A DNA stretch of 64,000 nt, from NCBI RefSeq assembly GCF_012584445.1, contig NZ_JABAHI010000008.1, forward strand, positions 1,178,001 to 1,242,000, read 5' to 3'. This DNA comes from Olsenella sp. KGMB02461. GTDB lineage: Bacteria > Actinomycetota > Coriobacteriia > Coriobacteriales > Atopobiaceae. The translations under genes were made by a program, and so were the position numbers. This document shows positions 1-64,000 of this stretch, in pieces. The number at the start of each line of letters is the position of its first letter. The stretch's first letter is position 1. Below the pieces are notes generated by a model, which did not search any database, was not told the origin of the DNA, and saw nothing but the letters and a program-made list of their open reading frames with translations.

Positions 1-144
1 GTGGCGCTGCCCTCTACCAGCGCGGCCAACGCATCCATGCGCCTGGATGATCTGATTGTCGCCTATGAGCCTCTAAGAGAGCTGGCGGCCGGGGACAACC
101 TGTCGAGCCTCGATGACAAGTTGGCGCACCAGCAGGCTTTGTAA
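1..144 (+). CDS. C-terminal end of an unidentified protein (cut by window edge)
   Basis: Frame 1 is open from the first base to a TAA at 142-144, giving 47 residues that end in LDDKLAHQQAL. The composition (Leu, Asp and Ala rich, probably helical) fits a real coding end, and the gene lies just upstream of and codirectional with the phosphofructokinase gene. The start lies outside the window. I recognise no family from this fragment; the in-frame GTG at position 1 need not be the start. Confidence 0.5.
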   Translation: MALPSTSAANASMRLDDLIVAYEPLRELAAGDNLSSLDDKLAHQQAL

Positions 145-234
145 GGTCCCAAGCGGGACGGTTGGCTTAGAGTGAAAGAGTTCTAAGACCGTCGTCTCGC
201 GCCGTCGACGGACGCGCCATGCAAAGGGGGCCCT

Positions 235-1470
235 ATGGAGCAAAAGTGGGACACCACGGTGTTGGTGGGGCAGTCGGGAGGCCCCACTGCCGCCATCAAC
301 GCCAGTCTTGTTGGGGTGTGGGAAGCCGCCCATAGGCTGGGAGCCCGCGTGGTGGGCATGCGCAACGGCATCGAGGGCTTTTTGGCCGGCACCACGGTGG
401 ACCTAGACGCCATTGTGAGCGATCCGCTCCAGGCGGAGCTGCTGCGCCACACTCCGGCCTCGTTTTTGGGCAGCTGCCGCTACAAGCTGCCGGATCCCGA
501 GGATGACGCCACTCCCTATCAGGAGCTTTTCTCACGCTTTGAAGCCCTGGGCGCAGGGGCGGTGCTCTACATTGGCGGCAACGACTCCATGGACACCATC
601 GAGAAGCTGGCCCGCTACGGCGAGAGCGCAGGAAGCCCCATCCGCTTCATGGGCGTCGCCAAGACCATCGACAACGACCTGATGGGCACCGACCACACCC
701 CCGGCTATGGCAGCGCTGCCAAGTTTGTGGCCACCTCGGTCCATGAGCTGAGGCGAGATTCCGATACCTACTTTATGAAGTCGGTCACCGTGGTGGAGAT
801 CATGGGCCGCGATGCTGGCTGGCTCACCGCCGCCGCAGCCCTGGCAGGGGCTCCGGGACAAGACGGCCCCGACCTGTTCCTGCTGCCGGAGGCTCCGGTG
901 AGCTTGGACGACATCGTTTCTCGGGTAGAAGAGCTCTTCAAAACCCAGAACACCATCATTATCGCGGCCAGCGAGGGCGCCCGCACGCCCACGGGAGAGC
1001 CGCTCTATCAGGACGAGTCGGTGGGTGTGGACGCCTTTGGCCATGTCGCCGCCCAATCTGGCCTCTGTCGCTATCTGGCCGGCGTCGTCAAGGAGCGTCT
1101 GGGAGTCAAGACCCGCGCTGTGGAGCTCTCCACCCTCCAGCGCTGCGCCGCGCATCTGGCCAGCGCCACCGACCTCGCAGAAGCCGCCACCTTGGGCTCC
1201 ACCTCGCTGCAGGCAGCAGCGTCTGGGGCCACTGGCATGCTTTCGGTGATTCACCGCATCTCCGACGACCCCTACGCGGTACGCTATGGTCTCAAAGCCA
1301 TCTCTGATGTGGCCAATGGGGTACGCACCATCCCACGCAGCTGGATCACGCCGGACGGCATGGGCCTCACCCAGGTCTTTTTAGACTACGCACGCCCACT
1401 CATTGCCGGCGAAGTCCATCCCATCTTTGTGGACGGAGTCCCCTGGTACCCCCGTCTTGCCAAGGAGTAG
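235..1470 (+). CDS. pfp: Pyrophosphate-dependent 6-phosphofructokinase
   Basis: This 411-residue protein phosphorylates fructose 6-phosphate to fructose 1,6-bisphosphate in cytosolic glycolysis and is probably reversible because it uses PPi. The phosphoryl-donor loop reads GGND at residues 114-117, where ATP enzymes have GGDG. The catalytic loop reads KTIDND at 143-148, where ATP enzymes have GTIDND. D117 and K143 are the two residues that distinguish PPi enzymes from ATP enzymes in this family. The substrate-binding MGRDAGW motif follows. The ATG at 235 sits behind an AAAGGGGG ribosome binding site. Three nucleotides after the stop begins a spermidine-synthase-fold gene, so the two are probably cotranscribed. 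Confidence 0.9.
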   Translation: MEQKWDTTVLVGQSGGPTAAINASLVGVWEAAHRLGARVVGMRNGIEGFLAGTTVDLDAIVSDPLQAELLRHTPASFLGSCRYKLPDPEDDATPYQELFSRFEALGAGAVLYIGGNDSMDTIEKLARYGESAGSPIRFMGVAKTIDNDLMGTDHTPGYGSAAKFVATSVHELRRDSDTYFMKSVTVVEIMGRDAGWLTAAAALAGAPGQDGPDLFLLPEAPVSLDDIVSRVEELFKTQNTIIIAASEGARTPTGEPLYQDESVGVDAFGHVAAQSGLCRYLAGVVKERLGVKTRAVELSTLQRCAAHLASATDLAEAATLGSTSLQAAASGATGMLSVIHRISDDPYAVRYGLKAISDVANGVRTIPRSWITPDGMGLTQVFLDYARPLIAGEVHPIFVDGVPWYPRLAKE

Positions 1471-1472
1471 CC

Positions 1473-2348
1473 ATGAACAAGCCCACCTTGTCTTCCCTGA
1501 AGCCCGTGGCCATCGGCGCCCTCACGGTCGCTGCCGGCGCCGCGGGAGCCTTTGGCGCCACCAAGCTCGCCCAGCACCTGGCCTTGCGCGCCGACCGCCT
1601 GGTGCCCACCCGTTTTGGTGTAGCCCATCTGTTCACCACCACCGACTCTGAAGGCCGCCTTATGCGCGTGCTCTCAGTAGGCGGCGGCTGGCAATCGGTG
1701 ATGTATCTGGATGACCCAGACGAGCCCGTGGCGGCCCATAGCCGCGGCTTAGACGTCATCTTCTCCCCTGAGCTGGCCGCCCAGGGCGTCCATCCCAAAA
1801 ACGTGCTGGTGGTAGGCGGCGCCGGCTGCTGCTGGCCGCGCCACGCCATCAAGGAGCACGAGGATCTCTCCATCACCGTGTGCGAGATCGACCCCATGAT
1901 CATCGAGATCGCGCGCCGAGAGTTCCACTTAGACCACGCCATCGAGTTCGCAGGCACTTTGCCTTCCGGCGAGCCGCGCCTGAAGGTGGTGCAGGAGGAC
2001 GGCTTGAGCTTCCTGGTGAAGCGCAAGGTCTTGGGCCGCGGCGCTGCCCAGCCCTACGACGTCATCGTCAACGACGCCTACGCCGGCACCTCCGCCCCCT
2101 CCGACCTCATGAGCGGCTACGGCCTGGACATGGCCAAAGAGAACCTGGCTCAAGACGGCCTCTACCTGGTGAACGTGGTGGCCCCCGCCAAGGACCCCAC
2201 TCGCGTCCTGGAGGCCCGCGACGCCCTGCTCATGGCCTTCGAGCACGTCTACGACCTGCGCTGCCCCGACCCTCTGGCCCAAGATGAGAACAATATCCTC
2301 ATCGCCAGCGACCGCGAACTAGAAGTGCCCGGCGCCACCGAGCTCTAG
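1473..2348 (+). CDS. Spermidine-synthase-fold (SpeE-like) protein with N-terminal hydrophobic segment
   Basis: A 291-residue protein with a Rossmann methyltransferase/aminopropyltransferase fold. The glycine-rich nucleotide loop VLVVGGAGCC at about 109-118 is followed by the acidic VCEIDPMIIEIAR strand and helix, then QEDGLSFL and YDVIVNDAY, the order seen in spermidine synthases. The N terminus (about residues 12-30, Ala/Gly rich) looks like a membrane anchor or signal, which classical SpeE lacks. No methionine/polyamine gene adjoins it, so the substrate is not established; it may be an SpeE-family methyltransferase. It starts 3 nt after the phosphofructokinase stop, so translation is probably coupled. 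Confidence 0.65.
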   Translation: MNKPTLSSLKPVAIGALTVAAGAAGAFGATKLAQHLALRADRLVPTRFGVAHLFTTTDSEGRLMRVLSVGGGWQSVMYLDDPDEPVAAHSRGLDVIFSPELAAQGVHPKNVLVVGGAGCCWPRHAIKEHEDLSITVCEIDPMIIEIARREFHLDHAIEFAGTLPSGEPRLKVVQEDGLSFLVKRKVLGRGAAQPYDVIVNDAYAGTSAPSDLMSGYGLDMAKENLAQDGLYLVNVVAPAKDPTRVLEARDALLMAFEHVYDLRCPDPLAQDENNILIASDRELEVPGATEL

Positions 2349-2372
2349 ATCTACAAGGAAAGCGCTGCTCCT

Positions 2373-2933
2373 ATGTCTGCTTCTGAACCCTGCCCCCACT
2401 GCGCGCCTGCGGGCCCCGGCTGCGATCACAATCAACCTATTAACGACATGTGCTTCGTGTGCGGCTACGAGAACCCCGCGGGCCTGCACGCCCAGTTTGT
2501 GGAGGATGGCACGCCGAGCCAGGTGACCGGCGTGTTCACCGCGCGAGACATCCACTGCAGCTATCCGGGGCGCCTTCACGGCGGCGTCATTGCGGCCATC
2601 TGCGACGAGTCCATTGGGCGTGCCTACATCAGCGGCAACCACGATCATTGGGGCGTCACCATGGAGCTCACCGTGCGCTACCACAAGCCCACGCCGCTCA
2701 ATGTGCCCCTCACAGTGAAGGCCTCTATCACCAAGGAAACTCGGCGCACCTTCGAGGGACAGTGCGACCTCTTTACCCAGGAGGGCCTGCGCTGCGTGAG
2801 CGCCAGCGCCATCTACGCCAAGCTGCCGGTGGAGCGCATCGTCGCCGAGTGCGCAAGCGACGACTCCTACGTATGGGTGCCCGACACCCGCTCCATCCCT
2901 ACAAGCGAGCTGGATGCCCCCGAACACCGCTAG
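2373..2933 (+). CDS. PaaI-type hotdog-fold thioesterase with N-terminal cysteine cluster
   Basis: A 186-residue protein of the hotdog acyl-CoA thioesterase superfamily. The core hotdog helix reads LHGGVIAAICDESIGRA, with the HGG-x-D/E arrangement typical of PaaI-like enzymes, followed by a strand with LTVRYHKPTPLNVPL. Residues 6-31 carry two CxxC pairs (CPHC and CFVC), a possible metal site that many family members lack. It lies 24 nt after the SpeE-like gene and its stop overlaps the stop of the convergent acetyltransferase gene by 4 nt. The substrate is unknown. Confidence 0.75.
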   Translation: MSASEPCPHCAPAGPGCDHNQPINDMCFVCGYENPAGLHAQFVEDGTPSQVTGVFTARDIHCSYPGRLHGGVIAAICDESIGRAYISGNHDHWGVTMELTVRYHKPTPLNVPLTVKASITKETRRTFEGQCDLFTQEGLRCVSASAIYAKLPVERIVAECASDDSYVWVPDTRSIPTSELDAPEHR

Positions 2934-3448
2934 GCGCTGGCAGCCTGCGCGGCGGCTGGCGCCTGCGGCGACAGCTCATAGGCCACCCAAGGCCCTTCGC
3001 GCCAGCGCCGCAGTTGGCCGCAGCAGACAAAGCCCAGGCGCTCAAGCACCGCCTTCATGGTGACGTTATGGCCGTTGGTGTCGATGCGAAGGTGGTAAAA
3101 CCCTTGGTCTTTAGCGAAGGCCACAATCTGGGCCATAGCGTGGGAAAAGGTGTTGTCGGTGGCGACGCGATGGATCACGCCGTAGGGAGAGTCGTCGATC
3201 CAGGCGCCGTCGATATCGCCATAATCCGGGTCTGGCCCCGCAGCCAGCGAGAAGCAGCCATGGACCTCCGAGCCATCATCCACGAACACATAAAAGGCGC
3301 CAGAGGAAATATCGTCGAGAATCGTATGCTCGGTGGGATAGCCCTCCCACTGGCCGGCGTTGCCCTCGGCCCGCATGCGGCTGCGGGCACACTCGATAAC
3401 GCTCATAATGGCAGGTAGATCGCTAGTGCGCGCAGAACGAATGACCAT
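2930..3448 (-). CDS. GNAT-family N-acetyltransferase
   Basis: A 172-residue protein starting MVIRSARTSDLPAIMSVIE, the first strand and helix of GNAT acetyltransferases. The C-terminal half has FYHLRIDTNGHNVTMKAVLERLGF, the usual asparagine-containing alpha-4 and beta-6 region in which a residue after the splay binds acetyl-CoA. The ATG at 3448 has a GGGGG ribosome binding site 4 nt upstream. It is convergent with the thioesterase gene and overlaps its end. The acceptor (amine, peptide or antibiotic) cannot be told from sequence. Confidence 0.75.
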   Translation of the reverse strand: MVIRSARTSDLPAIMSVIECARSRMRAEGNAGQWEGYPTEHTILDDISSGAFYVFVDDGSEVHGCFSLAAGPDPDYGDIDGAWIDDSPYGVIHRVATDNTFSHAMAQIVAFAKDQGFYHLRIDTNGHNVTMKAVLERLGFVCCGQLRRWREGPWVAYELSPQAPAAAQAASA

Positions 3449-3555
3449 AGTGCCCCCGATACTCCGTGCGTTGAAATAAGAGTGGATACCATACCATAGC
3501 CCTATGGCGCTTTAGACCATTTTGACGCTGGAATACCAAGGGACACACAGGCACC

Positions 3556-3591
3556 AAAATCTCTACGCCACCTTGTGCTTTAAGAGATTTT
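3556..3591. promoter_or_regulatory. Inverted repeat upstream of the macro-domain gene (candidate operator)
   Basis: A perfect 9-bp inverted repeat, AAAATCTCT at 3556-3564 and AGAGATTTT at 3583-3591, separated by 18 bp. It ends 49 bp before the start of a gene whose product has its own C-terminal HTH, so autoregulation is a possibility. No T-run follows, so it does not look like a terminator. Confidence 0.35.
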
Positions 3592-3640
3592 CAGGCTGTT
3601 TTTAGCTATCGCCCATCCACCGCGTCTGATTGGATTTCCT

Positions 3641-4807
3641 ATGCCATTTTATATCAAGAACGCAGACATCACCACCATGGGTGTGGATGCGATAGTCAAT
3701 GCCGCCAACTCCCGGCTCGCCCGGGGCGGAGGCGTCTGCGGCGCCATCTTCGCTGCCACCGACGCCCGCGCCCTCGAAGCTGCTTGCGCCCAAGCGGCCC
3801 CCGTCGCCCCCGGCCAGGCCGTGGCCACACCAAGCTTTGGCCTCAAGGCGCCTTGGATCATTCACGCGGTAGGGCCCATCTGGCGCGGCGGTTCTAGCCG
3901 AGAAGCCCACACCCTCGCCTCCTGCTACCGCTCGGCTCTTCGGGTGGCAGCCGAGCTGGGAGCCCAAAGCGTCGCATTTCCTTTGATATCTTCGGGCATT
4001 TATGGCTACCCGCCTGACGAGGCCCGCGAGATCGCGCGCGTGGCCATTTTGGAGGAGCTGGAAGCCACCGGCGACTCCATGGACGTCTACCTGTGCCTCT
4101 GGGGCGACCGCGCCCAGGCGCGCCGGGCCCTGGAGCCCGAGCTGGTAGAGTACCTGCGCGCCCTTCCCGACGAGCTGCTGGACGCCAGCCTGCCCCTGGA
4201 CGCGCTGTGTGCCCCAGCCGCCGGCGCCCTCCCCTCGGCCGCATCTGCTGCCCCCAAAGCGCCCCGCAAACCCCACCGGAAGCGCCCAGGCGCCAGTGCG
4301 CCGGCCAGCAGCGCTCCGATCCCCGCACAAGCAGCACCCGCGCGAGCAACTCCCAGCCCCGAGGACACCGGCGCCCTCTTCCTGGCCGACCACGCCATCC
4401 CCGCCCCCGACGCCGCCACCAGCACACCCACCCACGCCGCCACATTGGAGGAGGCTCTGCAGCACTTGGATTGGGGTTTTTCTCGGCAGCTGCTGGCCCT
4501 TATCGACGCCCGCGGCCTCACCGATGCCCAGGTCTACCGCAAAGCAGGGCTCACCCGGCAGCATTTTTCCAAGATCCGCTCCAATCCCGGCTATCAGCCT
4601 CGCAAGCAGACTGTGCTGGCGTTAGCCTTTGCCCTGGAGCTCACGCTGGCAGAAACCCGCGATCTTTTATCTCGGGCAGGCTTTGCGCTGAACCCCTCGT
4701 CCATCGACGACGCCATATGCACCTGGTATTTGGAGCGGCGCATGTTTGATATCGACCGAGTGAACCAAGCCCTTTACGCCTACGACCGCCGGCTGCTGGG
4801 AGCCTAG
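3641..4807 (+). CDS. Macro-domain (ADP-ribose-binding/hydrolase) protein fused to a C-terminal HTH-like domain
   Basis: A 388-residue protein in three parts. Residues 1-175 are a macro domain with VNAANSRLARGGGVCGAIF (ADP-ribose-binding Asn and Gly-rich loop) and FPLISSGIYGYP (second phosphate loop), as in O-acetyl-ADP-ribose deacetylases and MacroD-type hydrolases. Residues about 176-270 are a Pro/Ala-rich linker. Residues about 270-388 form a helical domain with DAQVYRKAGLTRQHFSKIR, which looks like a helix-turn-helix. The protein may therefore sense an ADP-ribosyl metabolite and bind DNA, which is inference. A vWA gene follows 158 nt downstream. The ribosome binding site is weak, but the family match begins within a few residues of this ATG. 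Confidence 0.8.
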   Translation: MPFYIKNADITTMGVDAIVNAANSRLARGGGVCGAIFAATDARALEAACAQAAPVAPGQAVATPSFGLKAPWIIHAVGPIWRGGSSREAHTLASCYRSALRVAAELGAQSVAFPLISSGIYGYPPDEAREIARVAILEELEATGDSMDVYLCLWGDRAQARRALEPELVEYLRALPDELLDASLPLDALCAPAAGALPSAASAAPKAPRKPHRKRPGASAPASSAPIPAQAAPARATPSPEDTGALFLADHAIPAPDAATSTPTHAATLEEALQHLDWGFSRQLLALIDARGLTDAQVYRKAGLTRQHFSKIRSNPGYQPRKQTVLALAFALELTLAETRDLLSRAGFALNPSSIDDAICTWYLERRMFDIDRVNQALYAYDRRLLGA

Positions 4808-4965
4808 GCACCGCACCCCCGGCACCTCATTTTGTATGCCGCCCATTGCTGCGCCACCATGCCGCGTGCCATGTCCGCCTTCCAATGTCACCTGGCAGGC
4901 GACCTTTGCGCAGGCACCTCCCTTTAGGCTTGCAAGCAACATCCGCCACGCCTGAAGGAGGCCCC

Positions 4966-5784
4966 ATGAACTCGTTTTTCTTTGGCTCCATGCGCTCTAC
5001 CGCACACCCCTCGCCCCGCTGTCCCGCCGACGACGCCCCGCACACCGCCGCAGATACCTGCCAGTCTGCGCGCCGTCATCACCAGCACCATCGCCACACC
5101 ACCGAGAAACCCCGCCCTGCCGAGAAGCCCGCGCCCCCGGTGGCTGAGCTGGTATTTATCATCGATGCCAGCGGGTCTATGATGCCTTTGACCAGCGACA
5201 CGGTGGGCGGGTACAACTCGGTGCTTAAGAAGACCGCCGGAGCCGGCGACAATGCGCTGGTGACCACGGTGTTCTTTAATCAAGCATCGACCATTGTCCA
5301 TGACAGGGAGCCCATTGGATCTATCGAGCCGCTCGCTGCCAGCGACTATGTGCCCTGCGGCACCACTGCACTGCTGGACACGGTGGGGTCCACTATCGAG
5401 CGTATCGATTTGATTCAGCAGCATCAGCCAGCGGGACAGAAGCCAAGCTCCACCACGGTGTGCATCATCACCGACGGGCTGGAAAACGCCTCTCACAAGT
5501 TCACCTACAGGCAGGTGAAGCATTTGATCTCACAGCATAGGGAGCGGGGCTGGGAGTTCCTGTTCCTAGGGGCCAACATCGACGTGGCCGAGCAGGCAGA
5601 GAGCCTAGGCATCGACCTTAACCGCGCCGTCGCCTACGACGCGGACTCCACCGGCACCTTTGCCGCCTTCCAATCCTTTGGCGATGCGGCGGTATGCGCC
5701 TGTGCGGGCGCACCGCTGGATGATTCCTGGCGGGCGGCGGTAGACCAAGACCAGGAGAGGAGAGGAAAGCGTCGCCGCAGGTAG
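4966..5784 (+). CDS. von Willebrand factor A-domain (MIDAS) protein
   Basis: A 272-residue protein. After a disordered, His/Pro-rich N terminus (about 60 residues) comes a vWA domain with a complete metal-ion-dependent adhesion site: IDASGSM (DxSxS), the threonine in CGTTALLDTVG, and the aspartate in ITDGLENAS. WEFLFLGANIDV and the basic tail GKRRRR follow. There is no signal peptide, so it is cytosolic. The start was set at ATG 4966 because GAAGGAGG lies 5 nt upstream; an upstream in-frame ATG at 4846 lacks one. Stand-alone cytosolic vWA proteins of this type often lie next to macro-domain genes, as here. Its partner protein is unknown. Confidence 0.8.
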   Translation: MNSFFFGSMRSTAHPSPRCPADDAPHTAADTCQSARRHHQHHRHTTEKPRPAEKPAPPVAELVFIIDASGSMMPLTSDTVGGYNSVLKKTAGAGDNALVTTVFFNQASTIVHDREPIGSIEPLAASDYVPCGTTALLDTVGSTIERIDLIQQHQPAGQKPSSTTVCIITDGLENASHKFTYRQVKHLISQHRERGWEFLFLGANIDVAEQAESLGIDLNRAVAYDADSTGTFAAFQSFGDAAVCACAGAPLDDSWRAAVDQDQERRGKRRRR

Positions 5785-5791
5785 AGATAGG

Positions 5792-6832
5792 TTACGCATA
5801 GTAAAAACAGATGGAGCTGGAACCTTTGTCGTGCCTTGCTTCTACCTTGCAGTCCTCCGCTCGAGCGAAGTCTCGCGCAAGCTCGATGAGCTCAGAGGGG
5901 ACAGCCGACAGATCAGAACCATTCCAAGAGACGCCCACCTGGTTGCGGGCGTCTTGTTTTGCCGCAAAGAGCGTCAATGGCTGCGAAGCGGCCATTGCCT
6001 TTGCGATGCAGTAAAGGACTGCCGTGAGCCTGTCTTCGCTGCACGAGATCTCAACTGGCTCCGGCGCATAGACGCCCACCTGGGGACTGGAGGACTCCGC
6101 ATCTTTATCAAGCGCCCTGGCCACTTCAAAGACGATCTCCCGAGCATCCACAACACTCAAGATCGCGCAGGGCGAATACTGGAACCTCACGAGGGTGTCG
6201 AAGGCCTCTATGAGATCGTCCACCTCTTGGCTTCTTGCCTGCTCCTCTGACCCGAGCTGGCCGAGCGCCAAAGCGGTTATGGGCCCCTTGACCTCATGGA
6301 GCAAACGGACAGAAAGCGCCTCGGAGAGGGCGATCTCTCGCTCGATGTCCCGAGTGACCTTTGAACTCAGAGCCGCTGCCACCAGAGTCGTAAAGAGCGC
6401 CGTGCCAATGAGCGCCCATTTTGCAACGCGAAACGTAGCCACCCAAGAGCTGCAATCCACATAGCGAACCGTCACACCCGAGGCAGCATCGTCTATCACT
6501 CTGTAGAACACCAGGCAGTCGCCCGCGTAATAAGAGCACACATCAGGCTTTTGGCCAGCTTGCTGAAGGGGCTTCTCGGCAATCTCATCGCGCAGCTCGC
6601 TCATGAACGGAACGCTCGCAAAAGCCTCAGCATCCAAATCCCCCTCCCCACCTAAGGCCGCCTCTTGCGCATGAAGCCCCAGCAGCCCAGGGCCTCCCCC
6701 CTCAAGGACGCTTTTCGCAGACAGATCAACCAACACGCACATCGCTGCATAGAGAACTGCCAGGCAAACGGCCCATCCAACCACAAACCTCTGCACTCGA
6801 GCCTGCCGCAGCTTGTCCCAGGCGCTCGCCAT
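5792..6832 (-). CDS. Membrane sensor histidine kinase with a degenerate ATP-binding domain
   Basis: A 346-residue protein. Transmembrane helices at about 18-37 and 137-156 bracket a 100-residue extracytoplasmic sensor. Residues 177-186 are the phosphoacceptor H-box LLHEVKGPIT, with His179. The catalytic domain is poorly conserved: where an N-box with its Mg-binding Asn is expected the sequence reads VLYCIAKAMAAS, and I find no clear G1 (DxGxG) or G2 box before the C terminus. It may be a phosphatase-biased or non-canonical kinase. Its ATG follows the response-regulator stop by 3 nt, so the two are cotranscribed and translationally coupled. Confidence 0.75.
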   Translation of the reverse strand: MASAWDKLRQARVQRFVVGWAVCLAVLYAAMCVLVDLSAKSVLEGGGPGLLGLHAQEAALGGEGDLDAEAFASVPFMSELRDEIAEKPLQQAGQKPDVCSYYAGDCLVFYRVIDDAASGVTVRYVDCSSWVATFRVAKWALIGTALFTTLVAAALSSKVTRDIEREIALSEALSVRLLHEVKGPITALALGQLGSEEQARSQEVDDLIEAFDTLVRFQYSPCAILSVVDAREIVFEVARALDKDAESSSPQVGVYAPEPVEISCSEDRLTAVLYCIAKAMAASQPLTLFAAKQDARNQVGVSWNGSDLSAVPSELIELARDFARAEDCKVEARHDKGSSSICFYYA

Positions 6833-6835
6833 AGA

Positions 6836-7546
6836 TCAACCCCCGCTCTCGGGAGTCTCAAGCCTATAGCCCACGCCCCACACCGACCGCAAGGCCACCG
6901 AAGCCCCTGCGTATTCTAGTTTGCGCCGCACTCGGCGAGTCATTTCGTCGGCCGTCCGACTTTCTACTTCTTGAGGCATGTCCCAGACTTCTGCAAGCAG
7001 GCGCTCTCGCGATAGGGGCTGATTGGGATGCGCAAGGTAATAGCGCAACAGTTTTATCTCTGTAGGCGTGAGGGGCACAGGCCGCCCCTCCACAAAGCAC
7101 TCTCCATCGCAACAGCGCAGGTTTCCCGCGTGCACTACGCCTTTTTCTGCCGAGAAAGACCCGTCCTCGCAACCATGAGCCATCCGTCGGAGCAGTGCGT
7201 TGACCTTGGCGAGAAGGTATGCGGGACGGATCGGCTTAGTCACATAGTCGTCGCAGCCGCTTGCCAAGGCGTCGATCATGTCCAACTCGCTGTTGTCGCC
7301 GGAGAGCACAAGCACAGGCAGCAGAGACACTTCCCGGATGCGCTTGAGCAGAGTGAGGCCGTCGACATGAGGAAGCGTCATATCCAAGATCATCAGGTCA
7401 AAGCGCTGATCCTCTAGAAGTGCAGGCGACTCGTATAATGTGGCACCGTCAGGAATCGCCTTTACGCTATGGCCGGCGCCTGTCAGCACCTGGCTTACCG
7501 AAGTTCTCACTTGCAGGTTGTCTTCGATATAGAGAATGTTTGCCAT
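6836..7546 (-). CDS. OmpR/PhoB-family response regulator
   Basis: A 236-residue protein. The receiver domain (1-120) has the acidic pair in YIED, phospho-acceptor Asp55 in LMILDMTLP, and a lysine in VTKPI. The C-terminal winged-helix domain has LTPTEIKLLRYYLAHPNQPLSRERLL and ends with the RxVWGVGYRLE signature. The start at 7546 is chosen because AAAGGAG precedes it by 6 nt; the upstream in-frame candidate at 7573 lacks a site. It pairs with the downstream histidine kinase. Targets are unknown; autoregulation from the AT-rich upstream region is plausible. Confidence 0.9.
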   Translation of the reverse strand: MANILYIEDNLQVRTSVSQVLTGAGHSVKAIPDGATLYESPALLEDQRFDLMILDMTLPHVDGLTLLKRIREVSLLPVLVLSGDNSELDMIDALASGCDDYVTKPIRPAYLLAKVNALLRRMAHGCEDGSFSAEKGVVHAGNLRCCDGECFVEGRPVPLTPTEIKLLRYYLAHPNQPLSRERLLAEVWDMPQEVESRTADEMTRRVRRKLEYAGASVALRSVWGVGYRLETPESGG

Positions 7547-7778
7547 AGCTGCTCCTTTGATTAACTTTAGCATGGGAGCATAATCGCAATTACAACAATA
7601 TGTTTTGATTTACCCTGCGATGTTTTGTGTTTCTTGGTTTATATTTGCTGACAATAATGTGATTCTTTACCTCGAAATAACCTGATAGCCACGACATTTC
7701 CCGATTATTGACCGCAGATCGCCGTCAGCCTTGTCCACAACTGCGTGCAATGAGCCGCATGCAAAGGAAGCAGGCTCT

Positions 7779-8051
7779 ATGACCTGGGCTTCAATCAAAG
7801 CAAAGTTTTCCTACTGGTGGGCTGAAGGCTACCTCTCTTGGGATGGCATCGCCGTGGCCATAAGCTGCCTGTCAATTGGCGTGCTGTATCACTTTGGCTG
7901 CATCGATAGGTTCATGCTTCTTACCATGAGCAGTCTTTTGGTAATAGCTGCCGAGCTTGTTGGCTACCGCACTTCAAAGGCCCATGGCCGCACCTTTGAT
8001 GCTGCGCTATGCCTCATATGCGCAATCCTCTATTTACTGCTCCTTTGGTAG
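7779..8051 (+). CDS. Small multi-pass membrane protein of unknown function
   Basis: A 90-residue protein with about three hydrophobic helices: WDGIAVAISCLSIGVLYHF, FMLLTMSSLLVIAAELVGY and the C-terminal ALCLICAILYLLLLW. A KAKFSYWW cytosolic start precedes the first helix. The ATG at 7779 is preferred because AAAGGAAG lies 7-8 nt upstream; a TTG at 7731 in the same frame would add 16 residues. It is divergent from the response-regulator gene and convergent with groEL. I recognise no family. Confidence 0.55.
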   Translation: MTWASIKAKFSYWWAEGYLSWDGIAVAISCLSIGVLYHFGCIDRFMLLTMSSLLVIAAELVGYRTSKAHGRTFDAALCLICAILYLLLLW

Positions 8052-8124
8052 CGCCCTGTGAGCAGCCGCAAAGGGGCAACGAAGGGCCAATGAGCTTCAT
8101 GGTTGTGGTTCTTATCGGCAAGGA

Positions 8125-8165
8125 AAAAGCCCGCCTCCAGCTTGCGGTGAGCTGGGGACGGGCTT
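8125..8165 (-). terminator. Rho-independent terminator of groES-groEL
   Basis: Read on the minus strand, AAGCCCG at 8165-8159 pairs with CGGGCTT at 8133-8127, with an inner AGCT/AGCT pairing, and is followed by TTTCC. It lies 57 nt past the groEL stop. Confidence 0.75.
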
Positions 8166-8221
8166 GTATGCGTAGAGCTAGGTGCGCGATGAGGCGTTAA
8201 GAGGGCTTCGACCTCGAGGGA

Positions 8222-9874
<1,653 letters not shown>

Positions 9875-10015
9875 CTATGAAACAGTTGCTTGATGGAGTG
9901 GTGCTGCGACTCATGGGTCACAGCAAGGGGGTTCTCGCAGGGAGCGAGGGCGCGGGTTTCTCGGCAGCTATAAGACGCGCAGGGCGCGCTGCATGAGAGA
10001 CGCGCGAGGAGGGGG

Positions 10016-10306
10016 TTAGCCCTCGATGATGGCGTAGATGTCGTCGGCACGGAGGAGCAGGTAGTCCTCGCCGTCGACCTTGATCTCATTGCCACCAAAC
10101 TTGCCGTAAAATACCTGGTCGCCCACCTTTACATCCATGGGGATGCGGTTGCCGTTGTCGTCACGACGGCCCTCGCCCACAGCGACGACCTCTCCCTTTT
10201 GGGGCTTTTCCTGGGCGCCCGAGGAAATGTAGAGGCCCGAAGAGGTCTTCTCCTCCTTGGGGGCCGGCTTGACGAGCACGCGATCACCCAGCGGCTTGAG
10301 ATTCAT
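10016..10306 (-). CDS. groS: Co-chaperonin GroES (10 kDa)
   Basis: A 96-residue co-chaperonin that caps Gro[22 protein letters not shown] is the canonical N terminus, the mobile-loop region reads [16 protein letters not shown], and the C-terminal half ends with [16 protein letters not shown]. The start is ATG 10306 with AAAGGAGGAG upstream; a longer reading frame to 10390 has no site and would add foreign sequence. It is the first gene of groES-groEL. Confidence 0.97.
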
Positions 10307-10361
10307 AACGACTCCTCCTTTACGGATTTCGCCTCGAAGCGGCGATGTTCTCACACATTGC

Positions 10362-10390
10362 ATCCTACAAAGACGGCCAACTTCTATCAA
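10362..10390 (-). promoter_or_regulatory. Sigma-70-type promoter of groES-groEL
   Basis: On the minus strand a -35 box TTGATA (10390-10385) is separated by exactly 17 bp from a -10 box TAGGAT (10367-10362), 56 nt before the groES start codon. Both boxes are near consensus with ideal spacing. Confidence 0.6.
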
Positions 10391-10398
10391 GCGCTAGA

Positions 10399-10430
10399 AG
10401 AAAATCTCCATTAAGCCACTTAGATTTTCT
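10399..10430. promoter_or_regulatory. Inverted repeat abutting the groES promoter (candidate operator)
   Basis: Perfect 9-bp arms AGAAAATCT (10399-10407) and AGATTTTCT (10422-10430), 14-bp spacer, starting 9 bp upstream of the -35 box of the groES promoter. I found neither a CIRCE element (TTAGCACTC...GAGTGCTAA) nor an HspR HAIR box (CTTGAGT...ACTCAAG) here, so this repeat is the only evident cis-element for heat-shock control. It could instead end transcription from elsewhere, but no T-run supports that. Confidence 0.4.
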
Positions 10431-11062
10431 AGTAGTCCCCTTTATAGGTAGGCTTTGGGCCTGGCACTCCTTGGAAGAAGCGCTGCTGCGCAGAGCGATT
10501 CTGACGCAGCATTCCCTGCGAAATGCCCCAGTGGGGCCTCCGCCAGGACAATGCCGTGGAGAACGCGGCTTTGCACAGGGCTTCTTTCCGAAGCGCCTGG
10601 GGCCTTTGCCTGACGCCGCTTCGAGCCTTGCCAAGACGCTGTCTCTTGGAGGCTTTCTGCAGAGCCATTAGCACATCTACCCGGCCTCGGGGCCCTCCTA
10701 ACGCCTTAGCGGGCTCTCAGACAATCCACCCATGAAAACTCATCAATATCAATCTAGGGACTTTAGGGTGGGCTCTGCTTGGACGTGCAGGTGGAAGGCG
10801 GGGATGACAGGAGGCAATGCAGCATAGGCTGGGCGGTGGAGCGATGCAGGGTGGGCGGGGAATACAGGTGCGAGGCGTGGAATAGCTGCGTGCGCACGAT
10901 GGGGCGCGGGCAGGAGGTGCAGGTGCTGCGCGCGCACGATGCGATGTAGTGCCTCGTCGCATTGGGGTTTTACAAAAGCCCAATGCGACGAGGCAGCGAA
11001 AACACAAATTCACGGCCATACAGCAATAACAGTGTTAGCTAATCGCTGCGTATCATCCACTC
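10431..11062. other. Gene-poor stretch upstream of groES
   Basis: No convincing gene. Short open frames exist on both strands but none has a ribosome binding site or recognisable product. The interval 10780-10930 is strongly G-rich on the plus strand, with imperfect repetition of words such as GGTGCGAGG and GCGCACGATG. The only clear structure is the long hairpin at 10950-10995. The stretch may be decayed accessory DNA. Confidence 0.4.
10950..10995. repeat. Long perfect inverted repeat (hairpin) in non-coding DNA
   Basis: Left arm TGCCTCGTCGCATTGGG (10950-10966) and right arm CCCAATGCGACGAGGCA (10979-10995) are perfectly complementary over 17 bp. The 12-bp spacer itself contains TTTT/AAAA complementarity, so the cruciform could extend nearly to the centre. 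It lies 68 bp past the stop of the nuclease-like gene but has no T-run on either side, so it is not a standard terminator. Confidence 0.7.
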
Positions 11063-12097
11063 CTACCAGCAAAGGCCGACAGCCATCAGTTTGTTCCAAA
11101 GGTCCCGACGCTTCTGTTGAGCTGCACCGCTCCAGTCAAAAGGCCGTTTCAAAAGCTTCGCGAGACGCTCGAAGCAAAGGTTTCGCATACGCTCGTTGCG
11201 ACAGCTTTCACGATCAAATACCACCATTTGATAGCCCAGGCGCTCCATAACATCACGACGGCGGCGATCTTTCTCAACTTGCAAAGGATTGTTGTCATGC
11301 TCTTGGTGGCTGTCATACTCGTAGCCTATGCGTCGTGCAGGCCAAAGCCCATCGGGGCTTATATACCGTGAGCCGCTCAGCAGCAAAGAGAGCTCGCCAG
11401 TCACCTCTAACTTTGCATTAAGCTCCGGGGTCGGCAGACCGCAACCACCTAGTCTAGGCGGCAGCGACAAGGCCAATTGAATCACTGTTTCCATAGGCGA
11501 ATGAGCGCCATTGGCTACATAAGGGAGCACCGACTTTAATGCTTTGATACCACGCATCGAGTCAGAGATGCCAACGATTACGGCACCTATGGCGTCCGTG
11601 GAGCATAGAGCATCCCTGAAGTAGCGCGCATTATCTTGATAGGGATTGCAAAGAAAGTCGCCACATAAAATTGAAGCCAGCATCGCAAGTTGAGTTTGGT
11701 TCGTTTGCCCAGAACGAAGCACCAAATACCCAGCGGGAGACACTACCTGCAATGAATCCAAACCTTGCGGTGGCTGGATCTCCCATAAAAACCCGTCGGG
11801 CACAGGTTGAGTAAATTGATGAATTGCAATCCTTTTTTGTGTGCCATGCCGATTATTAAAGCCTATCAACATATGCATGGGGACGTCGTAGGTATCCGGA
11901 GTCGCCAGCAATTCGTGAGCCCAGGGAAGGCTGCTTTTCCACCAACCCAAAGTACTGATGGACTTCGCGCAGCCAGCCATGGCCGAAGCCCCAGAGATTC
12001 GCTCTTGAGCTTGAGCTGCGCTGAGAGGTGTCGCGGGCAGCCGAGATGCAAAGTACATCCACGCGACTATGTCGCACACGATGGCATTCATGAGCAC
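11063..12097 (-). CDS. Putative restriction-endonuclease-fold (Vsr/DUF559-like) protein
   Basis: A protein of about 344 residues. The C-terminal third contains IGYEYDSHQEHDNN...VEKDRRRRDVMERLGYQMVVFDRE. This matches the spacing of the PD-(D/E)xK-like core of Vsr/DUF559 proteins (acidic strand, His, then a D-R-x-R helix and a hydrophobic strand). The N-terminal two thirds is not recognised; similar two-part proteins are common in Coriobacteriia, where they are annotated as hypothetical. Base composition is visibly more AT-rich than in neighbouring genes and codon use is less biased, suggesting acquisition. The start is uncertain: GTG 12097 or ATG 12091, both with a weak ribosome binding site. 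It stands alone between repeat-rich spacers. Confidence 0.55.
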   Translation of the reverse strand: MLMNAIVCDIVAWMYFASRLPATPLSAAQAQERISGASAMAGCAKSISTLGWWKSSLPWAHELLATPDTYDVPMHMLIGFNNRHGTQKRIAIHQFTQPVPDGFLWEIQPPQGLDSLQVVSPAGYLVLRSGQTNQTQLAMLASILCGDFLCNPYQDNARYFRDALCSTDAIGAVIVGISDSMRGIKALKSVLPYVANGAHSPMETVIQLALSLPPRLGGCGLPTPELNAKLEVTGELSLLLSGSRYISPDGLWPARRIGYEYDSHQEHDNNPLQVEKDRRRRDVMERLGYQMVVFDRESCRNERMRNLCFERLAKLLKRPFDWSGAAQQKRRDLWNKLMAVGLCW

Positions 12098-12166
12098 AGC
12101 CTAGTTATTTGGATCCACCCGTGCGCTCGACGTTCTGACAATTTTCTGACCAATATCTGTCAAATC

Positions 12167-12332
12167 GACCGCTCGGCCCTCAGATGGACCGCTCGGCCCT
12201 CGCCGCTCTTCTCACTCCTGCATCGTCGCAGGTAGAGGAACCGTTCCATCACCATAGCTCCACTAATTTTCCAAAGCCTCACAGCCGCTCTTCATAGGAC
12301 CGTCATTCGAGCTTGCATAGGACCGCCATTCG
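12167..12332. repeat. Two sets of short direct repeats upstream of the nuclease-like gene
   Basis: GACCGCTCGGCCCTC occurs perfectly at 12167-12181 and 12187-12201. A second 17-mer, CATAGGACCGTCATTCG, occurs at 12293-12309 and again with one change at 12316-12332, followed by a degenerate third copy near 12334. The surrounding interval 12098-12464 has no gene. The repeats may be operator sites or replication-slippage scars. Confidence 0.6.
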
Positions 12333-12371
12333 GACTGCCACTCGAGTTTGCCTGCGGCACAAGTGCAATAA

Positions 12372-12399
12372 GCCGGGTCTGGATTTATCCAGGCCCGGC
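12372..12399 (-). terminator. Hairpin after the zinc-ribbon membrane protein gene
   Basis: GCCGGGTCTGGA (12372-12383) pairs with TCCAGGCCCGGC (12388-12399), 12 bp with one wobble, around a TTTA loop. It lies 66 nt beyond the stop of the minus-strand gene. The minus-strand flank (TTATTG) is only weakly T-rich, so termination efficiency is uncertain. Confidence 0.5.
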
Positions 12400-12464
12400 A
12401 TTCTCAGTTAACGCACGTTTTAGGCTCATGGCCACGGCAACCTGTGCAGGCGCTCACTCAATCC

Positions 12465-13733
12465 CTAGGCGCGCCAGTCAGGATCCAGCCGGCTCATCCA
12501 CACGCCTACGGCGCGGAGGCTCCACAGTTGCGCGATGGTGGAAAGCACGGTCTGCACCAGGGTGGCGACGGCAGCACCAAAGCCCACGGCAGTAAGAGAG
12601 CTCAGCAACATGTTCAACAGGGTCTCTAGGCCGGCCGCGCCCAGGCCATAGCCCATATAGCTGGCCGAAGACCCCATGTACGCCAGGTTCTCCAGCAGGC
12701 TGCCCAGCGAGTAGAAGCTCGAGGCGAACACCGCCGTATAGATGACAGCCATGATGACGCCCACGATAAGGCCAGGCACAAACACCGCCAAAATGACGCC
12801 CCAAGGAGCCTGCTTGAACTGGTCCCACAGGTCGGAGAGGTCAAAAGCCGCCCTAAAGTCATCTTTGGCAGTCATGCGCACGCCCGCCATGGCCACAAAG
12901 ACGCTCACCAGGATCATCCACGCAATGTAGAGCAAGATGCCCACCAGCGGGATCTTGAACAGCAGCGTGAAACCCAGGCCAATAATGCCGCCGAGAAGAG
13001 ACAACACTGCGTAGAGGAAGCCGCGCCAAAGGGTGGTGCGGGTAAAGCGAGGCTTAGGCAGATCCTGGGCGCCGTCACCGGCTTGAATGGCCCATTCGAG
13101 CATGTAGCCTTGGGCATACCATCCCAGAATGGGCACCAGGTTGAGCAGCATGAGCAGCATGGCGGTGCCAAACCAGCCAGGCTGGCCAGTAAGGTCATGC
13201 CAACCCTGGCTCAAAGGGCCTGGCTGCGCAGGAGCCGCTGGCGGAACGGGTTGCTGCGGCTGGCCTGCATAGCCAGGCTGCGCCGGCTGGCCGTAAGCCT
13301 GCTGGCCGAAACCCTGTTGTTGATAGCCTTGCTGCGGGGCGCCCTGTTGCGCATAGGCCTGCTGTCCGTAGGCTTGTTGAGCTTGAGGGACTGGCTGCGC
13401 ATAATAGGCTTGCGAGGCAGGTACGGCATTGGGAGCAGGCACGGCCTCGGAAGCTGCGGCGCTCTCGGGGACAGGTGCGGGCTCCGGCGCAGGAGGCACG
13501 GGGTTCTCGGCAACGGAGGCTTCCACCTCGATCACCGCGGCTTCGGAAGCAGCTTCAGGAGCTGCGCCAGCACCAACGGGAGCAGCATCAAGGGCATCGG
13601 AGGTATCATCAGAGGCGGCCATTACCTGGGCCTCGGCAACGTCGACCTCTTCCAGGCGTGCGCCGCAGGAAGTGCAAAACCGGGCGCCGGGATCTGCGGG
13701 GGTTCCGCAGTGGGGGCATATCTTCTCGCTCAT
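12465..13733 (-). CDS. Zinc-ribbon, proline/glutamine-rich, multi-pass membrane protein (DUF4013-like)
   Basis: A 422-residue protein. Residues 5-25 form a double-knuckle zinc ribbon, CPHCGTPADPGARFCTSCGA. An acidic, Ala-rich segment and then a low-complexity QQAYGQQ/QQGYQQQ region run to about residue 190. The C-terminal 230 residues contain five or six hydrophobic helices, with LSQGWHDLTGQPGWFGTAMLLMLLN opening the membrane domain. This architecture (zinc ribbon, flexible linker, membrane domain) is common in Actinobacteria, but the function is not known. The start at 13733 has AGAGGAG upstream. The longer frame to 13886 is arginine-rich and lacks a site. Confidence 0.7.
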   Translation of the reverse strand: MSEKICPHCGTPADPGARFCTSCGARLEEVDVAEAQVMAASDDTSDALDAAPVGAGAAPEAASEAAVIEVEASVAENPVPPAPEPAPVPESAAASEAVPAPNAVPASQAYYAQPVPQAQQAYGQQAYAQQGAPQQGYQQQGFGQQAYGQPAQPGYAGQPQQPVPPAAPAQPGPLSQGWHDLTGQPGWFGTAMLLMLLNLVPILGWYAQGYMLEWAIQAGDGAQDLPKPRFTRTTLWRGFLYAVLSLLGGIIGLGFTLLFKIPLVGILLYIAWMILVSVFVAMAGVRMTAKDDFRAAFDLSDLWDQFKQAPWGVILAVFVPGLIVGVIMAVIYTAVFASSFYSLGSLLENLAYMGSSASYMGYGLGAAGLETLLNMLLSSLTAVGFGAAVATLVQTVLSTIAQLWSLRAVGVWMSRLDPDWRA

Positions 13734-13974
13734 AGATCTCCTCTGCTTGAAGGTATAGTGCGGGCAGCCTGTGCGGCCCGCGGCCAACAAACCCCGCCGT
13801 GCATCCGGTGTGAATGCGAGGGCCGTGCAGGGGCGCCTGCGCAAGGGCGAGGCGCCAGAGCAGCGGCGGCGGCGTTGGCGATGCATGAAAGCGCCCGTTC
13901 ATGGTACTCGGGCGCGGTTTTCTAAAGGCTAGGTACCCATCGGCCAGGCTGAATCTACCCTTAATTCGAAACAA

Positions 13975-14006
13975 ACCCCACTCAGTGATGCATCACTGAG
14001 TGGGGT
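13975..14006 (-). terminator. Terminator of nadE (perfect 32-bp palindrome)
   Basis: A fully symmetrical 32-bp palindrome with arms ACCCCACTCAGTGATG / CATCACTGAGTGGGGT, 19 nt past the nadE stop. On the minus strand it is followed by TTGTTT. The hairpin is strong and the T-tract moderate. Confidence 0.7.
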
Positions 14007-14025
14007 CATATGCGAGCGAGACTCC

Positions 14026-15999
14026 CTAGCCTTGAGGAGCTTCCAGCGCATCCACTTGAGCAAGCCAGAGGGTGGCAGAGGCATCGGAAGGCATGCGCAG
14101 ATCCCCGCGAGGAGAGACGGCCACAGAACCCACCTTGGGGCCGTCGGGCAGGCAGGAGCGCTTGAACTGCTGAGCGAAGAAGCGCTGGTAGAAGGTGCGA
14201 ATCCAGCGCAGGATGGTGGCAGGGTCATAGAGAGGCTCTTGGCCCTGGGCGCGAGGCTGCTCCACAAAGGCCGCCAGTGCCAGTTGGTAGATCTTGGCAG
14301 GGCTGAAGCACTGGCGCAACATGGAGTAGAGGAAGAAGTCGTGGAGCTCGTAGGGGCCCACCAGATCCTCGGTGACCTGGGCGATGGAGCCGTCCTCTTG
14401 AGCAGGCAAGAGCTCGGGCGAGACCGGGGTGTCCAGCACGTCGAGGAGCACCTCTGCGAGCCGGGGATTGTCACAGGTAGCAGCCACATGGCGCACCAGA
14501 TGGCGCACCAGCGTCTTGGGCACGCCGGAGTTCACCCCATACATGGACATGTGGTCGCCGTTGTAGGTGGCCCAACCCAAGGCCAGCTCGGACAGGTCGC
14601 CGGTGCCAATGACCAAGCCGCCGCGCTGGTTGGCCAGGTCCATGAGGATCTGGGTGCGCTCCCGGGCCTGGGAGTTCTCGTAGGTGACGTCGTGGGTGGC
14701 CTCGTTATGGCCGATGTCTTGGAAGTGTTGGCGCACTGCGGCGGCGATGGGCACTTCTAAAAGCTGGGCGCCCAAGGCCTCGGCGAGAGTGCGGGCGTTG
14801 GAGTGGGTGCGGTGGGTGGTGCCAAAGCCCGGCATGGTGGCAGCGAGGATGCCGCCTCTATCGAGGCCGCAATAGTCAAAAGCGCGAGCACATACCAGCA
14901 GCGCCAGGGTGGAGTCCAAGCCGCCGGAAACCCCCACCACCGCGCATTTGGCGTGGGTGTGGGCCAGGCGCTGGGCCAAGCCGCGCGCCTGGATGTCCAG
15001 GATGTCCTCGCAGCGCTGGCTGCGGGTGGCAGGGTCGTCGGGCACGAAGGGATGGGGATCCACCCAACCGGTCACTTGCTCGTCGGCAGGGTCGAAGCTC
15101 TCCGGCAGCGACGTGCGAGTGTAGCCGGCGGCTTCAGGAGAGGCGCTGGTGCGATAGGTGGACATGCGCCGGCGCTCGCTGGCCACATATTCCAAATCCA
15201 CCTGCCCCAGGGCGACGCCGCCTCCAAAGGGCTGGGCCTCGGCCATGATGCGGCCGTCTTGGCATACCAGGTCATGGCCCGAGAAGACCACGTCCTGGGT
15301 GGACTCGCCCCAGCCGGAGCTGGCATAGCCGTAGGCGCACACCAAGCGGGCGCTCTGGCCTCGCACCAAGTCGCGCCGGTAGGCCGCCTTGCCTACCTGG
15401 GCGTTGGAGGCCGAAAGGTTGCAGATGAGCGTGGCGCCGGCCTTGGCCAGGCCAATGGAGGGAGGCTCTGGGACCCATAGGTCCTCGCAGATCTCCACAC
15501 CCACACAAAAGTGCTCCATAACAGGGGCTTCAAAGACTTGATGGGCGCCAAAGGGCACATTCCAGCGGCCAGCCACAGAAATGGGAGTGCACTCCACAGG
15601 ACCTGGCTCAAAGTAGCGGCCCTCATAAAACTCGTTATAAGTGGGGATGTGCAGCTTGGGCACCACGCCCAAAAGCTCGCCGGCACAGCAGACGGCCGCC
15701 ACATTGTAAAGCTTGGAGTTCACCCGCAAAGGCAGCCCTACCACCGAGAGGCATCCGAGCTCTGCGGTGCGCTCGATATAGGAGGCCAGGCCCTTCTCGG
15801 CAGCGACCAGAAGGGCGTCCTGCCAAAAGAGGTCGTTGCAGGCGTAAGCGGTGAGAACGCACTCGGGAAGGATGACCACTCGGGCCCCATGGGCCACAGC
15901 GCTTTTGGTTTCCTCGACGCAGGCGACCACGTTAAAGTCTACGTCACCCACGTGGACCGCGGGAGTCACCGCAGCGACGGTGGTGAGGCCAAGCTTCAT
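14026..15999 (-). CDS. nadE: Glutamine-dependent NAD+ synthetase
   Basis: A 657-residue, two-domain enzyme making NAD+ from nicotinic acid adenine dinucleotide, ATP and glutamine. The N-terminal nitrilase-type amidase has the full catalytic triad Glu46 (LPECVLT), Lys115 (PKLHIP) and Cys171 (EICEDLW), which releases ammonia. The C-terminal synthetase has the PP-loop SGGLDS at 358-363 and downstream GTGDLSELALGWATYNGDH. The start at 15999 has AGAGAGGAG 5 nt upstream. A much longer open frame running to 16521 overlaps the amidohydrolase gene out of frame and is rejected. The length is normal for the Gln-dependent class. Confidence 0.95.
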   Translation of the reverse strand: MKLGLTTVAAVTPAVHVGDVDFNVVACVEETKSAVAHGARVVILPECVLTAYACNDLFWQDALLVAAEKGLASYIERTAELGCLSVVGLPLRVNSKLYNVAAVCCAGELLGVVPKLHIPTYNEFYEGRYFEPGPVECTPISVAGRWNVPFGAHQVFEAPVMEHFCVGVEICEDLWVPEPPSIGLAKAGATLICNLSASNAQVGKAAYRRDLVRGQSARLVCAYGYASSGWGESTQDVVFSGHDLVCQDGRIMAEAQPFGGGVALGQVDLEYVASERRRMSTYRTSASPEAAGYTRTSLPESFDPADEQVTGWVDPHPFVPDDPATRSQRCEDILDIQARGLAQRLAHTHAKCAVVGVSGGLDSTLALLVCARAFDYCGLDRGGILAATMPGFGTTHRTHSNARTLAEALGAQLLEVPIAAAVRQHFQDIGHNEATHDVTYENSQARERTQILMDLANQRGGLVIGTGDLSELALGWATYNGDHMSMYGVNSGVPKTLVRHLVRHVAATCDNPRLAEVLLDVLDTPVSPELLPAQEDGSIAQVTEDLVGPYELHDFFLYSMLRQCFSPAKIYQLALAAFVEQPRAQGQEPLYDPATILRWIRTFYQRFFAQQFKRSCLPDGPKVGSVAVSPRGDLRMPSDASATLWLAQVDALEAPQG

Positions 16000-16123
16000 G
16001 GAGTGCTCCTCTCTAAGGGGGCTGGCTAGAGGGCGGCGTGCGGCAGGGACGCTAGGGGTAAACGGGCCGAGCTGGGCCTTCCTCAACGACCGAAGCAGCG
16101 TCGCCGCCCGGCGCCCCCGCTCT

Positions 16124-17752
16124 TCAAGCGGTTTCATAGACCTTGTTCCCACCCACATAACAGGCGAGCACCTGCGCCTGATGAAGCTCCTGGGGCGGAC
16201 AGGACAGGGGGTTCTTGTCGATGACGATGAGGTCGGCAAACTTGCCAGGCTCAAGGGTCCCCAGCTCATCCTGACGGCCCACCGCCACGGCGCCGCCCAG
16301 CGTGGCGGCGCGCAGGGCCTCGGCGGCGGTGACGCGCTCTTCTGGCAGCCAGCCGCCCATGGGGGCGCCGGAAGCGTCCTGGCGGGTGACCGCATCTGCC
16401 AGGATGGCGGCCGGGTCGCAGGGAACGCAGGGGGAATCGGTGCCAAAGGCCATGTCCACGCCGGATTTGAGGTAGGTCTTGAAAGGCCACATGAAGGAGA
16501 CGCGCTCCTCGCCCAGGTCACGGGCCGGCTGGGTGATGTCGATGACCACGTGTTGCGGCTGCACCGAGGCCACGATCTTTGCCGCAGCCATGCGGTCCAC
16601 GTCGTCGCGCTCCAAGTTCTCGATATGCTCTAGACAAAAGCGCCCCTGATGAGGTTGCCCGTACTTATCGGCAGCCTCTTCAAAAATGGAAACGCCCTCA
16701 TGGACCGCTGCGTCGCCTATGGCATGAATGCGCACGGCAATGCCCTCTTTGGCGGCGCCCAGCACGATGTCGCGCATCTGGGCAGGCGGGATGGCGGGGT
16801 GGCCGCGATCGCCGGGGAAGCGAGGGTTCTCATAGGGCTCCAAGAGCCAGGCGGTGTGGGCGCTGGAGACGCCGTCGAAGAACTGCTTGACGCCTGGCGC
16901 ACGCAGCATGGGGCCGGTGAGCTCTGCTTGGAGCTTTTCAATGCGGTCAAGGTCGCCGTCCAGCGGCAGCGTGGGGAACAGATGGCCGCGCACGGTGAGC
17001 TCGCCTGAAGCTTCCAGATCACGCCAGACCTCGTCTAATACGGCGTCACAGCCCGGAATTGCCGATAAGCCCATGTCGTCCACACTGGTGATGCCTCGGC
17101 GGTTGAGCTCGTGGGTCCAGTCGAGGAATATCTGGCGCAGCTCTTCTTTGGAGAGGGACTCCAGCACTCGGGCGATGTAGTACATGCCGGCGCCCTCGCG
17201 AAGGACGCCGGTGAGCCGGCCTTCCTCGTCGCGGTCAAAGGAGCCGCCGGCGGGAGGCTGGGTGCTCTCGTCGATGCCCAGGTGCTTAAGGCCGCAGGTA
17301 TTGAGCCAGAGAGTATGGGAGTCGCCGGAGTACATGGCCACCGGTCGATTGGGGAAGAGCGCATCGAGCGACAAGCGAGTGGGCGGGATGGCCGGATCCC
17401 ACAGCATGTCGCGCCAGCCATGGGAAAGCGCCCAGGAGCCATAAGGCTGGTCTTTGGCAAAGTCATACATGTGCTGGGCGCAGTCTGCCTCAGAGGCGCC
17501 GCAGTACTCCATGGCCCGAGCCGATGGATAGAGCGCCGAATGGAACACATGTTGATGTGCGTCATGGAGACCGGCGCAGATGAAGGCGTCCTCATAGTCT
17601 TCTACCAGGGTGTCTTTTGCAATAAAGGCATCCATCTCCTGAGGCGGCACCACCGCCGAGATGATGTCTCCCTCTATGACCACCGCGGCAGGATAGCTGC
17701 GATCGTGAGTGCCGTCGAACACGTGGCGCGACGTGATAATCCTAGATGCCAT
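16124..17752 (-). CDS. Metal-dependent amidohydrolase (YtcJ-like)
   Basis: A 542-residue member of the amidohydrolase superfamily. It has the HxH metal pair in GLHDAHQHVFH, a later histidine in IHAIGDAAVHEG, FCLEHIENL and the metal aspartate region MAFGTDSPCVPCDP, followed by the beta-sandwich end (GTLEPGKFADLIVID). These features match the YtcJ group, which removes acyl groups or cleaves cyclic amides; the exact substrate is unknown. It lies directly downstream of the amino-acid ABC transporter genes on the same strand (98-nt gap), so a peptide- or amide-derived substrate brought in by that transporter is possible. Confidence 0.8.
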   Translation of the reverse strand: MASRIITSRHVFDGTHDRSYPAAVVIEGDIISAVVPPQEMDAFIAKDTLVEDYEDAFICAGLHDAHQHVFHSALYPSARAMEYCGASEADCAQHMYDFAKDQPYGSWALSHGWRDMLWDPAIPPTRLSLDALFPNRPVAMYSGDSHTLWLNTCGLKHLGIDESTQPPAGGSFDRDEEGRLTGVLREGAGMYYIARVLESLSKEELRQIFLDWTHELNRRGITSVDDMGLSAIPGCDAVLDEVWRDLEASGELTVRGHLFPTLPLDGDLDRIEKLQAELTGPMLRAPGVKQFFDGVSSAHTAWLLEPYENPRFPGDRGHPAIPPAQMRDIVLGAAKEGIAVRIHAIGDAAVHEGVSIFEEAADKYGQPHQGRFCLEHIENLERDDVDRMAAAKIVASVQPQHVVIDITQPARDLGEERVSFMWPFKTYLKSGVDMAFGTDSPCVPCDPAAILADAVTRQDASGAPMGGWLPEERVTAAEALRAATLGGAVAVGRQDELGTLEPGKFADLIVIDKNPLSCPPQELHQAQVLACYVGGNKVYETA

Positions 17753-17850
17753 GGGCTCAATCTCCCTTGGATGAAACCGGCTCTAGCTGAGGATACCACG
17801 CCCCTCTGATGGGCTTTTGTGCTGTGAGGACTGCACGAGGTGCAATGCGG

Positions 17851-18648
17851 CTACTCTTCGCTCTTGTCGTCCAGGTAGCGCGAGAGAAATTCCCGGGTGC
17901 GTGCATGCTGTGGATTGCCAAAGATCTGTTGGGGCGTGCCTTGCTCGGCGATGACTCCTTGGTCCATGAAGACCACGCGGTCGCTCACGTTCTTGGCGAA
18001 GGCCATCTCATGGGTGACCACCACCATGGTCATGCCGCCGGCCGCCAGCTCGCGCATGACGCCCAGCACCTCGCCCACGATCTCAGGGTCCAGGGCGCTG
18101 GTGGGCTCGTCGAAGAGCATGATGGCCGGGTCCATGCACAGGGCGCGGGCGATGGCCACGCGCTGCTTTTGTCCGCCGGAGAGGCGCTTGGAATCGGCGC
18201 CGATGAAGTCCTGGAGCCCTACGGCTTCCAGGTGGCGGCGGGCGATCTTCTCGGCTTCCGGCTTTTTGAGCTTGCCCAGAGTCACCGGGGCCAACGTGCA
18301 GTTATCCAGCACGTTGAGGTTGTTGAAGAGGTTGAAGGACTGGAAGACCATGCCGATGTCGGCGCGGAGGGCGTTGACGTCGGTGGCCGGGTTGGTGAGG
18401 TCTTCTCCGCGAAAGTAGACATGGCCGGCGTTGGGGGTCTCCAGCAGATTGAGGCAGCGCAAGAGGGTGGACTTGCCCGAGCCCGAGGCGCCGATGATGG
18501 TGACCACTTCGCCGGGGTAGACGTCCAGGTCGATGCCCTTGAGCACCTCGTGGGCCCCAAAGGACTTGCGCAGCCCCTGGACGGAGATGAGGGGCTCAGA
18601 TGTAGAGGCGAAAGCCTGGGAGGCAGGCGCAGAAGTGTCCGTAGTCAT
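17851..18648 (-). CDS. Polar amino-acid ABC transporter, ATP-binding protein
   Basis: A 265-residue ATPase that powers amino-acid import. It has Walker [11 protein letters not shown]-loop MVFQSFNLF, signature [15 protein letters not shown], Walker [14 protein letters not shown] and the switch histidine in VVTHEM, all in the GlnQ/HisP order. ATG 18648 is chosen because AAAAAGGA lies 6 nt upstream; an ATG two codons earlier abuts the ribosome site. It begins 11 nt after the permease stop, so the order binding protein, permease, ATPase forms one operon on the minus strand. Confidence 0.93.
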
Positions 18649-18659
18649 GATCATTCCTT

Positions 18660-19922
18660 TTAGGACTGCATGGGCTGGGCGGGGTGGCGAGGAGCAGCGG
18701 CGGGATCGGTGGTGGAACCCACGGGACCAGGCGCCTCGACGTCAAGACGAGCGGCCAGCATGGTAAGGATCTTGGAGAACAGCATGGTGAGGATGAGGTA
18801 GATCACCGCGGCGATGCAGTAGGCTTCGAGACCCTTGTAGTAGATGCCTATGACCGAGGTGGTGGCAAACATCAGGTCGAAGACGCCGATGATGGACAGC
18901 ACCGAGGAATCCTTGATGTTCACGATGAGCTCGTTGGACAGGGCGGGGATGGAGTTCTTGACGCCCTGGGGGAAGACCACCTTGCGCATGGCTTGCCACT
19001 GGGAAAGGCCCAGGGAGCGCGCTGCCTCCAGCTGGCCAGGATCCACTGCTTCGATGCCGCCGCGCAGCACCTCCATCATATAGGCCGTGGAGTTGAGGCT
19101 GATGGTCACAAGGCCGGCCCAGAAGGGCGACCACACCGCGTTGATGTGGGCCGTCTCCCAGCCCAGGGAGCGAAAGACCGCCAGGCCGGCGAAGTAGACG
19201 ATGGCGCCCTGGACCATCATGGGCGTGCCGCGCACCACGGTGGAATAGAAGCGCGCAAAACCCGAGCCCAGCGTCTTGAAGAAGCGCACCGCGTCGTTCT
19301 CGCCGCGATCGGGTGTCTGGATGCGCAGAAAGACCATGAGCAGTGCCAGGAAGAAGGCGATGACCGTGCCAAAGAGCGCCAGCTCGATGGTGGTGGTGAC
19401 GCCGGTGACAAACAGCTGGCGGCCGTTATAGAGCATGTAGACGGCGCTCTCCAAAAAGCCCGTGGGATTGGTGGAGCTGGCGATGGCCCCTTGGCAAAGG
19501 GCCACAAAATGAGAGATGGGGCCCAGGCAAAAGAGCGCTGCCGAGCAGATCCACACCAGGTAGCTGGCGTAGCGCAGAGGTGCCCTAAGCGACGCCTTGG
19601 CCAGGACGAAGCGGGAGCGATACCTCTTGCGCAGCACAGCCTTGGCCACCAGGGCCACCAGCGAGAGGGCCAGCCAGACCACACATACCAGGGTGAGGAC
19701 GGAGCCGGCGGCGCCCAGCGACATGCCGGCGCAGCAGGCCAGCGAGAAAGCAGCCAGCGCGCTGGTTCCCAAAAGCACATAGGGATGGTCGCTCTTGAGG
19801 AAGTGGGCTAGACGACGCAGGGTGCCGGCGTCTTCTGGCAGCGGCTCGGCATAAGGGTGGAGGTTTTCTTCCTCTTCCACTACAGCTTCTTCCAGCTGGG
19901 GATCGGGTACTCCAAGGGCCAT
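18660..19922 (-). CDS. Polar amino-acid ABC transporter permease with N-terminal membrane extension
   Basis: A 420-residue inner-membrane permease. The C-terminal 220 residues are a HisM/GlnP-type domain, beginning [19 protein letters not shown], and carry the EAA coupling loop [29 protein letters not shown]. Unlike the usual 220-residue permeases, this one has a 190-residue N-terminal part with an acidic start (VVEEEENL) and about four extra hydrophobic helices. A TATAAAGGAG site precedes ATG 19922. It follows the binding-protein gene across an intercistronic hairpin. Confidence 0.88.
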
Positions 19923-20001
19923 AATCGCTCCTTTATAAATGGCGATGGAGCGCCAGATGCACAAGGGAGGCATCCGGCGCTCGCAAGAAACAGAGTGCGC
20001 T

Positions 20002-20032
20002 AAGGCATAGGGCGCCCGAGGCGCTGTGCCTT
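20002..20032 (-). terminator. Intercistronic hairpin after the first binding-protein gene
   Basis: AAGGCA (20002-20007) and TGCCTT (20027-20032), with inner GGCGCC/GGCGC pairing, form a stem that overlaps the binding-protein stop codon and precedes the permease gene. Such hairpins often stabilise the upstream message or reduce read-through, which would give more binding protein than permease. Confidence 0.5.
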
Positions 20033-20951
20033 AAGCGGGCTGACGGTCGCAGGCAGCCGTCCAGATCTCCTGACGCTCAGCGTCGGAGATGGCGTTGACA
20101 GCCTCGTTCACTGCCTGAGCGTTGGCGTAGTCCTTGGTGTAGCCCACCGAGGCAGGGTTGGTGGTCTCAAAGCCAGCGCCCTCGGCAAACTGGATGGGCA
20201 CCAAGTTGGAATTGGAGCGCATGTAGCCCTCCTCGTTCATCTTGGGATAGGTGACCGCATCCACGGCGCCCTGAGCCAGCTGAGCCAGCACGGCAGGCAT
20301 GGTGTCCACGGGAGTGGCGTGGTTGACGCCCTCGATCTCCTCGATGCAGTCATCGTAGAGGGTGGCCTTTTGACCCATGACCGTGGCGCCGGCGAAGTCC
20401 TTGAGGCTGGTGGCGTTCTCGTAGGGAGAGCCCTGGGTCACAAAGATGCCGATGGTGTCCTCGATGTAAGGGTCGGAGAAGTCGATGGACTGGCGGCGCT
20501 CCTCGGTATCGCTCATGCCGGCGATAATCACGTCGATCTGGCCGTTGTTAAGGGCGTCGATAAGGCCGTCGAAGGAGAGCTTCACGGCCACAGGCTCGGC
20601 GCCAAGGGCCTCTGCCACACGCTTGGCGATCTGGACGTCGTAGCCGTCTGCATAGGCGCCGGAGACGTTCTCTATGGGGATGGTGTATTCGCTCTCCTGG
20701 GTGGCCTGCCAGTTATAGGGGGCATAGGCAGCTTCCATGCCTACGCGCAAAGTGGAGCCGCTCTCTTGCTCTGAGGCCTGGGCGTCAGGAGCCCCGGCGT
20801 TTGTGCTGCCGCAGCCGGCAAGGGCCGCCAGAGAGCCCAGGGCCACCAACGAGCCGCCTGCCTGGAAGAGCGAGCGACGGGAAACCGAGCGCTTGAGCAG
20901 CCCGCCTGTGGCGGTCGACTGCTGCACCTGAGGGGTGTTCTGGTCATTCAT
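20031..20951 (-). CDS. Amino-acid ABC transporter substrate-binding lipoprotein (copy 1)
   Basis: A 306-residue periplasmic-type binding protein of the polar amino-acid family (SBP_bac_3). The signal sequence has an RR pair (SVSRRSLFQAGG) followed by a lipobox LAGC at about residue 47, so it looks like a Tat-compatible lipoprotein. LRVGMEAAYAPYNW opens the mature fold and IDVIIAGMSDTEERRQSIDFSDPY is the family hinge. The first 134 codons and 20 bp of upstream DNA match copy 2 (22808-23731) almost base for base. It is the first gene of the operon with permease and ATPase. Confidence 0.92.
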   Translation of the reverse strand: MNDQNTPQVQQSTATGGLLKRSVSRRSLFQAGGSLVALGSLAALAGCGSTNAGAPDAQASEQESGSTLRVGMEAAYAPYNWQATQESEYTIPIENVSGAYADGYDVQIAKRVAEALGAEPVAVKLSFDGLIDALNNGQIDVIIAGMSDTEERRQSIDFSDPYIEDTIGIFVTQGSPYENATSLKDFAGATVMGQKATLYDDCIEEIEGVNHATPVDTMPAVLAQLAQGAVDAVTYPKMNEEGYMRSNSNLVPIQFAEGAGFETTNPASVGYTKDYANAQAVNEAVNAISDAERQEIWTAACDRQPA

Positions 20952-20971
20952 GGCTGCTCCTTTGCATCCAA
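20551..20971 (-). repeat. 421-bp near-identical block, copy A (5' part of binding-protein gene 1)
   Basis: Matches 23331-23751 at a constant offset of 2780 bp with a single difference by my reading (C at 20912, A at 23692). Identity stops abruptly at both ends: 20 bp upstream of the start codon, and inside the ligand-binding domain. Confidence 0.9.
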
Positions 20972-21326
20972 ATCTCGCGAACCCTTATGTTCGCTGGTGG
21001 GCTTACAGATTAGGGGAAAGACGAACCTGCAGGTAGAACCCACTGCAGACCTTTACTGCATAGAAACACTATGCATCCGTAACTTTATGCATCATAGGGC
21101 GGATAGGGCAAAAACTCGGTATAACACCAGGTAGATGCTCTATTTCTATGCATACAAACGTGAATTAGAGGGGTTTTGAAGGGGTCTTATTCGTCAAATA
21201 ATACGCCCTATTTTGAGGTCTGTTTGTATAACCGCAGGTAGAATAGGTACCTGCTTCTTCTCCTTTCGATACATCACCGTATGAGAGCCTCTTTCCTGTA
21301 TAGAAGCTGTAAATAAGCTGCAAGCC
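20972..21326. other. Upstream region of binding-protein gene 1
   Basis: An AT-richer 355-bp spacer without a gene. It carries a TGCATAG/CTATGCA palindrome at 21057-21075, a GCATCATAG variant near 21090 and an inverted copy TTTCTATGCATA at about 21143-21154. The promoter of the transporter operon must lie here or nearby. Confidence 0.5.
21057..21075. promoter_or_regulatory. Palindromic operator candidate, site 1
   Basis: TGCATAG at 21057-21063 and CTATGCA at 21069-21075 are perfect inverted 7-mers around AAACA. The half-site GCATAGAAA recurs inverted near 21143 and again upstream of binding-protein gene 2, so it is a likely repressor or activator site shared by the two genes. It loosely resembles ArgR boxes, but the spacing differs, so the regulator is not assigned. 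Confidence 0.45.
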
Positions 21327-22805
21327 TCAGGACGGCGCCCCACAGCAGCAACCAGTGACCAAATCGCGCAGAAAGGCCACCCCTTGCGCAAAGGCAGCAG
21401 AAAGGATGCGCTCGTTGGTGCCATGGACTCCCCGCGCGATCTCTGCCTCGTCGCCCACAAATGCCGAGAAACGCAAACACTGGTCGCAGCAGCCCTCATA
21501 CATCCGGGCATCGCTCGCTCCTGTAGCCAACGTAGGCACCAGAGGGATAGGCGTGCCGTCGAGCTCGCAGAAGAGCGAAGCTGCCGCTTGGCGCAGCTGG
21601 TCTACGCCCCACCCGTCTTCTAAAGACACGCAGGAAGGATCATTGGCCCCCTCCATAAGGGTCACCTGGACATCCAGATCTGCCACGAGAGCTCTTACCT
21701 GGGCCACGAGGCCTGCCACCGAGTCGCCCGGAAGCAGCCGGAAATTAATGGCTGCGCCCATATCCTGGGGCAACACATTGGGGGCCGAGGAACCGCCCTC
21801 CATCATGGTAGGCGCCGCTGTAGTGCATACCAGCGGATAGGTCTCAGGATCGCGAGCCAAAAGCTCTGCCAACGCCTGGCCGCACGCCTCGACGCGCGTT
21901 GGATCCCCTTGGAGCAGCTCCCCAATAGGCCCTCTGGCGATCCGCGGCGCCAGCTGGCGAAACATAGCTGCTACCGGCGCAGTAAGCCGAGGTTGGCCCA
22001 TCTCGCGGCACACTCGCGTCACCGCTTCGCAAAGCCGCCCCAGCGACGTGCCGCGCGCCGGATTTGACGAATGCCCCCCTTCCGAGCGCGCAGAAAGCCA
22101 CAGGTCGGCATAGCCCTTCTCGGCAATGGCCACCCCCATCCAATGGCCGCTGCCGCCCAGAGAGGCCAGGTCGTGAATGAGATAGTCGCCCTCGTCCACC
22201 AAGAACGCCGGATGTATGCCACGCTCCTCTAAGCGCGCCGCCAATGCCCGCGCGCCCTCTTGGAGGCATTCCTCATCATGGCCCAGCGCCGCGATGACGC
22301 CTCGCTCCAGGGGAGCCCCGCTGCCAAGCACCTGCCCCAAGGCTTCGAAAATGCCCGCCAGCTGCACTTTCATATCGATGGCGCCGCGTCCCCAAATCCA
22401 GGTGCCGTCGGCCGTGCCCGCGAAGGGGCCGTAGGCCCAATGATCCTGGGTGCCCGGCACGCAGGGCACCACGTCTTGATGGGCCATCAACACCAAGGGC
22501 GCCAGCCGCGGGTTGTCCCCGGGAATTTCCAGAAGCATGGCCTGGGGGCCGCCGCCGGCCGCACCCTCCACCAGCTCTACCGACGCAGCCGAAAACACCT
22601 GAGGATAGGCAGCCTCAAGCCACGCCCGCTGGGCCTCGAAGGCGCTCCAGTCACCGGTGCGGTAGGCCTGCGCCGCCAGAGTGGGAAAGGACAGCAGCTG
22701 CGCCAACCGCCTGTCCGCCTCCGGATCTGTCGCTCCCCCGTTCAAGGGCCCAAAGAAGCCGAGAATATCCTGGCCGCCTGGCAGCGGCTCTCCCAGGGTC
22801 CCCAT
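21327..22805 (-). CDS. M20-family metallopeptidase (carboxypeptidase/aminoacylase type)
   Basis: A 492-residue zinc exopeptidase or deacylase. LVLMAHQDVVP carries the first metal His and Asp, WGRGAIDMK the bridging Asp, and GHDEECLQEG the catalytic Glu pair. A dimerisation insert with SEGGHSS follows. Length and motifs fit the Pm20d1/Cps1 group, which acts on N-acyl amino acids or dipeptides. The start at 22805 is 2 nt after the stop of binding-protein gene 2, so they form a two-gene operon. This suggests that the second binding protein delivers substrate whose products this enzyme handles. No signal peptide is present, so it is cytosolic. Confidence 0.85.
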   Translation of the reverse strand: MGTLGEPLPGGQDILGFFGPLNGGATDPEADRRLAQLLSFPTLAAQAYRTGDWSAFEAQRAWLEAAYPQVFSAASVELVEGAAGGGPQAMLLEIPGDNPRLAPLVLMAHQDVVPCVPGTQDHWAYGPFAGTADGTWIWGRGAIDMKVQLAGIFEALGQVLGSGAPLERGVIAALGHDEECLQEGARALAARLEERGIHPAFLVDEGDYLIHDLASLGGSGHWMGVAIAEKGYADLWLSARSEGGHSSNPARGTSLGRLCEAVTRVCREMGQPRLTAPVAAMFRQLAPRIARGPIGELLQGDPTRVEACGQALAELLARDPETYPLVCTTAAPTMMEGGSSAPNVLPQDMGAAINFRLLPGDSVAGLVAQVRALVADLDVQVTLMEGANDPSCVSLEDGWGVDQLRQAAASLFCELDGTPIPLVPTLATGASDARMYEGCCDQCLRFSAFVGDEAEIARGVHGTNERILSAAFAQGVAFLRDLVTGCCCGAPS

Positions 22806-22807
22806 GG

Positions 22808-23731
22808 CTACTCCGGCTGACGCTCGAGGGCGCCGTCCCAAAGCTCTTGGCGTTCGGCATCCGAGAGGTTCGCCAGCGCGCTGTTGATGGCCAACAAAAC
22901 CTCATCGTTGCCTTTGGAGACTCCCACTGCGGCAGTGACCACATCGGGAAAGCCCTCGCCCTCCGCAAAACGCACCGGCACGATGCCCGGATTGCTCTTG
23001 AGGTAGGCGGCCTCGTTCTCCATGTTGTAGGTGGCGGCGTCTGCGGCGCCCTGCTGAAGGGCTGCCAGCACATTGGGCACAGAGGGCAGCGGCGTCATAT
23101 GGACCACACCAGGTATCTCATCGATCACCTCGTCGAGCTTGGTGCCCTTTTGTCCCACCACCGACGCTCCCGAGAGGTCTGCCAGGCTGGTGGCGTCTTG
23201 GTAGGGCGACCCCTCGCGCACGAACAGGCCGTAGGTGCCTTCGAAGTAAGGGTCGGAGAAGTCGATGGACTGCCGCCTTTCCTCTGTGGGGGCCATCCCC
23301 GCGATAATCACATCGATTTGGTTGGAAGCCAGGGCGTCGATAAGGCCGTCGAAGGAGAGCTTCACGGCCACAGGCTCGGCGCCAAGGGCCTCTGCCACAC
23401 GCTTGGCGATCTGGACGTCGTAGCCGTCTGCATAGGCGCCGGAGACGTTCTCTATGGGGATGGTGTATTCGCTCTCCTGGGTGGCCTGCCAGTTATAGGG
23501 GGCATAGGCAGCTTCCATGCCTACGCGCAAAGTGGAGCCGCTCTCTTGCTCTGAGGCCTGGGCGTCAGGAGCCCCGGCGTTTGTGCTGCCGCAGCCGGCA
23601 AGGGCCGCCAGAGAGCCCAGGGCCACCAACGAGCCGCCTGCCTGGAAGAGCGAGCGACGGGAAACCGAGCGCTTGAGCAGCCCGCCTGTGGAGGTCGACT
23701 GCTGCACCTGAGGGGTGTTCTGGTCATTCAT
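22808..23731 (-). CDS. Amino-acid ABC transporter substrate-binding lipoprotein (copy 2)
   Basis: A 307-residue binding protein, identical to copy 1 except for one residue over the first 134 (signal RR pair, lipobox LAGC, LRVGMEAAYAPYNW). From IDALASNQIDVIIAGMAPTEE onward it diverges: the second lobe differs in most positions (for example GTYGLFVREGSPYQ against DTIGIFVTQGSPYE). Ligand preference therefore probably differs while export and docking surfaces are shared. No permease or ATPase gene follows, so it presumably feeds the transporter encoded at 17.8-19.9 kb. It is cotranscribed with the M20 peptidase. Confidence 0.92.
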   Translation of the reverse strand: MNDQNTPQVQQSTSTGGLLKRSVSRRSLFQAGGSLVALGSLAALAGCGSTNAGAPDAQASEQESGSTLRVGMEAAYAPYNWQATQESEYTIPIENVSGAYADGYDVQIAKRVAEALGAEPVAVKLSFDGLIDALASNQIDVIIAGMAPTEERRQSIDFSDPYFEGTYGLFVREGSPYQDATSLADLSGASVVGQKGTKLDEVIDEIPGVVHMTPLPSVPNVLAALQQGAADAATYNMENEAAYLKSNPGIVPVRFAEGEGFPDVVTAAVGVSKGNDEVLLAINSALANLSDAERQELWDGALERQPE

Positions 23732-23751
23732 GGCTGCTCCTTTGCATCCAA
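23331..23751 (-). repeat. 421-bp near-identical block, copy B (5' part of binding-protein gene 2)
   Basis: Partner of 20551-20971 (offset 2780 bp, one mismatch). It covers the ribosome binding site, the signal sequence and the first 134 codons, and ends sharply. Confidence 0.9.
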
Positions 23752-24382
23752 TAGCGAAGAGGCCCCATGGCCTCCCGATCTGCAACCCCAAAGCGCCCGA
23801 GACGCACCCTTGAGGCAGGAGCGCACCCCTCTGTAGCTTTGGGTTGGAAGAATCCTAGACAGAATCGACCAGCGGTAGGAAAGGAGCGGCAAAAGTGTTA
23901 TTGCATAGAAATACTATTCAGCCTGATTGCTATGCACTCTGGGGCGCATAGGGGTGTTTATTGGCATTTTCGCAGATATCACCCATTATCTTGCTGTATA
24001 TGAGAGCTATTTCCTGGGGATTGCCTCCTTTAATATGCGTGTTTTGATACGAGATTTAGCGATAACTATGTATACATCCTGGTAACAGCGTTATTAATTT
24101 CACTCTCTTCTGCAATACTGTGCATACTTTATTTCTAATTATTTCTCGGGATTTCTGTGAGCATTCTCATCGCAGCGTGGTTTCGCCTCAAATAGATCGC
24201 ATCTCTTGCAATCTCATGCACCTTGACCACCAGGAATTTCCTCTAACTGACATGACAACCCACCGCACACCGATAGAGAGCCCCTTTGTCTTTTGGGGTT
24301 TGCAAAACGCGGGACAGAGTTGCGTTTTTGGGGGAATATCATCGCAGGAAGAGTCTATTGATCCATCTACTAAGGAGCCGCC
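23732..24382. other. AT-rich divergent promoter region between binding-protein gene 2 and the EIIA gene
   Basis: No gene seen in this 651-bp spacer. It holds the TGCATAG operator candidate at 23902-23920. Further AT-rich DNA from 23980 to 24200 contains several TATAAT-like words, which must include the promoters of both divergent transcripts. I could not fix a unique -35/-10 pair. Confidence 0.45.
23902..23920. promoter_or_regulatory. Palindromic operator candidate, site 2
   Basis: TGCATAG (23902-23908) and CTATTCA (23914-23920) with the same 5-bp spacing as site 1, and a further GCTATGCA at 23930-23937. The context TTGCATAGAAATACTATTCA differs from site 1 at only a few positions, although the surrounding spacers are otherwise unrelated. 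Confidence 0.45.
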
Positions 24383-24919
24383 ATGGGCCTGCTTGACCAC
24401 ATTTTTCCCAGCACTGACGAGCCAAAAGCTGAGGATTTCACCCCTGTCGAGGCTGTCGCCAACCCCAACACCATAACGGCTCCTGTGACCGGCGCCGTCA
24501 TCAACCGCATCGACGTCGAAAGCGACGTGTTCGCTCAAGGCCTGCTGGGACGCGGTTGCGGCATCCGTCCCCAGGAAGACGTCATCTATGCTCCCGCCAA
24601 CGGCACCGTCACCGTGCAGTATGCCGGTTCCCGCCACGCCTTTGGCATGGCGAGCGACGGCGGCGCGCAGATCGTCGTGCATGTAGGCCTGGGCACCGTG
24701 GCCATGGAAGGCAAGGGCTTTACCTACCTGGTGCACCAGGGAGACAGCGTAAAGGCCGGCCAACCCGTGCTCGCCTTCTCCCGCGAGGCCATCACCGAGG
24801 CTGGCTACGACCCCATCGTAACCATCGCCATCGTGAACAGCGACGACTTCTCCCGCATCGAACTGGTGCAGCAGGGCCACGTGGATGCTGGCCAGATCCT
24901 GTTTGAGCTGGAGAACTAA
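24383..24919 (+). CDS. PTS glucose-family EIIA component (stand-alone)
   Basis: A 178-residue cytosolic phosphocarrier of the glucose-type phosphotransferase system. ITAPVTGAVINRI opens the domain, SRHAFGMASDGGAQIVVHVGLGTV contains the two conserved histidines (the second in VHVG is the phospho-acceptor), and QPVLAFSREAI follows. Most homologues read HVGIDTV; here Ile-Asp is replaced by Leu-Gly. AAGGAG precedes the ATG. It is monocistronic between its own promoter region and a strong terminator, so it probably serves EIIBC proteins encoded elsewhere and may act as a regulatory EIIA. Confidence 0.9.
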   Translation: MGLLDHIFPSTDEPKAEDFTPVEAVANPNTITAPVTGAVINRIDVESDVFAQGLLGRGCGIRPQEDVIYAPANGTVTVQYAGSRHAFGMASDGGAQIVVHVGLGTVAMEGKGFTYLVHQGDSVKAGQPVLAFSREAITEAGYDPIVTIAIVNSDDFSRIELVQQGHVDAGQILFELEN

Positions 24920-24956
24920 GGCACATAAGCTGCGCATGCTCAGTGCTGATAATATC

Positions 24957-25000
24957 AAATGCTCCATTAGCTACGTTTAGTTGTAGCTAATGGAGCATTT
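24957..25000 (+). terminator. Strong terminator after the EIIA gene
   Basis: An 18-bp perfect stem (AAATGCTCCATTAGCTAC / GTAGCTAATGGAGCATTT) with an 8-nt loop, followed by TATT. The A-rich 5' flank means it could also work on the minus strand, ending any transcript that runs through ricT. Confidence 0.85.
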
Positions 25001-25107
25001 TATTAGAGGGCAAGAAGAATTTATTTTGGAACCCTCGTGATCATTTCGCTCGCCTTTGATCGGGTGCGTCCAATGGATCGAGACTCAAGGACCGGCCATC
25101 TTACCTG

Positions 25108-26751
25108 CTACTGGCTAGAGTCTCCGCCTGCTGTCCCTTCTCCTCCGCCTCTCGACGTACGGCGGCGACGGCGACGTTGCTTGGAAGTCTCCTTCTTGGG
25201 ACCGGAGGCTTTGGTTCCGGCTTTGCTGCTCGCCTCCTGTCCAGATGCGCGGCCGTTCTTAGACCCAGATGTACCACCTGCGACCCCAGGCTTGCCGCCC
25301 TTGCGGCTGCCGCTGTTGCTGCCGCTGTTGCCGCTTTTGTGGGAAGGGATGCTCTTCTCGGCAGCGGGACGATCGTTCGCGAACCGAGGAGCGCCATCGC
25401 TGGCAGCTGCGGCAGCATCGGCCTGGCGGCGGCGCCTCTGGGCTCGGCCGGGACGCACGTCTACCAGGGGCGTGCCCGAACTCTCCTCGCGCGGGGCGGC
25501 TTGGGACGCGGCAGCGGCAGGAGCGCTGTCGGTGGCGTCGTGATGGCGGCGGCGACGGCGGGTGGGCTGGGGCGCGGCGGCTTCGGGACGGTCGCCGATG
25601 TCGCGCGGCTTGCGGCGGGAGTCGCGCTTGGAGCCTGCGCGGTTGTCGCGAGCAGCCTCGCGGCGAGCCTCCTTCTTGGCCTTTGCTTCGCGGGCGGCCT
25701 CACGGGCAGCCTTTTCTTCCTTTTGCTCGGCCACCTGGGCGCGGCGATGGGCGCGGCGGCTCTCGCTCACAAAGACCACGTCGGAGCTGTCGTAGTCCAA
25801 GACCTCGCCGGCCTCGGTGCGGTCAAGCTCGGCCAGAGCCATCTGCACCTCGGGAGAGTCCAGAGCGTCCAGCATGGCGCGGGTCACGGTGTCGGGGCGG
25901 CAGGAGCAGCCGTTGGTCTCGGCCTTCTTGCAGGCCGCCTCGGAGCACTCCATGCCCTCCAGGGGCACCTTGATGGTTTTGCCGTTTTCCAGACGCAGGG
26001 TAAGGCCCTCGCGAGGGGTGTCGTAGTCCACGATCTTGGCGGTACCCAACGGTGTTTGGATGAGGGCGTTTTTCTTGGGGGCACGGCTCTTGAAGTCGCG
26101 ATAAGCCTCGAACTCATAGCGCAGGCAGCACATGAGGCGGCCGCACACGCCGCTGATCTTGGGGCTGTTTAAGGGCAGGTCCTGCTCTTTGGCCATGCGG
26201 ATGGACACCGGCTCGAACTTGCGTTCCCAGCGTGCGCAGCAAAGCTCCTGGCCGCAGCCAGCGTAGCCGCCCATGAGGGCGGCTTCTTCTCGGACGCCGA
26301 TCTGGCGCATATCGATGCGCTCATGGAGGGCCCGAGAGAGCTCGCGCACCAGGTGGCGAAAGTCCACGCGGTCGTCGGCGGCAAAGTAGCACACGCAGCG
26401 CTCGCCGCCAAAGAGATACTCCACGCCCACCGGCTTCATGGGCAGGCCTTCCTCCTTGGCCAGGGCGCGAAAGACGGGCAGCGCCTCGTCGCCTTTGGCG
26501 GCCAGCTCGGCGGCGCGGTCGTGGTCTTGTTCGGTGGCCACGCGGATGACCGGGGCAAACTCGGCCTCGCCGATGGTCTCCTCCAACTCCTCTTGGGTGA
26601 CCTCGAAGGGATCGGCGACGGCAAGACCCATCTCGGTGCCGCGACCAGTCTCGCAGATCACGTGGTCGCCGGCGCAAGCGCCGGAGTCGCGGGGATCAAA
26701 CCACAAATCATGTTGCACAAAGGTGAATCTCACCGGTAGGACATGGGGCAT
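25108..26751 (-). CDS. ricT: PSP1-domain protein RicT (YaaT) with a long basic disordered tail
   Basis: A 547-residue protein. Residues 1-290 match RicT/YaaT: the PSP1 core and the cysteine motifs GCGQELCC and CGRLMCC, which in the Bacillus RicAFT complex help hold Fe-S clusters that promote RNase Y-dependent mRNA maturation. From about residue 330 on, the protein is a low-complexity, Arg/Lys/Ala/Ser-rich tail of over 200 residues ending RRRRRRTSRGGGEG, absent from the roughly 275-residue Bacillus protein and suited to RNA binding. It overlaps the end of holB by 22 nt, and the tmk-holB-ricT order is conserved in many Gram-positive bacteria. Confidence 0.85.
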   Translation of the reverse strand: MPHVLPVRFTFVQHDLWFDPRDSGACAGDHVICETGRGTEMGLAVADPFEVTQEELEETIGEAEFAPVIRVATEQDHDRAAELAAKGDEALPVFRALAKEEGLPMKPVGVEYLFGGERCVCYFAADDRVDFRHLVRELSRALHERIDMRQIGVREEAALMGGYAGCGQELCCARWERKFEPVSIRMAKEQDLPLNSPKISGVCGRLMCCLRYEFEAYRDFKSRAPKKNALIQTPLGTAKIVDYDTPREGLTLRLENGKTIKVPLEGMECSEAACKKAETNGCSCRPDTVTRAMLDALDSPEVQMALAELDRTEAGEVLDYDSSDVVFVSESRRAHRRAQVAEQKEEKAAREAAREAKAKKEARREAARDNRAGSKRDSRRKPRDIGDRPEAAAPQPTRRRRRHHDATDSAPAAAASQAAPREESSGTPLVDVRPGRAQRRRRQADAAAAASDGAPRFANDRPAAEKSIPSHKSGNSGSNSGSRKGGKPGVAGGTSGSKNGRASGQEASSKAGTKASGPKKETSKQRRRRRRTSRGGGEGTAGGDSSQ

Positions 26752-27965
26752 AGTGCCTCCTTGAAGGCAAACAGCATGGTCTCTAAGACCAGGCGTCCAT
26801 CGACATTGGTGGCCAGCTGAGAAGACGCGCGGTTGGCGCTCTCGATGGCCGCGAGTAATTGAGAGACATCCGCCGAGCCGCAGGCCGCCAAGATACTGGC
26901 GGCATCCGGGCCCGAAAGCGGGCGTGAAAGCTCTTTGGAGGCCAGCGCATCAGCAAGAAGCGAGCGACAGCAGGCCACCACTTCCATCATAGCCGAGCGG
27001 TCCTGCGCGCTCCTCTGGCGACGTTCCTGCTGCTCTAGAGCCTTCTGGGCGCCGCGGGTGAGGTAGTCTGCGCGGATTTGCTCCTCCTGCTCCCTGGCCG
27101 CCAGCTGGTCTTGGAGGACGCGTTTCTCGGCATCGGAAAGCCCCTTGGCCTTGAGGCGCTCCTTGAGCTCCTTGGCATCCATCTCGCCGGAGAGCTCGCC
27201 TGCAGCCTCGGCGACGGAGCGGGCGGCCAAGACGATGTCGGCGTCGCTCATGCGCGGCAGGTTGCCGAGAAGATCCGCCGCCTGTTGGCGCAGGGCCCAC
27301 CTGCCCGGGTCTTCGAGCAGGGCGCAGGCCTTGGCAACGTCGGGGTAGATGGCCAGCGCCTGGCGCGCCTCGTCGAGGCTCGCCTGAGCGGCGGCTGCCA
27401 CCTGCTCCTCCACCGCTGCAGCATTTGTGGGTGCAAAGGGCACCACCTGGCAGCGGCTCACGATGGTGGGCAGCACGCCGTTTGCCGCGGGGGAAATGAG
27501 GATGAAGCAGGTGCGCGCCGGGGGCTCTTCCAACGTTTTGAGCAAGGCATTTGCCGCCAAGGTGCCCAGACGTTGGGCCTCTTGGATCACAAAGACCTTG
27601 GAGCCTCCACCTACCGCGCTTCTATTGGCAGCAGCGATGATGGCCTCCACCTGCTCCAGCAGATAGCCGGTGGCAGAACCGGGCGCATACACATGGACGT
27701 CGGGGTGTGCGGCGTTTTGGGGTTCCAGAAAGCTGTGGGCCACCTTTTGGCAGCTCTCGCAGGCGCCGCATCCGCCAGCAGGGCAGGTGAGCGCCTGGGC
27801 GACGGCCAAGGCGGCTGCCTGCTGATCGGTGGCGGCGCGGCCCACAAAGAGGCTGGCGTGGGAGACCTTTCCCTCGGCGAGGGCGCGGGCAAGATACTCG
27901 TGCACCTGAGGCTGGCAGCTCAAGGGCGCCAGCAGTGCCTGGGCTTGAGAGGGCGTGCTAGTCAC
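26730..27965 (-). CDS. holB: DNA polymerase III subunit delta-prime
   Basis: A 411-residue clamp-loader subunit. The Walker A region is degenerate (FVGRAATDQQ), as expected for the non-ATPase delta-prime. A zinc module CPAGGCGACESC follows, then KVFVIQEAQRLGTLAANALLKTLEEPP and the SRC motif in IVSRCQVVPF. The start is set at GTG 27965, which overlaps the tmk stop (GTGACTAG) and has GGGGGAG about 6 nt upstream; the longer frame to 28019 overlaps tmk further without a site. It sits between tmk and ricT with overlaps on both sides, so translation is coupled. Confidence 0.88.
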   Translation of the reverse strand: MTSTPSQAQALLAPLSCQPQVHEYLARALAEGKVSHASLFVGRAATDQQAAALAVAQALTCPAGGCGACESCQKVAHSFLEPQNAAHPDVHVYAPGSATGYLLEQVEAIIAAANRSAVGGGSKVFVIQEAQRLGTLAANALLKTLEEPPARTCFILISPAANGVLPTIVSRCQVVPFAPTNAAAVEEQVAAAAQASLDEARQALAIYPDVAKACALLEDPGRWALRQQAADLLGNLPRMSDADIVLAARSVAEAAGELSGEMDAKELKERLKAKGLSDAEKRVLQDQLAAREQEEQIRADYLTRGAQKALEQQERRQRSAQDRSAMMEVVACCRSLLADALASKELSRPLSGPDAASILAACGSADVSQLLAAIESANRASSQLATNVDGRLVLETMLFAFKEALCPMSYR

Positions 27966-28641
27966 TGGCCGCTCCCCCGCTCTGAGCGGAATCTGCCGCG
28001 ACAGCAAGCCTGAGGCCACAGGCCTTCAGCGCCTGAGAAACTACCTGGTAGACAGCTTGCTCTACCTGCTCAGGGGTGCCAGAGGCGTCGATAGCCACCA
28101 CACGCTGGGGCTCTTTTGCTGCGAGAGCCTCAAAGCCTGCCGCCACCGCTTCTTGGAAGGCCACGCCTTCCTGCTCCAAGCGGTCGGGGCTATGGGCGCC
28201 CGTTGCACGAGCCAAGCCTTGGGCCGGGTCCAGCTTGAGCCACAGGGTAACGTCTGGGGCGAGCCCGCAGCTGCCCAGGCGGTTGGCCTCGCTCACCATC
28301 CGAGCGTCCAAGCCGCGGCCGGCCTGCTGGTAGGCCGTGGTGGAGTCATAGAAACGGTCGCAGAGCACCACCTGGCCCGCGGCCAGTGCCGGGCGAATCA
28401 CCTGCCGGACCAACTGGGCCCGAGAGGCCTCGTAGAGCAAAAGCTCAGCCTCAGGGACCATATCGCCATTGGCGGGGTCCAGCAGTAGGGAGCGGATCTT
28501 CTCGGAAAGAGGGGTGCCACCGGGCTCGCGCAGGCAAAGCACCGGATAGCCCTGGGCCTCAAGGCTCTGAGCCAGACGAGCTACCTGCGTGGATTTGCCG
28601 CACCCATCGACACCCTCGAAGGTGACAAAGAGACCTCTCAC
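27958..28641 (-). CDS. tmk: Thymidylate kinase
   Basis: A 227-residue kinase that converts dTMP to dTDP. GLFVTFEGVDGCGKST is the N-terminal P-loop, LREPGGTPLSEKIR the DR/E-P-G substrate loop, and DRFYDSTTAYQQAGRG the catalytic region. It is the first gene of the overlapping tmk-holB-ricT set. Length and motifs are normal. Confidence 0.95.
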   Translation of the reverse strand: MRGLFVTFEGVDGCGKSTQVARLAQSLEAQGYPVLCLREPGGTPLSEKIRSLLLDPANGDMVPEAELLLYEASRAQLVRQVIRPALAAGQVVLCDRFYDSTTAYQQAGRGLDARMVSEANRLGSCGLAPDVTLWLKLDPAQGLARATGAHSPDRLEQEGVAFQEAVAAGFEALAAKEPQRVVAIDASGTPEQVEQAVYQVVSQALKACGLRLAVAADSAQSGGAASD

Positions 28642-28652
28642 CTTTACTGCTC

Positions 28653-29276
28653 CTAGTCGTTGATGAAGTTGGTGCGCACGTGAGGCTCGTGGAGAGGCAG
28701 GTCGACGCCCGCCTCATGCCCGGCCTCGATGCACTTGAGCATCCAGGCCATATTGCGCCCCAGGGTGCGCATGATCTGCATGCCCTCTTTGTCTTTGCGC
28801 ACCTGCTCGGGGCTGTAGCCATGCACCATGTTCCAATACTGGGAGGGCACCACGGGCATGTTGTTGATCAAGAAGTATTGGTTCAAGCGCTCCAGGGAGG
28901 CGGTGGTGCCCGCGCGACGGGCGCTCACCACGGCTGCTGCCGGCTTGAAGGCCAGCTTGGAGGAGGCGGCGTAGAAGAAGCGGTCCATGATGGCGCAGAG
29001 AGCGCCGTTGGGGCCAGAGTAGTAGACCGGCGAGCCCACGATGAGGCCGTCGATAGTGGGGGCGATGTCGATAAGCTCGTTGACTACGTCGTCAAAGACG
29101 CAGCGGCCGGTGCGCGCGCAGTGGTGGCAGGCTGCACACCCGCGCACGGTGGCGTTGCCCACGTTTTTGATCTGTGTCTCGACGCCGCACTCGTTGAGGA
29201 TGGATGCCACTTCGTTGAGGGCTGTGCGCGTGCAGCCACCGGGATGGGGGCTGCCGTTGATAAGCAAAACCTTCAT
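28653..29276 (-). CDS. NADPH-dependent FMN reductase / flavodoxin-fold oxidoreductase
   Basis: A 207-residue flavodoxin-fold protein. LLINGSPHPGGCTRTAL is the FMN phosphate loop and IVGSPVYYSGPNGALCAIMDR the second FMN loop. Between them lies CAACHHCARTGRC, the cysteine arrangement found in iron-sulfur flavoproteins, though here its cluster-binding ability is unproven. It is an electron-transfer or reductase protein of the NAD(P)H-dependent oxidoreductase family with unknown partner. It precedes tmk on the same strand by 11 nt and follows topA. Confidence 0.8.
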   Translation of the reverse strand: MKVLLINGSPHPGGCTRTALNEVASILNECGVETQIKNVGNATVRGCAACHHCARTGRCVFDDVVNELIDIAPTIDGLIVGSPVYYSGPNGALCAIMDRFFYAASSKLAFKPAAAVVSARRAGTTASLERLNQYFLINNMPVVPSQYWNMVHGYSPEQVRKDKEGMQIMRTLGRNMAWMLKCIEAGHEAGVDLPLHEPHVRTNFIND

Positions 29277-29392
29277 GAGACCTCCGAGGAGACGAACGGG
29301 TGAAACGATAGATGGGACGTGCTAAGACGCCGCCAGGGAAGCCGGCGTCAGCCGAAGGAAGCAGACCAGCCGGGTCAAGGCGCTCAAAGCGG

Positions 29393-31900
29393 CTATTTGG
29401 CTTTAGCGCGACGACCTCCACGACGAGGGCCGGCGGCCTTCTTCTCTTTGCCAGGACAGTTCATATTGACGCAGATCTTCCAGGGGCCGCGCTCGGTCTC
29501 GATCTCCACCTCGGGGGCGCCGCACACAGGGCAGGTAGTGCCCAGGGCATGAAGGGCGCCGCGCTGAGGCAGCGGGTAGCTCACGCCGCACTCGTCGTAA
29601 TTGGTGCAACGGATGAAGCGCTTGCCGGTCTTCTCGCTCTTATGGGCCACCAGGTCGCCGTGGCGGCCGGCTTCGGCGCACACCGGGCAGGTGCCCACGA
29701 TGACGTCGGGTTCCTGGTTGGTGGGGCACTGAGGGTTCACGCACTGCTCGTAGGGCTTAGAGCGGAAGGGCCAGATCTTCAAGCGAGGGGCGCCGCACTC
29801 TGGGCAGGGCTCTTCCAGAGGCTCGATCTTGTCGCTGTTTTTACCCGGCACCGGATAGGTGACGTCGCAGTCGGGCCAGCCCATGCAGCCAATGAAGCGC
29901 GACTGGGTCTTAGGCGAGTTTTTGATCACCAGATCCTTGCCGCACTTGGGGCAGGCGCCCACGCGGGCGTCGGCGGTGACGGCATCGGCAATGGCTTCGC
30001 CCAGGTCCTCTGTGTGCTCGATGAGCTGGTTCATCATGCCCGCCAGCAGCGCGCGGGAGTGATCCACCACGGCATCCTCCGTGGTGGAGCCCTCGGCCAC
30101 CAGGTTCATGTCCTGCTCCAGCTCGCTGGTCATGGAGGGCGTGGTGATGGTGGGCGCATAGGAATCCAGCGCGTCGATGATGGCCATGCCCAGCTGAGAA
30201 GGCTCCACCGGGTTGTTCTTGAGGTACTTCACCTGGAAGAGACGGTCGATGATGGAGGCGCGGGTGGATTTGGTGCCTAAACCCCGCTTCTCCATCTCCT
30301 GAATGAGGCGCCCTTGGCTGTAACGCGCCGGAGGCTCGGTTTGCTTGGCTTCCAGTGCCAAGTCGCTCACCTCGACGGTATCTCCCTGAGCCAGAGAGGG
30401 CAGCTGCTCGTCCTTCTTGAGACCGTAAGGGTATGCGGCCCTGTAGCCCTTTTCTTTGAGCACGTCTCCGGCTGCCGAGAAGGGCTGGCCTGCCACGTCC
30501 AGGCTCACCTTGGTACCCTCGATCACCGCGGGCCCCATGAGGGTGGCCATGAAGCGGCGGGCGATGAGGTTGTAGAGCTTCCAGGCGGCAGGCTCGAGTT
30601 TCTCGGGATCTGCGGGTGCCGTGGGATAGATGGGCGGGTGGTCGGTGGTCTCCTGCTTGCCGCGCGTGGCATGGAGGGGGCCCGCCAGGATCTGGTCGCA
30701 GATGGGTGCGTAGGCGGGCACCTTGCGCAGGGCCTTGAGGGTGCCCGCTAAATCCAGGGATGCCGGATACACCGTGTTGTCTACACGGGGGTAGGAGATG
30801 AGGCCGTCCATGTAGAGGGACTCTGCCAGACGCATAGCGCGACCGGGGGCGATGCCCTCAGCAGCAGCGGCGGCCTGCATGGAGGTGGTGTTGAAGGGCG
30901 CCGGGGGCGCCGACTTGCGGCTTTTCTTGGTTACGGCAGTCACTTGGCCGGTGGTGGCGCCTCGCACCTGGTCGAAGGCCTCCTGCGCCGCATCGCCGTT
31001 GGTAAAGCGGCCGGCGGCATGGGAGATCTTGAAGCTCTCGCCGTCTTTGGCGGCGCGGCCGCCGATGACCCAGTAGTCCTCGGGCACAAAGGCCTGGCGC
31101 TCGCGCTCGCGCTCCACCACCAGGGCCAGCGTGGGGGTTTGCACGCGGCCGGCGCTGCGCACGTTGCCAAAGCCGCCAAAGCGGGCCATGGTGAGATAGC
31201 GGGTAAGCGCAGCTCCCCAGATGAGGTCGATGTACTGGCGGCTCTCGCCGGCATCGGCCAGGTTTTGGTCCAGCTCCACCAGATTGTTGAAGGCATGGTC
31301 GATCTCCGCCTTGGTATAGGCCGAGTAGCGGGCGCGCGTGGCCGGGATGTCGGGATTCACCTGGCGCACCTGGTTCAAAGCATCAGAGCCAATAAGCTCG
31401 CCTTCGCGGTCGAAGTCGGTGGCGATGATCACCGCGCTAGCCTTCTTGGCCAGATTTTTGAGGGCGCGGATGATGCCTTTCTCGGCAGGGTTTTTCTCTA
31501 CCGGAGCCCAGATGAGGTAGGGCAGGCTGGGCAGCTTCCAGCCCTTGATGTCCACGCCGTCTTCCATAAAGGGCTTCTTGGGCTTTTTAGGCTTGCCGTC
31601 CTTGCGCAGGCCGCCGTCGAAGGGAGGCTTGGGCAGGCTGGCGGGGATTTGGGCCGGCAGCACCTCGCCCTCGGTATCGACGGCGAACCAGCCGGAGGAC
31701 TTGTCATAGGTGAGCTGGGTAGGAAAATCCGGGGCCAGGATGTGGCCTCGCAAACCGATGGCCACCCAGTCGTCGCCGTCGCGCCTAAAGCGGTAGACGG
31801 GCGTGTCATAGACCTTGTCCTGCTTGGGCTTGCCCGACTGGCTCAGCAGACGGGCGATCTGCTTGGCGGCGTCGTTTTTCTCTGCAATGACCAAAACCAT
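29393..31900 (-). CDS. topA: Type IA DNA topoisomerase, archaeal-like
   Basis: An 835-residue topoisomerase that relaxes negative supercoils. The Toprim domain starts VLVIAEKNDAAKQIARLL and carries TDFDREGE at 161-168; the catalytic tyrosine is Tyr370 in LISYPRVDNTVYP. Four C-terminal zinc ribbons (first CPKCGKDL, last CPVCGAPE) precede a basic tail ending RRAKAK. Standard bacterial TopA begins with a VIVESPAKAKTI-type motif, whereas EKNDAAK and the SYPRVDNTVYP stretch are the archaeal/TopA-III-like form. The start at 31900 has AAGGAG upstream. Confidence 0.9.
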   Translation of the reverse strand: MVLVIAEKNDAAKQIARLLSQSGKPKQDKVYDTPVYRFRRDGDDWVAIGLRGHILAPDFPTQLTYDKSSGWFAVDTEGEVLPAQIPASLPKPPFDGGLRKDGKPKKPKKPFMEDGVDIKGWKLPSLPYLIWAPVEKNPAEKGIIRALKNLAKKASAVIIATDFDREGELIGSDALNQVRQVNPDIPATRARYSAYTKAEIDHAFNNLVELDQNLADAGESRQYIDLIWGAALTRYLTMARFGGFGNVRSAGRVQTPTLALVVERERERQAFVPEDYWVIGGRAAKDGESFKISHAAGRFTNGDAAQEAFDQVRGATTGQVTAVTKKSRKSAPPAPFNTTSMQAAAAAEGIAPGRAMRLAESLYMDGLISYPRVDNTVYPASLDLAGTLKALRKVPAYAPICDQILAGPLHATRGKQETTDHPPIYPTAPADPEKLEPAAWKLYNLIARRFMATLMGPAVIEGTKVSLDVAGQPFSAAGDVLKEKGYRAAYPYGLKKDEQLPSLAQGDTVEVSDLALEAKQTEPPARYSQGRLIQEMEKRGLGTKSTRASIIDRLFQVKYLKNNPVEPSQLGMAIIDALDSYAPTITTPSMTSELEQDMNLVAEGSTTEDAVVDHSRALLAGMMNQLIEHTEDLGEAIADAVTADARVGACPKCGKDLVIKNSPKTQSRFIGCMGWPDCDVTYPVPGKNSDKIEPLEEPCPECGAPRLKIWPFRSKPYEQCVNPQCPTNQEPDVIVGTCPVCAEAGRHGDLVAHKSEKTGKRFIRCTNYDECGVSYPLPQRGALHALGTTCPVCGAPEVEIETERGPWKICVNMNCPGKEKKAAGPRRGGRRAKAK

Positions 31901-31998
31901 GGGCGAACTCCTTGCTTTGGCCCCTTTCAGACGCGGGCCCAAAGCTTCTAGAACGTATAGATAAGAGGGGCGCGAACAAGGAAGCCCTCTTTAAGAAT

Positions 31999-32019
31999 CG
32001 ACCCGCACCGGGCGGGTCG
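31999..32019 (-). terminator. Hairpin following tatC
   Basis: CGACCCG (31999-32005) and CGGGTCG (32013-32019) form a GC-rich stem just past the tatC stop. The minus-strand flank ATTCTT is a poor T-tract, so it is a weak terminator at best. Confidence 0.4.
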
Positions 32020-32026
32020 CACGCAT

Positions 32027-32818
32027 TTATGCAGCCTGTTCCTCTTGCTTTTCGTAGTCTTCGCGCGTCCAGGAAAGCGCCTGAGGCCCATCCTTTTGCA
32101 CCAAGACCACCCGGGCCACCGCCAGCGAGATCTCATAGAGCATCACCAGCGCGGCGAACATGAAGAACATAGTCACAGGCGAGGCGTCTGGGGTCACAAA
32201 TGCCGAGAAGACCAACAACCCCACATAGATATAACGCCAATTCATGCGGAAGGTGCGGTAAGGCACCACATGGAGGATGGAGAGGTAGAAGATCACCAAG
32301 GGCACCTCGAAGGCGACGCCAAAGCCAATCTCCAAAAGCATGAGGATGGACAGGTAGTCGTTGGCGTCTGCCAGCTGGGTGGCGAACTGCACCGTTTGAT
32401 CGTGCATCCAGCCAAAGGCGGCCGGCAAAATGACGAAGTAGCAAAAGACCATGCCCAGGAAGAAGAGTACCACCATGGCGCCTACCGTGGGGATCACCCA
32501 GCGCTGCTCATTGGGGCGCAAAGCCGGCAGGAAGAAGGCCATGAGCTCCCAGATGATGATGGGGCAGGTGATGATGGCGGCCACAAAGAAAGCCACTTTG
32601 AAGCGGATGGTGAAGCCTCCCAGAGTGGAGAGCACCGTGAGCTGTCCGCCGTTGGGCAAAAATTGGCGAATGGGGTCGATGAGCACATCGATGATCACCG
32701 GGGTGGCCATGTAGACCACCACAGCGCACACCACCAAAGACACGATGATGATGGTGAGGCGGCGGCGAAGCTCGCCCAGGTGGTCCATAAGGGGCATGCG
32801 CGCAGGTCCGATAGGCAT
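32027..32818 (-). CDS. tatC: Sec-independent translocase subunit TatC
   Basis: A 263-residue, six-helix membrane protein that recognises twin-arginine signals. PLMDHLGELRRRLTIIIVSL is the diagnostic N-terminal cytosolic motif, and FEVPLVIFYLSILHVV with FSAFVTPDASPVTMFFMFAAL are the conserved helix 4-6 regions. It lies 21 nt after tatA on the same strand. Likely clients in this window are the two RR-motif binding lipoproteins. Confidence 0.96.
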   Translation of the reverse strand: MPIGPARMPLMDHLGELRRRLTIIIVSLVVCAVVVYMATPVIIDVLIDPIRQFLPNGGQLTVLSTLGGFTIRFKVAFFVAAIITCPIIIWELMAFFLPALRPNEQRWVIPTVGAMVVLFFLGMVFCYFVILPAAFGWMHDQTVQFATQLADANDYLSILMLLEIGFGVAFEVPLVIFYLSILHVVPYRTFRMNWRYIYVGLLVFSAFVTPDASPVTMFFMFAALVMLYEISLAVARVVLVQKDGPQALSWTREDYEKQEEQAA

Positions 32819-32839
32819 GACAATCAGAGGAGCCCGCCC

Positions 32840-33487
32840 TTAGGCAGAAGCTCCGTCCTCCTCTCCAGAAGAAGCAGGGGCAGCCGCCGGCTTGGAAGCC
32901 AGGCCATAGAGGGCCGCGGCACTGGTGGGGTCAGAAGCAGGCTCTTGGGCCGCAGGCGCTGCAGGGGCAGTCACCGAGACGCGGCCTGTGGCCTCATCCA
33001 GCTCGCCCTTGATCTCAGCGCCGGTGAGGGCCGCAGCGGCCTCGGCTGCTGCGGCAGCCTCTTGGGCCTCTTGGCTGGAGACGGGCGCCGAGCTGGCCGA
33101 AGCGTCGTCAGCTGCTGCGGCAGCATCTTGAGCCGCAGCGGCTGCAGCTGCCTGGCGCTGTTCCTTCTCGGCAGCCAGACGGGCTTTGCGCTGGGCAAAG
33201 GTCTCAGTGGCGCGGCTGGAGAGATCCTCTTCCTCTATGTCTGCGTCTTCATTGGAGGCGACTTTGGACTTCACCGAATCGCCGGCGCCCGTGGCGGCCT
33301 TGGTCATAGGATCGATGACCTCTGACTGGACCACCTTGGTGACGGAGTCTGACGCCTCGCGGAACTGGCGAAGCCCGCGTCCAATGGTGCGGCCCATGCC
33401 CGGCAGCTTGTCCGGGCCAAACAGCAAAAACGCGAAGATGATGATGAGCAAAAACTCGGTGTCCCCGATACCGAACAACCGGGACAC
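32840..33487 (-). CDS. tatA: Sec-independent translocase subunit TatA/TatB family
   Basis: A 215-residue protein. Residues 1-50 hold one membrane helix and the FLLFGPDKLPGMGRTIGRGLRQFREA hinge and amphipathic helix of TatA/TatB. The remaining 165 residues form a long Ala/Glu-rich, presumably disordered or coiled tail, longer than in usual TatA (about 90) and more like TatB. With only this gene beside tatC, it may serve both roles. Confidence 0.9.
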   Translation of the reverse strand: MSRLFGIGDTEFLLIIIFAFLLFGPDKLPGMGRTIGRGLRQFREASDSVTKVVQSEVIDPMTKAATGAGDSVKSKVASNEDADIEEEDLSSRATETFAQRKARLAAEKEQRQAAAAAAAQDAAAAADDASASSAPVSSQEAQEAAAAAEAAAALTGAEIKGELDEATGRVSVTAPAAPAAQEPASDPTSAAALYGLASKPAAAPASSGEEDGASA

Positions 33488-33587
33488 CCCCTCTCTATAG
33501 TAAAGGGGACCGTCGCGAGCGGCGGTCTCCCAGGACAGCTCTTAGGGCTTTGAGCCTACAGGGGTGAAGCCTGGAGCGCAACTTAAA

Positions 33588-33601
33588 GCCTGTCTTCAGG
33601 C
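33588..33601 (-). terminator. Small hairpin after the STAS gene
   Basis: GCCTG/CAGGC with a TCTT loop, followed on the minus strand by TTTAAGTT, 16 nt past the STAS stop. It fits a short intrinsic terminator. Confidence 0.45.
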
Positions 33602-33616
33602 AAACCCCTCAAAGAT

Positions 33617-33931
33617 CTACTGTTCGTTGACGTTGAACTCAGAGCCTACGCCCAAAAGCGTGAGCACGCGCAGCACGTTGGGCTGCGGGCGGGAGATGGT
33701 GAGGCCGCAGCCACCCTCGGCAGCACGATGGGCAGCCGCCACCAGCACGCCGATGCCGGTGGAGTCGATGTAGGGCACAGCCTCCATGTCGACGTCGATG
33801 GTGGTGGGGGCGCTGTCGAGCACGGCCTCCAGCGTGTCTGTGAGCTGAGAGGCGTTGGAGACGTCTACCTCTCCCTCGATGATGACGTCTACGTGATCAT
33901 CTGCGGCCTTGGTGTTAATTGAGAGCGACAT
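33617..33931 (-). CDS. STAS-domain anti-sigma factor antagonist
   Basis: A 104-residue single-domain STAS protein of the SpoIIAA/RsbV type. VDVIIEGEVDVSNASQLTDTL is the first conserved block, and VPYIDSTGIGVLVAAAHRA contains the serine that partner anti-sigma kinases phosphorylate. It starts at 33931 behind GGAAGG. No kinase or sigma gene is adjacent, so its partner lies elsewhere. Confidence 0.88.
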   Translation of the reverse strand: MSLSINTKAADDHVDVIIEGEVDVSNASQLTDTLEAVLDSAPTTIDVDMEAVPYIDSTGIGVLVAAAHRAAEGGCGLTISRPQPNVLRVLTLLGVGSEFNVNEQ

Positions 33932-34011
33932 CGCTAACCTTCCATAGTTGGGCACAGGACGTACCTGCTCAGGTAATTCTACTAGTAACGGCTGGGATTT
34001 ATGGCAGTTCC

Positions 34012-34737
34012 TTAAGAAGTGCTGTCAGCCGGCGCCGTTTGGTCGAGTTTCTCTGAGAGAGCGCTGGCTCCGCCAGAGGAGGTGGCTGCGCTGGAGCGCA
34101 GGCGAGACAGGGCGTCTTCGCAGTACTTCTTCACCGTGCCCTGGGAAGAAGTGTCTGCTTGGGCACCCTTCTCATAAGCGTCAGTGGCCTTTGCGGTCTC
34201 TCCCTGACTTTCGTACATCATAGCGAGGTTGGCCCACGCCGAAGCGTAATTGGTCTCTTTCGCCAGATCCTCCAAACCTGTCACACCTTGCGCCGTGTTG
34301 CCGGAGTAGTAGAGGCTAAGGGACTCGTTGATAGAGGCGTTCTTGGCCTGGTCTGTGTCCAGCGAGCCCACCTGGTCGATGTAGGCGGCATAGGCGGTAG
34401 CGGCTTCTTTATAAAGCTGCGTAGCCTCTGCCTGCTCGTCCTCATTGCCGGCATAGATCGAGGCGTAGGAAGCCCAGTTGAAATAGGCGTCTGCCAGCTT
34501 GAGCTCTTGGGCGGCATCTTGGCTGTTGACTTGCAGCGCGGCTTTGGCCTCATCTACCTGGGGCTGATAGCGCGACGCTGCATCATCAAAAGAGGTGGGG
34601 AACGACTGCGACGTGCGTGGGGCCGCGAAGATCTGCGCGAAGGAGGGCAGCAGGATGGAGATGACCATGATGATGGAGATCACCACCACGGCGATCTCTT
34701 TGCCCGTGGGTTTTTTGCGCTCCTTGGGCTTGGCCAT
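34012..34737 (-). CDS. Membrane-anchored TPR protein
   Basis: A 241-residue protein. A basic start (MAKPKERKKPTGKE) leads into one membrane helix (IAVVVISIIMVISILLPSF). An extracytoplasmic, Ala-rich helical region follows with TPR-like repeats (ELKLADAYFNWASYA, NASINESLSLYYSGN, ASAWANLAMMYESQGETAKATDAYEKGAQ). It is probably a scaffold in cell-envelope assembly; no specific partner can be named. ATG 34737 has AAAGGAGGGGG upstream. Confidence 0.7.
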   Translation of the reverse strand: MAKPKERKKPTGKEIAVVVISIIMVISILLPSFAQIFAAPRTSQSFPTSFDDAASRYQPQVDEAKAALQVNSQDAAQELKLADAYFNWASYASIYAGNEDEQAEATQLYKEAATAYAAYIDQVGSLDTDQAKNASINESLSLYYSGNTAQGVTGLEDLAKETNYASAWANLAMMYESQGETAKATDAYEKGAQADTSSQGTVKKYCEDALSRLRSSAATSSGGASALSEKLDQTAPADSTS

Positions 34738-34859
34738 TTTACGCACCCCCTCCTTTGGGTAGAAGCAAGTTTTCAAAACAATGAGATAGTATACCAACAG
34801 TGACCGATGTGTACCAAATGTGCATCAGGCTGAGTTTGAGCTATATATCCCTTAATTGG

Positions 34860-36170
34860 TTACGAACGACGCTCTAGCTCTTGAGCTGCGGCAACGGCTT
34901 TGACGCAGGCACAAAAGACGTCCAACGCCTCCCCTAATTCTTGAAGCGTTGGATAGCTGGGGGCTAACCGAATGTTGGAGTCACGGGGGTCATCGCCATA
35001 GGGCCAGGTAGCTCCAGCGCCAGTAAGCGTGACACCCACTTCGCGGCACAGATCCACGATGGCCTTGGCGCAGCCTTCCGGCGCCTCGAAAGAGACGAAA
35101 TAGCCGCCGCGAGGGCGCGTCCAGGCAGCGCACCCCACCTCGCCCAGCTGCCCTGCCAGCTTAGCTTCTACCAGCTGGAAGCGAGGACGCAGCACCTGGG
35201 CCATCTGAGCCATGTGCTCTTTCACGGCAGAGGCGTCTGCGAAGACGCGGGTGTGCATGAGTTGGTTGATCTTATCGGCACAGACGCGCTCGACGCCAAA
35301 GGAGCCCTTGAGGTCTTTCAGATCGTCCGGGCTGGCAGCCACGCAGGCAATGCCCGAGCCCGGGAAGGTGATCTTGGAGGTAGAGGCAAACTCGTAGACC
35401 AGGTTGGAGCCTCCCACCTCCTGGACCGCCGAGAAGATCTCCAACAGCGAGTCCTCTTCCTGGGGATAGAGGCCATGCACCACGTAGGCGTTGTCCCAAA
35501 AAATGCGAAAGTCGGGGGCTGCCGGCTTCAAGGCGGCGAAGCGGCGGACGGTCTCGTCCGAGAAGGTCACCCCGGTGGGGTTCTGGTATTTGGGGACGCA
35601 CCAGATGCCCTTGACTGCGGGGTCTTTGACCAGCTCTTCTACCTGGTCCATGTCGGGGCCGGCGGCAGTCATGGCAACCGGGACGTTTTCGAAGCCAAAG
35701 TGCTCGCTCACCGCAAAATGGCGGTCGTAGCCGGGCGAGGGGCATAAAAACTTAAGGCCTTGCTGCTGACACCAGGGAGTCTCGCCCTGGATGCCTCGCA
35801 CGAAGCCGTGAGCCAGCACGTCGAACATAAGGTTGAGCGAGGAGGAGCCAGACACGATGACCTGAGCGGGATCCACCTCTAGGATCTGCGCGAAAAGGCG
35901 GCGGGCAGAGGGCAGGCCGTCCGGCGCGCCGTAATTGGCTGCGTCCACGCCCTCGTCGGAAAGGTCGCTCGTGGAGTTCACGGCGTCCAGCAGCGGGCGG
36001 GAGAGGCCCACCTGCTCTGGCGAGGGCTTGCCGCGAGCCATGTCGAGCTTGAGGCCCAGCGATTTGAGGGCTTCTACCTCGCCGTTGAGACGCTCCACCT
36101 CACAGGCGAGATCCGCGGCGGTCATTGCGCTATAGATGCTGGTTTGAGGGGCACTCAGCACGCTGTCCAT
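34860..36170 (-). CDS. Aspartate aminotransferase, subclass Ic (Asp_aminotransf family)
   Basis: A 436-residue PLP enzyme, fold type I. LKLDMARGKPSPEQ near residue 40 and YGAPDGLPSARRLFAQIL mark the class-Ic aspartate aminotransferases best known from Corynebacterium. KYQNPTGVTFSDE and FWDNAYVVHGLY follow, and the PLP-binding lysine is in STSKITFPGSG. It exchanges aspartate and 2-oxoglutarate with oxaloacetate and glutamate. A GGAGG site precedes ATG 36170. It is monocistronic and divergent from the small gene at 36421. Confidence 0.85.
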   Translation of the reverse strand: MDSVLSAPQTSIYSAMTAADLACEVERLNGEVEALKSLGLKLDMARGKPSPEQVGLSRPLLDAVNSTSDLSDEGVDAANYGAPDGLPSARRLFAQILEVDPAQVIVSGSSSLNLMFDVLAHGFVRGIQGETPWCQQQGLKFLCPSPGYDRHFAVSEHFGFENVPVAMTAAGPDMDQVEELVKDPAVKGIWCVPKYQNPTGVTFSDETVRRFAALKPAAPDFRIFWDNAYVVHGLYPQEEDSLLEIFSAVQEVGGSNLVYEFASTSKITFPGSGIACVAASPDDLKDLKGSFGVERVCADKINQLMHTRVFADASAVKEHMAQMAQVLRPRFQLVEAKLAGQLGEVGCAAWTRPRGGYFVSFEAPEGCAKAIVDLCREVGVTLTGAGATWPYGDDPRDSNIRLAPSYPTLQELGEALDVFCACVKAVAAAQELERRS

Positions 36171-36420
36171 GAAAACCTCCCAGACTGGCGGTGGTCTTTT
36201 TAGCGCCTAGCTGCGCTTTTGTTAGTATAGCGACCCGAGCCCTGTTGCTCTGCCTCACCGCAGCGGCATTCTCTAATGAGAAATGATAAGTGACAGATGA
36301 CATACTTACTGCTGCAGCCCACAGGAGCGCTGGCGCCTCGCGTGCCGCCAGCACCATCACCCAACCCGAGTCGGCGCTCATATCGCCGCAGGCCAAGTCG
36401 GCCCCACTCAAAGGAGGCTC

Positions 36421-36678
36421 ATGGACGCACAAAACTGGGAGCAAGCTCCCGAGCACGGCGATCTCCAACGCCTGATAGACGCCCTGTTTGCGACCGAGAA
36501 ACGCGCCAACCGCCTGGATGCGCTCATACTGGCGCAGGCCCACGACCTCTCCGATGATCTCATCGAGGTAGTGGGCCTGCTTCCTCCCATGTCCATGACA
36601 CGGGTGCAATTTTGTGACCAGATCAACTCCACCTTGGCCGCCCATGGCTGGGGCAGGCGCTACGGCATCGTCTCTTAG
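36421..36678 (+). CDS. Small unidentified soluble protein
   Basis: An 85-residue protein (MDAQNWEQAPEHGDLQRLIDALFATEKRANRLDALILAQ...), mostly helical and without membrane segments. It has a near-perfect AAAGGAGG ribosome binding site 3 nt before the ATG, which makes it a real gene despite its size. Its stop overlaps the convergent nhaA stop by 4 nt. I recognise no family. Confidence 0.6.
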   Translation: MDAQNWEQAPEHGDLQRLIDALFATEKRANRLDALILAQAHDLSDDLIEVVGLLPPMSMTRVQFCDQINSTLAAHGWGRRYGIVS

Positions 36679-38069
36679 TCTTGTGAGTCGCCAGAGCCTG
36701 CAGTCGCCTTCTTCCCGGTGAGGAGGATGTAGAGGCAGCCGATGGTGGCAGCGATCACCGAGCCGCAGAGGATGGCGAACTTGGCGGCCAGGATCTCGGC
36801 GGGATTGGTGAAGGCCAAGCCGGCGATAAGGATGGACATGGTGAAGCCCAGGCCGCCCATGAGACCTACGCCGATGATCTGGTGCCAGTCGACGCCGGAG
36901 GGCAGCTTGGCGAAGCCGATCTTCACCAGCAGCACGGTCACAGCCACGATGCCGATGGGCTTGCCCAAGATGGAGCCGCACATGGTGCCCAGGGTAACCG
37001 GGTCTGCAAAGACCGAGGCCACATCGGCGCCCACCAGGCGCACTTGGGCGTTCACGAAGGCAAAGATGGGCAGGATGACGAAGTTCACCGGCACCGAGAT
37101 GGCGCGCTCGGTACGCTCCAGCGGCGGCGTCACCTGGTGCATGATGCGCTCCACGGTGGCCGAGGTGGCCATGAACTCATGCTGGCCCAAGATGTGCATG
37201 TTGTCGTCGTAGATGTCGTCCAGCCTATCTGCTTTCTTCTTGAGCCAGGGGCGCAGGGCGGCCAGCGAGATGTCAGACTTGGCAGGCAAGAAGAGCGCCA
37301 GAAGGACGCCAGCCAGAGTGGCGTGGATGCCGCTGTTAAACATGCAGAACCACAAAAGCAGGCCCACGATCATGTAGTGGCGCACACGAAACACCTTGAG
37401 GTAGTTGAAGACCGCCAGGATGAGCAGGCAGCCAGCCGAGGCGGCCAGCCATGCCAGCGAAGGCGTATGGCCGTAGAACAGGGCGATGACGATGATGGCC
37501 AGGATGTCGTCCGCGATGGCCAGGGTGGAGAAGAACACCTTGGTTGCCGGGGCGACGCGGTCGCCCAAAAGCGACATCACGCCCAGGGCAAAGGCGATGT
37601 CGGTGGCCATGGGGATGGCCCAACCCGAGGCATTGGAGCCCGAGGAGTTAAAAAGCAGATAGATGGCCGCGGGCACCACCACGCCGCCTACCGCGGCCAG
37701 CATGGGAAGGGCCGCCTGGCGAGGCTTGCGCAGCTCGCCCACGGTGACCTCGTACTTGAGCTCAATGCCCACCAGTAAGAAGAAGATGGCCATAAGGAAG
37801 TCGTTGACAAAGGCTTCGATGGAAATGGATCCCACTAGCGGCCCGATGCCCAGCGTGAGCGGCTCCATCAAAAAGTGATGGACCTCCTCGTAGGCGTCGC
37901 TGTTGGCCACGATGACCGCCAGCAACGCGGCGCCCACCATGACCGCCGCGGCGATGGTGCCGTTGGAGGTGATCTTAGTGAGCTTCTTTTGGCGGCGCCG
38001 GCGCTCGAGCACCTGAGGCACCGCGATGATGGACTCGCTCTTGGGCGAGCTCTGAGGCGTATCAGACAT
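36675..38069 (-). CDS. nhaA: Na+/H+ antiporter NhaA
   Basis: A 464-residue, roughly twelve-helix antiporter that expels sodium in exchange for protons. The TDIAFALGVMSLLGDRV helix and the LAIADDILAIIVIALFYG helix carry the aspartates equivalent to Asp133 and the Asp163/Asp164 pair of E. coli NhaA; VGIELKYEVTVGELR is also conserved. Compared with E. coli (388 residues) it has a charged N-terminal extension of about 45 residues (LERRRRQKKLTK) and a longer central loop. The start at 38069 has GAGAGGAG upstream. Confidence 0.95.
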   Translation of the reverse strand: MSDTPQSSPKSESIIAVPQVLERRRRQKKLTKITSNGTIAAAVMVGAALLAVIVANSDAYEEVHHFLMEPLTLGIGPLVGSISIEAFVNDFLMAIFFLLVGIELKYEVTVGELRKPRQAALPMLAAVGGVVVPAAIYLLFNSSGSNASGWAIPMATDIAFALGVMSLLGDRVAPATKVFFSTLAIADDILAIIVIALFYGHTPSLAWLAASAGCLLILAVFNYLKVFRVRHYMIVGLLLWFCMFNSGIHATLAGVLLALFLPAKSDISLAALRPWLKKKADRLDDIYDDNMHILGQHEFMATSATVERIMHQVTPPLERTERAISVPVNFVILPIFAFVNAQVRLVGADVASVFADPVTLGTMCGSILGKPIGIVAVTVLLVKIGFAKLPSGVDWHQIIGVGLMGGLGFTMSILIAGLAFTNPAEILAAKFAILCGSVIAATIGCLYILLTGKKATAGSGDSQD

Positions 38070-38485
38070 GGATGCAAAACTCCTCTCAGGCGCAGAAGGC
38101 CTGTCTAGCTGGTAGAACGCAGGGACCACCCCACAGGCATGGCCTTTGGGGCCTGACGGCGGTCCGGACCTGACGGCGGTCCGAAATTCTCAGTTTGTCA
38201 TCAGGCTCGCGCCCAAAGGGGCTCTTGCGCCCTGAAGCAGAGAAACCCCACGAGTAGGCCCGTGGCGCCGCCGTGGATTTGAGGGCGGAAGGCTGGATTT
38301 GAAGCCGTAAGGCCATACCGCTTGGCATTGGATTCCTGAGGGTAGATACCCTAGAATTCACAGGTTGGCTCAGTGCGTCGGCATTGCCTGAGACTGCCGC
38401 CAGCCAGCGCCGCGCTGGCAAAACCCGGGCTGCATCGCTGCAGTTGGGGTATCAAAGATTCGCTTTCATCCGCGAGGGAAAAGGG
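38070..38485. other. Intergenic region with a 15-bp direct repeat, between nhaA and degV
   Basis: No gene seen. CCTGACGGCGGTCCG occurs twice (38152-38166 and 38169-38183), separated by 2 bp; GGATTTGA and GGCTGGATTTGAAG repeat near 38275-38300. Both divergent promoters must lie here. The repeats may be regulatory sites or slippage products. Confidence 0.5.
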
Positions 38486-39388
38486 ATGCACCCTATGAAT
38501 TCGCAAAAGATCGCCGTTATCACCGACTCCGGCACCAACGTGCCTCCGGCATTTGCCCAGGAGCACGACATCCGCATCGTGCCGCTGCTTATCAACTACA
38601 CCGACGGCACCTACCGCTCAGAGATAGACATCACCGGCCAGCAGGTCATCGACCGCCTGTCTTCCGAGGTTCCCACCACGTCGCTTCCCAGCCCCTCCTC
38701 CATTCGCGAGGTGCTGGAACAGGCCAAGGCGGACGGCTATGAGAAAGCAGTGATCGTCACTATCTCCTCAGGGCTTTCGGCCACCAACCAGACGGCGCAC
38801 CTAGTCGCCAGCCAGATGGAGGACTTCCCAGTGGAAGTGGTGGACACCCTCTCCATCGGCATCGCCGCCGGCCTCACGGTGATGGATGCCTCCCTGATGA
38901 TCGAGGCGGGCGTGCCCTTTGAGGAGCTGCCCGGCAGGCTCAATGCGCTGGCAGCCCAGACGTTGGTGCTCTTCTCGGTAGACGACCTCACCTACCTGCG
39001 CAAAGGCGGCCGCATCTCCGAGGCCACCTATCGGTTGGGCTCCGCCTTGAACATCAAGCCCATCTTTGACTGCGACGACGAGGGCCATTACCGCACTGTC
39101 AAGAAGTGCCGCGGCCGCGACAAGGCGCTCAAGGCCACTATCAACCTCATCGCCGAGCGCGCCAAAGAATATGAGCAGGTAGTGCTGGCCGCCGCCGTCG
39201 CAGTGCATGACGCCACCAACGACGCCGCCCTGCACGCGCTGGAGGAGAGGGTCACCAACGCCGTGGGGCTCATCTCCACCTCCATCTCCCCCGACCTGCT
39301 GGTGCACACCGGCCCGTCGCTTTTAGGCATGGCCGTGCAGCCCGCCATCCCCGAGATGGCTGCGGCAGCCGCCGCCCTGGAGGGCTAG
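38486..39388 (+). CDS. DegV-family fatty-acid-binding protein
   Basis: A 300-residue DegV protein. These bind a fatty acid and, with FakA, supply host or medium fatty acids for phosphorylation; this particular paralogue's role is inferred from family. IAVITDSGTNVPPAFAQEHDI is the N-terminal hallmark, TTSLPSPSSIREVLEQ is the acid-binding loop, and RKGGRISEATYRLGSALNIKPIF is the C-terminal signature. ATG 38486 follows GAGGGAAAAGGG; ATG 38495 three codons later is an equally possible start. A strong terminator follows. Confidence 0.88.
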   Translation: MHPMNSQKIAVITDSGTNVPPAFAQEHDIRIVPLLINYTDGTYRSEIDITGQQVIDRLSSEVPTTSLPSPSSIREVLEQAKADGYEKAVIVTISSGLSATNQTAHLVASQMEDFPVEVVDTLSIGIAAGLTVMDASLMIEAGVPFEELPGRLNALAAQTLVLFSVDDLTYLRKGGRISEATYRLGSALNIKPIFDCDDEGHYRTVKKCRGRDKALKATINLIAERAKEYEQVVLAAAVAVHDATNDAALHALEERVTNAVGLISTSISPDLLVHTGPSLLGMAVQPAIPEMAAAAAALEG

Positions 39389-39441
39389 CGCAAACGCTGC
39401 GGGCAACCCACTTATGATGTGCAGGCCCACTTATTACGTAC

Positions 39442-39480
39442 GGGCGGCTGGATGACGAGGGTTTTCCAGCCGCCCTTTTT
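39442..39480 (+). terminator. Terminator after degV
   Basis: An 11-bp perfect stem GGGCGGCTGGA / TCCAGCCGCCC with a 12-nt loop, followed by five Ts. It lies 54 nt past the degV stop. Confidence 0.9.
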
Positions 39481-39503
39481 CATGTAGAGCAAAGCGCGGC
39501 TTT

Positions 39504-40415
39504 CTATCCCTTGATGCCAAGTGCATCCATAAGGGCAGCCACCGAATCTTGACCGTCGAGACAGGTGTCGATCAGGTAGCCTGGCTCCGACTCCCACTGA
39601 GCAAGACCGCGATAGTAGAACGCTTTCTTTGAGTCCTCGATAAGAAACGGCACATGGCCGTGGCGCAGACACTCCTTGAAAGCTACGAGTCTACCCACGC
39701 GGCCATTGCCGTCCTGGAACGGGTGGATGCACTCGAACTCCTGGTGAAATCTCACTATGTCGGTAAATGAAACCTCGTCTTGGGCCTCGTATCCCGTTAT
39801 CAGTCGGCACATTTCGCGGGGAACATCTCTAGGATCGCAGGTCGTGCGCCCTCCCACCACATTGGGACGCGTCTTGTAGTCTCCCACCGCGAACCAGCCA
39901 GGGCGCGAGTCATGAGTGCCCCATTTCAAAATATGGTGCAGCTGCTTCACAAGGTCTTCCGTAAGCGGTTCTTCCGCCTTGTCGATACAAAAATCGATTG
40001 CCCTAAAATGGCCCACCGTCTCTAGGACGTCGTCCACAGGTACGCCGCCAGCCGCATCTATCGTACGGGTCTCGAAGATCATTCTGGTCTGATCCTCGGT
40101 AAGCCGACTCCCCTCGATGTGGTTCGAGTTGAAAGTCATTCTCACCTGGAGCTCGTGGTAGATACCGCCGGAGATGTGGGCCTCCTTCTCGTCTCGCAAG
40201 GCTTGAAGAAGCGCGTTGTCCGAGATGGTCCTGCAGAGGTCATCAGCCCGACATCCTAGATAGGCGGCCATACGATTGATGACGCGACCTGAGACCGACT
40301 CTCCTCGGCCAATCTTGGCCATGGTTCTGGAGGATATGCCAAGAAGCTTGGCGAAGGCGGTTCTCGAAAGGCCACGCTCACCAAGCCTTTGGGACAGACC
40401 TGTATAGTCGACCAT
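39504..40415 (-). CDS. HTH-Fic protein (AMPylase/nucleotidyltransferase, class II)
   Basis: A 303-residue protein. Residues 5-60 are a Cro/CI-type helix-turn-helix (LSRTAFAKLLGISSRTMAKIG). The Fic domain carries the complete active-site loop HPFQDGNGRVGR at 231-242, so it should transfer a nucleotide monophosphate to protein hydroxyls. An upstream inhibitory helix SNHIEG (Ser97...Glu101) marks class II, whose glutamate blocks productive ATP binding until displaced. The start at 40415 has GGAGG upstream. The HTH and the repeated CTTTACTT sites just upstream suggest autoregulation. No separate antitoxin gene is intact. Confidence 0.85.
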   Translation of the reverse strand: MVDYTGLSQRLGERGLSRTAFAKLLGISSRTMAKIGRGESVSGRVINRMAAYLGCRADDLCRTISDNALLQALRDEKEAHISGGIYHELQVRMTFNSNHIEGSRLTEDQTRMIFETRTIDAAGGVPVDDVLETVGHFRAIDFCIDKAEEPLTEDLVKQLHHILKWGTHDSRPGWFAVGDYKTRPNVVGGRTTCDPRDVPREMCRLITGYEAQDEVSFTDIVRFHQEFECIHPFQDGNGRVGRLVAFKECLRHGHVPFLIEDSKKAFYYRGLAQWESEPGYLIDTCLDGQDSVAALMDALGIKG

Positions 40416-40429
40416 TGCGAACCTCCATG

Positions 40430-40498
40430 CTTTACTTTTCGCCCGCATCTTGGCGAAAATACTTTACTTTTAGGAGTAATTTTAGCTTATAAGTAAAG
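40430..40498. promoter_or_regulatory. Triple CTTTACTT sites upstream of the HTH-Fic gene
   Basis: CTTTACTTTT occurs at 40430-40439 and 40462-40471, and inverted as AAGTAAAG at 40491-40498. The spacing between first bases of the direct copies is 32 bp, about three helical turns, and the array lies within 85 bp of the start codon. It fits binding sites for the Fic protein's own HTH. Confidence 0.5.
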
Positions 40499-40600
40499 CA
40501 CTCGACCCTATCGATGAAGGGCCACAGCACCGTCTGGTGATAACCGAAATTTATAACTAGTTGTTTCGGTTAGCGCCAGCGCAAGCGAAAGCACAGCAGA

Positions 40601-40783
40601 TTATCTCGCCCTGTACACCAGCACTTTTACCTGATCGCAGATAGTACGATCGGCCAGTTTCAGGTCGTAATCCATCTGCAAATTCAACCAGAACTCCGCC
40701 GAAACGCTGAGCGCTCGATCCAGCAACAATGTATACTCGAGGTCAATAGCACGAGTCCCGTCGATGATCTCAGCGACATTCCC
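40601..40783 (-). pseudogene. HigA/VapI-family antitoxin remnant (3' part only)
   Basis: Read on the minus strand, this stretch encodes about 60 residues: GNVAEIIDGTRAI, then a helix, then SAEFWLNLQMDYDLKLADRT and a TAA at 40603-40601. This is the C-terminal half of HigA-type antitoxins, whose SPEFWLNLQxxYDL motif is distinctive. The frame cannot extend upstream because the sequence runs straight into the stop codon of the YejK-like gene (the two meet at 40783), so the N-terminal half, including most of the HTH, and any HigB toxin gene are missing. It is a deletion scar, and composition is more AT-rich than the neighbours. Confidence 0.7.
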
Positions 40784-41841
40784 TAGCGGTTCTCGATGGC
40801 AGAGACGTTCTTGATGGCGATGGAGATGGTGCCGTCCAGGTTGCTGGTGAACTCCAGAAAGTCCGGGTTCTTGCCAAACTCCGCCGGAAAGGTGATGTCG
40901 ACTCCGGTGTCGGTGCGAATGTGATGCTTGGCCGCCACCCGGCGCGCCACCTTGGGCTCCACCTTAAGCTGCGCGGGCAGGTCGCGGTCGGCGGCCTCCT
41001 CCACAAAGCGGTCGTGGGCCTGCGGAGATCCCGAGAAAACCTCCCGTGCCAGCTGCTCTGGCACCAGAACCTCGTCGTCCTCTGCGTTCTCGGACACGTA
41101 GGCCTTGGCGGCGGCCACCGCTGCAGCCGAGTTGGCGCCAAACTCGTCTGCCACCTCGCCCACCAGCTCGGTCACCGCCTCCACGCACTCCTTGCTGGAA
41201 GCCTCCGAGGTGCACTGCAGCAACCCCTCGGGCAACAGCTGGATGGACTGCCCCGCAATCACCCTCGGCACGTCGCAAAAGCGCACCTCGCCAGTGGCAG
41301 CCACCACGGCAAAGGAGCTCACCTTCTGGCCTGGATTGGGCAGGATGGCGTGATGGCGCGCGATGGAAGCCACCTGATGCCCCAGCGCGTCCATCCCCAC
41401 TTCGCACATGTAGGCGTCACGGCTCTCCAGTACCACAATGGCCAGGTACCTGGGAGCTTGCGCCTCATACATCATCTCGACGTCTTCATCGCTCAAATCA
41501 TTGAGCGTCTTGTCAACGTTGCCCTCGAAGTCGATGACCAGCACGTCGGTCGAGGGCGTGTGCTCCTGCTTGCCCAGCTCGTCCAAGAGGTAGTGGGCTA
41601 TCTCTGCCGAGAAAGGCGCCAACTCCTGCTGCCCGCGAAAGTAAGCCTCGACACTCTCTTTGAAGGCGCTTTCCGGCAAGAAGGCGCCACGACGCGCATC
41701 CAGATTGGAGAGCGACCGACGCGCCTGGGAAGTCACGTAGCGCTTGATCTCGGCCTGGGACAGGTCCATAGGGGCTTCCGAGAAGACCGTGACGCAGGAG
41801 CCTGCAGCATAACTGTGGAGAATGGCTTGATTGACGCGCAT
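40783..41841 (-). CDS. Nucleoid-associated protein, YejK/NdpA family
   Basis: A 352-residue member of the 37-kDa nucleoid-associated family. The N terminus VNQAILHSYAAGSCVTVFSEAPMDLS is followed by a charged helical central part and the C-terminal FPAEFGKNPDFLEFTSNLDGTISIAIKNV that defines the family. Such proteins copurify with the nucleoid; their biochemical role is not settled. ATG 41841 has AAAGGAA upstream. Its stop codon forms the junction with the HigA remnant, so the last codons may have been affected by the rearrangement. Confidence 0.85.
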   Translation of the reverse strand: MRVNQAILHSYAAGSCVTVFSEAPMDLSQAEIKRYVTSQARRSLSNLDARRGAFLPESAFKESVEAYFRGQQELAPFSAEIAHYLLDELGKQEHTPSTDVLVIDFEGNVDKTLNDLSDEDVEMMYEAQAPRYLAIVVLESRDAYMCEVGMDALGHQVASIARHHAILPNPGQKVSSFAVVAATGEVRFCDVPRVIAGQSIQLLPEGLLQCTSEASSKECVEAVTELVGEVADEFGANSAAAVAAAKAYVSENAEDDEVLVPEQLAREVFSGSPQAHDRFVEEAADRDLPAQLKVEPKVARRVAAKHHIRTDTGVDITFPAEFGKNPDFLEFTSNLDGTISIAIKNVSAIENR

Positions 41842-41975
41842 GAAGTTCCTTTCTGGAAGCGTGGGAAAAGTCGGCGGCTTAGAGAGCGCACGCAGCGCAA
41901 AAGAGCAGGCAGCATGGAAGCCAAGAGGCAACGCTGGGGCCCCAATGGTCCCAGCGCGCGGCGCAGCGACCCCTA

Positions 41976-42737
41976 TTAGGCCAAGGGCTCGAAGCCCTCC
42001 AAAGACCGCACCACGGTGTCGATGGCAGACTCAAAGGTGGTGCCCGGCCGCACGTTGAAGAGCAGAGTGGCCTTAGTGCCTGCGGACCCAGTGCCCGTGC
42101 AGACTATCCGTGTGGCGTTGGCAGGATCAGCCACGGGGCCTAAGGCCTTGTCGGCACGGGCGATGACCTCCTGGCAGGCCTGCTCCAGATCGCAGCCAGG
42201 CTTGAAGGTCACGTCCAGGGTGGCCTGGCTGGCCAGCTGCGAGGTGAGTCGGGTGAGCGATGAGGAGTTGAGCTGGGAATTGGGCACCACCACGGTGTTG
42301 CCCACTCGGTCGCGGACGGTGGTGTCGCGCCAGTTGACGTCCACCACCTCGCCGGTGATGCCGTTGACGGTGATGTAGTCGCCCGGCTGCACCACCTTGG
42401 AGGCCATGAGGGTAAGGCCGCCCACCAGGTTGGAGATGGTGGTTTGCAGGCCCAGCGACACGGCAATGGAGGCGGCGCCCAGCGAGGCGATGAAGGCGTT
42501 GGGCGAGATGTCGAAGACCGGCTTCAAGATGCAGAGGCCGGCCACCAGCCACACGCTGCCGCGGACGATGTTCACGAAGATGGAAGCATCGGGGATGTTG
42601 GTCTTGGCCAGGGCGTCACGCAGGATACGAGTGAGCACCCGCTGGACCCCGTAGGCGATAGCGGCGGCGATTGCGAGAATGATGAGCTTGCCAGTAAGGT
42701 TTCCCAGATGGTCCACGATAAACTGCGCAGGATTCAT
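41976..42737 (-). CDS. mscS: Small-conductance mechanosensitive channel (MscS family)
   Basis: A 253-residue channel that opens under membrane tension. Three membrane helices end in the pore helix (ASLGAASIAVSLGLQTTISNLVGG, Ala/Gly-ridged), followed by the beta domain (VQPGDYITVNGITGEVVDVNWRDTTVRDRVGNTVVVPNSQL). Length is close to that of E. coli MscS (286). It starts 3 nt after the pcrA stop on the same strand. Confidence 0.92.
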   Translation of the reverse strand: MNPAQFIVDHLGNLTGKLIILAIAAAIAYGVQRVLTRILRDALAKTNIPDASIFVNIVRGSVWLVAGLCILKPVFDISPNAFIASLGAASIAVSLGLQTTISNLVGGLTLMASKVVQPGDYITVNGITGEVVDVNWRDTTVRDRVGNTVVVPNSQLNSSSLTRLTSQLASQATLDVTFKPGCDLEQACQEVIARADKALGPVADPANATRIVCTGTGSAGTKATLLFNVRPGTTFESAIDTVVRSLEGFEPLA

Positions 42738-42740
42738 GGG

Positions 42741-45227
42741 CTACTCCACCTTCACGATGGGCGCGAAGCCCTTCATGAGCTTCTTCACCTGGCCGCTCTT
42801 GGCAAAGCGCACCTCGATGACGTCGCCCTTGGCAGCGAGCACCTCGCCCACCCCAAAGGTCTTGTGGCTCACGCGGTCGCCGACAGCAAAGGACTCGGCT
42901 GCAGCCTTGGGGTCCCGGCGCGGCTTGGCGACAGGAGCAGGGCCAGAAGCCCCGCCGGCCGAGCGCGTGCGGTTGCCAAAGACGGTGCCCCCATACATCT
43001 CGGAGCCGCGGCCGGCGCCAAAAGTGCCATGGCGGTCGCCGCGCTTCTCCCAGCCCGTTCCCGAGAAGCCCGCCGACCCCACGCCGGTAGCTTTGAGGTG
43101 CTCGGGCGGGATTTCGTTGATGAAGCGGCTGCGAGGATTCGCCTGCGTGGCGCCGTAGGTGCGCCGGGTAGCGGCATAGGTGAGGAACAGGCGCTGGCGG
43201 GCTCGGGTGATGGCCACGTAGGCCAGGCGGCGCTCCTCCTCCAGCCGCGCCGGGTCGTTCTCAAAGGTGAGGTTGGGGAAGAGGTTCTCCTCCATGCCGG
43301 CCACAAAGACCACGGGAAACTCCAGGCCCTTGGCCGAGTGGATGGTCATCAGCGTCACTGCGGAGTTCTGCCCCGCCAGCGAGTCCAGGTCGCTCCTCAA
43401 TGCCAGCCATTCCATGAAGGCGGGCAGTTGAGCGCAGGCCACCGGCTCGAAGCGCTCCTCCACAGAGGCGCCGGCCACTCCCGGAGCTTGGGCGCCCGCA
43501 GGGATCCCCGGCAACACTCCTTGGGAAGAGGCCTCTGCTGCCGAGAAAAGCGTGCCCTCTGGGGCTGCGGCAGCCAGGGTGGGCAGGTCTTCCTCGGTAA
43601 GGATGCCGGAATCCCGCAGCTCGTCGATGGTCTCTAAGGCCGAGACCACATCCTCGTGGCTCTCGTCGAACTCCTGGGCGATGAGCATGAACTCGCGGAT
43701 GTTCTCGATGCGGCCCTGGGCCTCGGGGGTGTGCTCGGCCTCCAGGGCGGAGATGAGGCCGCTGTTGTCCACGATGGCCTCGATGACTCGGGAGAGCTCG
43801 CCGGTGTAGTGGCGCGCCTGCTCGATGGTGGAGGTCCAGGAGGCCAGCGCGTTGCGCACGCGCGGGGTGAGCAGGCCTTCCTCGGCCACGCAGGCCTGGG
43901 CGGCCTCGAAGAAGGAGAGGCGGTGGGCGGCGGCGTAGGCGCCGATCTTGTCTTGGGAGGTGGCGCCTATGCCTCGGCGGGGGACGTTGACGATGCGCCG
44001 GGCAGCCACGTCGTCTGCGGGGTTCAACACCAGCTTGAGGTAGGAGGTCACGTCGCGGATCTCGGCGCGGTCGAAGAAGCGGGTGCCGCCCACGATCTTG
44101 TAGGGCACGCCGGCACGCAGGAACATGTCTTCGATGATGCGGCTCTGGGCGTTGGTGCGGTAGAAGACCGCCATGTCGTCGTAGCTGGTGCCCCGAGCGT
44201 GGAGCTTCTCGATTTGGGCGGCGATCCAGGTGCCCTCGTCGCTCTCGTTGGCCGCTTGATAGACCTGGACCAGCTCGCCGTCGCCTAGGTTGGTGAAGAG
44301 GCGCTTGGGCTTGCGCTTTGAGTTGTGGGCCACCACGGCATTGGCCGCTGCCAGGATATGGCCGCTTGAGCGGTAGTTTTGCTGCAGCTTCACCACATGG
44401 GCGGCCGGATAGTCCTTCTCGAAGTCCAGGATGTTTTGGATGTCGGCGCCGCGCCAGGAGTAGATGGACTGGTCGTCGTCGCCCACCACCATGAGGTTTT
44501 GGTGCTTTGCGGCCAAAAGCTTGGTGATGAGGTACTGCACATGGTTGGTGTCTTGATACTCGTCCACCGAGATCTGCAAGAAGCGGTCCTGATAGCCTTC
44601 CAGCACGTCCGGGAACTTGGTCAGAAGCTCCAGGGCGTTCACCAGCAGGTCGTCGAAGTCCATGGCGTTGGCGGCCAACAGGCGGCGTTGGAGCTCCTCG
44701 TAGACCAAGGCGGCCTTGGCCACCGCGGGGTCGTCGGCATCTTGGCGCATGTCGTCCGGCGTCACCATGGCGTTTTTGGCTGCCGAGATCTTGGAGCGGA
44801 TCATGTTGAGCGGGAAGCGCTTGGGATCGATGTTCAAGTCGCCCATAATGGCCTTCACCAGGCGTTTTGAATCGTCGTCGTCGTAAATGGTGAAATTTGG
44901 GCCATAACCCAGGCGCTCACCGTCTTGCCGCAGGATGCGCACGCACATGGCATGGAAGGTGCACACCCACATGCCGCGGGTGCCCCCAGGCAAAAGGGCG
45001 CCTAGGCGCTCGCGCATCTCGGCCGCAGCCTTGTTGGTGAAGGTGATGGCAAGGATCTGCCAAGGACGGTAGCCTAGGTCGCCGATCATGTGCGCGATGC
45101 GGTAGGTAAGAACCCGGGTCTTGCCCGAGCCCGCCCCCGCCAGCACCAGCAGCGGCCCCTCGCAGTCCAGCACGGCCTCGCGCTGAGCGTCATTAAGCGA
45201 GTCGATATCAACCACGCTGTCTGCCAT
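42741..45227 (-). CDS. pcrA: ATP-dependent DNA helicase PcrA/UvrD
   Basis: An 828-residue superfamily 1A helicase for repair and replication restart. Motifs occur in order: LNDAQREAVLDCEGPLLVLAGAGSGKTRVL (Q motif and I), TFTNKAAAEM (Ia), VDEYQDTNHVQ (II), VVGDDDQSIYSWRGA (III), LQQNYRSSG (IV), MTIHSAKGLEFPVVFV (V) and EEERRLAYVAITRAR (VI). The last 60 residues (SFAVGDRVSHKTFGVGEVL) are the PcrA-type Tudor-like domain that contacts RNA polymerase. GAGGAGGA precedes the ATG. Confidence 0.96.
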   Translation of the reverse strand: MADSVVDIDSLNDAQREAVLDCEGPLLVLAGAGSGKTRVLTYRIAHMIGDLGYRPWQILAITFTNKAAAEMRERLGALLPGGTRGMWVCTFHAMCVRILRQDGERLGYGPNFTIYDDDDSKRLVKAIMGDLNIDPKRFPLNMIRSKISAAKNAMVTPDDMRQDADDPAVAKAALVYEELQRRLLAANAMDFDDLLVNALELLTKFPDVLEGYQDRFLQISVDEYQDTNHVQYLITKLLAAKHQNLMVVGDDDQSIYSWRGADIQNILDFEKDYPAAHVVKLQQNYRSSGHILAAANAVVAHNSKRKPKRLFTNLGDGELVQVYQAANESDEGTWIAAQIEKLHARGTSYDDMAVFYRTNAQSRIIEDMFLRAGVPYKIVGGTRFFDRAEIRDVTSYLKLVLNPADDVAARRIVNVPRRGIGATSQDKIGAYAAAHRLSFFEAAQACVAEEGLLTPRVRNALASWTSTIEQARHYTGELSRVIEAIVDNSGLISALEAEHTPEAQGRIENIREFMLIAQEFDESHEDVVSALETIDELRDSGILTEEDLPTLAAAAPEGTLFSAAEASSQGVLPGIPAGAQAPGVAGASVEERFEPVACAQLPAFMEWLALRSDLDSLAGQNSAVTLMTIHSAKGLEFPVVFVAGMEENLFPNLTFENDPARLEEERRLAYVAITRARQRLFLTYAATRRTYGATQANPRSRFINEIPPEHLKATGVGSAGFSGTGWEKRGDRHGTFGAGRGSEMYGGTVFGNRTRSAGGASGPAPVAKPRRDPKAAAESFAVGDRVSHKTFGVGEVLAAKGDVIEVRFAKSGQVKKLMKGFAPIVKVE

Positions 45228-45272
45228 GAAGGGGTCCTCCTCAAGATGCTGCGGGCAAAACGGCCTTCTAGT

Positions 45273-47795
45273 CTAGCGCAGACCTGGCCGCTCCTCGAAA
45301 AGCTCTGTGAGCAACCGAGCGCTCTCCGCCGCATCCTTGGCATAGGCGTCAGCCCCCACCATCTGGGCATACTCCGGGTTCAACACCGCGCCGCCCACAA
45401 AGACGTAGGTATTTGGGGCTTTTTTGCGCAGCAGGTCGATGGTCTCGCCCATGGCTTTGACCGTGGTGGTCATCAATGCCGACAAACCCACCACATGGAC
45501 CCCGGTGTCTTCCACCGCTTGAAGCACGGCCTCGGGGGCCACGTCGCGACCCAGGTCGATGACGGTGAATCCGTAGTTTTCCAGAAGCATCTTGACGATG
45601 TTCTTGCCAATGTCGTGGATGTCGCCCTTGACCGTGGCCAGGATGACGCGGCCCTTGGAGGCCGTGGCCTCGCCCTTGGGCATGGCAGCCTTGATGACGT
45701 CGAAGCCGGCGCCCGCCGCCTCTGCCGAGGCCATGAGCTGCGGCAAGAACATGGCGCCAGACTCGAAGCGAGCCCCTACCTCGTCCAATGCGGCGATGAG
45801 CACGGAGTCGATAACCTCCAGCGGATCCTCAGTCTCCAGCAGCTGCGACACCAGCGAAGGGATAGGACCCTTGCGGCCTCTGACGATGAGGTCGTAGGCC
45901 TGCTGGGCCGGTGTGGCAGCCGCGGCGCCCTCTGAGACCTCCCCGCCGGCTCCGGCGCCTGTGGCAGGGGTTTCTCGGTAGTGAGGGGCGGCGTCTGTGC
46001 GGCCTGCATAGCGGTCTATATAAGAGGCGGCGCCTGCGTCTTGTCCATCTAATAGGTAGTGGACGGCCAGGACGTCGGCCAAACGGGGGTCCAGCGGGTT
46101 CACGATGGGCAGGGTGAGGCCGGCGCCTAGGGCCTCGGCCAGGAAGGCGGCGTTTACCAGCGGGCGCAACGGCAGGCCAAAGGAGATGTTGGAGACGCCC
46201 AGCATGGTTTGGACCGGCAGCTCCTGGCGCACTCGTTTGAGGGCGTCGAGAATCTGGGCAGGCGCCTCCTGGTTGGTGGATGCGGCCATGGCCAAGCAGT
46301 CGATGGCGATGTCATGAGGCGCTATGCCTGCTGCTTGCGCGTGCTCCACCAGGCGACGGGCGATGGCGACGCGCTCGCTGGCGGTTTGAGGTATTCCTGA
46401 CTCGTCCAGCGTGAGGCCTACCAGCGCCGCGCCGTATTTGTGAGCGATGGGCAGGATGGCGGCCAGGCTCTCGGCCGATCCGTTTACAGAGTTGATGAGT
46501 GGCTTGCCTGCGTAGTGACGGCAGGCCTCGATGAGGGCGGCAGGATCGGTAGAGTCCAGCTGCAGCGGCAGGTCGCAGACCGCTTGGATCTGGGTGACGG
46601 CTTGGGCTAAACATGCAGGCTCGTCGATCTCCGGCAAACCTGCGTTGACGTCCAAGATCGCAGCTCCGGCGTCCTTTTGGTCCAGAGCCTCGCTCACCAG
46701 GTAGTCGAAATCCCCTGTGCGCAGGGCCTCCTTGAGGCGCTTTTTGCCCGTGGGGTTGATGCGCTCGCCCACCGGCGCCACCGCGTGTCCGGCCGCCGGC
46801 AGATGCACTACCCGCTGGCTGCTGGCCACGGTAAAGGCGGGCTCCACCTGGCGCTTTGGCAGCGGCGCCGCATCTACCAGCGAGCGCAGGGCGGCGATGT
46901 GGGCGTCTGTGGTGCCGCAGCACCCGCCCACCAGAGTGACGCCGGCGGCAATAAGATCCTGCGCCGCAGCCACGTAAGGCTCGGGGCCCAGATCGTAAAC
47001 CGTGGCGTCGCCCTCCATGCGCGGCAGGCCGGCGTTGGCCTGGCATACCAGCGGCACGTCTACCAGAGGGGCCATGGCCTCGATGAGGGGGGCCAGCTTG
47101 TCGGGGCCCAGCGAGCAGTTGACGCCCACGGCCGAGGCCCCCGCAGCCGCCAGCGTCACCGCCGCAGCCTCTGGCGAGGCGCCCAGGAACGTGAGGCCGT
47201 CCTCCCCAAAGGTCATAGTGCACACAATGGGGACGTCTACCTGCTCTTTTATGGCGATGAGGGCGGTTTTGGCCTCCAGCAGGTCACCCATGGTCTCGAT
47301 GATCACCAGGTCGGCATCGGTGGCGGCGATGGCTTCGCCCTGCTCGCGATAGAGCGCCTCGCACTCATCCACGCTCATGGGTCCCAATGGCTCCAGGAGG
47401 GCGCCCGTGGGCCCCACATCTGCCGCCACATAGCGGGCCCCAGCCTCGCGAGCCAGCCCCACTGCCCGCCCATAGACCTCCGCCACCGAAGCCTTGCCCT
47501 CAAGCTTGCGGGCGTTGGCCCCAAAGGTGCAGGTGGTGATCACGTCTGCGCCGGCTTCCACATAGGCCCTATGGACGCCTGCCACCAGCTCAGGATCCTC
47601 AAAAAGCAGCAGCTCCGGAATAGCTCCCGGCTGCATCCCCCGAGCCTGCAGCATCGACCCCATGGCCCCGTCCAGCAGCAAAAATGCCTGGCCTGCCAGC
47701 GCCCGGCCCAGCAAGTCCTGGGGACCAGAGGCGGCGTCCAGCCCTTCGCGGACGGGTTTCTCGGCAGCGGAGGGAGCTTGTGGCGCATGCATCAT
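45273..47795 (-). CDS. metH: Cobalamin-dependent methionine synthase, lacking the reactivation domain
   Basis: An 840-residue enzyme that methylates homocysteine from 5-methyltetrahydrofolate through cobalamin. Domains: homocysteine/zinc (about 35-320, with GVNCSLGP and GGCCGTTDAHI), folate (about 335-600, VGERINPTGKKR), and cobalamin cap and binding domain (about 660-838), with GDIHDIGKNI giving the cobalt-ligating His. The E. coli enzyme has 1227 residues; the missing C-terminal SAM-binding reactivation domain is encoded by the gene immediately upstream, whose stop overlaps this start (ATGA). Confidence 0.95.
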   Translation of the reverse strand: MMHAPQAPSAAEKPVREGLDAASGPQDLLGRALAGQAFLLLDGAMGSMLQARGMQPGAIPELLLFEDPELVAGVHRAYVEAGADVITTCTFGANARKLEGKASVAEVYGRAVGLAREAGARYVAADVGPTGALLEPLGPMSVDECEALYREQGEAIAATDADLVIIETMGDLLEAKTALIAIKEQVDVPIVCTMTFGEDGLTFLGASPEAAAVTLAAAGASAVGVNCSLGPDKLAPLIEAMAPLVDVPLVCQANAGLPRMEGDATVYDLGPEPYVAAAQDLIAAGVTLVGGCCGTTDAHIAALRSLVDAAPLPKRQVEPAFTVASSQRVVHLPAAGHAVAPVGERINPTGKKRLKEALRTGDFDYLVSEALDQKDAGAAILDVNAGLPEIDEPACLAQAVTQIQAVCDLPLQLDSTDPAALIEACRHYAGKPLINSVNGSAESLAAILPIAHKYGAALVGLTLDESGIPQTASERVAIARRLVEHAQAAGIAPHDIAIDCLAMAASTNQEAPAQILDALKRVRQELPVQTMLGVSNISFGLPLRPLVNAAFLAEALGAGLTLPIVNPLDPRLADVLAVHYLLDGQDAGAASYIDRYAGRTDAAPHYRETPATGAGAGGEVSEGAAAATPAQQAYDLIVRGRKGPIPSLVSQLLETEDPLEVIDSVLIAALDEVGARFESGAMFLPQLMASAEAAGAGFDVIKAAMPKGEATASKGRVILATVKGDIHDIGKNIVKMLLENYGFTVIDLGRDVAPEAVLQAVEDTGVHVVGLSALMTTTVKAMGETIDLLRKKAPNTYVFVGGAVLNPEYAQMVGADAYAKDAAESARLLTELFEERPGLR

Positions 47796-48517
47796 GAGTC
47801 GTCCGTTTCTTTGAGGCCTATGAGGGCGGTGACGGATTTTTGCGGCACCATCCAGAGCTGGGGCGTGAGGGTGATGCCCAGGGTGTTTTGAGCGTCCAGG
47901 GCGTCCAAAAGGGCCGGCTGGACGGAGAGCGGCAAGTCGCCGTAGCCGGGGCTGTAGCGTTTGGTTGCCGAGAAGCCCTGCCCTCGCGCCCAGGCATCGA
48001 TTTGGCGGTTGGCGGCGTCGGCGGCGCGCTCCACGATCTCGATGGCGCAGGCGTTGTAGATGAGGGCCTGGGTGGGGTGCTTCTCATGGGTGCGCTGCCA
48101 GGCAAGGTCGGGGCCGGGACCGCAGGTGACGGCCATGAGGGCGATGGCAGAAGCCCCCTCAAGCAGCGCCTCCATGGAGAGGCCGCCAAGCACCAGCGAG
48201 GTGCCCTCCACCACAAAACGCGTGGCGGTGACGTTGCCGCTGCAGGCGACAGCGTCCTCTTGGCGCAGGGGAAAGACGCGCCAGACCCAGCGGGGGCGAA
48301 TGGCGGCGGCTGCCTGAGCGCAGGTGGCCTCGAGGGCGGCCTGGAGCTCGGGATCTATGGCTTGGGACTTGTGGCCTAGATAGCGCAGCACCTCGGAGAG
48401 CCGGGGCTCTTGGGCGCCCGCGCCCTGGCGAAGCGGCGTCAAGGGTTGAGCGGCAGAGGCAGCGCATGGCGGTTGACCCGCAGTGTGCTGCGGCTGTCTG
48501 GGATCCCGGGCGGCCAT
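47792..48517 (-). CDS. Free-standing MetH cobalamin-reactivation (AdoMet-binding) domain protein
   Basis: A 241-residue protein equivalent to the C-terminal reactivation domain of long MetH, which rescues cob(II)alamin using SAM and a reductant. TKRYSPGYGDLPLSVQPALLDAL matches the conserved RxxPGY SAM-binding segment. The start at 48517 overlaps the metF stop by one base (TGATG), and its own stop overlaps metH by 4 nt, so all three are translationally coupled. A longer frame to 48724 would overlap metF and is rejected. Confidence 0.85.
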   Translation of the reverse strand: MAARDPRQPQHTAGQPPCAASAAQPLTPLRQGAGAQEPRLSEVLRYLGHKSQAIDPELQAALEATCAQAAAAIRPRWVWRVFPLRQEDAVACSGNVTATRFVVEGTSLVLGGLSMEALLEGASAIALMAVTCGPGPDLAWQRTHEKHPTQALIYNACAIEIVERAADAANRQIDAWARGQGFSATKRYSPGYGDLPLSVQPALLDALDAQNTLGITLTPQLWMVPQKSVTALIGLKETDDS

Positions 48518-49380
48518 CAGAGCGCCTCGCGGATGGCGGCTACGGCCGCGGCAGCGACCTGCGGGCGGTTCATGGTGTAGATATGCAGGCCGTCCACCCC
48601 GTGGAGCGCCAGGTCTTGGAGCTGGGCGCAGGCATACTCGACGCCTGCGGCGCGAAGGGAAGCGGGATCGTCCTCGTAGCGGGCCAAAAGCTTGACCACC
48701 GCTGACGGCAGGCTGACGCCGCACATGAAGATCATGCGGCTTACCTGGGATTTTGAGAGGAAGGGCATGACGCCGAAGGTGATGGGCACGGTGATGCCCG
48801 CCTTATGGCAGCGCTCGCGAAATCGGTAGGCCAGCTGGTTGTCGAAGAAGAGCTGCGTCACCAAGAACGAAGCTCCTGCATCTTGCTTGCCGCGCAGATA
48901 GGCCACGTCGATGTCTGGGTCCAAGCAAGAGATATGGCCCTCGGGATATGCAGCGGCTCCTACGCAAAAACCGTCCTCTACCAGCTGAGGGATCATATCG
49001 CTGGCATATTCGAAGTCGCCGGGAGCGGCCTCGGGATTGGGGTCGCCGCGCAACGCCAGAACATTTTTGATGCCCGCCTCTTTGAGGCGGGCGCTTTTCT
49101 TGGCAAGGCTTTGGCGGGTGAGCCCCTGGCAGGTGAGATGGGCCACGGTAGAGACGTCAAAGTCGCGCTGGATGAGCTGAGCCACCTCCAGGGTGCGCGA
49201 GGAGTTGCCCGAGCCTCCGGCCGAGTAGGTCACCGAGATAAAAGCTGGATCCAACGGCGCCAGCTTCGAGGCCACCTGTTGAGCCTCTTCCTGGGACAAG
49301 TCGCCTTTGGGAGGAAAAATCTCAAAGGAGATAGGCAGCTTTTGGGTAGCGAAGATCTGGGAGACGGTTTCTATGGCCAT
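48517..49380 (-). CDS. metF: 5,10-methylenetetrahydrofolate reductase
   Basis: A 287-residue TIM-barrel flavoenzyme that makes 5-methyltetrahydrofolate for MetH. SFEIFPPKG is the N-terminal signature with the catalytic Glu. AHLTCQGLTRQSLAKKSARLKEAGIKNVLALRGDP and FLVTQLFFDN are the FAD and substrate blocks. First gene of the coupled metF, reactivation-domain and metH operon, 62 nt after the uppP stop. Confidence 0.95.
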   Translation of the reverse strand: MAIETVSQIFATQKLPISFEIFPPKGDLSQEEAQQVASKLAPLDPAFISVTYSAGGSGNSSRTLEVAQLIQRDFDVSTVAHLTCQGLTRQSLAKKSARLKEAGIKNVLALRGDPNPEAAPGDFEYASDMIPQLVEDGFCVGAAAYPEGHISCLDPDIDVAYLRGKQDAGASFLVTQLFFDNQLAYRFRERCHKAGITVPITFGVMPFLSKSQVSRMIFMCGVSLPSAVVKLLARYEDDPASLRAAGVEYACAQLQDLALHGVDGLHIYTMNRPQVAAAAVAAIREAL

Positions 49381-49442
49381 GGGTCCTCCGGGGCGTCCGG
49401 TTTTTTGACCTCATGCTAGCCCTCGGATACCCAAGGGCCCCT

Positions 49443-50384
49443 TTAGCGCACCAGAATGAAATAAAGAATTACTAGAACGCCTAGGACGATGCGGTACCAG
49501 CCAAAGACCTTGAAGTCATGGCGGCGCACGAAGTCCATGAGGAAGCGGATGGCCGCAATGGAAACCAGGAAGGCCACGATGCAGCCTACGGCGAGGATGG
49601 AGCCCTCGGCAGCGGTGAGGGCGTTGCCCGCGATAAAGAACTTCGCCAAACGCAGGGCCGAGGCGCCAAACATCACGGGAATGGCCAGGTAGAAGGTGAA
49701 CTCGGCTGCGACAGTGCGGGTGCAGCCCAAAAGCAGCCCGCCAATGATGGTGGAGCCGGAGCGAGAGGTGCCCGGCACCAGCGACAGGATTTGGAAGCAG
49801 CCGATGCCCACAGCGCGGCCCAAGGTGAGCTGGGAGATGTCTTGGACAGGCTGGTCGACGTCTGCCAGCTCGGCTTTGGTGGCGTGAGGCAAGACGGCCT
49901 CCTCCACCTGCTTGAAGTGCTTGGGTTGAGGCGCCGCTGCCAGCTGGGCCTCACGGGCCATGGCGCGGCTCTCGCGCACCTGCTCGATGACGATGAAGAT
50001 GACGCCGTAGACGATAAGGGCCGCCGCAATGACAAAGGGGCTGGAGAGGTGTTCCTCCATCCAGTCGTCCAGAGGGATGCCCACCGCTGCGGCCGGGATG
50101 CAGGCCAGCACGATCTTGCCCCAGAGCGACCAGGTGCCCCGGCGCTCCTCAGGGGTCTTGGAGGGGGCAAAGGGGTTGAGCGGGCGGAAGAACAGCACGC
50201 ACACCGCCAGGATGGCGCCCAGCTGGATCACCACTAGGAACATGTTCCAGAAGTCTTCTGACACATCCAGCGACACGAACTGGTCCAGCAGCAGCATGTG
50301 ACCGGTTGACGAGATGGGCAGCCACTCCGTAATGCCTTCTACCAGGCCAAACAGCGCAGCCTTGAGCAACTCCACAATCTCCAC
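49443..50384 (-). CDS. uppP: Undecaprenyl-diphosphate phosphatase
   Basis: A 313-residue integral membrane phosphatase that recycles the peptidoglycan lipid carrier. It has the two active-site motifs EGITEWLPISSTGHM near the N terminus and PGTSRSGSTIIGGLLLG in the C-terminal half. About 45 hydrophilic residues (QVRESRAMAREAQLAAAPQP...) are inserted between helices compared with the usual 270-residue protein. Also called BacA because extra copies raise bacitracin tolerance. Confidence 0.95.
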   Translation of the reverse strand: MEIVELLKAALFGLVEGITEWLPISSTGHMLLLDQFVSLDVSEDFWNMFLVVIQLGAILAVCVLFFRPLNPFAPSKTPEERRGTWSLWGKIVLACIPAAAVGIPLDDWMEEHLSSPFVIAAALIVYGVIFIVIEQVRESRAMAREAQLAAAPQPKHFKQVEEAVLPHATKAELADVDQPVQDISQLTLGRAVGIGCFQILSLVPGTSRSGSTIIGGLLLGCTRTVAAEFTFYLAIPVMFGASALRLAKFFIAGNALTAAEGSILAVGCIVAFLVSIAAIRFLMDFVRRHDFKVFGWYRIVLGVLVILYFILVR

Positions 50385-50677
50385 CAGGTCCTCCTTGATC
50401 TAAGATAGCCCGCGCGCAAAGCAGATATCGCTTGCATGGTTGATGCCCTGGCCCTGTGGGCCCGAGCAGTGTGCCAGGTTCATACCCCGCGCACGGAGCC
50501 GTGCGTGCAGACCATGATGGCGCACTCAGAACATGCTTACTGCTATTCCACCGTATCTCTTGATGAGATGGCGGCTCTTCTCGGCTGCGCCTGCACCCAG
50601 CGCCACTACTATAAGGACAGGACTATAAGGACAGGGAAACGAGCTAGTTTTGAGCCTCTACCAACCAAAGGAGACCC
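50385..50677. other. Intergenic region between uppP and uspA with a tandem 14-mer
   Basis: No gene seen. ACTATAAGGACAGG is tandemly duplicated at 50608-50621 and 50622-50635, 43 bp before the uspA start. It contains a TATAAG word, so duplicated -10-like or activator sites are possible. Confidence 0.5.
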
Positions 50678-51130
50678 ATGGAGAACTTTAAGGATCTGGA
50701 ATACCAAAAAGTGTTCGCGTGCCTGGACGGCACCGAGCAGCAGCGCCACGTGCTCAAGCGCGCCGCCATCGTCGCCGCCAACAACCATGCCGAGCTGGTC
50801 ATTGGCCACGTGGTGGACGTCACTCCCTTCGAAAGCTTCGAGCCCGCCAAGGCCGAACAGGCTCTCGAGGCCAAGGAGTCCGAGTTCCACGCCTCCATCG
50901 CCGATGCCTTGAAGCGCATTGGCGAGAGCGACCAGATCCCCTCGGTGGAGGTGGTCATCGAGCGCGGCCGCATCCGCGAGACCCTCAAAGACAAGATGCT
51001 CGATGCCATCGAACCCGACATGGTGATCTGCGGCGCAAGAGGCCTCTCTTCCATCAAGTACGCCCTTTTGGGCTCCATCTCCACCTTCCTGCTGCGCAAT
51101 TGCGAATGCGACATCCTGGTGGTCAAGTAA
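50678..51130 (+). CDS. Universal stress protein (UspA family)
   Basis: A 150-residue nucleotide-binding stress protein. The fold runs from FACLDGTEQQRHVLKRAAIVAA to the ATP-binding signature GARGLSSIKYALLGSISTFLLRNCECDILVV (G-x2-G-x9-G-S). AAAGGAG precedes the ATG. It is monocistronic, flanked by a tandem repeat upstream and a terminator downstream. Confidence 0.93.
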   Translation: MENFKDLEYQKVFACLDGTEQQRHVLKRAAIVAANNHAELVIGHVVDVTPFESFEPAKAEQALEAKESEFHASIADALKRIGESDQIPSVEVVIERGRIRETLKDKMLDAIEPDMVICGARGLSSIKYALLGSISTFLLRNCECDILVVK

Positions 51131-51182
51131 GGCTGCGAGCGCTCCCCGCAGATGACCTTTCATTGGTATACAAGTGACTCTC

Positions 51183-51224
51183 AGCCCGGTTTCCGATTCC
51201 TGCAAACGGAGGCCGGGCTTTTTG
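51183..51224 (+). terminator. Terminator after the uspA-family gene
   Basis: AGCCCGG (51183-51189) pairs with CCGGGCT (51213-51219), with inner TTCCG/CGGA pairing, followed by TTTTT. It lies 53 nt after the stop. Confidence 0.85.
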
Positions 51225-51543
51225 GCAACGTGGGCTCTTATCGGTATTCTACGCTGCGTTTTTATGGACAATGGTTGCATTTAAATTTGTCTATGCGCTC
51301 GTTCAAGCTCTGTGGGCTGTTCATGGACAGCCCAAATCGCGTTTATCGTGACTAACACGATGCTTGTTGGGGAATGCTGTTGGGTTTCTGACGCAACGGC
51401 AGGCTGCCCGCGATGGCGCCCTTCTTTAGCGCGACGTCAGGCGATAGGTTCGCTGGCGTGCCTTTCATTGGCACTCTTGGTGGTTTGCCAGGGGTCTTGC
51501 GCTCCGCCCTTCAAGCATGAAGACAGACGGAACGGGAGTTTGG
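51225..51543. other. Intergenic region upstream of the secreted cell-wall protein
   Basis: No gene seen. A small perfect hairpin, GGGCTGT/ACAGCCC, lies at 51314-51333, and the remainder is unremarkable. I looked for a c-di-AMP (ydaO) riboswitch because such leaders often precede cell-wall hydrolases and found no match. Confidence 0.4.
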
Positions 51544-52608
51544 ATGAACGCACTGACCCTTCGTATGCGCGCCGCCATTGTGGTGTTGTGCGCCGCGCTT
51601 GCCCTGATGGCAATGCCGGTGCCCGCCTTGGCAGACGGTGGCGAGCAGGAAGGCGACTTGTCGGAGCTCCAGATCAAGATCGAAGAGTCTGGGAAAGCTT
51701 ACGACGAGGCCTGTGCCAAGGTAGAGAGCCTTAATGAAGAGGCTGCTCAAAATCAAGCCCGCATTGACGAGGTTTCTGCACAGCTTCCGGCCCAGCGCCA
51801 AAAGGCCTCGGCCGCCATCGCCGCCAGTTACAAGATGAGCCAAAACCAGCCCGGCCTTATGGGCCTCATCCTCTCATCGGAGAACTTCGATGACTTTTTG
51901 GCCACCATCACCTATCTCAACGCCGTTCAAGGCCACAACCTTGACCAGGTAGACCGCCTGAACGACCTCCAGGACGAGCTGGAATCCAACCAGGCAGAGC
52001 TGGCCCAGCGCCAGGCGGAGGCCGAGGCCCAAAAACAGGCGGCCCAAACCGCTCTGGACGAGGCCAAAGCCGCTCGCGAAGAAGCCCAGCGCCAGGCAGA
52101 GGAGCAGGCTGCCCGCGAAGCCGCCGAGGCTGCCGCCGCCCTCCAAGCCGAGGCTGACGCCCAAGCCGCTGCACAGGCCGCACCTGTCTCCCAGGCTGCC
52201 GCACCTTCTGCTCCTGCTGCGCCCTCCACGGTGGATTGGAGCGGCGACAAGAGCTCCTTTGTCGCCCAGTGGGCCCCCCGCATCGACGCCTATCTGGCTG
52301 GCTCCCCTCTGGCTGGCCAAGGCACCACCTTTGCCTCTGCCGCCTGGGACTACGGCGTGGATCCCCGCTGGTCCCCTGCCATCTCCAACACCGAGAGCTC
52401 CAAGGGCGCCGTGTGCTTCCGCCCCTACAACGCCTGGGGCTGGGGCAACGCCAGCTGGTCCAGCTGGGAGGAGGCCATTCCTGCCCACGTGGCCGGCCTG
52501 GCCCGCGGCTACGGCTACACCATCTCTTGGGAAGCCGCCAAGAAGTACTGCCCGCCCAACGCCGCCCACTGGTACAGCGCCACCCTGGCCGAGATGAACT
52601 CCATCTAG
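51544..52608 (+). CDS. Secreted coiled-coil protein with C-terminal lysozyme-like domain
   Basis: A 354-residue protein. A Sec signal peptide (MRAAIVVLCAALALMAMPVPALADG) is followed by a CwlO/FtsX-partner-like coiled coil (about 35-190) and an Ala/Gln/Glu-rich linker. A C-terminal 110-residue domain follows with WDYGVDPRWSPAISNTESSKG and YNAWGWGNASWSSWEEAI. That last domain resembles soluble-lysozyme/transglycosylase folds, with a Glu in SNTESSKG in the right place to be catalytic. It is probably a peptidoglycan hydrolase. ATG 51544 is preferred (GGGAG upstream) over ATG 51517, which lacks a site. Confidence 0.75.
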   Translation: MNALTLRMRAAIVVLCAALALMAMPVPALADGGEQEGDLSELQIKIEESGKAYDEACAKVESLNEEAAQNQARIDEVSAQLPAQRQKASAAIAASYKMSQNQPGLMGLILSSENFDDFLATITYLNAVQGHNLDQVDRLNDLQDELESNQAELAQRQAEAEAQKQAAQTALDEAKAAREEAQRQAEEQAAREAAEAAAALQAEADAQAAAQAAPVSQAAAPSAPAAPSTVDWSGDKSSFVAQWAPRIDAYLAGSPLAGQGTTFASAAWDYGVDPRWSPAISNTESSKGAVCFRPYNAWGWGNASWSSWEEAIPAHVAGLARGYGYTISWEAAKKYCPPNAAHWYSATLAEMNSI

Positions 52609-52628
52609 CCTGCGTGCCCCTTGAGCCG

Positions 52629-52665
52629 CGAGACGCAGCTCGCACCCGGCGTTACCTGCGTCTCG
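52629..52665. repeat. Perfect inverted repeat after the cell-wall protein gene
   Basis: CGAGACGCAG (52629-52638) and CTGCGTCTCG (52656-52665), 10 bp each with a 17-bp spacer and no T-run. It may stabilise the 3' end of the transcript ahead of the true terminator. Confidence 0.5.
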
Positions 52666-52698
52666 CGCTACCTGCGAGCAGTCATATCACCCATCTTG

Positions 52699-52736
52699 AG
52701 CAGCCCCTCCCCTTGCGGAGGGGCTGCTTTTCTTTT
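52699..52736 (+). terminator. Terminator after the cell-wall protein gene
   Basis: A 12-bp perfect stem AGCAGCCCCTCC / GGAGGGGCTGCT with a 6-nt loop, followed by TTTCTTTT. It lies 91 nt past the stop. Confidence 0.9.
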
Positions 52737-53725
52737 GGCGCTGAAGCTGCGGGGCTGGATGGGCTCGCTGGTTGGGCTGCCGGGCTGGTTATAGTTCGAA
52801 GTTTGTCGATACACACTGGTAGGGAGGGTGGGGTTTCTCGGCAAGGCGGCTGAGACGAGCAAGCGCGCGGCGAGCAGCCTGCGGCAGGAGCCAAGGCTTT
52901 TGGCATAAAGCCCCATTAACCGGCAGATCTGCATCCCCATTGGCATGAAGCCCAACTTTCCGGCAGCGATTTTGCCAGAAAGGGGCGCTAGCGAGCAGAT
53001 TTGGGGGCGAATCTGCTCGTTCGAGGGGTTTCGTGCCAAGATTTCTGCTCGCTAATGGCCTTTCATGCCAAAGCTCCTGCCCGCCTTTCATGCCAAAGCT
53101 CCTGCCCGCACGCCATGCCAAAGCCGATCATCCTGCCCACAGAAACCCCCGCATTGTGAGCGAGCCAGCGCAGTGGTCGCCTTCCTCAACGCGCCCGCCT
53201 GCGGAATCGGCACAAGGGGCCTTTTGGGCATGGCGATCTTGGCACAGAAGGCTTGTGGGGTATGGGCTTTGCCAAAATCCGTGCCCTACCGGGGATTTCT
53301 GCCAACTTTGCCAAGCCGCCCTAACCGCATCCTGTGCTGGCGCGCCTCATTTGCACACCCTCGCGGCACTTCGCGCCGACGGGCCCTCGCAGCATTTCAA
53401 GCCAAGGGGCCCTCGCGCTCCACGCCTCAGCGTCACGCGCTGCGCAATGCAAGCGGTTCGGCGCTGTGCGCCATGCCGGTTCAGCTGCCGAGAAGCCCTC
53501 CCGCCGCGGGCTGGCACTCCATCCAAATCCCTGGCGCCTACAAGGCCCCGCCATATCCGCCAGAATGTCCCGCATATTTAGGGACTCCTTGCTAGAATCG
53601 GTAGGGCGCCCGGGCCAACAGGCTCGCGGGCCCGGGCTTTCCCGTGCCGGGTATACAGGCGCGGGCGTTTGGTATACACCCAAGACGCAAGATTTTTGCA
53701 GTTGCAGAGCAGGAAGGGACATAGA
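52737..53725. other. One-kilobase gene-free region rich in short repeats
   Basis: No gene could be supported: open frames exist but have no ribosome sites, no recognisable products and repeat-derived peptides (for example CQSSCPPFMPKLLPA). The region is dominated by variants of the word TGCCAAA, by a 25-bp tandem repeat at 53060-53109, and by AGCGAGCAGA copies facing each other near 52990 and 53047. It contains two TGCCGAGAA words. GTATAC occurs twice in 53651-53678, close to the promoter of the EamA gene. It may be a decayed coding or regulatory region. Confidence 0.5.
53060..53109 (+). repeat. 25-bp perfect tandem repeat
   Basis: Two adjacent copies, 53060-53084 and 53085-53109, each starting CTTTCATGCCAAAGC and ending TCCTGCCCGC. 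A third degenerate copy runs to about 53140, and a diverged copy starting TTTCGTGCCAAG lies upstream at about 53029. Confidence 0.85.
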
Positions 53726-54709
53726 GTGTCACAGGAGCCACAAAGCGAAGAGGTCCAAGAGGAAGACGGGGTCGCCGCCAAAGTGGTCCCCGGACAACAG
53801 CTTCAAGAATCCGGCCCCGGCGCCGCTCCTGCGAAAAAGCTCACTATCTTGGGCGTCGCGTGCACGCTCATAGGCGGCATACTCTGGGGCTTCTCAGGCA
53901 CCTGTTCAAAAATCCTTATGGACACCTGGGGCATTGGCTCCCTGTGGCTCGTGGCGATCCGCCAGCTGTTCGCAGGATCGGTGCTGCTCGCCATGGGCGT
54001 CTGGGCCCATAGAGACGTGCTCGGGCGCCTCGCTTCCTCCCGCAAAGACATGCTGCAACTGGTGCTTGCCGCCTTTGCAGGCATGATGCTCAACTCGGTA
54101 GCCTACCTCAACTGCGTGCATATCACCGACTCCGGCACCGCTACCGTGCTCCAAAGCCTCTCCATCGCCATGGTGCTCGTCTACCTGTGCCTGCGCACTC
54201 GCACCGCCCCCAGCAAACGCGAGGTTATCGGCCTGCTGCTGGCCCTCCTAGGCGTGTACCTCATCTGCACCCACGGAGATCTGGGCGCTCTGCGCATCTC
54301 GCCCTCCGGCCTGTTTTGGGGCTTCTTCTGCGCGCTGGGCGCAGGCCTGATGAGCGTCGTTTCTCGGCGCCTCTTGGTGACCTACGGCTCCACTGCCATC
54401 ACCGGGCTCATGATGCTCGTGGTGGGTGCAGTGCTCCTCTTTGTGGTGCAGCCCTTCTCCCACATGCCCGCCCTGGATGCCGCCGGTTGGGGGCTTTTGG
54501 CCTTTACCGTGGTCTTTGGCACCGTGGCGGCCTATGGCCTGTACTTCCAAGGCGTCAAGATCCTGGGCGCCTACAAAGCGGGGCTGCTGGGCACCATCGA
54601 GCCAGTGACGGCGACGGTGGCCTCGGTGCTGCTCACGGGCACCTCGTTTGTGGCCCCTGAGCTCGTGGGCTTCGCCGCCATCATCCTCATGGTCTTCCTC
54701 ACCAGCTAG
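53726..54709 (+). CDS. EamA/DMT-family transporter
   Basis: A 327-residue, ten-helix drug/metabolite transporter formed by two EamA repeats. The first opens LGVACTLIGGILWGFSGTCSKILMD with GSLWLVAIRQLFAG; the second opens LFWGFFCALGAGLMSVVSRRLL and ends LLGTIEPVTATVASVLLTG, the family signature. The start is GTG 53726 (GGAAGGG 8 nt upstream), giving a 38-residue acidic cytosolic N terminus. The substrate is unknown; exporters of amino acids and metabolites are common in the family. Confidence 0.85.
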   Translation: MSQEPQSEEVQEEDGVAAKVVPGQQLQESGPGAAPAKKLTILGVACTLIGGILWGFSGTCSKILMDTWGIGSLWLVAIRQLFAGSVLLAMGVWAHRDVLGRLASSRKDMLQLVLAAFAGMMLNSVAYLNCVHITDSGTATVLQSLSIAMVLVYLCLRTRTAPSKREVIGLLLALLGVYLICTHGDLGALRISPSGLFWGFFCALGAGLMSVVSRRLLVTYGSTAITGLMMLVVGAVLLFVVQPFSHMPALDAAGWGLLAFTVVFGTVAAYGLYFQGVKILGAYKAGLLGTIEPVTATVASVLLTGTSFVAPELVGFAAIILMVFLTS

Positions 54710-54899
54710 AGCGCCGCGATGCCGCAGGGGCGCCAGCTTCGCAGCAGCGCGATGCCGAGAAACCCTCGGCCCTCCTTCCTGGAAGCGGCACGCCCATGGC
54801 TCATCTGGCATCCGGCCCACCCAAAAATGGGGAAGCCTATCATCTATGGAAGACAAACCCAACCGGCAGCCCTTGTCCAAAGGCTCCCAAGGAGGATCT

Positions 54900-57833
54900 A
54901 TGACTCAGTCCGCACCTGTGTGCCCCAACCTCAAGCCCGGAGATGCCGTCGGCGACTTCACGCTGGTCTTACGCGAGCCCGTGTCGGAGATCGACGGCGA
55001 GGCCCTGGTCTTTCGCCACTCCCCCTCGGGAGCTGGGGTTTTATGGCTCGCCAACAGCGATAACAACCGCGCCTTCTCCATCGCCTTCAAGACGCCGCCC
55101 ACCAACGACACTGGCGTCTTCCATATCTTGGAGCACTCGGTGCTGGACGGCTCTGACAAGTACCCTGTCAAAGAGCCCTTCGTCAACCTGCTCAAGAGCT
55201 CCATGCAGACCTTCTTGAACGCCATGACCTTCCCAGACAAGACCATGTACCCGGTGGCCTCCACCAACGTGGCAGACCTTGAGAACCTCATGGACGTCTA
55301 CCTGGACGCCGTGTTTCATCCAGCGCTCTATCGCAAGCCCCATATCTTTGAGCAGGAGGGCTGGCACTACGAGCTGGAGAGCCCCGACGCGCCGCTCACC
55401 TACAACGGCGTGGTGTTCAACGAGATGAAGGGCGCCCTCTCAGACCCCGACGACGTGCTCTTCATGCACCTCAAGCGCCAGCTGTTCCCCGACACCTGCT
55501 ACGCCTTCGAGTCTGGCGGCAACCCCGCCGCAATCCCCGAGCTCACCTACGAGGAGTTCTGCGATACCCACGCCCGCCACTACCAGCTGGCCAACTCCCA
55601 TACTGTGCTCTACGGCGATCTGGACATCGAGCGGGAGCTGGCGTTTTTGGGGGAGCGTTTCTCGGCAGTGGACCATGAGGACGTGGGAGCCCCCAACGCG
55701 CTGGAGCTCCAGGAGGCAGTGAGCCCGGATCCTGTGGAAGTGCCGCTGTCTACCTCGGCAGACAATCGCTGCGTAGGCGTAGGCTACGTGCTGGGGACCT
55801 CCAAAGACCGCGAGCGCGTCCTGGCGGCAGACGTGCTTATCGACGCCCTCATGGGCTCCAACGAGGCGCCGCTCAAGCGCGCCGTCCTGGATGCTGGGCT
55901 GGGCGACGACGTCTTCGCCTACCTCATCGACGGCGTGGCGCAACCCATGGTGATCTTCGAGCTCAAGGGCGCAAAGCCAAAAGTAGCCGGCCAGTTCAAG
56001 GAGCTTTTGGAATCCACCTGCAAAGGCATCGCCGCAGCCGGCGTGCCCACCGACCGCCTGGAGGCCTCCCTGGCCCAAGCCGAGTTCAACCTGCGCGAGG
56101 CCGACTTTGGCTATCCCGACGGCGTGGGCCTGGCCATCTGCTCCATGAACAGCTGGCTCTACGACGAGGGCGACCCGCTGTCCTTCGTGCGCTACGAGGC
56201 CGCCTGCGAGGACCTGGAAAACTCGCTGGGCCTGGGGGTCTTTGACAAGCTGCTGCGCGAGCTGGTGGTAGACAACCCCCACCAGGCCCTGGTGACCGTA
56301 GAGCCTCAGGAAGAGACCGCCGCAGCCCAAGAGGCGCAGCGGCTCGCCCAGCTCAAGGAGACCCTGAGCCACGAGGAGCTGGAGAAGATCTCCTGCGACA
56401 TGGCCTCTCTCAAGGCCGAGCAGGCCCGTCCCGACAACCCCGAAGACGTCGCCCGCCTGCCCCACCTCTCCATCGCAGACATCGCCGAGGCCCCCGCCCT
56501 CCCTGTTGCCGAGAAGGTCGAAGCCCCCTATCCCTGCTATTCCTACGACCTCGAGACCCACCACATCGACTACAGCTACCTCTACTTTGATCTGGAGCGG
56601 GTAGGCTGGGGCGAGCTGCCCTACGTCACTGTGCTCTGCTCGCTGCTGGGCAAGCTGGACACCCGCCAGCACACCGCCGCCGAGCTGGACACCCTCCTAG
56701 AAAGCCAGTTGGGCTCCTTCTCCACCTTCGTGGAGGTCTACGGCGACGCCCGCACACCTCTTAAAGTAGCCAAGCCCAAGCTGGTGGTAGGCGCCGCCTC
56801 CCTCTCAGAGAAGGTGTCTTACCTAGCCACCCTGCCCTGCGAGGTGTGCTGTGAGACCATCTTTGGCGATACCGAGAAGATCCGCGCCATCCTGGTGCAG
56901 CAGCGCATCGCCATGGAGCAGTCTTTTGTCAATGCGGGCCACGCCGCGGCCCTGGCCCGCTGCGGCAGCTACTTCTCCTGCGCCTCCAAGGCCACCGAGG
57001 CCCTGCGCGGCATCGACTACTACAAGTTCTTGGTATCGCTCCTGGACAACTTCGACCGCCGCGCCAGCTCTCTCTGCGAGATCCTGCGCAACCTCCAGGG
57101 CCGCATCTTCAAGGGAGACGGCCTGGAGTGCTCCTTTGCCGGCGCCCCCGGCGATCTGAAACGCTACTGGGAGGCCGCGGGCGACCTGGGCCTGGCAAAC
57201 GACGGCCATCCCACCGCGCCCCAGCTTCAGGTACCCGAGCCCACCGTCGCCCGCGAAGGCTTCACCGTGCCTGCCAACGTGTGCTTCGTGGCGCAGATGG
57301 CTGCCGGCAACCTCATGCCCAACAACCAACATACGAGCTACAACGGAGCTTGGATCGTCGCGTCCAAGGCCCTCAATTATGGGTACCTCTGGAATGAGGT
57401 GCGCGTGCTTGGCGGCGCCTACGGCTCCGGCTTCAACTGCGCTCCCTCATCGCTTTTGGGGTTTTACTCCTATCGCGACCCCGCGGTAGACCCCACTCTG
57501 GCCGCCTATGCCAAGGCAGGCCAATGGCTCGCTTCTTGGGACCCCACCCAAGAAGACCTCGAGGGCTTCATCGTGTCCTCGGTGGCAGGCCTCGACGCGC
57601 CCCAAAAGCCCCGCACCGCCATGCGTCTGTGCGACAACCAACGCTTCTCCCACCGTCCCGCCAACTGGCGCCGTCTGGTGCGCGACGAAGTGCTGGCCGC
57701 TTCTGTCGACACCGTGCGCAGCCTCGCCAGCTCCCTGTCTGGCGTTCCTGAGCACGGCGGCATCTGCGTTATTGGCGGTTGCGACCAACTCGACGCATCC
57801 CAGGCCGGAATCGAGGTGCAACCCCTCGTCTAG
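54900..57833 (+). CDS. M16C-family zinc metallopeptidase (PreP/Cym1-like)
   Basis: A 977-residue, single-chain peptidasome of the presequence-protease group, which degrades peptides in a closed chamber. The inverted zinc motif HILEH is at 75-79 and the third zinc ligand Glu lies in NEMKGALSDPDDVL. The C-terminal half ends with the conserved NYGYLWNEVRVLGGAYG. There is no signal peptide, so it acts in the cytosol, possibly in peptide turnover. GGAGG precedes ATG 54900. An extension of the frame to 54648 overlaps the EamA gene and is rejected. Confidence 0.9.
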   Translation: MTQSAPVCPNLKPGDAVGDFTLVLREPVSEIDGEALVFRHSPSGAGVLWLANSDNNRAFSIAFKTPPTNDTGVFHILEHSVLDGSDKYPVKEPFVNLLKSSMQTFLNAMTFPDKTMYPVASTNVADLENLMDVYLDAVFHPALYRKPHIFEQEGWHYELESPDAPLTYNGVVFNEMKGALSDPDDVLFMHLKRQLFPDTCYAFESGGNPAAIPELTYEEFCDTHARHYQLANSHTVLYGDLDIERELAFLGERFSAVDHEDVGAPNALELQEAVSPDPVEVPLSTSADNRCVGVGYVLGTSKDRERVLAADVLIDALMGSNEAPLKRAVLDAGLGDDVFAYLIDGVAQPMVIFELKGAKPKVAGQFKELLESTCKGIAAAGVPTDRLEASLAQAEFNLREADFGYPDGVGLAICSMNSWLYDEGDPLSFVRYEAACEDLENSLGLGVFDKLLRELVVDNPHQALVTVEPQEETAAAQEAQRLAQLKETLSHEELEKISCDMASLKAEQARPDNPEDVARLPHLSIADIAEAPALPVAEKVEAPYPCYSYDLETHHIDYSYLYFDLERVGWGELPYVTVLCSLLGKLDTRQHTAAELDTLLESQLGSFSTFVEVYGDARTPLKVAKPKLVVGAASLSEKVSYLATLPCEVCCETIFGDTEKIRAILVQQRIAMEQSFVNAGHAAALARCGSYFSCASKATEALRGIDYYKFLVSLLDNFDRRASSLCEILRNLQGRIFKGDGLECSFAGAPGDLKRYWEAAGDLGLANDGHPTAPQLQVPEPTVAREGFTVPANVCFVAQMAAGNLMPNNQHTSYNGAWIVASKALNYGYLWNEVRVLGGAYGSGFNCAPSSLLGFYSYRDPAVDPTLAAYAKAGQWLASWDPTQEDLEGFIVSSVAGLDAPQKPRTAMRLCDNQRFSHRPANWRRLVRDEVLAASVDTVRSLASSLSGVPEHGGICVIGGCDQLDASQAGIEVQPLV

Positions 57834-57853
57834 CCTTAGCTAGGAGGGGCTTC

Positions 57854-59245
57854 ATGAGCCAGATGACCAAATCGGACGACCAAAAGCTTGGCATCAAGAT
57901 TTTAGATGCGTGGGCTTCCGCCATCGACGGCGTCATGGACGACCGCCCCGACATCACTGGCTTTTGGCTGCTCAAGGCCTTCCAAGTCAAACGTGCCCAA
58001 TGCCGCTTCCTGCCTGACCGCTGGGCCCACCCCAGCGGTCGGCAGGCGGCTCTTTTGGCGCTGGAGTCTGTGACAGGCGCCCTTGAGCACCCCCAAGACA
58101 TCGTGCTCACCTCCATCTTCATGCCCAATGAGATCTTTCAGTCGCTGGGGCTCTATCCTCTTATCGCCGAGGCCGCAGCCAACTTTGTGACCGGGGCCCA
58201 CGCCGAGCCTTCCTTCATCGACAGTGCCGAGAAACACGGCGTTCCTGAGACCTATTGCTCCTTTCACAAGGTGCTTCTGGGCGGGGCATTCGCAGAGGTG
58301 TTCCCCTCTATCCCCTTCATCGCCAACTGCTCGGTGGCCTGCGACGCCAACAATCTCTCCTTCAAGCTGCTGGCTGCCCACTACGGCGCCCCTCAGCGCT
58401 ATATCGATGTGCCGGATTCTTATACAGAGGAGAACTGCCGCTACGTGGCAGAGCAGCTGGAGAGCCTGGCTCGCGCCTTGGAAGAGGCCTACGGGCGCAC
58501 GTTGGACCTGGAAGATCTCAAGGAGCGCGTAGCCCGCTCCCAGCGCACGTTGGACAAGCTGGTGGCCACCCTCCCCTTGCGACGCAACCGCTTTGTGAAA
58601 AACAACATGGGGCTCGAGATGCAACATGCCCTGGTATTCCATACGCTGTTAGGCGACCCCAAAGCCGAGCAGCTGGCAACCCAGATGCTCGAGGACTACG
58701 CGGGCGCCCCAGAGTTTCATGGAGTCAACCTGGTGTGGAGCGCCACGGCCCCGTTCTTCTCGGTACCTTTGCAAAAGCTTGTGGATGTCAATCCGGAGCA
58801 ACAGATCATCGCATCAGACATGTGCTTTGACCAGGTCACCTTTGACGGTTGGCATCACGACGGCGCGCATGAGCCCTTCCCGGCCATGGCCGAGCGCCTC
58901 ATCCGCAACTCCTACAACGGCGGAGGCCAGCGTCGGGCAGACAGAATGGCAGAGCTCTGCGAGATGGCCAAGGCAGACGGCGCCGTGGTCTTTTGCCACT
59001 GGGGCTGCAAGGAGACCATGGGCTGCGCCCAGCTGGTGAAGTCCACGCTAGAGCGGGCGGACTTCCCCTGCATCACGCTGGACGGCGACGGCTGCAACCG
59101 CGCCAACTTCCCCGGCGGCCAAGCCGCCACGCGACTGGGCGCCTTCTTGGAGATGCTTCACGCTCGCAAAGACCAGCGGGCAGCGGCACACCCGCAGCCT
59201 GCAGCCTCCCCGCGCGACGAGAGCGACAAGCAGACCGTGGCATAA
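57854..59245 (+). CDS. 2-hydroxyacyl-CoA dehydratase / benzoyl-CoA reductase-type (HgdB-like) subunit
   Basis: A 463-residue member of the HgdB/BcrC/YjiM family, iron-sulfur proteins that accept single very-low-potential electrons from an ATPase activator. Family features are SIFMPNEIFQSLGLYPL near residue 95, YCSFHKVLLGG, PFIANCSVACDANN, and the late FCHWGCKETMGCAQLVKSTLE, which supply the cluster cysteines. The ASP-rich CoA-site features cannot be judged by eye. TAGGAGGGG precedes ATG 57854. It is followed by a gene for a fused partner subunit and activator, so the two form the whole enzyme system. Confidence 0.8.
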   Translation: MSQMTKSDDQKLGIKILDAWASAIDGVMDDRPDITGFWLLKAFQVKRAQCRFLPDRWAHPSGRQAALLALESVTGALEHPQDIVLTSIFMPNEIFQSLGLYPLIAEAAANFVTGAHAEPSFIDSAEKHGVPETYCSFHKVLLGGAFAEVFPSIPFIANCSVACDANNLSFKLLAAHYGAPQRYIDVPDSYTEENCRYVAEQLESLARALEEAYGRTLDLEDLKERVARSQRTLDKLVATLPLRRNRFVKNNMGLEMQHALVFHTLLGDPKAEQLATQMLEDYAGAPEFHGVNLVWSATAPFFSVPLQKLVDVNPEQQIIASDMCFDQVTFDGWHHDGAHEPFPAMAERLIRNSYNGGGQRRADRMAELCEMAKADGAVVFCHWGCKETMGCAQLVKSTLERADFPCITLDGDGCNRANFPGGQAATRLGAFLEMLHARKDQRAAAHPQPAASPRDESDKQTVA

Positions 59246-59387
59246 CAGATCCCGTGGTCTCAGGCCTCTTGGGCACCCTGGGTTTACAATGCCTAGAGCT
59301 CGCTCTATTCAGAGACGCGCCATCCATGCGCCTGAACCTTTTGACAGCCGCTTCACTCTAGAAACCCCCAATCCATAGGAGCGTCGG

Positions 59388-61106
59388 GTGACTCCCACCG
59401 TTTACTATCCCTGCAAATACGCGCCCATCGAGCTTTTGGCCGGCTACGGCGCTGCCTGCAAACCGGTTACCTACGAGGCCACTTCCTTTGAAGATGCCGA
59501 TAGGCTCGCCCACCCCAACCTCTGCGGCTTTGGCAAATCCCTCATCGCCTTTGCCCTAAAGCCTGAGGTCAAGGCGCTGGTGCTCACCAGCTGCTGCGAC
59601 GTGATGCGCCGCGTCTATGACGTGTTGGACGCCGAGCAGTGCTTGGACTTCCTGTTCATGGTAGACCTCCCTCATCTCACCGGCCCTGCGGAGCGCGCGC
59701 GTTTGGCCTCCGAGCTTGAGCGTTTGGCAGAGGCCTGGGAGCGCTATTCGGGTGAAACCTTTGATGTAGGGGCGGCCCTTGCCTCCTTCGAGCCCCCGGT
59801 GGCCAGACAAGACGCCCGCGTCACCCTGTTGGGCGCCCATGGCCCCGAGTCGCTGCTTAAGGCTGCCGAGTCTGCCTTCGACCTGCCGGTGGAAAACCTC
59901 ACCTGCACCGGTGGCCGCAGAGTGGCTTCTCCTCCAGCCTCGCTGGGTCGCGCCATCCGCCAAGAGGCGTGCCGCGAGAGTTGCGACGCGAGCACACCGG
60001 CCCCAGACCCCAAGGAGGCGTTTATCGGCTGGTATGCAGGAGCGCTGCTCGACCAAACCCCCTGCCTGCGCATGGCCGACATCTCTGGCCGCCAAAACCT
60101 CATTGGCGCTCCAGGACAACGCGGCGTGATCTATCACACCATGAAATTCTGCGACTACTACGGCTTTGAGTACCTTATGGCCTCCCAGGACGCCGCGGTT
60201 CCCATGATCAAGGTGGAAACCGACGGCACCCGCCAAAGCGCGGGCCAGCTCTCCACTCGACTAAAGGCTTTCGACGAAACGTTGGTAGGTATGACTGACA
60301 CGCTCAAATTTGACAAAGGCACCGGCCCCATTTACGTGTTGGGAGTGGACTCGGGCTCCACCTCGACCGATGCCGTCGTAGTAGACAAAGACGGCACTCC
60401 TGTGGCCACGGTGATCCTGCCCACCGGCGCCAAAGCCACTGAGAGCGCCCAGCGCGCCATCGACTCCGTGCTCGAGAAGGCTGGACTTGCCCGCGACCAG
60501 ATCACGCTCGCGGTGGCCACCGGCTACGGCCGCGACTCCATTCCCTCCATGGACACCTCCATCACCGAGATCACCTGCCACGCCCGGGGAGCCCATGCCC
60601 TGTGCCCCGAGGCCATGACCATCGTAGACATCGGCGGCCAGGACTCCAAGGTCATCAAGCTGGACGAGGACGGCAATGTGGTGAACTTTGTGATGAACGA
60701 CAAATGCGCCGCCGGCACCGGGCGCTTCTTGGAGATGATGGCCCGCACCATGGAGCTGCCCTTGGACGAGTTTTGCACCCAAGGCCTTTCCTGGAAGCAT
60801 GACGTGAAGATCTCTTCCATGTGCACCGTCTTTGCCGAGAGCGAGGTAGTAAGCCTGGTAGCCGACGACACTCCCGTGCCCGACATCATCCATGGCTTGG
60901 ATCGCTCGGTGGCCTCCAAGATCACCAGCCTCGCCAAGCGCGTGAAGGCCGAGCCTCCCTACCTCATGACCGGCGGCGTCGCCAACAACGAAGGCGTGGT
61001 CACCGCCATTGGCGAGGCTTTGGGCGCACCGGTAGCCACCAGCGAAGACTCCCAGCTCTGCGGTGCGCTGGGCGCCGCTCTGCTAGGCCTGGAAGCCCTG
61101 GTTTAA
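59388..61106 (+). CDS. Fusion of a compact dehydratase-family subunit with its ATPase activator (HgdC/archerase type)
   Basis: A 572-residue protein. Residues 1-310 look like a shortened HgdB-type subunit: YPCKYAPIELLAGYG, TSCCDVMRRVYDVL, MKFCDYYGFEY and the terminal GQLSTRLKAFDE are in family order. Residues 315-570 are an activator ATPase of the ASKHA fold: VLGVDSGSTSTDAVVVD, DIGGQDSKVIKL, NDKCAAGTGRFLEMM and SSMCTVFAES, with the two cysteines that bridge the [4Fe-4S] cluster between two protomers, then GGVANN. The start is GTG 59388 with ATAGGAG upstream. It lies 142 nt after the partner gene. The substrate is unknown: 2-hydroxyacyl-CoA dehydration or a double-cubane reductase role are both possible. 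Confidence 0.8.
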   Translation: MTPTVYYPCKYAPIELLAGYGAACKPVTYEATSFEDADRLAHPNLCGFGKSLIAFALKPEVKALVLTSCCDVMRRVYDVLDAEQCLDFLFMVDLPHLTGPAERARLASELERLAEAWERYSGETFDVGAALASFEPPVARQDARVTLLGAHGPESLLKAAESAFDLPVENLTCTGGRRVASPPASLGRAIRQEACRESCDASTPAPDPKEAFIGWYAGALLDQTPCLRMADISGRQNLIGAPGQRGVIYHTMKFCDYYGFEYLMASQDAAVPMIKVETDGTRQSAGQLSTRLKAFDETLVGMTDTLKFDKGTGPIYVLGVDSGSTSTDAVVVDKDGTPVATVILPTGAKATESAQRAIDSVLEKAGLARDQITLAVATGYGRDSIPSMDTSITEITCHARGAHALCPEAMTIVDIGGQDSKVIKLDEDGNVVNFVMNDKCAAGTGRFLEMMARTMELPLDEFCTQGLSWKHDVKISSMCTVFAESEVVSLVADDTPVPDIIHGLDRSVASKITSLAKRVKAEPPYLMTGGVANNEGVVTAIGEALGAPVATSEDSQLCGALGAALLGLEALV

Positions 61107-61191
61107 ATCTTGGCTGCAGCCACTGCCCACCTGCATTGCCGCACTCTTGAGCGCTGCACTCTTGAGCGCCCTGCTCCTTGCCAAAGCCCGC

Positions 61192-62844
61192 TCAGCTTTG
61201 ATAGGGAATGGGGCGCTTTTCCAGCCTTCTAAAGAGCAGCCAAGACGCTGCTGCCAGCACAAGGACGGCAGCCCAGCTCATAGCATCGCACACCCACGCG
61301 TCCCAGCCACTCACGCCATAGCCCAGCCCGCAGACAAGGCCCATCGCCAGGCAGATTCCCATGGACAAAAAGATGCACACTCCAATGGGCAGCGACTGCT
61401 TTGCCAGCGCCGTAGCGCTCACCCACTCAAAATTGGGATGCCTCTCATCCAGTGTCATGCCTACCAAGCCGCAAAAGCCATAGAGCACCACGGTGAGCGC
61501 GAAGCATAGCAGCACGCTTGATGCAGGGACGCCGCCAATCAGAAGCAGCACCGCGGAGATCAGCGCGCAAAGCGCAGCCGCTGCCAGCCAAGGCGCCAGC
61601 TTTGCCCCATAGAACAGCCTCCGGTCTATGGGCAGCGTCTCCATGAGCCAGACTCCCTGGCCTTCGAGCGAGATGGCAATGGCCGCCGGAGGAGCCATAG
61701 CGCCGATAAACGCCATGATCCAGGGCAGGATCACCACCATCACAGGGATGGCTTCCGAAGGATCTCCCAGAGAGTCCTTGGTGAAGAAGCTTGCTATGCC
61801 ATCAAGTCCCACAATGGCTACGAGAGCCGCAAAGATAACGAGCAACAACAGCGAGATGAGATCGTTGGCCACCACCGTGCCGTTGTCAAAGACCAGGCCC
61901 GCCTCTTTGCGGCAAAGCGCTTGGAAAGGAGAGCGCAACTCCGCAGCCTTAGTGGCCTTGCCTCTCTTTTGTTGAGAGCGGGCATTGATCGCAGAAACCA
62001 CCTGGGTATACGTGTGGGCCAGACCTTCCACCAAAACAGCCCCTAGCGCCAGGTTTACCAGCACGAACACCGCCCACCAGGCCCAGCCAGACATACCCTG
62101 GCCCACCCAAGCGTCCATGACCCAGCCGCAGAAGGGCCAGACTGCCAGAGCGTCACCAAAGCCAGCCAGTATCCCCACCAGCATGTCCAGCGTAGCGTTC
62201 TCATAGTCTGCACCGGACAGCGCAGCGTTGAGCGCAAAACTTGCAACCACAGCCGCCAGCGCCACAAGCACAGAGGCCAGCGTGGTAAGCGCCTTGCCAT
62301 GACGCAAACGCCCAAGAACAGCCGTGATCAGGGCGGACAGGAAGATCGCCACCACAAATCCCGGCACAGGGCCAAAGGCGACAATGGACAGCAATACAAC
62401 CCACTGAAGGGGCGTAGAGGCTATGCCCTGGACGCCCATAAAGACGAGAGCCGCGACTCCCATGGGAATCACCATCAGGGCAGCAAGCTCTACCGCAGTG
62501 AGATAGAGGGACGCCAGACGCGCAATGACTTGGTCGCGTTTTGAGACAGGCATGCTCATAAGCAGGTCGTAGTCTCCCGCCTCATAGAGCATCCCAGGGG
62601 CCTTGATGAACGAGAAGACGGCGCCGCAAAGCGTGGCGACAAGCACCGCAAGGGCGACCAACAGTCTGTCGGCCCCCAAGGCTGCAAGGCCAACCCCCAC
62701 CCCAGCCGCATAGCAAGCCATCAACAGTCCCAGGAAAGCCTGGGCGATTCTCAATCCAACGATGCCGCCTCGAGAAGCGTTCTTAGAAGAAGAGCTGCCC
62801 AACGTGCGCAACTGCACCTTAATCAAGAGCCACAGACGATGCAT
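61192..62844 (-). CDS. ABC exporter membrane protein (ABC-2 type)
   Basis: A 550-residue protein with about twelve to fourteen hydrophobic helices and no ATPase motif. The segment ISLEGQGVWLMETLPIDRRLFYGAKLAPW is characteristic of large ABC-2-type exporters in which the permease is a single long chain. It lies 65 nt after the adjacent ATPase on the same strand and must be its partner. The cargo is unknown. Confidence 0.8.
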   Translation of the reverse strand: MHRLWLLIKVQLRTLGSSSSKNASRGGIVGLRIAQAFLGLLMACYAAGVGVGLAALGADRLLVALAVLVATLCGAVFSFIKAPGMLYEAGDYDLLMSMPVSKRDQVIARLASLYLTAVELAALMVIPMGVAALVFMGVQGIASTPLQWVVLLSIVAFGPVPGFVVAIFLSALITAVLGRLRHGKALTTLASVLVALAAVVASFALNAALSGADYENATLDMLVGILAGFGDALAVWPFCGWVMDAWVGQGMSGWAWWAVFVLVNLALGAVLVEGLAHTYTQVVSAINARSQQKRGKATKAAELRSPFQALCRKEAGLVFDNGTVVANDLISLLLLVIFAALVAIVGLDGIASFFTKDSLGDPSEAIPVMVVILPWIMAFIGAMAPPAAIAISLEGQGVWLMETLPIDRRLFYGAKLAPWLAAAALCALISAVLLLIGGVPASSVLLCFALTVVLYGFCGLVGMTLDERHPNFEWVSATALAKQSLPIGVCIFLSMGICLAMGLVCGLGYGVSGWDAWVCDAMSWAAVLVLAAASWLLFRRLEKRPIPYQS

Positions 62845-62909
62845 GATGAGTACCTTTTCGCCAAATGCGTGATATCAAATAGTGAAGATGCGACCTTAGC
62901 CCCTTATCC

Positions 62910-63695
62910 TCAGGAGAAAGGCGTTTGAGGGGCGTCGGAAGGCCTCACCGGCGCCGCAGGAGTTGCCGAGACCTCACGGGTTTCCACGACGTCCATAAAG
63001 ACGTCTTCCAAAGACTCGTCACCCAACACCTGGTCGATGGGGCCGAAGGCACGAAGCTGGCCTGCTTGAATGATGGCTACCGAGTCGCAGAGGCGCTCCA
63101 CCACCTCAAGCACATGGGACGAGAAGAGCACCGCCTTGCCTTGGGCCGCCCGCTCTTGAAGCATAGTGCGAAGGGTGCGCGTGGCCACAGGGTCGAGCCC
63201 CACAAAGGGCTCGTCGAGCACCAGAAAGTCTGGGTCGTGCACCAGCGCTCCCATGACCACCAGCTTTTGCAGCATGCCATGGCTATAGGAATCTGCACGA
63301 TCTGCGAGGGCATCCACCATTTCCAGACGCTCCGCCAGCTCCTGGATGATGCCTCTGCGCTGAGCGCTGTCCACCCCAAAGATATCGCAGACAAATTCTA
63401 GGTAGGCCATGCCCGTCATGAACCCATAGACCCAGGGGGTGTCTGGCACATACGCCAGATGCATCTTGGCGGCGATAGGATCTTTCACCACATCGTGGCC
63501 GCAAATGGCAATAGACCCCTCATCAAAATCCTGTACGCCCACCATAGCTTTGATCAGGGTGGTTTTGCCTGCGCCATTGGTGCCCACCAGACCCAGGATC
63601 GATCCAGGCTCCACGGCAAGCGAGTAGCCATGAGCCGCCACTTTGGTGCCATAGCGCTTCACAAAACCACGTACATCGAGGATGGGACTGGCCAT
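62910..63695 (-). CDS. ABC exporter ATP-binding protein
   Basis: A 261-residue ATPase: Walker A GTNGAGKTTLIKAMVG, signature region SYSHGMLQKLVVMGALV (HGMLQ replaces the more usual SGGMKQ core), Walker B FLVLDEPFVGLDP and switch VLFSSHVLEVVERL. It belongs to the CcmA/NatA-like exporter group. AAAGGA precedes the ATG at 63695. Together with the downstream membrane protein it forms a two-gene exporter. Confidence 0.9.
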   Translation of the reverse strand: MASPILDVRGFVKRYGTKVAAHGYSLAVEPGSILGLVGTNGAGKTTLIKAMVGVQDFDEGSIAICGHDVVKDPIAAKMHLAYVPDTPWVYGFMTGMAYLEFVCDIFGVDSAQRRGIIQELAERLEMVDALADRADSYSHGMLQKLVVMGALVHDPDFLVLDEPFVGLDPVATRTLRTMLQERAAQGKAVLFSSHVLEVVERLCDSVAIIQAGQLRAFGPIDQVLGDESLEDVFMDVVETREVSATPAAPVRPSDAPQTPFS

Positions 63696-64000
63696 GACAT
63701 GCGTCCTTTCGCACGACGGGATAACTGCGCCACGCGCGCCCTTTTCAAGGCGCTGCTACGATTAAACGAGGCCGATAAAAACGCTTGACCTAGTCTAGCC
63801 ATTTTTAGGTATGGCGGATATAGGATTTAATGCCCTGGGGCCAACTGTAAGGAACAGGTCACCACTGGGGCCCACGGCGCAGACCGGGCACTGAACAAGG
63901 TGTGAGGCGCCTACGCAGCCCGCGATGCCACCGCCGGGCAATCAGGCGAGAGCGCAGTGAGGTAAGCCACCCTATAAAGGGATGGCGCTGTCGCTTCACC
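63696..64000 (+). other. Upstream leader region at the window end
   Basis: No gene is visible. A TTGACC box near 63784 could start a plus-strand promoter. After it come GC-rich pairable segments (CTGT/ACAG near 63850) and the candidate M-box described separately. The gene it would control lies beyond the window. Confidence 0.4.
63893..64000 (+). ncRNA. Candidate M-box (ykoK-type) Mg2+ riboswitch, cut by window end
   Basis: The transcript segment ACAAGGTGTGAGGCGCCTAC, then GCCACCGCCGGGCAA, GCGAGAGCGC and TGAGGTAAGCC follows the order of the conserved M-box core. There, AGGTGAGGCTCCT is followed by GCCACTGCC, a short GNRA-like stem-loop and TGGGTAA. There is a 2-nt insertion in the first motif and the 3' half is incomplete, so this is a resemblance by eye, not a covariance match. 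A magnesium transporter gene would be expected next on the plus strand. Confidence 0.4.

Follow-up and report, generated by a model that had tools for sequence, protein, structure and literature searches.

Evidence for recurrent gene conversion confined to the 5' part of a tandem pair of ABC transporter binding-protein genes in Olsenella

The two genes coding for substrate-binding proteins that lie beside a single amino-acid-type permease and ATPase in Olsenella sp. KGMB02461 have very probably undergone recurrent gene conversion confined to their 5' part, a form of concerted evolution in which this part is almost identical between the two genes of a genome and differs between species. On the evidence of alignments and trees, the 3' parts are two old classes of binding protein which are common with another genus and older than the present sequence of the shared block.

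The host genome comprises 2.19 Mb in 13 contigs, and the window (the whole 64-kb stretch of DNA that was analysed) lies on a contig of 1.53 Mb. The nearest named relatives of its binding proteins belong to the Coriobacteriales (NCBI lineage checked in two species; Atopobiaceae, Kribbibacteriaceae). All genes of the locus (Table 1) are encoded on the reverse strand in the order binding protein 2, M20 peptidase, binding protein 1, permease, ATPase and amidohydrolase, with the binding protein 1 gene at the head of the run of binding protein, permease and ATPase. The SBP_bac_3 binding protein, the BPD_transp_1 permease and the ABC ATPase have Pfam matches above gathering scores, as parts of a PAAT-type amino-acid ABC importer, and the NCBIfam matches of these subunits are to amino-acid transporter models at scores below the curated cut-offs. 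The M20 peptidase is more likely to start at the ATG of codon 13 (22805), which lies right behind the stop codon of binding protein 2, and of the 17 other loci examined, 7 likewise have the amidohydrolase next to their transporter genes. In the permease, approximately 160-210 residues precede the matched domain (Pfam 215-394 of 421 residues; NCBIfam models from about 162-174), and an N-terminal extension of such length seems unusual for the family. No known RNA elements were found at gathering scores in 15500-26500, and promoter and terminator scans of 17500-25100 gave results at or below chance.

Table 1. Coordinates of genes, shared block and upstream motifs, as positions of the window.
Feature	Position	Strand	Basis or remark
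Homogenised block, copy 1 (ribosome binding site, signal peptide, linker, start of lobe 1)	20551..20971	-	Identity and site patterns
Homogenised block, copy 2	23331..23751	-	Identity and site patterns
Codon 134 of copy 1, block end	20550..20552	-	First class-specific residue is 135
Binding protein 1 (SBP_bac_3, 306 aa)	20031..20951	-	Pfam; called a lipoprotein from signal and Cys47
Binding protein 2 (SBP_bac_3, 307 aa)	22808..23731	-	M20 peptidase gene directly after
M20 family peptidase	21327..22841	-	Listed from a TTG start; Pfam/NCBIfam
Amino-acid-type ABC permease (BPD_transp_1)	18660..19925	-	Pfam/NCBIfam
ABC ATPase	17851..18654	-	Pfam/NCBIfam
Amidohydrolase (Amidohydro_3)	16124..17752	-	Pfam
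16-base motif ATAGTGTTTCTATGCA upstream of gene 1	21057..21072	-	BLAST E 0.012
Matching motif upstream of gene 2, 15/16	23902..23917	-	BLAST E 0.012

The shared block extends from 20 bases upstream of the ATG, with the ribosome binding site inside it, to the second base of codon 134, and over these 421 bases the two copies (offset 2780) differ at a single position (20912, which is 23692 in copy 2), giving Ala14 in copy 1 and Ser14 in copy 2. At the flanking bases (20550, 20972 and their neighbours) the copies mismatch immediately, and from codon 135 on they differ at 193 of 516 aligned bases (37%). The initial annotation had described a block of this length with one mismatch and sharp divergence beyond it, had taken the ribosome binding site, the signal and the first codons to be the same DNA in both genes, and had argued that uniform duplication could not yield such a border; our data bear out the description, and the argument was right. 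The block is the sole repeat of at least 60 bases in the window (repeat search with a seed), and chance as the source of its identity is out of the question. A third donor copy elsewhere in the genome was considered and rejected, as a search of the genome with the block gave two matches, both of them the known copies.

A second species of the same genus (genome G001, a single contig; its copies are S1 and S2, those of the window W1 and W2) carries the pair at the same spacing of 2780 bases, with block borders that match those of the window to within 3 bases. Over the aligned codons 1-134, border codons included, W1 and W2 differ at 2/402 bases and S1 and S2 at 3/402, whereas 34-36 of the 402 (8.5-9%) differ between the species. 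The 3' parts are arranged the other way round, with 193/516 differences between W1 and W2 and 203/516 between S1 and S2, but only 22/516 between W1 and S1 and 17/519 between W2 and S2, so that copy 1 to copy 1 and copy 2 to copy 2 they are 96-97% identical between species. Independent duplication in each species would have left the 3' parts non-orthologous, and the opposite is seen. The longest exact run shared between copies is 361 and 398 bases in the two species.

Site patterns, scored over -120 to +819 in the two pairs, place the same borders on a finer scale. Thirty-three sites group by species, all of them inside the block (+43 to +365), and 206 group by copy (70 upstream and 136 downstream, none between -20 and +400), although the 70 upstream sites compare stretches that are unlike between the copies and so mark the border rather than provide a homologous contrast. 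No site follows the third pattern, and 36 sites are otherwise variable, 3 of them in the block. The copies still differ at one site between -20 and +400 in the window and at none between -20 and +397 in G001, which makes the last exchange in each recent relative to the species split. Third codon positions account for 24 of the 33 species-grouping sites, and the identity within each genome is therefore not a matter of protein constraint. Of the 33, 18 are clustered in the 60 bases of the linker that follows the lipobox (20745-20804; codons 50-69 in copy 1), both copies having changed together.

Phylogenetic and synonymous-site comparisons agree with these patterns. The AU test rejected the copy-by-copy tree for codons 1-134 (log-likelihood difference 217) and the species-by-species tree for codons 135 to the end (log-likelihood difference 620), and trees of 55 sequences are in accordance with the site patterns for the window and G001. 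Synonymous divergence between the copies, which the initial annotation had suggested comparing inside and outside the block in an alignment with relatives, is 0.010 in the block and 1.07 outside it in the window, and 0.020 and 1.60 in G001; in both species the synonymous differences of the block sit in the border codons. Without exchange since the species split, approximately 34 copy differences would be expected in the window, where 1 was observed (Poisson P about 6e-14). The duplication predates the split of the window species, G001 and the lineage of a second genus (genome G022), because the 3' parts are orthologous and group by copy in all three, and the block was homogenised in both species after their separation, since every one of the 33 changes had to be passed to the second copy as well. 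Within the block, paralogues of one genome are closer to each other than orthologues of different species, the duplication is older than the species split and homogenisation has recurred in separate lineages, which is the pattern of concerted evolution. The gene conversion of the 5' part that was originally proposed is strongly supported by these results and, as it occurred in both species since the split, it was not a single event. The strong pattern is present in two genomes only. Between species the synonymous divergence of the block (0.29) is somewhat above that of neighbouring genes (0.04-0.19) and of the 3' parts (0.13-0.21), which simple conversion does not predict and which could be explained by small numbers or by block sequence having been imported from an external source. 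In G001 the M20 gene (L069:9399-10910, reverse strand) is interrupted by one in-frame stop, at codon 150 of 504, and apart from this is approximately 96% identical to that of the window; it is either a decaying gene or affected by a sequencing error.

A search with protein 1 gave matches at E 1e-30 or better in 29 of 60 genomes, and a search with protein 2 gave matches at 1e-60 or better in 102 of 140 genomes of the family (own genome included in both), 95 of them with one match and 7 with several. Three of these seven (the window, G001 and G022) have the pair with an M20 gene between the copies; G008, G035 and G068 have two copies each on separate contigs, and G062 carries a tandem pair of another make-up along with a third copy outside it. 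This G062 pair (L111, contig C169, 1872-2819 and 5692-6600) involves the same family of binding proteins and is of independent origin; its copies flank a large predicted membrane protein and show no homogenised block (longest exact run 29).

The block copies of G022 differ by 21% and have a longest exact run of 33 bases, and exchange has probably ended there. Past exchange in this lineage is suggested by trees of codons 1-134, in which the G022 copies group together (support 0.91-0.99), and is weakly contradicted by trees of codons 67-134, in which G022 copy 1 joins the window and G001 (support 0.73 for DNA, none for protein); AU tests on the placement kept the alternatives (0.065-0.066 for codons 1-134; no resolution for codons 70-134). 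As a clue to which copy was the donor, the window agrees with G022 copy 1 at 8 and with copy 2 at 2 of the 11 positions of codons 67-134 where the G022 copies differ, but since many of these states are also common to Kribbibacterium, the differences look like changes private to G022 copy 2. The window, G001 and G022 have 52 class-diagnostic residues in common, all at 135 or later, and the lack of a class-specific residue within the block is partly true by construction. In Kribbibacterium absianum (G003), a lone binding-protein copy accompanies a permease and an ATPase (L071 / L036), and the 15 kb inspected there contain no match to the M20 or amidohydrolase genes; copy 2 may have disappeared jointly with the two hydrolases. 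Trees place the 3' part of this lone copy with copy 1 (support 0.99-1.00), although of the 52 diagnostic residues 27 are as in copy 1, 12 as in copy 2 and 13 as in neither. The order binding protein, permease, ATPase and M20 occurs in 7 of the 17 other loci (two of the seven in one genome), so that the M20 peptidase seems to be part of the system and to have moved in the lineage of the pair.

Repeated unequal crossing over between sister chromosomes, which would give three copies or one until a later exchange restores two with their blocks alike, requires the same homology as gene conversion and leads to the same end state, and direct repeats 2.8 kb apart should be a fair substrate for it. Every cycle must, however, pass through a triplicated or deleted state and then return, while both 3' parts, the intervening M20 gene and the spacing of 2780 bases have been kept in two species, and we regard this route as unlikely. 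A domain swap, in which an existing 5' part was fused to a different ligand-binding part to build a new binding protein, would produce sharp borders by a single fusion, and with borders coinciding to 3 bases in both species one early event may have set them. Yet a single old event cannot leave the copies alike within each species and differing at 33 sites between the species, which refutes a swap as the sole cause, and the 3' parts of the two copies are homologous over their whole length, with the two classes occurring in another genus next to a diverged 5' part; a swap is very unlikely to account for the pair.

The structure model of protein 1 (mean pLDDT 81.6; residues 1-63 below 50) has the two-lobed fold of binding proteins, with amino-acid binding proteins as its best matches (4i62, Z 24.5, rmsd 3.4 over 228 residues), and in this model the block takes in the signal and linker together with the initial 70 or so residues of lobe 1, ending in helix 127-135. 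From the layout of the fold we take the strands that cross between the lobes to be 163-172 and 264-271. Lobe 1 of the model then extends beyond the block, the border of which lies approximately 30 residues before crossing strand 163-172. An exchange of the second lobe to create a new specificity, which the initial annotation had offered as the other possibility, is not supported, because the border is in the helix of lobe 1 and the 3' parts are orthologous across genera.

Identical repeats beyond short-read length can collapse, but two separate assemblies (one of them a single contig) show the same structure with different block sequences and the window, on a contig 1.53 Mb long, retains its one mismatch; an assembly error is unlikely to lie behind the identity, and it is highly improbable that reads of one block overwrote the other during assembly or polishing. 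Purifying selection on the DNA or RNA of the 5' part without exchange, for which the functional ribosome binding site and signal peptide might speak, is refuted by the 33 sites, 24 of them at third positions, which differ between sister species in both copies together, and has almost no probability left.

Most of the residues predicted to set binding lie in the 3' parts, which have differed since before the species split. In a sequence alignment with LAO (ArgT), positions E73, Y76 and F127 in the block are the same in both copies, as are 144, 145, 152 and some others outside it, and the copies differ at 147 (Ser in copy 1/Ala in copy 2), 198 (Leu/Lys), 199 (Tyr/Leu) and 236 (Pro/Asn), where the states are kept by class in the window, G001 and G022. 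We take these aligned sites to be pocket positions of LAO, helped by the PDB titles of its D11A, S72A and Q122A mutants. In LAO, R77 binds the ligand carboxylate and D161 the alpha-amino group. R152 is invariant in 18 aligned proteins, and at the position of D161 copy 1 has Pro and copy 2 Asn. Because neither copy has the Asp that contacts the alpha-amino group in LAO, the ligand may be something other than a free amino acid and, given the adjoining M20 peptidase and amidohydrolase, our guess would be an N-acyl amino acid or a small peptide.

Two paralogous binding proteins stand beside one permease and ATPase in the gene order of three genomes, and the next permease match in the host genome is 38% identical over residues 184-387 of 421 (about half the length). 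As judged from gene order and sequence searches, one permease and ATPase likely serve both binding proteins, which fits the suggestion of the initial annotation that one transporter may accept two cargos. The 16-base motif found upstream of each gene (Table 1) may be a shared operator; part of it, TGCATAGAAATA, recurs inverted further upstream of gene 1.

We propose that the two binding proteins now adjoining a single permease and ATPase arose by an old duplication. Within the genus to which the window belongs, the two direct copies, separated by 2.78 kb, would then undergo homologous recombination that repeatedly copies the 5' 0.4 kb from gene to gene, presumably as non-reciprocal conversion by the cell's own recombination, and the 5' part would thereby evolve as one sequence within each genome. 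The spread of a tract would be blocked by flanks that are too different for strand exchange on both sides, and a tract reaching past codon 134 would overwrite residues that define the two classes. The border is presumably held by selection as well as by loss of homology, and its agreement to 3 bases is as expected if an earlier exchange set the borders and later ones were limited to the stretch that still matched. Both proteins presumably dock to the one permease, and the two classes would bind different ligands. That conversion is itself favoured by selection, as a means of keeping two binding proteins that compete for one transporter matched in their translation start, export signal and permease-facing beginning of lobe 1, with the ligand-specific rest shielded from it, is a suggestion we make tentatively and with considerable doubt. 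If true, sequence evolution by itself would be enough to reveal, through the block, which part of a binding protein docks, and the same division would be expected in other pairs that share a transporter. The pair offers a clean bacterial case in which exchange and divergence operate within the same two genes and meet at borders no more than a few bases wide. As a natural experiment, it could show which part of a binding protein has to be kept matched with the permease and which sets specificity. It also calls for caution, as the 5' parts of paired binding proteins may mislead trees and annotation.

Each of the E. coli pairs HisJ/ArgT, LivJ/LivK and ArtJ/ArtI shares its transporter. By annotation these are, as here, related binding-protein pairs beside one set of permease and ATPase (HisQMP, LivHMGF and ArtQMP, respectively), and for the His pair the annotation names the sharing. 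Our comparison with other tandem pairs covered four, the G062 pair and these three, and in hisJ/argT, livJ/livK and artI/artJ there is no homogenised block, the longest exact runs being 14, 26 and 14 bases compared to 361 and 398 here. ArtJ and ArtI are described as sharing one transporter (PMC6640053), and in Pseudomonas aeruginosa several binding proteins, DppA1-A5, are described as setting the substrates of one ABC transporter, DppBCDF (PMC4206461), which is a peptide transporter unlike the amino-acid-type system of the window. A genome-wide study of prokaryotes reports recurrent concerted evolution of 26 genes, and the term 'ABC transporter' does not occur in its main text. Among the matches listed for the open-licence literature, titles and the starts of abstracts contain no report of gene conversion between binding-protein genes. 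The tuf pair of Salmonella encodes the same protein, whereas the pair of the window represents two classes. The tuf genes are among the closest known systems (PMC5485169). In the tandem paralogues TLR1 and TLR6 of mammals, gene conversion is reported to have homogenised one part independently in each species, at borders that almost coincide, with the other part evolving by orthology, and the authors propose shared partners as the cause (PMC2077338). Those are animal receptors compared in nine species, with the homogenised region toward the C-terminus, whereas here the N-terminal part of bacterial binding proteins is concerned, in two species. In methanogens, the operon duplicates mtrA-1 and mtrA-2 are reported to have one domain homogenised within species and the rest differing (PMC4632066), as tested by the same kind of tree comparison as used for the pair of the window, but they are archaeal methyltransferase subunits that gained different membrane domains by fusion, over a far longer time span. 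Homogenisation of part of a gene is thus a known process, as TLR1/TLR6 and mtrA illustrate, and the binding-protein pair of the window is a new case of it.

Follow-up and report, generated by a model that had tools for sequence, protein, structure and literature searches.

Archerases are homodimeric ATPases with a bridging [4Fe-4S] cluster, and the enzymes that they drive catalyze reductions at potentials among the lowest in biology. One described system, the class I benzoyl-CoA reductase BzdNO(PQ) (8s02), is an archerase-fed heterodimer of a double-cubane storage subunit and a catalytic subunit whose [4Fe-4S] cluster is held by three cysteines. In its structure, BzdN Cys36, Cys73, Cys100, Cys263, Cys293, and Cys327 bind the [8Fe-9S] cluster, and the ligands of the catalytic [4Fe-4S] cluster are BzdO Cys95, Cys128, and Cys380 (PMC11971306). 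Its four components are encoded separately, two of the genes specifying the activator, and BzdN is full-size. The double-cubane cluster protein DCCP, whose archerase partner is its reductase DCCP-R (6eno, 7yyl), has six cluster cysteines too, and forms a homodimer whose activator is a separate protein. The 2-hydroxyisocaproyl-CoA dehydratase HadBC and its activator (3o3m, 4eht) bring together a catalytic subunit, a donor subunit, and an archerase, each encoded by its own gene; HadC has four of the six donor-side ligands, with proline at the Cys36 position and alanine at the Cys263 position of BzdN. Lastly, archerase-DUF2229 fusions hold the archerase inside one polypeptide, in which two archerase domains lead and DUF2229 follows.

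The stretch of DNA analyzed here (the window; 64,000 nucleotides) comes from a 2.19-Mb genome whose nearest named relatives are Olsenella and Tractidigestivibacter. A preliminary description had proposed two open reading frames in it, and both were found, each with a Shine-Dalgarno sequence; gene 2 starts with GTG, and AGGAG lies 6 nt before the start codon (Table 1). A promoter and terminator scan gave no signal above shuffled sequences. Both proteins pass the gathering cut-off of HGD-D (PF06050; 28.4 bits), with 176.3 and 100.8 bits. The central proposal, a dehydratase-type subunit fused to its activator with the subunit first, was borne out: Pfam recovers HGD-D (E 1.5e-28) and BcrAD_BadFG (E 1.1e-64) in gene 2, and both HGD-D and the archerase are present in 55/55 aligned relatives. 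Gene 2 is therefore confirmed as a genuine single-chain fusion, in the order subunit then activator. An assembly or frameshift artefact was ruled out by a 98% identical copy in a close relative (G001) and by the presence of both domains in all 55 homologues.

Table 1. Features of the two-gene locus, in positions of the window.
Feature	Positions	Strand	Description and basis
Shine-Dalgarno AGGAGG of gene 1	57842..57847	+	Read directly; 6 nt before ATG
Gene 1 (P0001)	57854..59245	+	463 aa, ATG start; HGD-D subunit of catalytic type, three invariant Cys
Cys135	58256..58258	+	Predicted [4Fe-4S] ligand = BzdO Cys95; invariant; alignment
Cys163	58340..58342	+	Predicted [4Fe-4S] ligand = BzdO Cys128; invariant; alignment
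Ala297 of gene 1	58742..58744	+	Near-invariant His elsewhere; WxHxxP loop beside BzdO Gln274 position; alignment
Cys385	59006..59008	+	Predicted [4Fe-4S] ligand = BzdO Cys380; invariant; alignment
Gene 2 (P0002)	59388..61106	+	572 aa; double-cubane-type HGD-D domain fused to archerase
Domain 1, residues 1-302	59388..60293	+	Compact electron-storage subunit; structure and sequence comparison
Cys9	59412..59414	+	= BzdN Cys36; invariant in 92/92; two alignments
Cys46	59523..59525	+	= BzdN Cys73; invariant; two alignments
Cys69-Cys70	59592..59597	+	Cys70 = BzdN Cys100; invariant; two alignments
Cys173	59904..59906	+	= BzdN Cys263; invariant; two alignments
Cys226	60063..60065	+	= BzdN Cys293; invariant; two alignments
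Cys255	60150..60152	+	= BzdN Cys327; invariant; two alignments
Linker, about residues 303-314	60294..60329	+	Sequence and length variable; model confidence lower
Domain 2, residues 315-572	60330..61106	+	Complete archerase/activase; TIGR00241; structure match
Cys440	60705..60707	+	Archerase dimer-cluster ligand; invariant; aligned to KCAAGTGRF of Hgd/Had activators
Cys479	60822..60824	+	Archerase dimer-cluster ligand; invariant; aligned to SSxCTVFAESE of Hgd/Had activators

The activator half of gene 2 proved to be a complete archerase with both cluster cysteines, as proposed. It scores 249.9 bits on TIGR00241 (cut-off 125.4), which all 55 relatives also match; residues 314 to 572 align with HgdC (1hux) at Z 37.0, and C440 and C479 are invariant in the 92 sequences of the family alignment. 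The spacing from E297 to G319, across the linker, is 21 residues in the window's gene 2 and 18 to 60 across the family. The AlphaFold model of the whole chain has a pLDDT of 92.9. The N-terminal domain is compact: the HGD-D profile is matched at both ends only (positions 1 to 121 and 255 to 342), and, relative to BzdN, DCCP, and HadC, the domain lacks the N-terminal helix and some 60 residues from the middle helical part, leaving a middle region of 23 residues versus 80 to 85. DCCP is its top sequence match (profile, E 5e-29), and its fold is tied among BzdN (Z 22.4), DCCP (22.4), and HadC (21.7). With Z scores of about 22 to these three proteins, the N-terminal 310 residues clearly belong with the HgdB side of the superfamily. 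The earlier label "HgdB-like" holds as kinship with the HgdB side but not as a generic HgdB, as the domain is of the six-cysteine BzdN/DCCP type.

The cysteines originally listed for this domain were partly right: C9, C69-C70, and the terminal TRLKAF stand, C254 is in fact C255 (residue 254 is Phe), and three invariant residues that determine the type of cluster (C46, C173, and C226) had been omitted. At each of the six BzdN [8Fe-9S] ligand positions, 92/92 fused proteins have a cysteine. This equivalence was reached by two routes, a profile of the fused domain against BzdN and DCCP, and a free 52-sequence alignment blind to the ligands. In the latter, every fused domain, DCCP, YjiM, and BzdN read CCCCCC at the six columns, and HadC and MbdN do not. 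From this pattern and the six invariant cysteines, we infer with good reason that the fused domain holds a double-cubane [8Fe-9S] cluster. MbdN, which belongs to a reductase, is without three of the six double-cubane ligands, so the double cubane is no strict reductase marker. A seventh invariant cysteine, Cys69 (59592-59594), lies beside the ligand Cys70 and is absent at that place in DCCP, BzdN, and HadC.

Gene 1 had been described as a full-size HgdB-like subunit. The size is correct, but the ligands, the profile search, and the tree all assign it to the catalytic HadB/BzdO type. HGD-D spans residues 88 to 435 (Pfam), and BzdO and HadB are the top matches in the profile search. The AlphaFold model (pLDDT 94.2) aligns at Z 40.2 with HadB and 38.6 with BzdO, the first row outside the superfamily reaching 6.3. 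Its only invariant cysteines, in the family and superfamily alignments, are C135, C163, and C385, at the BzdO/HadB ligand positions; a single open-site [4Fe-4S] cluster is thus predicted on firm grounds. E106, H138, and N166 are conserved polar residues in the family alignment. In bzd-type catalytic subunits, Glu65 and His131 form the acid/base pair. The position of the catalytic His131 of BzdO is an invariant Asn166 in the gene 1 family, and E106 corresponds by spacing to a glutamate of HadB but is not placed at Glu65 in the free alignment. The middle domain, which forms the CoA channel in BzdO and HadB, is full (79 residues). Additionally, the N terminus extends about 50 residues beyond HadB, with helices at 12 to 27 and 32 to 52 (model and alignment). 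At a guess from the model, this extension could occupy the space of the helical bundle lost by gene 2.

A phylogeny of the domains against known subunits had been suggested as a check, and the maximum-likelihood tree, which covers HadB/C, BzdN/O, MbdN/O, DCCP, and YjiM and leaves out BcrB/BcrC and HgdA/B, splits catalytic from donor subunits. Gene 1 groups with HadB, BzdO, and MbdO (support 97/93), and the fused domain groups with DCCP/YjiM, BzdN, MbdN, and HadC (97/91). The gene 1 and fused-domain families are each monophyletic (100/99), and the fused domains fall outside the DCCP/YjiM clade (100/98). Furthermore, both proteins miss the equivalog cut-offs of the named families: DCCP (NF040772, cut-off 350 bits; P0002 52.7, P0001 53.6 bits), bzd benzoyl-CoA reductase (TIGR03190-03192; bzdO 29.7 against 448.6 and bzdQ 189.3 against 380.2 bits), and HadB and HadC (39.5 and 23.8 bits against 750 and 700). 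On NF040772, YjiM and the Coriobacteriia DCCPs score 443 to 531 bits; E. coli YjiM thus scores as a DCCP. The pair would work like BzdNO plus its activator, with all nine ligand positions matching, yet the definitions of those families exclude it; identity to BzdNO is 17 to 20%, and, unlike BzdNO, no aromatic-degradation genes are conserved nearby. In contrast to the DCCP homodimer, one donor-activator chain is accompanied here by a distinct catalytic subunit, and HadB remains the nearest fold to gene 1. In the open-access PMC papers searched, no characterized enzyme of this subunit-activator architecture was found. The fusion would add a deep-branching third double-cubane group besides DCCP and BzdN. 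Large ATPase-first fusions, also anticipated, do exist: the same genome encodes a 1558-aa protein (C10, L201:656-5332, -) with BcrAD_BadFG twice and then DUF2229, in which Pfam detects no HGD-D, and matches in long open frames suggest that most genomes of the bacterial family carry this fusion. Elsewhere (L158:1-2515, +; G142 C106), unfused neighboring six-cysteine and three-cysteine HGD-D genes score below every equivalog cut-off and apparently form another unnamed heterodimer of the superfamily.

The fusion occurs in some 80 sampled genomes from Coriobacteriia, Lachnospiraceae, Oscillospiraceae, other Clostridia, and Spirochaetaceae; carriers include Blautia wexlerae, Roseburia porci, and Clostridium luticellarii, and many are gut anaerobes. 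A gene-neighborhood survey, likewise suggested at the outset, identified gene 1 as the sole widely conserved neighbor. It lies immediately upstream in 75/77 loci by script, and the remaining two are positive by BLAST. The two genes overlap or abut in 54 of the 75, by 4 nt in 33, an overlap typical of translational coupling; the window's gap of 142 nt is unusual among the loci. Of 140 genomes of the bacterial family, 41 contain gene 1, and exactly these genomes also contain a single fusion each, with a few of the counted copies truncated at contig ends. The correlation between the gene 1 and fused-domain distance matrices is 0.86 (maximum of 500 permutations, 0.11), although this correlation and the co-occurrence partly reflect shared ancestry as well. 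As anticipated, no CoA-transferase, dehydrogenase, acyl-CoA, or other substrate-naming gene is conserved across the 80 loci. A conserved operon that would name the substrate was ruled out, the upstream M16 peptidase being kept in nine loci and nothing more widely. In the window, this M16C/PreP-type peptidase gene (54906-57833) stops 20 nt before gene 1, with the same layout in the nine related loci, and the two genes may share one transcript.

Taken as a whole, the pair is probably a heterodimer that acts as an ATP-dependent radical reductase of the benzoyl-CoA-reductase/2-hydroxyacyl-CoA-dehydratase type, with the storage subunit fused to the activator. The archerase domains of two gene 2 chains would pair around one [4Fe-4S] cluster, to which each contributes C440 and C479, and a ferredoxin or flavodoxin would supply electrons to this dimer. 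ATP hydrolysis would then drive single electrons onto the [8Fe-9S] cluster of the fused domain (C9, C46, C70, C173, C226, and C255). This domain would pair with the gene 1 protein and deliver its stored electrons to the open-site [4Fe-4S] cluster there (C135, C163, and C385) for radical reduction of the substrate. In some genomes, two gene-1-type catalytic subunits would be driven by one gene 2 donor. Sequence and structure comparison shows the domains and their fusion, which cysteines are equivalent, the types of subunit, the co-occurrence, and the single donor copy; cluster identity, electron path, pairing, reductase activity, and donor sharing are deduced. The original idea that fusion holds the donor beside one half of the acceptor survives as tethering; since gene 1 is the catalytic subunit, that half would be the entry cluster. 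Because archerases are dimeric, there would be two donor domains per activase dimer, a stoichiometry that counts against our preferred reading; the missing middle helical bundle could also alter subunit pairing.

The same components could be arranged as a radical lyase like the 2-hydroxyacyl-CoA dehydratases, in which a hydroxyacyl-CoA is the ligand of gene 1, a single electron delivered with ATP starts many turnovers, and the fusion merely anchors the activator. HadB is the top structural match of gene 1, the CoA-channel domain is retained in full, and the loop by the position of the thioester-binding BzdO Gln274 is strongly conserved. We nevertheless consider a dehydratase unlikely, as the fused domain has all six donor-side ligands whereas HadC lacks two, CoA-related and dehydrogenase genes are not conserved around the loci, and the HadB/HadC equivalog scores are far under the cut-offs. 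Tethering may itself point to a reductase, because a reductase spends ATP at each turnover and a dehydratase calls on its activator mainly at the outset. The initial preference for a reductase over a hydroxyacyl-CoA dehydratase appears supported.

Less probable still is a DCCP-like small-molecule reductase, with fused chains pairing by their N-terminal domains, the double cubane as active site, and gene 1 as an accessory or regulatory protein. A homodimeric archerase does place two identical domains together, and DCCP is the closest protein to the fused domain in sequence, but gene 1 is a constant companion of the fusion, is catalytic by the tree, and has the full three-cysteine site together with E106, H138, and N166. 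That active-site architecture also weighs against a maturation or reactivation factor, which would give low-potential electrons to another enzyme and not to a metabolite, as does the absence of a conserved client gene in the 80 loci. The neighborhood without substrate genes would suit such a factor, and corrinoid proteins are among the enzymes reactivated by ATP-dependent electron transfer (PMC6739815); even so, it seems very improbable.

Under the heterodimeric reductase reading, the number of catalytic subunits per donor becomes relevant. The window's genome has a second gene-1-type copy (C12:1142552-1143841, -; L168:3550-4842), located some 93 kb upstream of the first, which scores 481 bits on the gene 1 profile and has no activator of its own. 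No second short archerase rises above the Pfam cut-off in this genome, just the large DUF2229 fusion. Two gene-1-type copies, tandem or remote, occur in about a dozen of the 41 fusion genomes. Tandem pairs precede one fusion at L010, L011, and L012 and in genomes G006, G021, G032, G165, and G166. Within the bacterial family, Ala or Ser at position 297 is restricted to adjacent copies, in genera whose genomes also have a remote copy, and the remote copy keeps His297 in 7/7 genomes with both; these genera are related, so the change probably reflects one or a few events and not seven. In one 88% complete genome (G149), the adjacent copy also has Ala/Ser297 and a second copy was not found. This difference between adjacent and remote copies suggests that the adjacent subunit altered its chemistry or substrate, that the remote one kept the ancestral loop, and that both rely on one donor. 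In the window's clade, one donor apparently serves two catalytic subunits. A more tentative extension is that the fusion acts as a modular, self-charging injector for at least two interchangeable catalytic subunits in the same cell, whose active sites, and hence substrates, would differ. A TM1586-type nitroreductase gene (PF14512) lies downstream of the remote copy on the same strand in the window's genome, G001, G020, and G143, and was not seen beside the second copies in G022 or G003. Selenocysteine or a pseudogene in the G003 second copy was ruled out, the flagged TGA being a normal stop codon.

Dissociation of donor from acceptor hampers work on the docking and firing of the ATPase. This step would become directly testable with a donor and store that are naturally joined in one chain, as in cultivable gut bacteria including Blautia wexlerae. 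Moreover, the pair probably conceals an unfamiliar anaerobic reduction performed in animal guts.
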